Below are positions 1 to 42,557 of a stretch of 42,557 bases of DNA, in pieces (position 1 is the stretch's first letter; each line of letters begins with the position of its first letter). Made by a program: the position numbers and the translations under genes. Under the pieces are notes generated by a model, which was not told the origin of the DNA, ran no database searches, and saw only the letters and a list, made by a program, of their open reading frames with translations. The DNA is from Myxococcales bacterium (lineage in GTDB: Bacteria; Myxococcota_A; Polyangia; Polyangiales; JAFGIB01): NCBI GenBank assembly GCA_028817905.1, contig JAPPOR010000919.1, forward strand, positions 1 to 42,557, given 5' to 3'.

Positions 1-590
1 GATCTCCAGCGTGTCGCCGGCCGAGAGCTGGACGGCCCCGCCGCCAGCGCCCGCCGGGACATTGCTCGCGCCGCGCCCGCCGAGCCCCCCGGCGCAACCG
101 CCCCGAAGCGGCGAAAGGGTGCTCGCCTCGGCAACCCCGCGCATACCGCCAGCGCCCTTGTCGCCCGAGCCACCGTTCTGGCCATCGGTTCCGAAGCCAC
201 CGCCGCCACCGCCGCCACCGCCGTCGGAGTCGTTGCCGCCGCCGCTCCCGGTGCCGGTGCCACAGCTGACATTGCCGCCGGCGCCCGGGGTGGTCTTGTC
301 AGCACCCGCATCGATGGTGCCGTCGACCGTGAGATCGTTGGCCGCCGCGATCACGACCGGGCGGCTGCCCCGCAGAGTCAGGGTGCTGCCGTTTTGGATC
401 GTGAAGTTGGAAGCGCCCAGGATCACCACGTCCGGGCCACCGCTCTGGCTCTGCACCGAGATGCTGGGATAGGTCCCCGGGGCGCAGCCGGACCAGGGGT
501 TCGTGGCGCCATTGCCGTCGTCGAAGTAGTCGCCGTTGAAGCTGATCGCCCCGCACGCGATCGTCACATCGGCCGTCTGGGTGACGGTCG
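1..590 (-). other. Gly-rich solenoid-like module D (truncated by the window edge)
   Basis: IACGAISFNGDYF...CAPGTYPSISVQSQSGGPDVVILGASNFTIQNGSTLTLRGSRPVVIAAANDLTVDGTIDAGADKTTPGAGG...GGGAVQLSAGDTLEI to the left edge. Confidence 0.75.
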
Positions 591-3500
591 AGGTATTGAT
601 GTTGGCGGCCGTCCAGCTGGTGGTCCGATCGTCGTACACCGTTAGGACCGGGTCGGTGATCGGTGTGCCACCGGCCCCGGTCACGGTCAGGCGCATGGTG
701 CCACTGGCGGCGGGCGTGAAGCTGTACACGGTGTCGGGCGCGGCGTCGCTGCCGCCGGCGCCGCAGGTGGCCTGGGTGTGGTCCGGGTTGCGACCGGCGG
801 TGTCGCCGGCCGAGACCGTCAGGATCGTGTCGTCGACGGTCAGGGCCTGGCTGGCGGTGGCGCTCTCGTCGCCCGCGGCCGCCGTGGCACTCTGGCTCTG
901 GCCCTGGAAGCTCAGGTTCGCGAGGTCGGCGCTGCGCACCTCCCAGCTGGTCGTCAGATCACCCAGATTGTTGGTGCTGGCAGCCGTGCGGTCGTCGTTT
1001 TCGAGCACGCTGGCGGCGGGCCGGCTGGCCGAGGGGATGCCGTCGAACAGGGCGACCGTGTGCGCGTTCGCGGTCCCGCTGGCGTCCACGGTGACCGTGG
1101 CGGCGCTGGCGAGCGTGAAGGTGTAGAACGCGTCGGCGCCGTTGGCGTCCGGAGAGCATGCGCTCACGCCGTCCTGGAACACCACCCCGCCCAGGTCGTC
1201 CTGCATCTCGGTCAGGTCCCCAAGGACGGTGTTGCTCAGGACGCTGATGCTGTGGGCATCGTTGAAGTACTCCGCGAACAGGCCCGTGGACGAGGAGCCA
1301 CTGCCAGAGGGCGCCGTCAATGTGTTGGTCGCGATGTATCCACGGCCGCCAGCGCCGCCGCCGCCGCCGCCCGTGCTGGTGTCCCCGCTGCCCGCGTTGC
1401 TGGTGGTGACCGAACCGGCGTTGTCGGACCAGCGGGCCCCGTTGCCGCCGTCGCCGCCGCCGCCGCCACCGGTGCCACCGGCCGCAACGCTGCTCGACGC
1501 GACCCGGCCGTTGTCACCGTGATCGCCGTCCGCTCCGATATACGCGCCCTCGCCGCCGCCACCACCGTGGACCGTGATCCAGCCGTTGTTGACGATGCTC
1601 AGGCCCTCGAGCAGGACGCCGCCGCCGCTGCCACCGCCGCCGCCACCGACCTCACCCTGGGTGCTGTAGTCACCACCCCGGCCGCCGCCACCGCTCGCGG
1701 ATACCGCACCGGTGCTGGCGATCGTAAGCGTACCGCCCGCGGACAGCTGCACGGCACCACCGCCAGCCCCCCCATTGGTGCGGGAACCGCTGTCGGCACC
1801 GCCCTGACCGCCACTGCAACCGCCCCGTAGGGGGACCAGGCTGGCGTTGCCCTCGCCGCTGGCGGTGCCGCCGCTGCCAGCGGGGGTCCCCGACACGAAG
1901 ATGATATAGTCGCCCTGGCCACCGCTGGCGCCGTTGGTTGAAAGGGCGCCGCCACCGCCACCACCGGCGCCGTCGCTATTGCCGGTGCCGTCGCCGCCAT
2001 TGCCGCCGGAGCAGCTCACGCCGCCGCCACCCGCGCCGGCCGTCTCGTAGCTCGAGCCGGCGTCGATCGTGCCCTCCACGTCGATGTCGCCGCGGGTCGC
2101 GATGATGACCGGACGGTTGCCGCGCAGGGTCAAGGTGCTGCCGTCTGCGATGCTGAAGGTGTCCGCGGCCAGCACCATGACATCCGGACCGCCGCTCTGG
2201 GAGCGCAGGTGGGCAATCGGGTAGACGCCGATGTTGCAACCGCTCCAGCTGTTCGTCTGGCTATTGTAGGTCACGGCGCCGCAGCTGATCGCCACCGTCT
2301 TGCTCAGGTCGACGGCTTCGATGTCGAAGTTCTGGCGGGTCGCGAGCGGCGACAGGCTCGAGTCGTAAACGACGCGCCCGCGACCGCCACCGCCGCCGCC
2401 GGCGCCGTTGTCGTTGCCGGTGGCACCATCGGTGGCCCCGTCGAAGCTGGTCGCTCCGTCGCCGCCGTCGAAGCCGTAGGCGCTGGCGCTGCCGCCCTGG
2501 GCGATGGTGCTGTCGGTATAACCGTCCTCGCCATCCTCGGGGCTGTCGGTCGCGGCCGCCTTACCATGCCCCTCGCCGCCGCCGCCGCCATTGGCGACCA
2601 CGTAGGCGCCGAGCGCCACGTCGACCGTGGGGGCCTCGAGCAGCACCGCGCCGCCGGAGCCGCCGCCGCCGCCCGCATCCTCATCGTGGCAGCCCTGGAG
2701 ACCCCCACCGCCGGAGACCGTGATGCGTCCGCTGGTGCTGACCGCGATGCTGGACACGGCGGTGATCTGGACCGCGCCGCCGCCCGCGCCGCCGTTGGCG
2801 TTGCAGTTGCCGGCCTGGGCGTTGCCAAGGCCCCCGCGTCCGCCGGCGCAACCGCCGCGCAAGGGCGAGAGGGTGTCGTCGCCCTCGGTCGCGCCGGCGC
2901 TTCCCGCCGGCACGCCGTCCTCGCCCGCGCCGCCCGTGCCACCGCTGGTTCCGTAGCTTCCGCCGCCGCCGCCGCCGGGGGTCTTGTCGTTGGTCGTGTA
3001 GTCCCCGCCGTCCCCACCGGTGCCGGAAGTGCAGGCGTAGTCGGTCACAACCGCCGGGTCGCCGTGCTCGCCGCCAGCGCCGGGCGTATCCTTGTCCGCG
3101 CTGGCGTCGATCAGGCCGTCGACCGTCACACTGCCACCGACCGCGAGGATCACCGGCCGAGTACCGATCAACCGCAGGGTGCTGCCGGAAGCCACCGACA
3201 GATCCATCAGGGGGAGCAGGACGACATCGGGGCCACCGGCCTGGCTGAGGATGACCGGGGTGGGATCCGCTCCGCACCAGTTGCTCAGCGAGACGGAACC
3301 ACTGGTGTCGACCGTCGTGGTGCCACAGTTGAGCGTGGAACTCGGGGCGCCCGTGAGCGAAATGTCACCCCAGCTGAAGTTGGTCGGATCGACGGTCGAG
3401 CCGCGCGTTGCGCCGTAGCCGCTGGCGATCTCGGCGTTGGTGAGGGGCATATCACCCGAGGCTCCGCCGTCGTACACGGAGAACACCACCGATCCGGTGC

Positions 3501-6500
3501 CGGCGGAGACGTCCTCGAGCGAGATGCGGGTGGTGCCGCCCTCGGCCGCCACGAACGAGTAGATCTGATCGCGACCCGCATCGCTGCTGCCGCAGCTGAG
3601 GGAAGACTCCGGGTAGATCGCCGTGCCCGAGGCGAGATTGGCGTTGTCGACCAGGAAGTTCGCGTCGTTGAGCTGAGTGGCGTAGTCGATCGACTCGGGG
3701 GTGTCGCCGGAGGCGCCAGTCCCGCTTCTGCTCGCAAGTGCCGCGGGGCTCAGGTTGGACAGATCCGCGACGCGCGCGAGCAGCCTTCCGTCGAGCGTTC
3801 CGAGCATATTGGGGGTCGCGACCGGATCGCCGAGCAGGCTGGCGGTGGCCGCGTTGGTGAAGCTGGCGCTGCCCTGGCTTGCGGCAGGCAAGCTCGTGTC
3901 CCCGTAGTGCATGGCGAGCCGCGTGCCGCCCTGGTGCAGGGCCTGGAGTTCGATCCACAGGCTGGCCGTCTGGCCGCCGGCGTTGAACGAGGCGATCCAG
4001 TAGCGCAGCTCGGTGCCCTGCTGGTCGTGGAAGCGTAGATAGTCGCTACTTCCGTAGTTGGCCCAGAAGTGCGCGTCGGCCGCCGTCAGTTGAAGGTTGA
4101 TGTGGGGCGTGGTCAGGGTGTCGGGCTGTCCGTAGACGACCTCCACCGTCTGCACGAAGCCAGCGCGCTGGCTGCCGGCCGCGGCGCGGGTGTCGTTCTC
4201 GGCCACCCGCGGCAGGGCCCCGGGGGCGAACTCGCAAATGAACGCCCGGGTCGCCGTGCAGACGTTGTCGTTCCAGAGCCCGGTGCCTGACAGGAGCTCG
4301 GCACAATCCTCATTAGAACCCGCATCGTTGGGCTCGCCGCCCGACCAGGACGCGAACTTACCGGACTGGGCGCTGCCGCCGCTGGCCCCCTGCCAGAAGG
4401 GGTCGCTGCCCTGTTCCTGGCCGCCGCGCGCGAACACCCAGTCGCCCTCCGCGCCCTGGTCGTTGGCGCCGAACCAGGCACTGCCCACACCAAGAGCCTG
4501 TGCAAGCCCCTGGGCGAACGTGTTCTCATCCGCGTCTTCGATCGCCATGAGCTCGGCGCCCACGCTCCGGCACGCCGCCGCTGCGACGCTCCAGGACACC
4601 GTGTCGCTGCAAGGCCAGTACACGTTGCCAGCGTAGTAGCGTGGGCCTGTGGTCGTGCAGCCGGTGGGCGCCTCGACGGGGCGCCCGTGGCCAACATTGT
4701 TGTCCTCGGCCGACCACAGGGCGATCGCGTGGGCGAACTCGGTGTCCGCGGCGCTGACCGTGACCTGGGCCGGCGCATCGAGGGTGAAGCGACCGACCAC
4801 GTCGGGGGAGTTGTTGTTGACAGTGCAGGCCCCGCCGTCCGCGTAGGCGGTTGTGGTGTGCAGGTCGGATAGCGATACGATGTCGCCCGTCAGCTCCGCC
4901 CCGAGCGGGTTGGCCGCGAAATCGACGGCGGGCGCCCTGTCGAAGCTGTTGGGCAGTTCGTACTCGCACAACCACACATGCGGGGTGCTGCACCCGATGT
5001 CGACCCATTGGCCACTGCTTGCACCCGCGTAGAGGCAGTCGTTGCCGGCCGTGTTGGGCTCGCCGCTCGCAAAGGCGGTGTACAGCCCGCCCACGCTGGA
5101 TCCCGGCCCCGACCCTTGCCAGGCCTGCGCCCCGCCGTCGATGTCGCCGTTCCGGGCCCAGCGCCAGGTTCCGGTGGTGGCCAGATCGTTGAGACCGAGG
5201 AAGGTGTCAGCACCGTTGACGCCGGTCAACCAGGCGTCTTCGGCAGCGCTGTCGACCTGGACGAGATAGCCTCCGCTCTGCTCGCACAGGTTGTGCGCAT
5301 CGGTGTAGTCGCGGGTGTCAGTGCAGTAGTAGTAGCCGTGGCCAGCGTAGGTAGACCAGCTGCAGCTGGTTCCCGGCGACGCGGGCCGGGTGAAGTCCAT
5401 CTCCGACAGCGCAAGGTCGGCCTGCGTCAGGGGTGCGCCAAGTGCACCGGTATCCTCGAAGAAGGCCAGCACGCCGGTAAAGTTCGGGGCCTCGTCCCCG
5501 AGGGTGACGTTCACGGTCGTGTTGCTGCTGGCGGTGAACTTGAAGATCATGTCGCCGCCGTCGGCATCGCTGGCGCACATCTGCGGATAGGTGGCCGACA
5601 CCGCCCCCGGGTCGACTTCGCACACGAAGCGGTTGTTGTCGCTGCAGGCCCCGGCCGCCCAGGTCCCGTCGGTCGCCGACATGTAGCCGCAATCGTCGGC
5701 CGCGACGTCCGGCTGGTTGCCACTGGTCCACTGCGCGTAGCGGCCGCCGACCAGATAGCCGTTGGCGTCCGTGTCGCCGCCGGACCAGAACTGGGGCCCT
5801 GCGCCGGCCACGCCGCCGGCGCTCCAGCGCCATGCACCGTCTACGGTCTGATCGTTGGCGCCGATCCAAGTATTGCCGGTGCCATAGGCGCCATTGATGA
5901 GTCCGTAGACGAATGCGTTCTCGGCTGCGCTGTCGATCTGGACCAGATCGCCCCCGAGGGCGACACAGCGGCTCTGGGCGCCGGCCCAGCTGGTCGCCGA
6001 GTAGCAGCGGTAGTACTGCTTGGCTTCAAACGTCCCGGTCTCGCAACCGGCCGCCGACCCGGCCGGCGCGGCCGTGGTCGCTCCCGACAGGCGCCGCTGG
6101 CGATCATAGGCGTCACCCAGGTCCTGAAGCGCGTCGGTGTTGCCAAAGTCGGTGCCCGCGGCCAAGTCAACCGTGGTCAGGGCATCGACGGTGGCGGAGT
6201 TCATGGCAAGCGTACGGGTCAGCGAGGTCCCGTCGATGGACGCGATGACGTTCTCATAGGCCTGTTCGTCATCGTTGAGATAGGTCGCCGGTGCGCTGGC
6301 CGCATACTTGCGCACGTACACGTAGTCCCAGCGCGTATCGGTCGCTTCACTGTCGCCGCCGTTGTCGTAGCGCTGGCCGAGCACCAGCGGCGCCGTTGCG
6401 GGCGAGAGGCTTGCCTCGTAGTCCCATGCGAGCGAGCCGGTGCTTCGCTCGAACTTCTGGCCCGTGACCGTGCCCGCCCCGGTCGCAGCCACCTCCACGT

Positions 6501-9500
6501 CGTAGGCGACGCCGAGCGAACCAGCACCGCCCGACACGCTGAAGCCGTCGGCATAGAAGTAGTCCGAGCCGGCGTTGACCAGTACGCCCACGCCCGAGCC
6601 AGGAACGCTCAGGGTGCCCACCGCCGTCACGCCGTTGGCGGCCGCGCTGTCCACGCGCACACCAGCGCCCAACACGTAGGGCGGTGCGAACGCCTGCCGC
6701 GTCTGCAGCCGACCCGTGTAGGCCGCGCCGCTATCGGTACCGGTGTTGCTCAGCAACAGCTGGCCCGCGCTGACACTGAAGCCGCTGGCGGCGGTGGGAT
6801 TGGACCAAACCGAGGGGTCGAGCGCCGCACCGAAGTCGTCGCCAAACTCCATCACTGTCGCGATGTCGCTGAGGCTCGCGAGCGAACCGTCGCCGTAGTG
6901 CACACCCAGGGTCATCTCGCTGGCGGCGGCGATCGCCGGCACCTTCACCCACAGGATCCCCAGCTCGCTGCCAGCGGTGGTGTCCCAGGTCTGGATCCAC
7001 AGGGGCAAGGCGTGGCCGGCCTCGTCGTAGAAGCGCAGGTCACGGCCATCCGCGGTCGTGTGACTCCAGAAGTCCGTATGGGAGCTGTCGAGGGTCACCT
7101 TGACCTGGTGGTCGCTCAGGGCAGCGCCGGCGTTGTAGACGGTCAGGGTCTGCCAGTAGCCCGCTTGCGCGGTTGCGGCGGCGGCCCGCGTATCGTGCAA
7201 GGTGCCCTGGACGGTCGCGGCCGCACCCGGGATCCTGTCGTAGAGCGCGATCGTCGGATCGAAGTCTGTGCCGGTGGTGCTGATCGAGACCGTGGCGGGC
7301 GCCGCCAGGTCGAAGGCATAGTAGGCGACGGGCGCGGCGCCGTCGGCGGCGCACATGTCCGTACCGTATTGGGAGGCCTGGTCAAAAGACACGGGCGCGC
7401 CGACCGGCAGCAAGGTGGTATCGCGCTGCCAGTCCTCGCGCAGCCCCTCCGCCAGGATCACGCTGGCATTGTCGAAACTGCTGGGCAGGGGACCCTCGCA
7501 CACGTAGTCCAGGGTGTTGCCGCAGGGCAGGTCATCCCAGCGGACGCTGGCATGCAGCCACTGCAGGCATCCATCGTCGCCGTCCATGCTGCCGAAGTTC
7601 GGGTGCGAGTAGCGCCCGCCGCTGGGCACTCCGCCCTCGGCCGAGGTACCACCACTCCAGAACGCGGTGCCGTCTACCCACTCCCAGGCACCCGAACCGG
7701 GCGCCGGCACTTCGCGCCCGCCAAGCCAGGCAGAGGCGACCATGCGGGTCTCCATGAAGGTCTCTTCGGCGGCGTCGTCGACCACGATCAGGTCCCAACC
7801 GGGCGCCACCGCCTGGCACTGGCTGCGGGCGTCCGCCCACGTGCGCGCGTCCGTGCAAAACAGGTAGCCCTGCTCTCCGAGCACATCCAGGGCGCCGCAT
7901 GTGCTGCCGGTGGGCACCGTGGGCGTCAGGTCGTTGACCGGCACGATCGCATCCATGGCCGAAAGCGGTGGGTCTTGGCCATCGGAAGGGTCGTCCTCGA
8001 ACAGGGCGATGTAAGGCATCATGGCAGGCGTCGGGTTCTGCACCGAGATCCGCATGGTGGTGTTGCCGCCCGGCCGGAAGCGGAAGACCGTGTCCGCAAC
8101 GCTGTCGTCCACACCGCCGCACGCGAGGGTCACGTGGCTGTAGTCGCCCGCAAGCCCGGCGGTGCTGGCCCCGCGCGTGTACACCTGCCCCATGTAGGGG
8201 TCGACGACCAGGTCGTGTACCGTGTCGTCGTTGTCGAAGTGGACCCCCTCCACGCGCTCGATACTGGCGAGCTCACCGATCGTGAGGGCGTTCATGCCCG
8301 TCTTGCGCACGAACCAGTTTCCGTCGATCGTACCCAGGGTCGGGGTGTAGGTCTGCTCGTCACCGTTGGCCAGTGCGGCCGGTTCCTCCGCGGCGTACCT
8401 GCGGACGAAGATGTGCTCCCAGCGGTAGTCCTTGGCCTCGCCGCCGTTGCCGTCGTCGTAGCGCATGCCGAGCGACAGCCGTGCATCGCTGGCCACGCTG
8501 GCCGTGGCGTCGTAGTAGGTCCAGTTGAGGCTATCGGCCGAGAGATCGAGCGAGCGGAACTCCGCGCTGGCGCCGTCGAAGCGCATGCGCACGCTGTGGC
8601 GGTTGCCCAAGGCTCCCAGTGGACGGGAGGCCGCGGCGTCGTACACGTAGTCGTTGGCGCTCATGGCGGCGCTCAGGATGCCCATACCGGTCACGCCGGC
8701 CTTGTCGAAGCCGAGCACGGCGGTGCCGCCCGCAGAACCCGTGACGCCCCGGTAGGTCGCCTCGACTGTCACCGCGGAGGGGCCCAGGTCCCCGAACATC
8801 ACCGAGCTTTCCAGGCGGCCGTCGCTGCCGCTGCCGCTGCCCGTGTTCTGCAGCTCGCCGCCGGCGACCGCCCACAGGGCGGCGCCGCTCGGATCGCTTC
8901 CGTCACCCAGCTGCCACTTGCTGGGGTCGGGATCGGTGCCCGCGGAGAAGTCATCCCCGAACAGCATCACGCTGTCGAGGTCGCTCTTGGCCGGCAACGA
9001 TGGGTGACCGTAGAAGAGTCCGAGCTGCTGCGGGCCGCTCGGCAAGGTGATCAGCTCAACCCAGATCTCGGCGAGCTCGCTGCCGGCCGTAGTGTCAAAG
9101 GTCTGGATCCAGTAGTCGAGGTCACGACCTGCCTCGTCATAGACGCGGAGGCTGTCGGAGCTTCCGTAGTTGGCCCAGAAGCCGCTGTTGCTGCTATCGA
9201 TCGTGAGCAGCACCTGGTGGTCGCTGAGCGTGGTGGCGCCGTGGTACTGCAGGTCGGCGGTTTGCCAGTAGACCGGGCTGACGTCGGCTGCGTCGGCACG
9301 GGTATCGTTGTCAATGTCGGAAGCGATCGGCCCGGTCGGCAGATAGTCGTACAGCACCACGCTGGCGTCGAAGCCACTTCCGGCGGTGTCGATCTCGACG
9401 TCCGTGGCGCTTCCGAGCGTGAAGGAGAACAGCCCGTCCGGGGCAGCCCCGTCCACGCCGCACGTGCCCCCACCCGTGATGTTGAGGGTATTGTCGCTGA

Positions 9501-12500
9501 TGGGACTGGAGAGTCCGGACGTATCGCCGAGGTAGATGGTCTTGGCACCGACGGTCACGTCCTGAGGGGTGCTATCGAGGTCGCCCACGGTGCGCTCGCA
9601 CACGTAGTGGCGTGTCAACGTACAATCCACGTCGTTCCAGTCCCCGGACGTTTGAACCTCGGCGCAGTGTTCAGCAGCGCCATCGGGCACGACCGCGCTC
9701 GCCCATTGCTCGAAGCGGCCGTAGGGGCTGTAGCCCGCCTGGCCCGAACCGATCCACAACAGCGGGCCCCCATCGTCCACGCCACCCTGGGCGTAGGCCC
9801 ATACGTCGGTGTTCGTGCGGTCGTTGGCGCCGGTCCAGGCACTTGCGCCCAGAAGACCGGCCACGAAGGCGTTCTCTGCGGCGTCGTCGATGTGCACCAG
9901 GTCAGCCCCCGCCACCTGACAGGCGGTCGCGGCCGCGTCCCAGGCCTTCGCGTCGGTGCAGTACCAGTACTGCTTGCCAGCACTGACGGTCGCACTGCAG
10001 GCACCGTCCGGCCATGGGACCTCGGGACCCTCGCACACGTAGTCCTGGGTGGTGCTGCAAGCGAGGTTGGTCCAGGTGCCAGCACCATCGTCGTACTGCG
10101 CACAGTCGCCAGCGCCGGCACCCGGCGTGGCGGCGCCGGCCCAGCTGCTATAGAGCCCACCGACGGTCGCGCCGCCAACGCCGCTGCCTTCCCCAAGCCA
10201 GAAGGCCGTGTTGTCCGCACTCCAACGCCAATCGTCGGTGCCCGCGTCGAACGCGCCAATCCATGCGTCCGCAGACACGAGACTGCCCACGTCGGTGTTT
10301 TCCGAGATGCTGTTGATGCGCGCCAGATCCCAGCCGGCGCCGATCGCCCGACAGTTGTCGCGCGCCGCGGTCCAGGCGCGGTTCGTGGTGCAATAGAAGT
10401 ACCCCCGGCCGCCGTAGGCCGCGTAGCTGCAGCCCTCACCGGCGCCCACGCTGGCGGCGCTCGCCAGGCCCACCTGGGGGGTCACCGAATCGACGATCCG
10501 CTCGACCGGCCCGGTGCTGCCGTCGAACAACCCGATCACGCTGCTGAAGGATCCGTCGACGCTGAGGGTCACGTCGACGGGAACGCTGGGCCGGATGCGA
10601 TAGATGGCGTCCGGGCTGCCGGAGCCACCGCACTGCCCGTAGGTCGCGCTCGGACCGGCGCTGGTATCGCCGCTAACAAGCAGGCGTTCCAGGGTGATCG
10701 CCTCGCCGGTCAGATCCTGCACGGCGTCCGTATTGGTGCTCATCAGGACCCGATCGGTGAGGCCTGAAACACCCATCCCAGTGGTGCTGCCAGAGATGTA
10801 CTTCCAGCTGTCGTCGCTCTGGCCGAGGGGTGCGCCCGCCGCGAGGGCCGCGGTGTCATAGGCCGCGATCGCCGTAGGCGTCGCGGGCGCGCTGGCAGGC
10901 GCACTGTCGAACAGTGCGATCGTGTGCTCGAACTCGCTGCCGTCGGCGCTGATACGTACCGGGGTATTGTCGGCGGTGACCGTGAAGGAGTAGACGGCGT
11001 CGGGACTGGCCTCGTCGGCACCGCAGGTCAAGCTGTTGGTGCTGAACTGCGAGCCATCCAGATCGCTGGCCATCCCGTAGGTGTTGCCGCGCAGGGTCTT
11101 GGTGACACCGACGGCTCCGATGGCCTCTGGCGAAGCGAAGTCCTCGTTGGTGCAGGCCGCCCCCGTGAGCACGCGCTGGTAGATTCGGCCGTAGCCGCCA
11201 CCGCCGCCGCTGCCGCCATTGCTGGCCGCGTCGCCGCCGTTTTGGCCAGGGCTGAAGCTATCGCCGGCGCCCGTGGCCCCGGCCGGGGTGCCGCCATCCG
11301 CGTCCCCGCCGTCGCCACCACTCGCGTCCAGGGTGCCGGTCACGTTGATGACCGAAGCCTCCAGCAGAATGCCGCCGCCGGACCCTCCGCCGGACCCGCC
11401 TGATTCGTTCGTCACCCCGACGTCGCACCCAGCGGTCCCCGCCCCGCCGATCGCGAGCACCGAGCCAGCGATGTCAAGCGTGCCACCGGCAGCGATCTGC
11501 ACGGCGCCTGCGCCCGCGCCGTAGCTTGGTGTCGGGCAGACGAAGTCGAGCGCCTCGCCGCCCCGGCAACCACCGATCAGCGGCGTCAGCTGACTGGAGC
11601 CGCGGCTGAGGCCGCCCGAGCCCCGCTCGGAGCCGGTCCCACCGTGGCCGCCGAGACCACCGGCGGTGCCGAAACCGCCGCCGCCGGCGCCATCTCCATA
11701 CTGTTCGCCGCCCTCGGCAGTCGTGTCCCCACCGGCGCTCCCGACGCAGCCCCAGTCGCCGCCCGCGCCCGCGGCGGTGGCGCTGGCGCTGGCATCGATC
11801 GTCCCCTGGATGTCGACATTGTTTTGGACCCGCAGCACAACCGGGCGATCGCCGATCAGCTCCAGGGTGCTGCCCGCTGCCACCGTGAGGTTGTTGAACA
11901 GCAGGATCACGATGTCCGGCCCGCCCGCCTGGCTCTGAACCACTTCGGTCACGATCGGGGCGGCGCACCCGGTCCAGCCGGTGCCGGCCGTGGACGAATC
12001 GAAGGTGGCGACGCCGCAGTTGATGAGCGCGCTCGGCGCACCCGAAAAGTCGATTGCCGGATCGCTCTCGTCGATGTTGCTGAACTGGCTTGGGCACAGG
12101 TCGGTGATCTGTTCAGCCCCCTCTTCACTCAGGCGTCGCGGGTCGTCGGCCCCGTCGCCCGGGTCGTCCTCGAACACGGTCATGCTCGCATTCCAGGCGG
12201 GCGAGGCGTTGTTCATCGCCAACCGAACGGTGGTCGGTGCGTCGACGTTGAACTTGTAGATCACGTCATCGGCGGTGTCATCGGTCACGCCACACTGCAG
12301 GGTCGTGTTGCCGTAGATGCCCGAGACCGACGGAGCGCCGGTGTTGCCCGCGGAGATTTCCAGGTGATCGGGCAGGCCGCTGAGCTGCGACAGGGTCCCG
12401 AGGTCCTGGATGCCGTCGTCGTTGTTGGCGGTGGCGGTGGTCTCGTCCAGTTGCGACCGCCCGGTGTTGCCCAGGTCGGCAGTACGGACGACCCAGTCTC

Positions 12501-15500
12501 CGTCGATGACGCCCAGGCTATTGCCGGCCGCCGCCGCTCGGTCGTCGTTTTCCATCGAGGTGGCGGCCGGCTTGGTCAGCGGGGTGTCATCCCACAGGGC
12601 CACAACGTGATCAAAGTCACTTCCGGAGGCACTGATATCGACGGTCCGCGTGTCACTGAGAGTGAAGCTGAAGAAGGCATCCGGACCCGTTCCTTCGGCA
12701 CCGCACACCGCCCCGCCCTCGGCGATCGCCTGGTCGAAGCGCGTGCCGACGAGGTCACTGGTCATCCCGGTCGTCACGCCGCTGAAGGCCTCTGGCGGAT
12801 AGAGGTCCGGGTTGGCGAGCGCCTGGGGCGAACCGAAACTCTCGTTCATGTTCCCCATGGCGTTCAGGTCGGTCACGGGTGGGCTGACGTCGCTTCCGGG
12901 GCTCGGCCCAGAACCACCGCTGCCGTCGAATAGGGCGATCACCGGATTGAAGCCGGGTAGCGGGTTGTTGACCGCGATGCGGACGGGCCCTGACGAGGTG
13001 GTCGTGAACGAGTACAGGGCGTCGGGGGCCAGGTCGGAGGTCCCGCACTGCGGTCCGGTACCGGACATCGTGGACACCAGGTAGTCCGCCGCCAGTCCCG
13101 TCGTGGTGGCGTTGTAGGTCGACAGCTGGGCGTCGGTGATGTCCCCCAGGGCGTGCTCGCTGTCGTCGTGCGGATAGTCGACGCCTTCCTCGAGCGGCGG
13201 GGCCACGCTGAGCTCGCCCACCGTGAGATTGGCGGTGCTGCCGCCGACGTGGAACCAGTCACCGTCGACCGCTCCGAGCGGGTTCGATGCGCCGTCGTTG
13301 CCCGCCTCGCCGCGATCGTCGTACTCGGCGGTGGTCGCGGCTGGGGGCGAGAACGGCGAGCTGTCGAACAGCGCAAGGGTATGGGGGTGATCGGTGCTCG
13401 CGGATCCGATTTCCACTTCCTTGGTGGTCGCGAGCGAAAAGGTGAAGAACGCGTCCGGGCCGACCGGGTCGGCGCTGCACACACCGCCACCCGCGTTGGG
13501 AGCGACATTGAAGGCGGCGCCCGCCACATCGTTCGACATCATAGTCGTATTGCCGATGAAGGCCTGGGTGCTGCCCACGTTGACGCCCTGGGCGGTGGTC
13601 CGGTCTTCGTTGGGATTGCCGCCGGCGCCCAGGTCCGCCGGCGGCCCCGCGGTCTCGGACTTCTTGAGCGGGTCGGACCCACTGCCACCATCGTACAGGG
13701 CGATCACCGCATCGTGCCCAACCGGGTTGAGGCGAACCACGACGTCGGTGCTGTTGGCTGGGACAAACGAGTAAATCGCGTCGGCGGAAGCGCTGCTGGA
13801 GCCACAGACGGGCGCGGGAAAATCGCTGGTCAGGCCTGTCGTGCTGGCGTTGATGACGGCCACCTGCTCGCCATCGACCGTGCCCAGGTCGCTCGGGTTG
13901 ATCGCATTGGGATTGCCGGCGTTGTCGAAGATGCGGGTGCTCATGAACGCGCTGCTCATGTTGGCCATGTCCGCCGTCTTGACGACCCACTGTCCATCCA
14001 CCGCCCCCAGGGGGTTGGCGATCGCCTGGGTCAGGTTGTCGTTTTCCATGACGAACGCACTGGCATCGCTGCTGCTGGCAGAGAAGGTGACGCTGTAGGA
14101 ACCGCGGCCCCCCGGTTCGCCGGTGACGACCGCCCAGTAGGTACCCGCCGCGAGACCCGCCGCCGCCACCTGGGGCGCCCCGTCGGCCAGGCGGCCACAC
14201 GAAAACGCCAGATTGCTCGCGCTCGGCTGGCCAGCGAAGAGTCCGACCACCGCGCCCGGGAAGGATCCGGTGATGTCGATGGACACGTCTGCCGTGTGGT
14301 CCAGGGTGAAGGTGAAGACCGCATCCGGCTCGAGGAAATCCGGGCTGCACAGGCCACCGAAGAAGCCGCCGACCGAGTTGGTCATGCCGTCCGTATTGCC
14401 GACGAAGCGCCGCTGGGCGCCAAAGATGTCCACGTTCTGCGGCGTCAGGGCGGTGTTGGGCGTGGGCAGGGGATGCTGCGCGTCCCCCTCGCAGATGTAG
14501 GGGAACTGGCCCCAGGTGATCGGGGTGTCCACCCACAGACCGTCCTGGTAGCGCATCCGCGTGCCGGGGTTTTGGGTGATCTCGTTCGGTTCCGTGCCAT
14601 ACCACGGGTACGGTGCCGTCAACCCCAGCTGGCCGCCGACCCACTGGCCCCAGCTGTCGGTGTAGGGTGTGATCTGCTGAAACCCGATGTGGTGCTCGTC
14701 GCCGCTCAGTGAGACCTGGGTCGCGATCTCGTCCTGCTCCAACGCGTCGTCGATCGTGACGAGATAGGAGCCGACCGCGGCGCACTTCTGGCGCGCCAGG
14801 TCCCAGCTGCTGATGTCCGTGCAGAACCAGTAGCGATGCAGGTTCCAGTCGTAGAGCGCGCAGTCCGGCGAAGGCTGGAACGGCAGGTTGCGCTCGTCGT
14901 AGAGCTGGGTGGTATAGGCCGGGTCCGACGTCTTGAACGATGTGGAGGGCCGCTCGAACGGGCCGTCGAACAGGCCGAGGACCGTGTCGTAGCCGGTTCC
15001 CTCCGTGGTGATCTCCACCAGGGTGGGCTGTGCGAGGCTAAAGGACCAAACCGCGTCGGGCGCCCCCGGCTCGGCGCCGCACTGGATCGCCGACGCGGCC
15101 ACGTCGCTGGCCATGCTCGCGGTCGTTCCCGTATAGGTCCACTGGCCACCCTGCTCGAGTGGGACGTGGGCCGAGGTGGTGTACCCCTCGTTGCCAGCCG
15201 TCGGGATGACTGTCTCCGCGACCTGGGCAGCCGTCAACGGGGCACCATTGGTGCCGTCATACAGCGTGAGGACCGGATCGAACTGGGTCTGGCCGTAGGC
15301 CGCAGAGATCCGCAGCTGCCCCGTTTCCGAGGGCACAAAGTAGTACAGGGCGTCGGCGGCCGCCGTGGCGCCGCCACAGGTCGGCGCCGGATAGTCGGCG
15401 GCCATGCCGGTCGTGCTGCCGTTGTCCACCTGGATGCGTCGCCCCATCGGATCCGGCAGCTGGGTCGCGTGGGTCTCGTTGGTGTTGTCCTGGTTGTTGA

Positions 15501-18500
15501 CCACCCGGAGCTCCTGGGCGGAGATCGACAGGTCGGCCAGGTCTCCGCCGTAGCGGAACCAGTTCGAGTAGGCATCCGGAGTGGGGTCCGGGTTGACGTC
15601 CGCCTCCTGTCGGGAGTCGTTGGCGAGGGGCACGACACCAGGCGTCCCCCCGAGGGCCGCCGAGCTGTAGAGCGACAGGACGGGACTGACGGCGGAGCCC
15701 GTGGCATCGATGATGACCTCGGTCGCCGTGCTGAGCGAGAAGTCGTACACGGCGTCGGGCGACCCGGGCGCCGTTCCGCACATGTTGGTGTCATAGGCGA
15801 TGTCCGCGCCCATGCCGGTCGTGTCGCCGGTGTAGATCAGCGTGCCTCCCCCCACGAGCGGCACGTTCTGGGATGTTCCCACATCATCGTTCGACATCCC
15901 GACGGGGGTGGTGGTCGTGGTCTGCTCGCTGGAGGTCAGCGGATCGCCATTTGTACCGTCGTACAGCGCCAGCGCCGTGTTGTACCCAGCATCGGGCGAG
16001 GCCGCGATACGCACCGTGGTGCTCTGCGAAGAGTAGAACGCGTACAGCGCGTCACTGGAGGCGTCCCCGGCAGAGCAGCTCGGCGCGTTGAAGTCGATGG
16101 TCTGGTTGGCGTGGGACGTGTCGGCACCCAGGATGGTGGCGCGTGACCCGAAGATGTCCCCCAGGTCGAGCGCTGCGCCCGCGTTGTTGGAATTGTCGCT
16201 ATTGTCCACGTTCACCTGGGCCTGGGTGCTCACGCTCAGGTTGCCCGTGTTGGCGTCGTAGACGAGCCAGTCGTTGGAGACGACGGGCGTCGGAGATGGG
16301 TTGGCGCTCGCCTCCTGGTAGGTGTCATTCTCGAGCAGGGTGGCCGCCGGACGCTCGAGCGCGCCGTCCTTGAACACATTGAACACGACCTGGTTGTCGC
16401 TGGCGGTCTGGACGGCGATCGCGTCGTGAAGCGCCGCCCACGGCTGCGAATCCAGTATGCCGTCGTCGTTGACGTCCAGGTCGTCTCCCACCGTGCCGGT
16501 GAAGTCCTCGACCAGCAGCAGGGTGACGGCGCCATTTTCGAACACGTCCGGGTCTGCGATCACCATCACGAGACCGCTCGAGTCACTGGTCAGGGCGATC
16601 TGCGTCGCCGTGTCGATCTCGCCAGACCGGGAGCCGTCGCCATCGACCTGCACCAGCCAGTAGTTGCTCAGGTCTGTGAGAGGTGGCCCGAGGATCTCGA
16701 CCACCTCCTCGTCGTCCACACCGATGTGGTCGAAGATGAACTCATTGATGATGGGCGTGGTGCGGGTGCTGCGCACGGAGTTGGGATAGAAGGGCGTGTA
16801 CAGCGCCTCGCCCGGTGCCGCGGTGCCTGTCGACCAGCCGGCGAGGAAGCCCTCGCCATCGTAGTCGTTGCGCATCCAGTCGGACGCGTTGTCGCTGTCA
16901 CTCTGGGTGGGCACGCGCGAAGCACCTGCCACCATCTGGGCGCCACCGTCGAAGTCCGGAGCCAACACACTCGGCGAGTACGTGAAGTCACCGAGATCCT
17001 GATCGGACACCGCGACCGAGTCGACGATGCTCGTCCACGGCGTCAAGTCCAGGACGCCGTCATTGTCGACGTCCAGATCCTGGCCCACGGTCGCGCTCGA
17101 TCCGTTTACAAGCAGGATCGTAAGGGTGCCCGGCTCGAGCTCACTGTCGAGCCATCCGGTCCACCAAAGCCCCCAGACGTCGGCTACATCGAGCGGATAG
17201 ATTCGGTCCACGACGCCGTTGTCGCCACTGTCACCGTCCACGACGACCAGTGAGTACTGGCTCAGGTCCACGAACGCCGGCGCGATGACCTCGATGAACT
17301 CGCGGGACTCGCCCCCCGAGTAGGAGGTCGAGAACTCACTGATCAGCGGCGGGTTCGATAGATCGAGCACCGCCAGGTTGGTCCAGGGGCCCAGGTACTC
17401 GATGGCTGTGTTGTGCGCTTCGCCAACCACCGGCGTGGCATCCAGGTCGAAGTCGTTGCGCAGCCAGTCGACGGCGCTGTTGGTGTCCTGCCCATCGGGA
17501 ACGCGGGAGGCGCCACCCGGCGGGGAGGACCAGCCGTCATAGCCACCCACGAGCGTTACATTGGAGTAGGTGTGGTTCGCGCTGCCCGAAGCGGACGCAT
17601 CGATGTTGACCTCGGTCACGTCGTCGAGCGTGAACTTGAAGACGGCATCGCCGGCGCCGAAAGCCGCGCCGCACGCGAGTGCGGTCGGATCCACGTCGAC
17701 CGACATGGAAGCGGTGCTGCCCCGGTAGGAGCGTACACCTGCCGAAAGATCGACGATCTCGGCGGTCGCGTCGTCCTCATTGGGGTTGCCCTCGGCATCC
17801 AGCTCGACGGTCACCGGAGTAGATGAAGGCACGCCCTCGAACACGGCCACGGCGGCGTTGAGTCCGGTGTCCGGAGTGAGATTGATATCGACCGTGGTGT
17901 CCAGCCGCGGGCTGATCCTGTAGACCGCATCCGGCGCGTTATCCCCCGGGCCACAGGACAGCACGTTCTGGGTGTAGTGGCCCTGCATCCCGGACAGGCT
18001 GGTGTTGGTGACCTGAAGCTTGCTGCGATAGGCATCGCCCAGGTCGAGCGCGCTCAGCGCCTGTTCGTTGTCCTTGGTTGCGTTGTCGACCTCCAACCGC
18101 CGGTCGTACAGCGAGGTGAGCCGAACCTCATATGCAATGTCCACCGACAGGGCGGCGTTGCTGTCCACGACCACGTAGTACGTCTGGCCGGCGGTCACAT
18201 CCACGTCGGTCGACGCGGGGTTATTGACGGTTCCCGTCCCGCAAGCCTCGGCACCGCTGACATCGCTCAGCAGCGTACCGTTGCCGCCGGCTGCACCGGG
18301 CCCGGTCACCTTGACCTCGTACTTGCCCGCGGGGCTGGTCGCTGTACCCGTGACCACAAGATAGTAGCGGTTGGGGACATTGAAGCTCAGGGTCAGCGGG
18401 GGATCGGATGCCTGCTGGCAACCGAGCAAGGTCGCGCCGCTGACGGAGTTTTCGTACACACCCAGGACTGCCTCGTAGTTGGCTGCGGAGAGGTCGGCAA

Positions 18501-21500
18501 TCACGCCGGCCATGGAGCCGCCCGGATTGATCTCGAACACCGCGTCCGGTGCGCTCTGGGTCGCACCGCAGCCGGAAACCAGCCCTGCCGCCACCCCATC
18601 CACATCGATGCCCATGCGGCTCGTCGCCCCGCGCAGGTGCAGTGTTGTGGTAGAGCTCAGGTTGTAGACCGTAGCGAGCGCTTCCGACTCGCTGGGAGGT
18701 GTCGCTGGAGGAACCCCCTCACAAATGAAGTAGGTGGAGTCACCAAAGGACGCCGCGCAGCGCTTGTCCTCCCAGGTCCCGTCGGTATTGATGGCGGCGC
18801 ACAGGTGGCTGTCCTCGTTCGGCTCGCTTCCGCCCCAGTTGGTGACCGTTCCGGTGCCGTCCTCCCACTGGTAGCTGCTGCTCGCGTCCGCCCGGCGGTA
18901 GCCGATGTGATAGTCGCGACTCTGACCGGCGACGTAGCCCTCAATCACAGCCTGCTCGGCGGCGTCGTTGATCGACACGAGCTTCATGCCCGTGCCGGCG
19001 CAGGTCGTCGCCGCCGCATCCCACTGCTGCCGGGTGTTGCACACCGCATACAGGCGCTGATTGTGCGTGTGCAGGGTGCAAGCCGAGTGCGGTTTGACCG
19101 CCTGCACTGCGGCAGACGCGATGTCGAACTCGTCGACCGGAACATTGGGCGTCGATGCGGGTGGGGGACCGTCAAAGACCGACAGCTTCAGGGGGCTGGC
19201 CACGGTCGGCTCGGCCTCGACCCGAACGGTTCCGTTCACACTGGGTGTGAACGAGTAGACCTGATCTTGCGCTGCCAGGGCCGCCCCGCAGCCACTGACG
19301 GCATCGCTGTAGTCGTCCGCGGTCGCCACGGCCAACGTGGCACCACTCGTGGTGGTCTGTACGGCGGAAATCGGATCGCCGAGGTGCAACGCGACGCTCG
19401 CGCGCTCATGCGTGTTGGCGCTCGCATCGGCGCTGGCGCTCTGCCCCGGTGGGACCGAATACAGGGCGATCACCGGATCGAACAGGGCGCTCTGGTCGGA
19501 CTGCACCCCACTCGTGTTGCCGTCCTCTACGCGCAGCTCGAGTTCCGTGGGTTTGGTCAGGGTGAACCGGAGCATCACGTCTTCGGCGCTGTCCTTCGCG
19601 TCGCAACTGATGCCCGAGATGGTGTCGGAGAACTCGGCGGTTCCATAGGCACCGGAAGATCCACTGATGTCGCTCACCTGGTAGGCGGCGTTGGTCACCT
19701 CGCCGAAGTACTCGATCGCCTGGTGGGGCATCTCCCCCAGGTAGGGCACCGTCGCTCCGTCCGACTTGTATGCCTCCGGCGGCTTGTCGTCGTGCAGGGA
19801 GATCACCGTGTCGAAGGAACTGCCCTCGGTGTCGATCCGTACCCGTCGGGGAGAGTCCAGCTGGAAGCTGTAGACCGCGTCCGCCGCGTTCGGGTGGGGC
19901 CCACACTGGGTGAGGCTCTCGTCGTAGTCCGCATCGATGCCCACCGCATCGGTTGCGCCCAGCACGGTGAGGTAGTCCCCATCCAGGTTGCCCCCGTTGC
20001 CCAGGCTGGCAGCCGTATCGAAGGTGTCATTCGTCGCGAGGTTGATGCTCGAGGATGGGTTCGTCGGCAGGTCCGACGGGGTGCCTTCGTGCAAGGACAG
20101 GACCGTCCCGAAGCTGCTCTCACTGCTGTCGAACGTGACATGTGCCGCCAAGGTGGGACGGAAGGTGAACATCACCTGGTTGGTGTTGCCATCGGCGCCG
20201 CACCCGCTGATCCCACCCAGTAGACCCGCCCCGGAGTTCGCGCCGTCGGTGGTCCCAATGTAGGTCAGGTAGGTCTGGTCGGGCCCAGATGAGAGCGCGA
20301 CGACCTGCTGGTCCATCACGTAGATCGGCGCCCCGACCGAATTGGGCACACCGCGGAACAGGGACATCACGATGTCCTGGTCGGTGGCCGGGGTACCGTC
20401 CTCGCCGCGGGTCGCCAGGTGGAAGTTGAGATCCAAGGGGCCGCTGCCGGCTGGGACGATGAAGCGATACACCTGGTCCGGCGCAGCGGCGTCCGGGCCA
20501 CAGCCCGTGATGCTCGCGGGGTAGTCACCCACCATGCGCTCCAGGTCCCCGACGAAGGTGAGGTACTTGCCCGCCAGGTCCCCGACATTGTGCGCGGTTG
20601 CAAACGTTTCGGCCGTGACCGGTGCGAAGTGCGCCTGGTAGTCGCTGGCGGACCATCGCTGGACGTCGCTGCTGAAATCGCTCGGGTCCCGGGCCTGCGC
20701 GTCGAAATCTGCGAGCGGGTAGAAGCCGTTGGGGCTGTTATAGCTGTGCGAAGCAAGGTTGGGCCCGTGCACCATGTCGGCGTCCGTGAACAGCACGACG
20801 ATCGGCACCGTGTCCGGACGAAAGCACGGGTAGCCCCAGTGGCTGGCCGCACAGCCCGAACCGTTGCGGTCGGGTACGGCCGGACGCTCGACACCGAAGT
20901 AGTGGCCTTGGCCGGTGAGCACGGAATGAAGCGCAGCCATGGAGGACTCGGGCCACACCCGGTTGCTGTTGGTCTGCATTTCCGCGATGGCGTCGCGCAC
21001 CGCGAGCACGTCGTCGGTCATGTCAACCTGGTGCCGGAAGGTGTGCTCGTCGGCGTGCCCATAGTCGCGATAGGGCACCATCCGGAAGTACCCCGTGCCG
21101 AACCATGCGCTGCCCACCAGGCAGCGGACGGCGCCGACCACGCCCTGGTCCTTGAGCTCATTGTCCGGGAAGCCATCGAAGTCCAGGTCGGGGCAGTCGA
21201 TCTGACCGCCGCAGTAGGTCGCTTGGGCGCTCAGGCAGCTGTCCTGGTTGTCAGATGCGACTACGCTCTGACAAGCCGCCTGGCTTCCGCTGACGGGAGC
21301 GTCGCAGCAACGGGAAAGGTGTGCGCAGTTGACGACGTTTCCATCCACCATCGAGCCGACGAGGTTGTCGCGCTCTCCGCCCATCGAGCCGGTCATGTCC
21401 AGCAGGAAGTAGACGTCGGCGTTACGGATCTGCACACCGAGCTCGAGGCCGTCGGTGGCCGACTCGCCCTGGTCCAGCTCGTGAAAGATCGTGAACGGTT

Positions 21501-22254
21501 GCTTGTCGACCGTCACGCTTGCGGGGCAATAGCTCGCGAGCTCCGTGGCACAGACCATGTCGTCGTCTGCGGCGGCCGCCACCGCGCCCTCGCACTGCTG
21601 GCGCTTGATTCCATAGAGCGTCGTGCAACAGGCGGAGAGCGTGTCGCAAGTGGCCGACATGTCGATCACCGCCGCGTCGGGCGTCCCCATGCCCATGCCA
21701 CTGTCGGTGCCGGGCAGGGTGAGTCCGCCCCCGTCAGCGAATGCCAAGGAACCACCGGCCAGACCGCCGTCCACGTGCAGCAGGGAGTCGGTGATCTTGA
21801 AGCAGGTGCGCGCACAGGGGCTGCAGTTTTCGTGGGTGGCGTTCGGATCCACCAGCGCGGCAAGCTCTTCTTCGGTCGGCGAGATGAGATAGGAATAGAC
21901 GTCTTCGCAGCGACCCCAGTAGCCGTCCTTGCAGTAGCGCGTCCCCTCGCTGCACATCACCTGACCGTCGGGCATCAGACGGTCATCGAGGAAGCAGCTG
22001 ATGGGTTCCTGGCTCGCTCCGCAGGCGCACCCCAACTCCGGTCGCGAACACGCCATACAATCGTTGGTGATCGAGGCGTCCGTGTCATCGCAGTCGCGTC
22101 CGCGCCCGCAGTTTATGCCGAAGCCGTCCCCGTCGCGGTCGACGCATGCGACGCCCGCATCCATCTCGGCAGTCCCTCCGACATCCCCTGGCCCGATGTC
22201 GGCGCACCCCAAGAAAAAGACTGCACCGATCCACCAGCCATACCTGAGCTGCAT
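1..22254 (-). CDS. Giant mosaic surface lipoprotein, partial (C-terminus beyond the left edge), at least 7,418 aa: lipobox, MopE-like motif, VWA, many beta/PPC-like modules, C-type lectin domains, DUF2341-like, lamin-tail-like and Gly-rich modules
   Basis: ATG at 22254 (minus) reads [27 protein letters not shown] (lipobox LGC). I read coherent protein in this frame in every section; the frame (first codon base at positions divisible by 3) agrees at 22254, 13050 ([15 protein letters not shown]) and at the left edge (LSAGDTLEI). The track lists ATG-to-stop ORFs, and none starts at 22254 or lies in this frame below 22254, which implies no in-frame stop before position 1. Confidence 0.93.
   Translation of the reverse strand, partial: [7418 protein letters not shown]
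1310..2300 (-). other. Gly-rich solenoid-like module C
   Basis: [78 protein letters not shown]...[28 protein letters not shown]...[30 protein letters not shown]. Confidence 0.75.
2335..3400 (-). other. Gly-rich solenoid-like module B
   Basis: [86 protein letters not shown]...[33 protein letters not shown]. Confidence 0.75.
3830..4170 (-). other. DUF2341-like module, copy 3 (short, no concanavalin-like extension)
   Basis: [97 protein letters not shown]; shares [9 protein letters not shown].LR with copy 1. Confidence 0.65.
4217..4668 (-). other. C-type lectin-like domain 8
   Basis: [69 protein letters not shown]...[39 protein letters not shown]. Confidence 0.87.
4953..5376 (-). other. C-type lectin-like domain 7
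   Basis: [48 protein letters not shown]...[19 protein letters not shown]...[36 protein letters not shown]. Confidence 0.88.
5612..6052 (-). other. C-type lectin-like domain 6
   Basis: [48 protein letters not shown]...[20 protein letters not shown]...[27 protein letters not shown]. Confidence 0.85.
6260..7180 (-). other. DUF2341-like plus concanavalin-like module, copy 2
   Basis: [111 protein letters not shown]. Confidence 0.75.
7490..7912 (-). other. C-type lectin-like domain 5
   Basis: [49 protein letters not shown]...[20 protein letters not shown]...[26 protein letters not shown]. Confidence 0.85.
8380..9280 (-). other. DUF2341-like plus concanavalin-like module, copy 1
   Basis: [111 protein letters not shown], then a ~180-aa beta-rich segment. 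Confidence 0.7.
9595..10010 (-). other. C-type lectin-like domain 4
   Basis: [62 protein letters not shown]...[25 protein letters not shown]. Confidence 0.85.
10030..10440 (-). other. C-type lectin-like domain 3
   Basis: [48 protein letters not shown]...[18 protein letters not shown]...[23 protein letters not shown]. Confidence 0.85.
11170..12075 (-). other. Gly-rich solenoid-like module A
   Basis: CGVATFDSS...[49 protein letters not shown]...[16 protein letters not shown]...GGCRGGEAL...[24 protein letters not shown]...[29 protein letters not shown]. Confidence 0.75.
14484..14875 (-). other. C-type lectin-like domain 2
   Basis: [43 protein letters not shown]...GTEPNEITQ...[21 protein letters not shown]. 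Confidence 0.8.
16395..17400 (-). other. Two tandem lamin-tail-domain-like modules
   Basis: [41 protein letters not shown]... and [41 protein letters not shown]...; ISEF/INEF start, E(F/V)(I/V)E(V/I) and DLSxY motifs in both. Confidence 0.65.
18712..19098 (-). other. C-type lectin-like domain 1 of the giant protein
   Basis: [43 protein letters not shown]...[51 protein letters not shown]. Confidence 0.85.
20560..21440 (-). other. VWA-like domain with a Cys-rich insertion
   Basis: [22 protein letters not shown] (MIDAS DxTGSMxx) ... [37 protein letters not shown] ... [17 protein letters not shown]. Confidence 0.8.
22080..22206 (-). other. N-terminal lipoprotein Cys and MopE-like metal-binding motif of the giant protein
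   Basis: C17 of the lipobox, then [30 protein letters not shown], matching the DxDGDGxG...DCDDxDxxI pattern of MopE-type motifs. Confidence 0.65.
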
Positions 22255-22664
22255 GAAGGACCCCGCTCTCAAAGCAATCTGCTCACGCCCGCAATCCAAC
22301 AAGGTTAGTGGATCAGCCCGACACCTCTCAATGTACGCGCTCATCCACAGACCCCGACACGACAACCGTGCAAGGCGAACGAACAAGCAATCCGCGTACC
22401 GCCAGACCTTCGGAAGTAATCTTCTGGCGGCACATGGCTCACGGCGAAGCGCCAGTACGCACGACTTGCATCGGGCCGAACAAAAGTGCACAGGCGTGCA
22501 CCGGCGACATCTCCGCAGCACGCGCCGGTAGAACCCGAACCGCCTACGTGTTAGGTGTCGTGCTGCCGTGGACGAGGTTGCGACATACGGGCATCCCCCG
22601 GCGGACACAGCACCCACGCGCACCCACCGGCCATCTGCCAAGCTATCCGACAAGGAGACAGGTC

Positions 22665-23261
22665 ATGTCGAATCCAGAGTTCCCCCCCATTCAGGTCGAA
22701 GGCGACGGTCAGCTGTACGCCCGGCTCAAGACAACGCAGGGCACGATGATCGTACGCCTGGAGGAAGAACGTGTTCCGAATACGGTCGCTAGCTTCGTCG
22801 GTCTGGCCACCGGGAGTATCGATTGGAAGGACCCGAAGACCAAGCAGGGGATGAAGGGAACGCCCATGTATGACGGCTTGCGCTTCCACCGGGTGATTCC
22901 CGACTTCATGGTGCAGGTGGGCGATCCCCAGAGCCGCTATCCGGAACTCGCAGGGCGCTGGGGCACCGGGGGGCCTGGATACGACTTCGACGATGAAATC
23001 GACCCGGGCCTCAAGCATGACCGACCGGGTGTCCTATCAATGGCCAACGCGGGTCCAAACACCAACGGAAGCCAGATTTTCATCACCGAGGTTCCGACAC
23101 CCCACCTCGACGGGCGACACGCGGTGTTCGGCTACGTCATTTCCGGCGTCGAGGTGATCGGCAAGCTCGCCAACGTACGCACCGAGCGTGACCGCCCGGT
23201 CGAAGACCAGCTGCTCGAGCGGGTGGAGATCTTCCGCAGCGCAAGCGAGCCGGAAAGCTAG
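22665..23261 (+). CDS. Cyclophilin-type peptidyl-prolyl cis-trans isomerase
   Basis: MSNPEFPPIQVEG...TTQGTMIVRLEEERVPNTVASFVGLATG...YDGLRFHRVIPDFMVQVGDP...SMANAGPNTNGSQIFITEVPTPHLDGRHAVFGYVISG. Start placed at 22665 after AAGGAGA; the longer track start (22308) reads non-coding-like sequence. Confidence 0.93.
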   Translation: MSNPEFPPIQVEGDGQLYARLKTTQGTMIVRLEEERVPNTVASFVGLATGSIDWKDPKTKQGMKGTPMYDGLRFHRVIPDFMVQVGDPQSRYPELAGRWGTGGPGYDFDDEIDPGLKHDRPGVLSMANAGPNTNGSQIFITEVPTPHLDGRHAVFGYVISGVEVIGKLANVRTERDRPVEDQLLERVEIFRSASEPES

Positions 23262-23279
23262 CTAGCTAGCTGGATTGTC

Positions 23280-24074
23280 ATGGCGATCGTCACGCTCACC
23301 ACTGATTTCGGCACTTTCGACGGCTACGTCGCTCAGATGAAAGGCGTCCTGCTGAGCAACGGGCCGGCCGACCTGCGAATGATCGATCTGGCGCACGACA
23401 TTCCGGCCCAGGATGTGATGTCGGCGGCGCTGCTCGCGGAGGCGGCCTTTCCCCGCTTTCCCGCGGGCACGGTCCACGTCATGGTGGTCGATCCGGGGGT
23501 GGGCAGTGTTCGTCGGGGCATGATCGCCCGGCTCCAAGACCAGTATCTTGTGGGGCCCGACAACGGCGTGTTCAGCCTGCTGTACGATGGTCGCGAGGAG
23601 CTCGTGGGGATCGACCTCGCGAAGCTCCCCGGACCGATCGCGAGCACCTTCCACGGGCGGGACGTATTCGCACCAGCAGCGGCCATGTTGCTATGCGGCA
23701 CGAGACCCGACCAGCTCGGCGAGCAAATCACCGACCCAGTGCGCCTGCAACTACCGATCGCCAAGTTCACCGAGAGCCGGGTCCGGGGCGAAGTGATTCA
23801 TGTCGATCGGTTTGGCAACCTGATCACGAATCTGCGGGTGGCCGAGCTCATGCGTTGGTCGGAGGGCAATACGCTCGCCGTCACCTACGACACGACACAC
23901 GTCGTGCCCATGTGCGACCACTATGCCCAGGTTCCCTCGGGCGACTTGCTAGCGATCTGCGACTCGAGTGGACGTCTCGAGGTCGCCGTCCGTGACGGCA
24001 ACGCACACCAAAAGCTCGCCGCCCGCGTCGGCATGCCGGTGCACGTGCACCAGGCCGTTTCTCGCCGGCGTTAG
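23280..24074 (+). CDS. SAM hydroxide adenosyltransferase (DUF62 family, S-adenosylmethionine hydrolase-like)
   Basis: MAIVTLTTDFGTFDGYVAQMKGVLLSNGP...IDLAHDIPAQDVMSAA...GTVHVMVVDPGVGSVRRGM...VGPDNGVFSLL...IHVDRFGNLITNL. Confidence 0.9.
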   Translation: MAIVTLTTDFGTFDGYVAQMKGVLLSNGPADLRMIDLAHDIPAQDVMSAALLAEAAFPRFPAGTVHVMVVDPGVGSVRRGMIARLQDQYLVGPDNGVFSLLYDGREELVGIDLAKLPGPIASTFHGRDVFAPAAAMLLCGTRPDQLGEQITDPVRLQLPIAKFTESRVRGEVIHVDRFGNLITNLRVAELMRWSEGNTLAVTYDTTHVVPMCDHYAQVPSGDLLAICDSSGRLEVAVRDGNAHQKLAARVGMPVHVHQAVSRRR

Positions 24075-24387
24075 CCCGCATCCTCACCAAATCACGCGCC
24101 CCTCGCACAACGGCTCAACTTAGCGGCGCTTCGCTTCGGTCAAAGTACAGCGAGGATTCCCTCCTTCACCGAAACCCCCGCGAAGTCGATCACTTGCACG
24201 AGCATCGCGTGCCTTGGTGATGGACGTGGGTTGGCCATACTCGATAACGTTCAATCCGTAGAAACGAGTTCGGATCCACTGCATCGGCTCTTCCAAATTG
24301 GCTCACAGGGCAGGATAGTCCAGTACCGATTATACGCATGGTTCTAACTATTGAAGGGGTTCATGCTAGCGGTCAGGAGGTGGCTCA

Positions 24388-25191
24388 ATGAGGAAACAGC
24401 TACTCATCGCATGCATGCTCGCTCTCTGTGGCACCGTGATCGGCTGTGCCGCCGCCACGACGCCCCCGGACCCGGCCACAGCGGAGCCGGACGCTCCCTC
24501 TGGCGATGGCCCCCCACCGACCCCGGACCTCGGACAGTATCGGGCGACCGAGCCCACAATGGCGCAAGCCGGTACGGGTGCTGGGCCGGATCTGCAAAGC
24601 GAGGAACGCGGAGCGGCAGACCAACGTCCTCGCGGAGCAGAGGAACAGCCAACGGCCCCCACAGCGGAGGAGCAGGAGACATCCGCGGCCGCTGAGGAGA
24701 GTCCGGACGACCACCCGCGGGACGCGCAGGAAACAGCAGACCCAACCGAGGTTGAGCGGGCGACAACGATGGCCGCCGTGGAGGAGAACCTGGCGCGCCT
24801 GCGGTCCCTCAACCTGTTCGAAGTCGGCGGGCTCGTCGCGACCGTACCGGGGGAAGCGTACTCGTGTGCGTACAATCAACCCTGTCCTGGCGACGAGGCC
24901 GACACCGCGCGCGCCGTACAAAGCGCCCGCCTCGCGGAGCTGGTGGTAGCCGGGGAGGAGGTCCAGTCGATGACGGGACTCGACACGCCCGACCGGACCC
25001 CACAGGAACATCTGCAAGCACTGCAACGACTGTCGATCGTCCGCATCGGGGCGCTGGTCATCGACGAACCAGCCACCTCAGGCTTCTGCTATAATCTACC
25101 TTGCCCGGAGGACAAGGCTGAAGCTGAGGCGAAGAACGCCAGGCGCGCCGCCGAGCTCTCGGAACTCGTCCACCTCACCGAGGACCTCTGA
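24388..25191 (+). CDS. Lipoprotein with low-complexity linker and two C-terminal Cys-motif repeats (SCAYNQPCPGDE / GFCYNLPCPEDK)
   Basis: Lipobox MRKQLLIACMLALCGTVIGCAAA; RBS AGGAGG about 10 nt upstream; two aligned repeats LRSLNLFEVGGLVATVPGEAYSCAYNQPCPGDEADTARAVQSARLAEL and LQRLSIVRIGALVIDEPATSGFCYNLPCPEDKAEAEAKNARRAAEL. Confidence 0.85.
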   Translation: MRKQLLIACMLALCGTVIGCAAATTPPDPATAEPDAPSGDGPPPTPDLGQYRATEPTMAQAGTGAGPDLQSEERGAADQRPRGAEEQPTAPTAEEQETSAAAEESPDDHPRDAQETADPTEVERATTMAAVEENLARLRSLNLFEVGGLVATVPGEAYSCAYNQPCPGDEADTARAVQSARLAELVVAGEEVQSMTGLDTPDRTPQEHLQALQRLSIVRIGALVIDEPATSGFCYNLPCPEDKAEAEAKNARRAAELSELVHLTEDL

Positions 25192-25205
25192 CCGCATTTC
25201 CCGAC

Positions 25206-26999
25206 ATGGGGCCGGGCCCACGGCTGGGCGCGGGCCTTGACCTACCGTGGGGTCCACGCGGCTTTGTGCGCGATCCGAATGGGCGTGACCACGTGGCCAA
25301 GCACGTGCGGACCTTTGTGGCCGCACCGCCAGCCCACGGCAGGTCGTGGAGCCATCTGTTCTTCTCGCTGCAACCGAGGGACCGTTCGCTTCCCGACGTC
25401 GCACAGTACCGCGACGCTTGGGACCACCTGATGGAGTGCCTGCCAGAAGGCGCAGCGCGGGCGCTTCACACCACGGCCCTGGACCTTGGCGCGCCGCACC
25501 CGAAGAATCGGACACGGCTCCTTTCGCTCGTCAATGCAATGGTCGACCGCTACGGGCTTCGTTGGATTAATGAAGATCTCGGCCTGTGGACGCTAGGGGG
25601 AAAGCCGCTGCCCTACCCTTTGCCACCGTACCTGACAGAATCCGGACTCCAGGCGGCCATCGACAATACTCGGCTGTGTCAGCGGGAGCTGTCGGTCCCC
25701 CTGTTGGTGGAGTTCCCTGGATTCGCCAAAGGGGTCAGCCTTCCACTGGGAGATCTGGACGCATACGACTTCTTCCGGAGACTGATCGAGGAGACCGACG
25801 CCCCGTGCACGCTCGACGTGGGCCACCTGATGTCGTGGCGTTTCCTGCGTGGACATCGCGGGGAAGCACTGCTTGCTGAACTCGAACGTCTCCCCCTGTG
25901 GCATTGTTTCGAGATCCACCTGTCCGGCTGCCTCATCGACAACGATGCGTTCTTCGACCTGCACCATGGCGTGCTTCTCCCGGAGCAACTCGAGCTCCTA
26001 CAGCGGCTCCTGCCGCTCTGCCCCAACGTGCGAGCTGTCACCTTCGAGGACCCGGCGCTACGCGACGACGGCACCCTGGAGCCCCGCTGCGCAGAGAGCC
26101 TAGCTGCACTGGCTGAGATCGTTCCCGAGCCCTCGGGCGGACCGCGCTCGGTTTCGGTTCCAGCCGACAGAGAAGCAGCCACCGAGCACCCCTGCGCCGT
26201 TCGGCGAAACGAGCGACCGCTCCGAACTGCGCGCGACCCACGACACAGGCCGGCGAACCTGCAGGAGGCGATGCGTCTCGACGATCACCTGAGTCGTTTG
26301 GTCTGGGACATACGTACGCGGGAATCGTTCCTGGTGTCGGGGCAACTCTCTGCTGCAAACGACCCAGAGCGTCGCCATCTTGCGCAAATCGACGCCGAAG
26401 AGCTGCGGTCGCTCGCTCGGCAGGCGACCGGTGCCCTACTCGCGAGGGCACAACCGGGTGTGGGAAGCCTCAAGGAGTGCTTCGGAGATGCCTTCGCAGC
26501 GTGGCGCAAGCGGCACCCCGCCGATCGTGACTTCCAGCACCTGGCAGAAACGTTTTGCGCGAACCATGGCCAGGAGGTGCGGGAGGGTATGACGGTGGAG
26601 CGCGGCAGTTCCCTGGAGCAGGCCTTTGCCGAGTTCGCACAGACGGCAGGGCTGCTCGCCCCCCGGGCGGCGGCCCTGGCGCTCGCCAAAGCCGTCGCAC
26701 GGGCATGGCTCGTCTCACAACCATTGGCATTCACGATCCCAAGCAGCTTTCAGCGCTGCGAGACCGGGGTGTTTGCGGTCATCGACGGCGACCCCCCGTT
26801 TCTGGTTGCGGCCATCGGAGGACAACTTCTCGAGGGGCCGATCACGGAGCTGATTGCGGCATTGTTGACCGGTACACCCTCTGAACAGGCAGCGCGGGAT
26901 CAGCAGGTGGACAACGAGGTGGCCCTGGCCACTGCCGCCGAGCTGCGCCAGCTCGGCCTTCTCCCCCTTCTCCCCCTTCGAACACGCCCGACCGCGTGA
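25206..26999 (+). CDS. DUF692/MNIO-family-like (multinuclear non-heme iron oxidase) protein with an extra C-terminal domain
   Basis: Ordered DUF692-like motifs: WINEDLGLW, YPLPPYLTESGLQAAIDNTRLCQRELSVPLLVEFPGF, DAPCTLDVGHLMSW, CFEIHLSGC, DLHHGVLLPEQLELLQRLL, AVTFEDP; followed by ~290 aa of a second domain. Confidence 0.75.
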   Translation: MGPGPRLGAGLDLPWGPRGFVRDPNGRDHVAKHVRTFVAAPPAHGRSWSHLFFSLQPRDRSLPDVAQYRDAWDHLMECLPEGAARALHTTALDLGAPHPKNRTRLLSLVNAMVDRYGLRWINEDLGLWTLGGKPLPYPLPPYLTESGLQAAIDNTRLCQRELSVPLLVEFPGFAKGVSLPLGDLDAYDFFRRLIEETDAPCTLDVGHLMSWRFLRGHRGEALLAELERLPLWHCFEIHLSGCLIDNDAFFDLHHGVLLPEQLELLQRLLPLCPNVRAVTFEDPALRDDGTLEPRCAESLAALAEIVPEPSGGPRSVSVPADREAATEHPCAVRRNERPLRTARDPRHRPANLQEAMRLDDHLSRLVWDIRTRESFLVSGQLSAANDPERRHLAQIDAEELRSLARQATGALLARAQPGVGSLKECFGDAFAAWRKRHPADRDFQHLAETFCANHGQEVREGMTVERGSSLEQAFAEFAQTAGLLAPRAAALALAKAVARAWLVSQPLAFTIPSSFQRCETGVFAVIDGDPPFLVAAIGGQLLEGPITELIAALLTGTPSEQAARDQQVDNEVALATAAELRQLGLLPLLPLRTRPTA

Positions 27000-27077
27000 C
27001 GTTCGGCCCCTGGGGCATCGGCTGATGTGCGCGCCGGAGCCCACGTACCAGCGGGGTGCTGTATGCTTGCGGTCGCC

Positions 27078-27971
27078 ATGGAGAATCAAGTCTCTCTCGA
27101 CGGGCTGCGTTGTTTCGCCGCCGCGGCCGACCATCTCAACTTTCGACGGGCTGCCGCGGCGGTCGGCCTTTCTCCACAGGCGTTTAGTGCCCGGATCGCC
27201 CAACTGGAAGAGGCACTCGAGCTCGCGCTATTCGTTCGTACTACACGCAAGGTCACACTGACGCCCGAGGGCAACCAGCTACAGGCGCACACGCGCCGCA
27301 TCCTGCAGCTGGTCGCCAACTGCTCCTCGGTCGCCCGGGGCCAGAGCCAAGAAGCCGTCGAGCTCTGCATCGGTACGCGCTTCGAGCTCGGGCGTAGCTG
27401 GCTGTCACCCGCGCTCCAACGTCTGGCGGCCAACAGTCCTCAGTGGCGCCTGCACCTGAGTTTCGGCGACGCACCGGCCCTGCTTCAGCGGCTGCTCGCA
27501 CATGAGATCGACTGCGTGGTGTCGAGCAGCCGTATCGAGAACATGCCCGTGGTCTATGACTCCCTACACGACGAGACCTATCTGTTCGTCGGCGCACCGG
27601 CGCTATTGCGCAAGACACCCTTCGACAAGCCCAAGGATGCGGCTGCCCACACGCTGCTCGATGAGCGACGAGACCTTCCCTTGTTTCGATACCTGCAAGA
27701 CCGGGCGCCGGTACGGCGCTGGCCATTTCGCGGTCATCGGTACCTGGGCACGATCAGCGTGATTCGCGACTGGACGGTCGAAGGTCACGGTGTCGCAGTG
27801 CTGCCAGAGTACCTCGTGCGACCCGACCTGAAAGCCAAGCGCCTGGTTCGCATCCTGCCCCGGATGCCGCTTCAAGCCGACCAATTCCGACTGCTATGGC
27901 GCATGGGTCATCCGCGCGAGCCGCTGCTGCGGCAGCTCGCCGAAGCATTGCGTGGTGTCCCCCTACGCTAG
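27078..27971 (+). CDS. LysR-family transcriptional regulator
   Basis: MENQVSLDGLRCFAAAADHLNFRRAAAAVGLSPQAFSARIAQLEEALELALFVRTTRKVTLTPEGNQL (wHTH) plus substrate-binding-like domain. In-frame ATGs also at 27063 and 27027. Confidence 0.92.
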   Translation: MENQVSLDGLRCFAAAADHLNFRRAAAAVGLSPQAFSARIAQLEEALELALFVRTTRKVTLTPEGNQLQAHTRRILQLVANCSSVARGQSQEAVELCIGTRFELGRSWLSPALQRLAANSPQWRLHLSFGDAPALLQRLLAHEIDCVVSSSRIENMPVVYDSLHDETYLFVGAPALLRKTPFDKPKDAAAHTLLDERRDLPLFRYLQDRAPVRRWPFRGHRYLGTISVIRDWTVEGHGVAVLPEYLVRPDLKAKRLVRILPRMPLQADQFRLLWRMGHPREPLLRQLAEALRGVPLR

Positions 27972-28014
27972 TTTTCATCCAGGAAAGGTCGCACGCCCTT
28001 TCCTGGATGAAAAC
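27971..28014 (+). terminator. Perfect 18-bp inverted repeat directly at the LysR stop codon; probable bidirectional-type terminator
   Basis: GTTTTCATCCAGGAAAGG - TCGCACGC - CCTTTCCTGGATGAAAAC; the left arm starts at the last base of the stop codon. Confidence 0.75.
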
Positions 28015-28112
28015 CGGTGAGGTGGTCACTCCCGGGAGCCCTCCGTACATGCAAGGAGAGCACGCTTAGAAGCCGCCTTGGAAGGCACGCTATCCTTGCC
28101 GGCGTGACTGCG

Positions 28113-30020
28113 ATGACCACCTCTGCGCTCGCGAGAGGCGCCTGCCTCGTCGCCCTTTTGCCGATCGTTGCATGCAGCTGCGATCCCGACCGCCTGGGTT
28201 CCGAAAGGCCCGATGCGGGGACCGTAGCCGGCGGGGATGGCGATGGCGACGGCCCGCCCGCGCACTGCACCCATGGCAATACGCTGTGCGACGGGGACAT
28301 GGCTCGCATCTGCGACGGTCGGGGCGGGGTCGAGACCGTCGCGTGCGGTGAACAGGGCAAGGTGTGCGTCAACTCGGCGACCAGCCCCACAACGGGCGAG
28401 TTCCTCCCACTGGGATGCGTGGATTGCGTCCCGGGAACCTCGCGATGTGAAGGCGGTATGGGCGAGTACTGCGCGGAGGACGGCTCCGGCTTCATCCGTT
28501 TCGAGTGCGATGCGATGCAGGGGATGGAGTGCACGGAACAAGGTTGCACAGGTCGGTGCGCCCCCCCGGAAGCGAAGCACAGCTACATCGGATGCGACTA
28601 CTACCCAACGGTCACGCTCAACCCTGTCTGGCGCGGCTTCGACTTTGCCGTCTCGGTCGCCAATGCGGGGGACTCCAACGCCAGCGTGATCGTGACGCGG
28701 GGCGATGAGGCCGTTGCCACGGCGAACGTCGCGGTCGGTGGCATCGAGGTCATTGTGTTGCCGTGGAACCTGGCGCTCAAGGGCGGCGATGTCGACGCCT
28801 GTCAGGTAACGCCCGACCCGGGCGCGAGTAGGCTCGAAGCAGAGGGCGCCTACCGCTTGCGCAGTGACCAGCCCGTAACGGTCCATCAGTTCAATCCACT
28901 CTCCTATCAGCTAGCCGATGACGATGGGGACGCGCCCGCCGGCTGTCCACTCGGTGTCGAGTGCAGCCCGGAATACGGCACGAGCGACTGTCTTTCCTAC
29001 TCCAACGACGCGTCGCTCCTGCTCCCCGCCACTTCTCTCACCGGAGACTACACGGTCATGTCGTGGCCGTCGGCCGGCAACACTGCCTCCTTCTACGCCA
29101 TCACCGCCACCGAGGATGGAACCGAGGTCACAGTTTCGGGCAGCGCAGCCATCGAGGCCGGGGGCGGACTGAGCCAGCAAGGCAACGGTACCGTCGCCAT
29201 GCAGCGCGGCGATGTGCTGCAGGTGGTCGCGCAGCGCACAGCAGCGGGCGACGACGCGACCATCAGCGACGTCAGCGGCACGCACATTCACGCCAACAAG
29301 CCCATCCAGGTTGTGGGCGGAAACTCGTGTGCATTCGTGCCAGACGTCTCCGCAGGCGAATGCGACCACATCGAGCAGGCCCTGTTCCCCTCCCAGATCC
29401 TCGGCGACGAATATGTGGTCAGCTACCCCGCCGCGGTCGCCTCCGTGTCCCCCCATATCCTACGTGTATCGGCGATCTTCGACGACACGGAAATCGCGCT
29501 TGACCCACCGATCGTCCCGGCCTTCTCCATGTCACGAAGCGACCCGCCCCGAACGATCCGCATCGGAGCCTATGAGATGGGGGAACAGCGCGAGCCGATG
29601 GATGTGCACGTTGCCGCTACCCGGCCCATCGTCGTGGCCCAGTACATGCAGGGTCTCGAGTCTGTCCCGAGTGGCTCAGGCGACCCTTCGATGGCACTCG
29701 CGGTTCCGGTGGCCCAGTACCGAACCAACTATGTCTTCACCGCGCCCGAAACCTACGACACCAACTTCATCAACGTGGTCGGACCACCGGACGCGCAACT
29801 CGTACTCGACGGTGAGCCTGTGCGAAGCCAAGGGACAGCCGCTGGTAGTTCGGGCTTCGCCGTCTTTCGCATCGAACTTCCTCACAGCACCGCCGGCTCG
29901 CACACGCTCGAGGCGAATGCTCCGGTTGGCTTGCTGGTCTATGGCTACGGCCGCTTCACCAGCTACATGTATCCGGGTGGTCTGGACCTTCAGCCCATCA
30001 CGCAGATCGGTCCCCAATAG
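28113..30020 (+). CDS. Lipoprotein with IgGFc-binding-protein N-terminal-like region
   Basis: MTTSALARGACLVALLPIVACSCDPD (lipobox-like); YYPTVTLNPVWRGFDFAVSVANAGDSNASVIVTRGDEAVATANVAVGGIEVIVLPWN...SLLLPATSLTGDYTVMSWPSAGNTASFYAITATEDGTEVTVSGSAAIEAGGG...LQVVAQRT...SGTHIHANKPIQVVGGNSC. Start moved in from 28017. Confidence 0.8.
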   Translation: MTTSALARGACLVALLPIVACSCDPDRLGSERPDAGTVAGGDGDGDGPPAHCTHGNTLCDGDMARICDGRGGVETVACGEQGKVCVNSATSPTTGEFLPLGCVDCVPGTSRCEGGMGEYCAEDGSGFIRFECDAMQGMECTEQGCTGRCAPPEAKHSYIGCDYYPTVTLNPVWRGFDFAVSVANAGDSNASVIVTRGDEAVATANVAVGGIEVIVLPWNLALKGGDVDACQVTPDPGASRLEAEGAYRLRSDQPVTVHQFNPLSYQLADDDGDAPAGCPLGVECSPEYGTSDCLSYSNDASLLLPATSLTGDYTVMSWPSAGNTASFYAITATEDGTEVTVSGSAAIEAGGGLSQQGNGTVAMQRGDVLQVVAQRTAAGDDATISDVSGTHIHANKPIQVVGGNSCAFVPDVSAGECDHIEQALFPSQILGDEYVVSYPAAVASVSPHILRVSAIFDDTEIALDPPIVPAFSMSRSDPPRTIRIGAYEMGEQREPMDVHVAATRPIVVAQYMQGLESVPSGSGDPSMALAVPVAQYRTNYVFTAPETYDTNFINVVGPPDAQLVLDGEPVRSQGTAAGSSGFAVFRIELPHSTAGSHTLEANAPVGLLVYGYGRFTSYMYPGGLDLQPITQIGPQ

Positions 30021-30139
30021 TCGTCCTTTGGGAAGCGCTGTGGGTCATCGTCCGTTGCAGTCCCACCCATTTTTCCTCGCCGCTCATCCCTGAGAGTCGC
30101 GCTGTGCTAGCCTGAAAGCCGCGCCAACGATCGGCGAGC

Positions 30140-32194
30140 ATGGGCTGTCGATGCCGTCGTGCGCACAGTAGGGGTTGTCTCTTGGGGTTGTATCGGAGCG
30201 CTTTGCCATTGGTCGCGAGTCTGTTGCTGCTCGCGGGCTGTTCGTCCACCAACCGCGCCGATGGCGTGCTCTCACCGAGTGGCCGGGACGCCTCGACCGA
30301 GGAAGGTCAGGATCCCCAGGGGTCGAGTCCGATCGACAACGGCCGGGGAGGCGCCGGTGGATCGCAAAGCGAAGGCAACGGGACGCGAACGAACCTGCCT
30401 GGTAGAGACCCCGGCAACCTACTTGGCGACGGCACCTCCGGTGTGGGCGGCGGTCGCGTGCTCGATGGAACACCGTTCTGTGCGCCCACTACGTGCGAGG
30501 ACCGCGGAGCCGTGTGCGGAACCATCTCGGATGGCTGCGGCGGTGTCATGGTGTGCGGCACCTGTGAAGGTGGGCGGATTTGCCACGCGGCAAGCCACAC
30601 CTGTACTGAGCTGACCGACCTGTGCGAGAACGCCGGGCTCGAATGCGGCGCAACCGTCGACGCCTGCGGCGCACCGATCGCGTGCGGCACGTGCGGCGGC
30701 GGCGAGGTCTGCAACGCGACCACTGGTACCTGCGGCCCATGCCAGCCACGCACGTGCGAAGATGTGGAGGGCGCCTGCGGCGAGATTCCGGACGGCTGCG
30801 GTGCCACGCTGACCTGCGACAGCTGCGGAGACGGGGAGGCCTGCGACGCCATCGTCAAGCACTGTCTGCCGTGTGAACCCACGACCTGTGAAGAAGCGGC
30901 CGTTGAGTGCGGCACCATCTCCGATGGCTGCGGGGCCACCCTCGACTGCGATGAGGAGTTGGGCGGCTGTGGGGACGGGCTGGCCTGCGTCAGCAACCGC
31001 TGTAGGCCCGAAAGCTTGCCGCTCGAATGCGACCTGCAAATGGCAAACTGCGGGGAAATCAGCCACAGCTGCAGTGGTGAAGCCGTGGACTGCGGCGTCT
31101 GCCCCCAGGGGGAGATATGCCAGGCAAATCGCTGTGAAGTATGCGTCCCCAGTACGTGTGACGAGCTTGAGCTCGAGTGCGGCAGCGGCGACGATGGCTG
31201 TGGAGGAACCCTCAACTGCGGCAATTGCCCGCGCATCGACGAGGAAGGAAACCGCCTGGTCTGCCACAACCACCAATGCTGCACTCCCCAGAGTTGTCCC
31301 GAAGGGGCGTGCGGTGAGATCGCCGATGGCTGTGGGGGAACGCTTTCCTGCGGAAGCTGCCCCGCGACGGAGTCCGGCCAGGAACAGGTATGCGGCCTCG
31401 TCACGGCCAATGTCTGCACGCCTTGTACACGGCGCACATGTGATCCCGGCGCCTGCGGACGGGTTAGCGGCGGCGACGGCTGCGGCGGCTCTCTCAACTG
31501 CGGCAGCTGCCCCCAGGACGACGTCGGCGAAGGCGAACGCAACGTCTGCAACCGCTCCGCCAACGTATGCGAGCCATGCACGCTCACCAAGACCACCTGC
31601 GATGCCGGAGAATGCGGACGTATCCGCGATGGGTGCGGGGGGCGCATCGACTGCGGGGGCTGTGTGGACGGCGAGGTCTGTGGCCTGGTGAGCGCCAACG
31701 TGTGTACGCCGTGCACGCCGACCAAGACCAGCTGCGACGACGACGACTGCGGCATGATCAGCGATGGCTGTGCTGGATACATCGACTGCGGGGGATGCAC
31801 CGGAGGCAAGCAGTGTGGACTGGTAACCGCCAATGTCTGCAGTGTCTGCACACCTCAGGCCTGCTCGTCCGACAAGGAATGCGGGACGACCTCGAACGGC
31901 TGCGGCGGCACGGCAGACTGCGGAACGTGCGAGGACGCCGGCGACGTCTGCATCGCCAACCAATGCTGCAAGCCCAAGACGTGCAACGATCCGGGAGTGG
32001 GCTGCGACGCCACGGACGACGGCTGCGGCGGCCCCCTCGATTGCTCCTGCCAGACGGGCCTCGTGTGCGACGCCAGCGGCGGATGCTGCTCACCCAAGAC
32101 GTGCATGGATGTGTGCATGGACGGCGACTACGATGGCGACGACGGGTGTGGCAACGATCTCCAGTGCAGCGATTGCAGCGCACCGCCACAGTGA
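30140..32194 (+). CDS. Cys-rich tandem-repeat lipoprotein (~13 repeats)
   Basis: Hydrophobic leader and lipobox LPLVASLLLLAGCSS; repeats such as CEPTTCEEAAVECGTISDGCGATLDC and CTPTKTSCDDDDCGMISDGCAGYIDCGGCTGGKQCGLVTANVCSVC. Confidence 0.88.
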   Translation: MGCRCRRAHSRGCLLGLYRSALPLVASLLLLAGCSSTNRADGVLSPSGRDASTEEGQDPQGSSPIDNGRGGAGGSQSEGNGTRTNLPGRDPGNLLGDGTSGVGGGRVLDGTPFCAPTTCEDRGAVCGTISDGCGGVMVCGTCEGGRICHAASHTCTELTDLCENAGLECGATVDACGAPIACGTCGGGEVCNATTGTCGPCQPRTCEDVEGACGEIPDGCGATLTCDSCGDGEACDAIVKHCLPCEPTTCEEAAVECGTISDGCGATLDCDEELGGCGDGLACVSNRCRPESLPLECDLQMANCGEISHSCSGEAVDCGVCPQGEICQANRCEVCVPSTCDELELECGSGDDGCGGTLNCGNCPRIDEEGNRLVCHNHQCCTPQSCPEGACGEIADGCGGTLSCGSCPATESGQEQVCGLVTANVCTPCTRRTCDPGACGRVSGGDGCGGSLNCGSCPQDDVGEGERNVCNRSANVCEPCTLTKTTCDAGECGRIRDGCGGRIDCGGCVDGEVCGLVSANVCTPCTPTKTSCDDDDCGMISDGCAGYIDCGGCTGGKQCGLVTANVCSVCTPQACSSDKECGTTSNGCGGTADCGTCEDAGDVCIANQCCKPKTCNDPGVGCDATDDGCGGPLDCSCQTGLVCDASGGCCSPKTCMDVCMDGDYDGDDGCGNDLQCSDCSAPPQ
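30476..32190 (+). repeat. About 13 tandem Cys-rich repeats of 35-50 aa at the protein level
   Basis: Consensus by eye: C.P.TC.....CG.ISDGCGGTL.CG.C..GE.C......C..C. Confidence 0.85.
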
Positions 32195-32199
32195 TCAGG

Positions 32200-34215
32200 A
32201 TGGATTGGCTCAAACTTCCTTTTACTCGAACCACCCTGACCGCGCTCGCAGCGCCAACGATGTTGGCCGTGGCTTGCGGGGGCGAAGTCGGAGGTAAACA
32301 CGGAGAACCGGGGCCATCGGGGACCGGCAAGCCAGATCAGGTGAGCGACGCGGGCGACACGCAGCAGGACGCCGCGCCAGACTCAGGCATGAACCGCGAA
32401 GCGGACGCCACCGTGCCCACCTCATCCCCAGGTGACGACACGTACGGCGTGTGTTCACCGGACGAGATCTGCTGGGAGCTGCCCGGGCCCCAGGGCCATA
32501 CCCTGCACGCCGTCCACGCAGTCGCCAGCGACGATGTCTGGGCTGTCGGAGAACTAGGCACGGTGCTGCGCTTCGACGGCACCGGCTTCATCCGCCATCA
32601 AGTAGACAGCCAGGCCAGCCTGCGTGCGGTCCACGCCCACGGGAAGCACGTATGGGTGGTGGGAGACCAGGGGACGGTCCTGCACTTCGATGGCGATGCT
32701 TGGGAGAAACATGACGTCGACGCGATCGTCGACGGCTCCAAGGGAAGTCATACCGGAAACCTGTTCGGGGTATTCGCCGCCAGCAGCGACGCGGTGTGGA
32801 TCGTCGGCCACTCGGGCGTAGCGGGAGCCGTTGGCTTCTACGACGGAGACGCATGGCACGACCAGTCCCTGGGCGCAGACACGAGCCGTGTCCTGCGAGC
32901 GGTCTGGGGCGCCGCCCAGGACGACGTTTGGGCCGTCGGCGATGAGGGCACGGTTCGCCATTACGACGGCACCGGGTGGCTACGCCCGACGAGCCCTACG
33001 GGTGAGAGTCTACATGCGGTCCACGGGGCCGCCGTCAACGAAGTCTGGATGGTAGGGGACGAAGGCACCGCCATACGCTGGGACGGTCAGAGGTTGGCCA
33101 AAGCGCCCGATGGCATCCACGGCCAGTTCCGCGCGGTGGTCGTCGACGGGATGCCGACCGAAACGACCGCATCCGATGATGGACCTGGCGGCGGGGGCGA
33201 CGCGGCGGTCGGGCCACCGGCCCGCGTATGGGTGTTCGGAAGCGAAGGCCGCATCTTCCGCTACAACGACGTGGGCTGGACCGCGTTCGCGAGCGGGGAT
33301 CGGCGCAGCATTCTGGGTGCAACCGGCTTGGCCGAAAGTGAACTGATGGCCGTCGGCGAAGGCGGACTCACGCAGCTGTACCGTGCCGAGGAGCGCGCCA
33401 CCCTATCCTACGGCTCGGACCGAAGCTTCCTCTCGCTCTTCGGGATGCCCAGTGGCGAGCTCTGGAACGTGGGCGATGAGGTCCTGCGCGCTCGGGACAA
33501 CGGATGGTACGTAGTCGAAAGCGCCCGCAGCCGGTCGCTGTTCGCTGCGTGGGGTGACGCAGATGGGGTGTGGGCCGTCGGCACGGCTGGAACCGTACTC
33601 CGTTTCCGCGACGGGGAGGTCGAGGACCTGTCACCGCCCGGTCTCGCCGGTGCCTGGCTCCGGTCTGTCTGGGGGGCGGGTGGTACGGTCTGGGTCGTGG
33701 GGCACGCGGGTGTCGCGGCCCGGCGAAACCAAGCCGGAGACTGGATCGAGATGGAGGTCGCGGCCGGAACGGACCTGATGGACGTCTGGGGGCTGGCCGA
33801 CGACGACATGTGGATCGTGGGGGACGGCGCGACCGCCCTGCACTGGAATGGTGGCAGCTGGTTGGCTCTACCGATTGGCGATGCGATTGGGGCGGAGGCA
33901 AGCCTACGCTCCATCTGGGGCCCGGCGCCCGACAACGTGTGGGCCGTCGGAAGCTTGGGCACAATCGCCCACTGGAACGGTGCCGTATGGGAGGACCAAT
34001 CGATCGAGGGCACGTTTACGCTCAACGACGTTTGGGGCCCTTCTAAAGACGAGATCTACGCGGTCGGAACCGGCGGAACGGTTCTACGCTTCGACGGCGA
34101 GCGCTGGACGCCCCTCGCGAGCGGGACCGACCGAGCACTGCAAGCCGTCGGCCCGGGGCCCGATGGCCGCGTCCGCGTAGCGGGGCTCGACGGCACGGTA
34201 TTGGTGGTCCGCTAG
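32200..34215 (+). CDS. Beta-propeller-type lipoprotein with repeated 'VWAVGxxGTVLRFDG' blades
   Basis: MDWLKLPFTRTTLTALAAPTMLAVACGGE (lipobox-like); repeated DDVWAVGELGTVLRFDG, KHVWVVGDQGTVLHFDG, DDVWAVGDEGTVRHYDG, DNVWAVGSLGTIAHWNG. ATG at 32200 lies 5 bp after the previous stop; the longer track start overlaps the upstream gene. Confidence 0.87.
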   Translation: MDWLKLPFTRTTLTALAAPTMLAVACGGEVGGKHGEPGPSGTGKPDQVSDAGDTQQDAAPDSGMNREADATVPTSSPGDDTYGVCSPDEICWELPGPQGHTLHAVHAVASDDVWAVGELGTVLRFDGTGFIRHQVDSQASLRAVHAHGKHVWVVGDQGTVLHFDGDAWEKHDVDAIVDGSKGSHTGNLFGVFAASSDAVWIVGHSGVAGAVGFYDGDAWHDQSLGADTSRVLRAVWGAAQDDVWAVGDEGTVRHYDGTGWLRPTSPTGESLHAVHGAAVNEVWMVGDEGTAIRWDGQRLAKAPDGIHGQFRAVVVDGMPTETTASDDGPGGGGDAAVGPPARVWVFGSEGRIFRYNDVGWTAFASGDRRSILGATGLAESELMAVGEGGLTQLYRAEERATLSYGSDRSFLSLFGMPSGELWNVGDEVLRARDNGWYVVESARSRSLFAAWGDADGVWAVGTAGTVLRFRDGEVEDLSPPGLAGAWLRSVWGAGGTVWVVGHAGVAARRNQAGDWIEMEVAAGTDLMDVWGLADDDMWIVGDGATALHWNGGSWLALPIGDAIGAEASLRSIWGPAPDNVWAVGSLGTIAHWNGAVWEDQSIEGTFTLNDVWGPSKDEIYAVGTGGTVLRFDGERWTPLASGTDRALQAVGPGPDGRVRVAGLDGTVLVVR

Positions 34216-34248
34216 CGACCTGGCAGGGCACAACATTCGAGGCTACGC

Positions 34249-35658
34249 TTGTCGGCGCGATTCGCGCGAAAGCGGGGTACCGTGAGCTCCTCGTCCAGCA
34301 AGCAAGCACCCGCACCCGCCAGCACAGTCCTGAGCTGGGAGCACAGCTCCCTTTCGCATCTGCTCTCACTGGCATGGCCGATCGTCGTCTCGATGATCTC
34401 GTACAGCACGATGACGCTCGTGGACACGCTGTTCGTGGGCCGGATTGGCCCGCACGCTCTGGCCGGGGTCGGGCTCGGCGGGATCTACGGCTTCATCCTG
34501 ATCTGCTTTCCGATGGGCCTGCTGGGCGCCGTGAAGATCCTGGTCTCCCAGGCTGTGGGCGCCGGACGCCCGCACCGCGTAGCGGCGTTCCTAGGCGCCG
34601 GCATCTGGCTCGGTCTGGGGTTCGGTGTCGTGGTGGTGGCGCTGGGGTTCGCGATGACCCTCATCTTTCCCCTCTTCAGCGCAACCGTGGAAAGTGGCCA
34701 GGCAGCATCTCAATACCTGGCGGTCCGCATTCTAGGAGCTCCGGCATATTTCGTCCGTACGGCCGTCGAACAGGCACGCATCGGCCTGGGAGATTCCCGC
34801 TCGCCAATGCACGTAGCGGTAGTCGCCAATCTGAGCAATGTACTGTTCGACTACCTGTTCATCATCGAACTCGACCAGGGGGTGCAAGGAGCCGGAGCGG
34901 CCACCGCCCTGTCGAACCTGGTGGGCATGGTGCTGATGCTGGGGCTGCAACGCCGGGAAGGCTTCGGCCTGCGCGTCGCGTGCTGGAAGGATGCCCGGGC
35001 CGTCCTGCGCTTGGGGATTCCCAGCGGAGCGCAGTTCGGGCTGGAGGTGGGCGGTTACGCAGCGATGGTCAGCATCGTCACGTACATCTCTGAACCCGAC
35101 GCGGCTGCCAATCAGATTGCGATTCAGGTGCTGCACTTCGGCTTCCTGCCCGCCATGGCCCTGGGAGACGCAGCGTCGGTCATGGCCGGGCAGGCCGTGG
35201 GCGCGGGCAGACGGGACCTGGTGCAGCAGGTCGCCGCGAGATCGCTCATCCCCACCATCCTGTACGCCGCCCTATGCAGCGCCGTATTCCTGTTGGGCGG
35301 TCGGCAGATCGCCGCCGCCTTCACCAACGACGCAAGGCTGATCGACCTGACCGTGCGCCTGCTGGTGCTGGCCGCGATCTTTCAGCTCGCCGACGGCGTC
35401 AATATCGTGGCCCGCTGCGTGCTGCGGGGCACCGGCGACGTGCGCTTCGTTGCATGGGCGGGGATCGCGTTGACGTGGGCCCTCACACCCCCGCTCACCT
35501 GGTTTCTTGGCCACGATCTAGGTCTGGGGGCCGTCGGTGGCTGGCTCGGCCTGACCGCGGAGGTGTTCATCGGCGCAGCCGCCTTTTGGCTGCGCCTGCG
35601 CAGCAACCGTTGGTACAGCGCAGCCGATCGCTCGGTCGCGGAGCTCCACGCTGGCTAG
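34249..35658 (+). CDS. MATE-family efflux transporter
   Basis: LSLAWPIVVSMISYSTMTLVDTLFVGRIGPHALAGVGLGG...LVSQAVGAGRPHRV...GIPSGAQFGLEVGGYAAMV...GQAVGAGRRDLV; twelve-TM-like hydrophobic pattern. Confidence 0.92.
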   Translation: MSARFARKRGTVSSSSSKQAPAPASTVLSWEHSSLSHLLSLAWPIVVSMISYSTMTLVDTLFVGRIGPHALAGVGLGGIYGFILICFPMGLLGAVKILVSQAVGAGRPHRVAAFLGAGIWLGLGFGVVVVALGFAMTLIFPLFSATVESGQAASQYLAVRILGAPAYFVRTAVEQARIGLGDSRSPMHVAVVANLSNVLFDYLFIIELDQGVQGAGAATALSNLVGMVLMLGLQRREGFGLRVACWKDARAVLRLGIPSGAQFGLEVGGYAAMVSIVTYISEPDAAANQIAIQVLHFGFLPAMALGDAASVMAGQAVGAGRRDLVQQVAARSLIPTILYAALCSAVFLLGGRQIAAAFTNDARLIDLTVRLLVLAAIFQLADGVNIVARCVLRGTGDVRFVAWAGIALTWALTPPLTWFLGHDLGLGAVGGWLGLTAEVFIGAAAFWLRLRSNRWYSAADRSVAELHAG

Positions 35659-35661
35659 CCC

Positions 35662-35685
35662 GGGAAAGGGCACCCGCCCTTTCCC
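35662..35685 (+). terminator. Hairpin just after the MATE gene
   Basis: GGGAAAGGGC-ACCC-GCCCTTTCCC, 3 nt after the stop codon; no strong U-tract. Confidence 0.5.
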
Positions 35686-36090
35686 CGTCGCGGCGAAGTC
35701 TCCCTATGGACACCCGCCCGTCGCCCTTTCCGCGGGTCGCACCGCTTCGCTCCGGGTGCAGACCGCAACCTCGAAAAGGGCAGTTTCGGGATGGACAGTG
35801 ACCCTACCGAGCGGTTCGTGTCGCGGGCGCGTGAGCGTAGAGGTGGTCGGGTCGTGGTCGTCTTCGCCTTGCCCCTCGGGCGGTCGACAACAGAGCGGCT
35901 CGAGAGTCCACCAGCCCAACAGCCCTTCGAGCCATCACGATTCCCAAGCGAACACGACTACGACTACGACCATGAGCACGAGCACGACCATCCCGGCGGG
36001 CGATGCTCCCGGAATCGTCAACACTTCGGCTGCCTCCCCGGCAGAGCCGGCAGAGCCGGCAGAACCGGGGGATCTCCCGCGGCACACTAG

Positions 36091-36441
36091 CTACCCGTCG
36101 GTGCTCAGGAAGACCTCGTGGACCAGGAGTTTGCTTGCACCGGCAAACATCTCCTTGGGAGGGCGGTTCCTGTGGGCCTCCGCGAAAGCTTCGCTGTTCG
36201 TCCATGCTTCGAAGTCGGCCATGCTGCGCCACCAGGTCTTGACCTCGTAGAAGCCCTGCTCCTCAGGATCGTCCACGAAACGTCCAGCTTCGTGGTCGAA
36301 TCTCATCGGTCGCGGTCGGTGGACCTCATTGCGCACGAATCCGGGCGCCTGATCCACCAGATGCACGCGGTTTCTGAAACGGTCCTCGAAATCGGCCTCG
36401 TATCCCTCGGAAACGGGAATGCGATTGGTCACCACGATCAT
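36091..36441 (-). CDS. Antibiotic biosynthesis monooxygenase (ABM) domain / HmoA-like heme-degrading monooxygenase-like protein
   Basis: MIVVTNRIPVSEGYEADFEDRFRNRVHLVDQAPGFVRNEVHRP...FYEVKTWWRSMADFEAWTNSEAFAEAHRN; RBS GGAGGCAAACTCATG. The track start 36525 is longer. Confidence 0.87.
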   Translation of the reverse strand: MIVVTNRIPVSEGYEADFEDRFRNRVHLVDQAPGFVRNEVHRPRPMRFDHEAGRFVDDPEEQGFYEVKTWWRSMADFEAWTNSEAFAEAHRNRPPKEMFAGASKLLVHEVFLSTDG

Positions 36442-36519
36442 GAGTTTGCCTCCTGTCTGTTCGCGGGTCTGCCACGGGAAAGGGGACGATGCACATCCCC
36501 GTATAGTATAAGGTTGGCG

Positions 36520-37776
36520 ATGCAAGCCCGCCTTTCGGCTGTGGGCCTAGGAGCCGGTCTAGCCCTGATCACCCTTGGTCTCACGGTCGGCCTTGCCCGG
36601 GTCTACCACCTGGAGCAGAACGAGGTCGAGCACCAGGGACCCCTACGTCCACTGGCCGATCACCAAAAGGCGCCCGGCAGCACGAAGCTTAGCGCCCGCT
36701 TGACGAAGCTCGAGCTCCAGGCGGGAACCCAGGCCGTCTTTGAGATCTGCAGCGCGGACGGCCTTCGGGAACGATGGCAGGATGCGCTCGGCTTCGCAGT
36801 ATTCCAGTTGGAACCCATGCGCCTGATGCTGCGGGTGGAACTCGACGCCGCCCACCTCGAGATGGTGCGGCGCAACGAGCACGGCGGCTGCCTGCAGCTC
36901 GGCTCCGGCCGGGTCGAGGAGCCCGGTCGCTACAGCGTCGACGCAGTGTGGCCAGAGCGCCCGCCAGAGGAGGCACTGACGCGCGTGCCGATCCGGGCGA
37001 GGGTACTCGCGCGGCAGCCGCTTTCGGGCTTCGACCACTGGCCGGTCGCCGCGATCGCGCTAGGTGGTCTGGCATTGCTGGCCCTGGGTTGGAGCCAGCA
37101 CCCCCGCGCCGAAGGGCGCAGCACGAGTGAGACCGGATCGAAGGCAGATGCACCCGGGGTTCGGTGGCGGGACCCCCGACCGCCGTACCTCTGGATCGGA
37201 GCGGCCCTGCTCGCAGTGGTCGGGGTGGCGCAGCTGCCCCTGTGGGGTCCCACCCTGGGCCTATCCAAGGGTCTCTTGATCGCGCTTCTGCAGGTAGCCG
37301 TCGTGATCATGTGGAAGGTCAAGCGGGGTACGCTGCCGCTGTCGCGACCCCGTCACCCAAGGCTCACGCTGGTCGCCGCTTGTTGCGCCTGCCCGCTGCT
37401 GGTCGCCAATGCCCGCTGGGCGCTTCGCTTCATCCCGAGTTCCGGACAAGCGCCGATCGAAACGTTTATTTCGTGGCCGAGCGGCATGTTGGCCTTTGCG
37501 CTGCTCGGCGCGCTGCTCCCACTGGTTGAGGAGCTCTTCTTTCGTGGGTTTCTTCTCGGAGCATTGCTAACCCTGGGTACGTGGCCGGCAGCAGCGCTAT
37601 CGCTCCTCTTCTTCTGGGCCCTCCACCTGCAGCAGAGCTGGGGCAACTGGGGAGCCCTGTGGGCGATCTTGGCTACCGGCGTGGTGGCCACGGGACTGCG
37701 TCTGGCCTCCGGATCGGTCCTCCCGGGAGCCCTGGCCCACATGCTCTACAACCTGGTACTTTCCCTGCGCCTCTAG
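36520..37776 (+). CDS. CPBP-family intramembrane metalloprotease
   Basis: C-terminal PLVEELFFRGFLLGALL, FFWALHLQ, LPGALAHMLYNLVLSL. Start at 36520 (MQARLSAVGLGAGLALITLGL) avoids overlap with the minus ABM gene. Confidence 0.83.
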   Translation: MQARLSAVGLGAGLALITLGLTVGLARVYHLEQNEVEHQGPLRPLADHQKAPGSTKLSARLTKLELQAGTQAVFEICSADGLRERWQDALGFAVFQLEPMRLMLRVELDAAHLEMVRRNEHGGCLQLGSGRVEEPGRYSVDAVWPERPPEEALTRVPIRARVLARQPLSGFDHWPVAAIALGGLALLALGWSQHPRAEGRSTSETGSKADAPGVRWRDPRPPYLWIGAALLAVVGVAQLPLWGPTLGLSKGLLIALLQVAVVIMWKVKRGTLPLSRPRHPRLTLVAACCACPLLVANARWALRFIPSSGQAPIETFISWPSGMLAFALLGALLPLVEELFFRGFLLGALLTLGTWPAAALSLLFFWALHLQQSWGNWGALWAILATGVVATGLRLASGSVLPGALAHMLYNLVLSLRL

Positions 37777-37912
37777 GCTGAAGCTTCCCGAAGGGAAGCT
37801 CCAGGTCAGCCCCTTTGGTCCACGGACAAGAGCCACGCGGCCCTCTCCCTCCGCCGGCAAAAAGCCGGCCGGGGCCCCCTCTCCCGCGGGTCGCGTGCGC
37901 TAGCGCACGGGT
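37777..37912 (+). repeat. Structured intergenic element, copy A, directly 3' of the CPBP gene
   Basis: Contains CTTCCCGAAGGGAAG, CCACGCGGCCCTCTC, GCCGGCAAAAAGCCGGC, GGGGCCCCCTCTCCCGCGGGTCGCGTGC and palindrome GTGCGCTAGCGCAC; matches the minus-strand copy at 41287..41420. Confidence 0.7.
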
Positions 37913-38031
37913 CGGGCTCCGGGTCCCCGTTTGTCTTGGCCGTCACGCCCAACGCGACTCCCGACCGTGCCAAGCCGCACCGTGCGGCAAACCGGCTTTC
38001 TCACTCGCGCAAGAAATGATAACTAGCCTGC

Positions 38032-38472
38032 ATGTCGACACTCAAGGAATTGCTGGGGACGGACAAGCGCTCGGTCGTCATTGCGGACTCCCTTCGTGTC
38101 CTGGATGCCGAAGTCGCGGACAAGGGCGGGCTCGGCGGCATGGCGGTCAAGACCGCATACAAGATCGTCAAGGGGGTTAGCCCGGACTTCCTCGAGAAGG
38201 TCGTCGATGTGCTGTTCGACGACTTCATGGATGCCCTCGACCCCATCTATCAGGAGGCGGTTTCCGCCGGAACGAGCCCAAGAGCGCAGCTGGTCCAGAA
38301 CACCAATCGCGTGGCGGACGCCCTGCTCAGCATCACGGATCGGCGAGCGCAGACTGCAAAGAATGCTGTCGTGAAGAAGTCGTATGAGAAGCTGCGCGGC
38401 AGTGCCAAGAAGCACGTCGAGGCGGCCGTACCCCGCCTGGGCGAGCTGCTCGAACGTCACGTGGGCAGCTAA
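38032..38472 (+). CDS. DUF6918-like small protein
   Basis: MSTLKELLGTDKRSVVIADSLRVLDAEVADKGGLGGMAVKTAYKIVKGVSPDFLEKVVDVLFDDFMDALDPIYQEA; pattern recalled for this family, not searched. Confidence 0.7.
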   Translation: MSTLKELLGTDKRSVVIADSLRVLDAEVADKGGLGGMAVKTAYKIVKGVSPDFLEKVVDVLFDDFMDALDPIYQEAVSAGTSPRAQLVQNTNRVADALLSITDRRAQTAKNAVVKKSYEKLRGSAKKHVEAAVPRLGELLERHVGS

Positions 38473-38556
38473 GCCGCACCCGCAAGCCCTGCGAATCGAC
38501 GCAGAACCACACGGCAAGCGCCCAAGAACCGTCGCACATAGCTCGGCCCTGACCGA

Positions 38557-41286
38557 ATGGCACCCAGAACCCGAAAACAAGCGGTCCAGGTAGAGGGCAG
38601 CGACAGGGCAAGCCGCCACCGTTTGGCTACGCCGCGGGGCAGCACGGCCGCCAGGAGGACCCAATACGGTCCAGGCTACCGCCTTCCCCGAACGGTGCTA
38701 CCAGTCAGCTACCGCCTCCACGTGCATGTGGACCCGGAGCGCTCCAGGGTGTTTTCAGGAACCGTCGAAGTGGACGTGCACATCTCGAGCGCTTGCGAAG
38801 AGATCGTCTTGCACGCAGTAGACCTGGACATCGACAAGGCGACGGTCGGTGCCCTAGGGGAGCGCGGCGAGCCCGTACGCGCGCGCACGCGCCTACGGAG
38901 CGAAACCCTTCATCTGCGGCGCCTCAAGGGGCCCTTCGCCCAGGGGGACCTCACCCTATCCATGAGCTTTCGCGGCCACCTACGCGACGATTTGCGGGGG
39001 CTGTACCTGGCCTCGACGAATGGCCAGCGCTTCGCAGTCACTCAGCTCGAGGCCGCTGACGCCCGCCGGTTCTTCCCGTGTTTCGACGAACCCGCATTCA
39101 AGGCCACTTTCAGCCTCAACGTGACGACGGGCGCCGATCACACGGTGGTGAGTAACAGCCCCGTGGCCTCGTGCGACAAGTACACCGAAGACCAGAATAC
39201 CCATCGCTTCCAGCCTACCCCCAAGCTATCGACCTACCTGCTTGCCCTGGCGGTCGGTCCCCTTGAGGGATCGCGAGTGCGGCGTTGCGGAGAGATTCCC
39301 ATCCGCGTCTTCTACGCCCGCGGCGCCTCCGGTCTCGCACGCTTCGCGCTCGAAACCGCCGCCGCGTCCCTGACCAGGCTGCAACGATACTTTGGAATCC
39401 CCTACCCCTACGAAAAGCTCGACCTGGTGGCGGTGCCGGACTTTGAGATCGGTGCGATGGAAAACGCCGGGGCCGTGTTCTTTCGCGAAACGCTGTTGCT
39501 CCTAGATGAGCGCAGCGCTTCCCTGCCCGAGAGAAAGCGGGCGGCCGAGGTCATCTGCCACGAACTCGCACACATGTGGTTCGGAAATCTGGTCACGATG
39601 GCATGGTGGGATGACCTGTGGCTCAACGAAGCGTTCGCAACCTGGATCGCGTTCGCGGTCGTGGACGCCTGGCAGCCCGGGTGGCGAATGTGGAATGACT
39701 TCGCCCACGGTCGCAATGCAGCCCTTGAGCTCGACGCGCTCGCCAGTACTCACGCGATCTACACGACCGTCAAAACTCCCGATGAAGCGACCGAAAACTT
39801 CGATCTCATCACCTACGAAAAGGGCGCCGCGGTGGTGCGTATGCTCGAGCACTACCTGGGGAAGAGCTGCTTTCGCCAGGGGGTGAGGAGCTACCTTCGC
39901 GAACACCGGGAAGGCAACGCGGTCGCCGCGGACCTGTGGAGACACCTGCAAGCGGCGGCGGGACAGCGTGGCATCGACAGGCTCGTGCGCAGCTGGATCG
40001 AGCAGCCGGGTTTCCCGCTACTGTCGATGACCCGCAAGAATGGCCCCCACGGGGCACACCTGGAGCTCACCCAAACACGCTACCGTGCGGGCGGACCACC
40101 ACGGGGCGCGAAGGCCGGAACAACGGACGCGAAGTGGTTGCTCCCGTGGACTGGACGGTCCGTTCGGGGAACGCTCAGAGCCGACGGGCACGGGCGGAAC
40201 AGGCGGGAAATCAGGCATCTGCTCAGCCGACGGCGTGAGTCCCTGGACCTCTCCGGGCTGCGCGTCGGGCGACACCCAATCCTCGGCAACGCCGACCAGG
40301 CGGGATGCTACCGCGTTGCCTACGATAGCGAAACGCTGGCCGCCCTGGCCGGGCGTCTGCCTTCGCTGCTGGTGAGCGAACGGCTAGGTTTGGTGTCGGA
40401 TGGCTGGGCCCTGTTGCACGCCGGCTACCTTGGTTTGTCTGACTACTTTCCTCTCCTGCGCGCCTTTCGCACGGACACGGACCCGGACGTGCTTTCGGCC
40501 GTGATGCTTAGCCTGGAGCGCATTGCAGCAGCGGCGCCCACCGAGCAACAACATGCCTGCAGGCAACTCGTTCGGACAGACTACGCCGAACGCCTGCACA
40601 AGGAGATGCTCGCGCGGCCTGATGGCGACGAGCAAGCCGTGCTCCACGCCGTCCTCTTCGAGTTGATCGGCAAGGTGGGGGAAGACCCGGCGGTCAAGAC
40701 GTGGGCCGCGGAGCTTTGCGACCGCTACCTGAGCGATCGTCGCACCCTTAACGGAAACCTCGCGGCCCCCGTGGTCGCAGTGGCCGCCATCGACGGCGAC
40801 GCCTCCCTGCTGTCGCGCTATCGCGAGGCCGCCCGCAACGACCGCACCCCGCAACAGCGTCGCCGGGTGCGGATGGCGCTGGCCGATTTCCGCGACAAGA
40901 AGCTCGCGGCCCAGGTGCAGCGGCTGTGCCTGGAACCCGAGATCCCCACCCAGGACGTGGCCCTGGTGCTGGCACGTCAACTGGAAAACCCCGCCGTGGG
41001 AGCCTCCACCTGGGCGTTTATCAAGCGCCGCTTTGCCGCGCTGGAAAAGCGACTCACGCCGATGCTCACGGGTCGCTTGATTGCGGCAACCACGGCACTG
41101 GGGCCCGAGCACCAGCAGGACGTTCTCGCGTTCCTCAAAGCCCACCCCCTACCGACCGCCCAACGGGCGGCCCGCCAAACAATCGAGCGCTTGCGTCTCG
41201 AAAAGGCGTTTCGCCGCCGCCTCGCGCGGCAGCTGCCCGATGCGGTAGCCCTAGCGCAGCAATCCGCTGACGACAGTGACCCCTAG
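38557..41286 (+). CDS. M1-family (puromycin-sensitive/ERAP-like) zinc aminopeptidase
   Basis: IGAMENAGAVFFRE exopeptidase motif and HELAHMWFGNLVTMAWWDDLWLNEAFATW zinc motif HExxH-18-E. Confidence 0.95.
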   Translation: MAPRTRKQAVQVEGSDRASRHRLATPRGSTAARRTQYGPGYRLPRTVLPVSYRLHVHVDPERSRVFSGTVEVDVHISSACEEIVLHAVDLDIDKATVGALGERGEPVRARTRLRSETLHLRRLKGPFAQGDLTLSMSFRGHLRDDLRGLYLASTNGQRFAVTQLEAADARRFFPCFDEPAFKATFSLNVTTGADHTVVSNSPVASCDKYTEDQNTHRFQPTPKLSTYLLALAVGPLEGSRVRRCGEIPIRVFYARGASGLARFALETAAASLTRLQRYFGIPYPYEKLDLVAVPDFEIGAMENAGAVFFRETLLLLDERSASLPERKRAAEVICHELAHMWFGNLVTMAWWDDLWLNEAFATWIAFAVVDAWQPGWRMWNDFAHGRNAALELDALASTHAIYTTVKTPDEATENFDLITYEKGAAVVRMLEHYLGKSCFRQGVRSYLREHREGNAVAADLWRHLQAAAGQRGIDRLVRSWIEQPGFPLLSMTRKNGPHGAHLELTQTRYRAGGPPRGAKAGTTDAKWLLPWTGRSVRGTLRADGHGRNRREIRHLLSRRRESLDLSGLRVGRHPILGNADQAGCYRVAYDSETLAALAGRLPSLLVSERLGLVSDGWALLHAGYLGLSDYFPLLRAFRTDTDPDVLSAVMLSLERIAAAAPTEQQHACRQLVRTDYAERLHKEMLARPDGDEQAVLHAVLFELIGKVGEDPAVKTWAAELCDRYLSDRRTLNGNLAAPVVAVAAIDGDASLLSRYREAARNDRTPQQRRRVRMALADFRDKKLAAQVQRLCLEPEIPTQDVALVLARQLENPAVGASTWAFIKRRFAALEKRLTPMLTGRLIAATTALGPEHQQDVLAFLKAHPLPTAQRAARQTIERLRLEKAFRRRLARQLPDAVALAQQSADDSDP

Positions 41287-41420
41287 AGAACCAGCACGCG
41301 ACCCGCGGAGAGGGGGCCCCCGACGGCTTCCGCCGGTTGAGGCGAGAGGGCCGCGTGGCCCTCTCCGTCCACAAAAGAGACTGGCCTGGGGCTTCCCCGA
41401 TGGGAAGGTTCAGGTCAGCG
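41287..41420 (-). repeat. Structured intergenic element, copy B (inverted relative to copy A), directly 3' of the macro-domain-like gene
   Basis: Reverse complement: ACCTTCCCATCGGGGAAGCCCCAGGCCAG...GAGGGCCACGCGGCCCTCTC...CCGGCGGAAGCCG...GGGGCCCCCTCTCCGCGGGTCGCGTGC, colinear with copy A. Confidence 0.7.
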
Positions 41421-42275
41421 AGCGTGAATCATCACGCGCGCCTTGCCGTCTTCGAAGACCACCTTGATGCGGCGCTCCGGATCCACCTCGGTCACCTTGC
41501 CAGCACCAAACTTGGGATGGATCAACCATTCGTCGACGACGTACATTCGACTGCGATCGTAGGCGCTGGCGGATGCCCTGGCCTGCGCCAACTCCTCCGC
41601 GTCGAGCTTGGTTCCCCTATCCTTCCTCGTCGTGGCAGCCTTGCGCTTGCGCGGGGCCGCGGCGGGTGCTGCTCCTGCTTGGGCCGGTGCAGGGGCCGTA
41701 CGAGCAAGCCGGGCCACCAATCGCTTGGCCCGCGACACATTGGCGCCACTGGCATCGCACACCACCACCTCCTCGATGCCAGCCGGCCGACCCGCTTCAA
41801 AGCAAGCCTGCTTGTAGGCATGGGCGGCACGCACGACGGCTGCCATGCGCGCGGGAGCCTCCGCTGCCCCGGGGCCGGCCCCGAGGGCGGGGAATGCCAC
41901 CCGGGCCACCGCACGCTCCCCCGCGAACTCCAGCGCCTTGCGGGCTCCCTGCTCGATCAACCCCTCATTGGGCGCATCGGCCTGGGTCGTCTCCCCGTGG
42001 GGCGAGCGCAGGGCACAGAGCAGCAAGAAGTCGCAGTGCAGGTTGCCCGGATGGAGACGCAAAGTGGCACCCGGCTCGAGCTGGCCGCCGTCCAACCGCG
42101 CGCGTTCACCGTCGAGCACATCCTGCAGATTGTCGCCGTATTCCTCCCACAGCGTGCGGTCAGGCCCTGGAGGGCGCCACAGCTGGAGGTCACGGCTGCA
42201 GCCGTGCACGATGACGTCGGCGCGATGGGAGGAGGGAAGATTGAAAATGGACGCGTTGACTAGCGTAAGGTCCAC
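41415..42275 (-). CDS. Macro-domain-like protein with C-terminal PcrA/CarD-type Tudor-like segment
   Basis: VDLTLVNASIFNLPSSHRADVIVHGCS...VARVAFPALGAGPGAAEAPARMAAVVRAA (macro-like) and WLIHPKFGAGKVTEVDPERRIKVVFEDGKARVMIHA (Tudor-like). GTG start at 42275 preferred because upstream translation looks non-coding; the track start is 42557. Confidence 0.65.
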   Translation of the reverse strand: MDLTLVNASIFNLPSSHRADVIVHGCSRDLQLWRPPGPDRTLWEEYGDNLQDVLDGERARLDGGQLEPGATLRLHPGNLHCDFLLLCALRSPHGETTQADAPNEGLIEQGARKALEFAGERAVARVAFPALGAGPGAAEAPARMAAVVRAAHAYKQACFEAGRPAGIEEVVVCDASGANVSRAKRLVARLARTAPAPAQAGAAPAAAPRKRKAATTRKDRGTKLDAEELAQARASASAYDRSRMYVVDEWLIHPKFGAGKVTEVDPERRIKVVFEDGKARVMIHAR

Positions 42276-42557
42276 GGGAAACCAACTCTTCTGGAGGGGG
42301 GCGCGGGGCGGTTGTACGGCAGGCGAGCGGCTGGCGCACGACAATTCAGCGCTCGAACACCGCCTTTTTCCGCCGGGGCAGAAATCGCGGCCCCGTGACT
42401 GTCCGGGACGCGCACACTGCTCGCTGGGCTTTGGGTGAAAGGTGGGAAGACTCCTGTATCTCCAGCCGGGGTGAAAGCGCAGCGGAGTCGGAAGGTTGCT
42501 GGACGGGCTACAGTCGGAGCGGCGCAGCCACCGAAAGGAGGGCGGGCGGGCGCACAT

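What the first reader, a model, noticed from the sequence alone, without database searches (positions are those of the whole stretch)
24388..26999. Candidate RiPP-like system: duplicated CYNxPCP lipoprotein plus adjacent DUF692/MNIO-like enzyme
The lipoprotein stop (25191) and enzyme start (25206) are 15 bp apart, indicating co-transcription. Characterised MNIO/DUF692 enzymes modify Cys or other residues in ribosomal peptides encoded next to them, including exported ones. The upstream product carries two closely conserved C-terminal Cys motifs (SCAYNQPCPGDE and GFCYNLPCPEDK) with few other Cys outside the leader, a plausible modification site. An exported lipoprotein substrate with a long Pro/Glu-rich spacer would be a new substrate class.
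Basis: partly seen in the sequence, partly recalled or inferred. Interest (0 to 1): 0.85.

Follow-up and report, generated by a model that had tools for sequence, protein, structure and literature searches.

The report
Lipoprotein paired with an MNIO enzyme
An uncultured myxobacterium-like bacterium carries a membrane-anchored protein with two copies of a small cysteine-tyrosine loop, almost always found beside one iron-dependent peptide-modifying enzyme, so the loop is very probably chemically altered by that enzyme before export; it looks like an undescribed member of a recently recognised kind of modified lipoprotein.

Summary
The window encodes a 267-aa lipobox protein with two homologous C-terminal repeats, each with a Cys-Tyr loop (CAYNQPC, CYNLPC). 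Fourteen bp downstream lies a 597-aa MNIO (PF05114/DUF692) carrying a second, partner-like domain. The main prediction, conserved pairing, was tested and passed. The same MNIO subfamily occurs in at least 14 other genomes (Polyangium, other Myxococcota, one Bdellovibrionota MAG). In 13 of the 14 loci the gene directly upstream is an exported protein with this Cys-Tyr loop. In the 14th the adjacent copy is a 44-aa remnant and an intact copy lies on another contig. Among 377 Myxococcota genomes the lipoprotein profile hits 10, all of which carry the MNIO. Only Cys234-Tyr235 is invariant in 14 aligned precursors. Most relatives encode the partner domain as a separate gene, so the window enzyme is a fusion. 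An orthologous LysR regulator sits beside four loci. The substrate and partner matched no Pfam or NCBIfam family where scanned. MNIO-modified lipoproteins ("DAG-RiPPs", PMC12636315) and large protein substrates are already known, so this is a new variant of a known kind, not a new class. Chemistry and function are unknown and need mass spectrometry.

The parts
24388..25191 (+). Putative MNIO substrate: lipoprotein, 267 aa, no Pfam/NCBIfam match
24388..24447 (+). Signal peptide with lipobox VIGC; Cys20 is the predicted lipid-bearing residue
   Evidence: read from the sequence; lipobox-type Cys kept in 13 of 14 aligned precursors incl. the window; SignalP could not be run
24448..24741 (+). Disordered Pro/Glu/Ala-rich linker (aa 21-118), much shorter in relatives
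   Evidence: AlphaFold pLDDT mostly about 46-59; alignment A3
24742..24969 (+). Repeat 1 (aa 119-194): helix-strand-Cys loop-helix
   Evidence: homologous to repeat 2
24865..24885 (+). Motif 1, CAYNQPC (aa 160-166), candidate modification site
25000..25176 (+). Repeat 2 (aa 205-263): helix-strand-Cys loop-helix, pLDDT about 95
25087..25104 (+). Motif 2, CYNLPC (aa 234-239); Cys234-Tyr235 are the only invariant columns in 14 precursors; main candidate modification site
25206..26999 (+). MNIO fused to a partner-like domain, 597 aa
25221..26120 (+). MNIO (DUF692) TIM-barrel domain, aa 6-305; putative metal ligands H88 D124 E169 D204 H207 H238 D251 H253 E281 identical in 15/15
26253..26975 (+). 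C-terminal domain, aa 350-590: helical part, then strands plus three helices (RRE-like order); separate gene in most relatives; inferred substrate-binding partner
27078..27971 (+). LysR-family regulator, orthologue found beside the trio in three other loci; probable regulator of the operon

Best explanation
A small operon for maturing an exported protein. The lipoprotein is made in the cytosol, and its two helix-strand-loop-helix repeats present Cys-Tyr loops. The fused C-terminal domain of the enzyme binds the substrate. The iron TIM barrel then oxidatively modifies, most likely, the first Cys of each Cys-Tyr motif. The product is exported by Sec, lipidated at Cys20, and sits at the membrane with the modified loops on a flexible stalk, where a metal- or redox-related role is the most likely use. 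The LysR gene controls expression. Shown here: lipobox and motif anatomy, internal duplication, enzyme family and fold, conserved linkage, invariance of Cys-Tyr, partner split in relatives, LysR co-occurrence. Inferred: that the lipoprotein is the substrate, that Cys is the residue modified, that the C-terminal domain is the partner, and export after modification. Speculative: the final function.
For: MNIO by Pfam and fold with all putative metal ligands kept in 15/15. A Cys-Tyr precursor lies directly upstream of 13 of 14 related MNIO genes, and its profile hits only genomes that carry the MNIO, 10/10 against 0 of the other 367 (MNIO list). One Myxococcota MAG has two complementary broken loci: intact enzyme with a 44-aa precursor remnant, and intact precursor with a cut-off start of the enzyme, as expected if both proteins are needed and can act in trans. 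Only Cys234 and Tyr235 are invariant, in a loop. The partner-like domain is separate in most relatives and fused here. Precedent: DybA/DybH and NedA lipoproteins are MNIO-modified, and the ChrH-type C-terminal domain can be fused or separate (PMC12636315).
Against: No modification has been shown. The C-terminal domain has no detectable sequence relation to DUF2063 partners (hhalign probability 0.4%; no Pfam match), so its partner role rests on position, fold order and analogy. An Asp (D124) stands where 3BWW has a His in the metal region, and His207 where HvfB appears to have Asn, so the cluster may differ from MbnB/HvfB. No metal-handling genes (DoxX, transporters) were recognised in the neighbourhoods, though flanks were not annotated systematically. 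Motif 1 is lost in two relatives.
Confidence: 0.82

Rival explanations
1. The enzyme modifies the invariant Tyr (for example hydroxylation), or crosslinks Cys and Tyr, with Cys acting as an iron-binding anchor.
For: Tyr235 is as invariant as Cys234 and the residue before Cys varies; MNIO-containing clusters are linked to ortho-tyrosine formation on aromatic residues (PMC12257519).
Against: [quoted passage not shown] invariance of a neighbour may only reflect recognition.
Confidence: 0.2
2. The lipoprotein is not a substrate: its Cys pairs form ordinary disulfides or a metal site in the periplasm, and the MNIO modifies another, unrecognised peptide.
For: A further Cys pair in relatives is kept or lost together in 14 of 15 (both in 10, neither in 4, one exception), which suggests structural disulfides in this fold (alignment A3; L075).
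Against: That pair is distinct from the Cys-Tyr motifs; linkage of the lipoprotein with the MNIO is near-perfect; the second motif Cys is missing in two relatives, which argues against a simple disulfide. Other small ORFs next to the MNIO were not searched for systematically.
Confidence: 0.13
3. The lipoprotein is a carrier or partner protein for the enzyme rather than its substrate.
For: Direct gene adjacency would be seen for a partner too.
Against: It carries an export signal while the enzyme shows none; a separate partner-like domain already exists; the loop is what is conserved.
Confidence: 0.05

Closest known systems
DAG-RiPPs / RiPP-lipoprotein hybrids (DybA-DybH, NedA-NedBC; PMC12636315)
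   Same: Lipobox precursor directly upstream of an MNIO; Cys motif; simple gene cluster; extra C-terminal domain on the MNIO, separate in some lineages
   Different: No CPxCGxG or EGKCG motif; the precursor is a folded, duplicated domain, 152-267 aa in most members and mostly outside the 50-160 aa range of that mining; the ChrH NCBIfam model barely matches (3 of 15, best E 1.4e-5; cut-off 600 bits)
CxxxxC precursor family (PMC12452194; a CxxxxC lipoprotein cluster X is also reported in PMC12636315)
   Same: Signal peptide and a Cys-x4-Cys motif (CYNLPC fits)
   Different: Described with DUF2063 partners and DoxX, often Lactamase_B_2; here no partner matches DUF2063, Cys spacing varies from CxxxC upward, and Cys-Tyr is the constant part. 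The published alignment could not be opened, so identity is not fully excluded
Bufferins and oxazolins
   Same: Sec-exported precursor plus MNIO plus partner
   Different: No Buf1/Buf2/EGKCG motif; BufB model 37 bits against a cut-off of 310
Aminopyruvatide MNIO ApyH
   Same: Best NCBIfam match of the window enzyme, and matched by all 15 members
   Different: 57.7 bits against a cut-off of 400, matched only over aa 135-281
PME-type 2 partner proteins (PMC12452194)
   Same: Follows or is fused to the MNIO, similar length, helical part then RRE-like part, no DUF2063 signature
   Different: That survey ties PME-type 2 to precursors without signal peptides; here the precursor is exported and the partner is fused

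Membership tests
MNIO / DUF692 (PF05114) | Profile match above the curated cut-off | tested here: met
   50.9 bits, cut-off 25
MNIO / DUF692 (PF05114) | TIM barrel like MbnB/TglH/HS_1138 | tested here: met
   Foldseek hits 1-9, E 1e-9 to 5e-8
MNIO / DUF692 (PF05114) | Conserved multi-iron ligand set | tested here: inconclusive
   Nine candidate ligands invariant in 15/15, but Asp for His at 124 and His for Asn at 207 relative to 3BWW/HvfB; a second myxobacterial MNIO clade shares these
MNIO / DUF692 (PF05114) | Iron- and O2-dependent oxidation of a peptide | not testable with these tools
   needs protein chemistry
DAG-RiPP / RiPP-lipoprotein hybrid | Lipoprotein signal (SPII) on the precursor | tested here: inconclusive
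   Lipobox VIGC read by eye; lipobox-type Cys in 13/14 aligned precursors incl. the window; SignalP not available
DAG-RiPP / RiPP-lipoprotein hybrid | Conserved genetic pairing of precursor with a modifying enzyme | tested here: met
   13/14 related loci adjacent, co-occurrence 10/10
DAG-RiPP / RiPP-lipoprotein hybrid | Covalent modification plus lipidation | not testable with these tools
   needs MS
ChrH subfamily | CPxCGxG motif in the precursor | tested here: not met
   absent from all 14 precursors
CxxxxC precursor family | DUF2063 (PME-type 1) partner | tested here: not met
   no DUF2063 hit in 13 partner domains at E <= 1; hhalign against three partners of the same genome that carry DUF2063 or NGO1945_C: 0.4%
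CxxxxC precursor family | Match to the published CxxxxC profile | not tested
   profile is in a supplement that could not be opened
Bufferin / oxazolin | DUF2282, Buf_6/12Cys or EGKCG precursor signature; BufB/HvfB cut-off | tested here: not met
   no such family match for the precursors; BufB 37.2 bits vs 310, HvfB 17.9 vs 360
PME-type 2 partner | Structural similarity to NGO1945/TglI | tested here: inconclusive
   domain order of the model fits; no credible sequence match in PDB; the Foldseek rows printed are for the barrel

The most novel reading that the evidence does not exclude
The Cys-Tyr loop of a folded, duplicated lipoprotein domain receives a modification not seen in other MNIO products (involving Cys and the adjacent Tyr), making a protein-borne, membrane-displayed cofactor or metal site rather than a released peptide.
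Probability: 0.3. Interest if true: 0.75.

Novelty: new variant of a known kind. Interest (0 to 1): 0.55.

Why it matters
It adds an apparently undescribed, well-bounded substrate family to the MNIO enzymes, with a precise and cheap prediction (a mass change on Cys-Tyr). The substrate is predicted to be a folded protein domain instead of a short tail, and the enzyme carries its likely partner on the same chain, which makes reconstitution simple. It also lies in named Polyangium strains, so the native product can be sought directly.

Tried and rejected
Single-sequence scan of genome contigs with the enzyme found no relatives; the alignment query did. The CxYNxPCP DNA-pattern hit in G303 lies in an unrelated reading frame with no MNIO seen nearby, rejected. 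MNIO hits in G026 are weak and the one locus read in full lacked this precursor. A frameshift origin of the 597-aa enzyme was considered; fused versions with conserved C-terminal sequence in three other loci (L057, L061, L062) argue against it. PDB searches with the partner profile, the lipoprotein profile and the lipoprotein fold gave nothing credible. The partner as a DUF2063 protein was rejected.

Full report
What is there. The window is contig C1059 of an 11.1 Mb genome whose order-level relatives include Polyangium. ORF 24388-25191 encodes a 267-aa protein with a lipobox signal (VIGC, Cys20), a disordered linker and two C-terminal motifs, CAYNQPC and CYNLPC. ORF 25206-26999, 14 bp downstream, encodes 597 aa matching PF05114 (MNIO/DUF692) at 50.9 bits against a cut-off of 25. 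NCBIfam models for ApyH, BufB and HvfB match far below their cut-offs. A LysR gene follows at 27078-27971 (start chosen by comparison with relatives). Three other MNIOs in the same genome are strong, canonical matches, one above the BufB equivalog cut-off and two just short of BufB or HvfB, so this is a divergent fourth one.

Conserved pairing. Six same-family genomes searched with the enzyme gave no match; among the 57 relatives the only other matches were weak ones in G026. Across 377 Myxococcota genomes a group of strong hits appeared, and an alignment query in genome contigs gave 14 named loci: Polyangium fumosum, Polyangium sp. 6x1 and 15x6, several Deltaproteobacteria/Myxococcales/Polyangiaceae MAGs, and one Bdellovibrionales MAG. 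In 13 of 14 the gene directly upstream on the same strand is an exported protein with the Cys-Tyr motif. The Bdellovibrionales version has one repeat and an ordinary secretion-type signal. In the fourteenth (L062/G332) the enzyme is preceded by a 44-aa remnant keeping only the signal and the last residues, while another contig of that genome holds an intact precursor followed by the first codons of a cut-off enzyme. A lipoprotein profile hits 10 of 377 genomes, all with the MNIO subfamily. G388 holds only a decayed copy. Several of the ten G genomes are the same records as the named loci, so the two counts are not independent. The enzyme subfamily separates from seven other myxobacterial MNIOs with 100/100 support.

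The substrate. The two repeats are homologous (39% identity, E 8e-11). AlphaFold gives a confident C-terminal domain (mostly pLDDT 86-97): helix, strand, Cys loop, helix, twice; loop 1 is uncertain (55-59), loop 2 confident. No PDB fold matches. Across 14 precursors only Cys234 and Tyr235 are invariant; spacing to the second Cys varies and that Cys is absent in L058 and L059. A further Cys pair found in most relatives is present or absent together in 14 of 15 proteins (counting L075), L058 being the exception; relatedness was not corrected for. It is absent here. It is probably a structural disulfide, separate from the motif.

The enzyme. The model (pLDDT 86, pTM 0.84) has an N-terminal TIM barrel whose nine best PDB matches are TglHI, MbnABC/MbnBC and 3bww. 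Nine candidate metal ligands are identical in all 15 members. Compared with 3BWW one His is Asp (D124), and HvfB's Asn175 position is His207 by my reading of the alignments; seven MNIOs of another myxobacterial clade share both, so this is not decay. The C-terminal domain is a separate overlapping or adjacent gene in most relatives and fused in the window, L057, L061 and L062. The tree groups L057 with L062, while the window's nearest relatives are split, so more than one fusion is likely but not proven. The domain has no Pfam match and no credible PDB sequence match and no profile similarity to partners from the same genome that carry DUF2063 or NGO1945_C; only its order (helices, strands, three helices) resembles known MNIO partners.

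Regulator. LysR orthologues (238-253 bits) lie divergently upstream in L053, L057 and L063 and downstream in the window; weaker LysR hits in L059 and L061 look unrelated.

How it most likely works. Cytosolic modification of the Cys-Tyr loops by the fused MNIO, then Sec export and lipidation. Linkage, anatomy and conservation are shown; the reaction, partner role and final use are inferred. The nearest experimental precedent is DybA/DybH and NedA (PMC12636315), where MNIO-modified peptides are lipidated, and MelA1, a 34-kDa substrate with a separately encoded C-terminal enzyme domain.

Novelty. MNIO substrates with signal peptides, lipoprotein signals and large size are all published (PMC12452194, PMC12636315). 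I found no description of this family in the papers read, but supplements could not be opened and the CxxxxC family and lipoprotein cluster X remain possible overlaps; the absence of a DUF2063 partner argues against the former. New variant of a known kind.

Limits. MAG contigs may be misassigned (one locus is labelled Rhodobacterales in its record but was drawn as Myxococcota in the phylum search). Signal peptides were judged by eye. Gene calls in relatives came from a simple script and start codons are approximate.

Noticed in passing
L082 (G000:C610) 3122-6283: Elsewhere in the same genome a BufA2-type bufferin precursor, a BufB MNIO and a DUF2063 partner sit next to a YcaO cyclodehydratase: an MNIO plus YcaO combination.
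   Followed up: partly
L061 4977-6797: In this MNIO-partner fusion the two domains are joined by a long His/Glu/Gln-rich linker (EHEHEH...HQHQHQ), a possible metal-binding stretch.
   Followed up: no
L026, L027, L030, L032, L033, L037, L041: A second myxobacterial MNIO clade with signature CGDAGLWH and ENP shares the Asp/His metal-site changes; its substrates were not examined.
   Followed up: no
L076 (G332:C414) and L049 (G332:C41): Two complementary broken copies of the cluster in one genome: one keeps the enzyme, the other the precursor.
   Followed up: yes
L051/L077 (G388:C20): Remnant of the cluster in a relative of Polyangium: precursor motif and enzyme truncated, partner reduced to a short stretch.
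   Followed up: partly
window 28017-32194: Two large Cys-rich proteins with export-like N-termini downstream, the first with an IgGFc_binding domain, the second rich in repeated Cys/Gly motifs.
   Followed up: no
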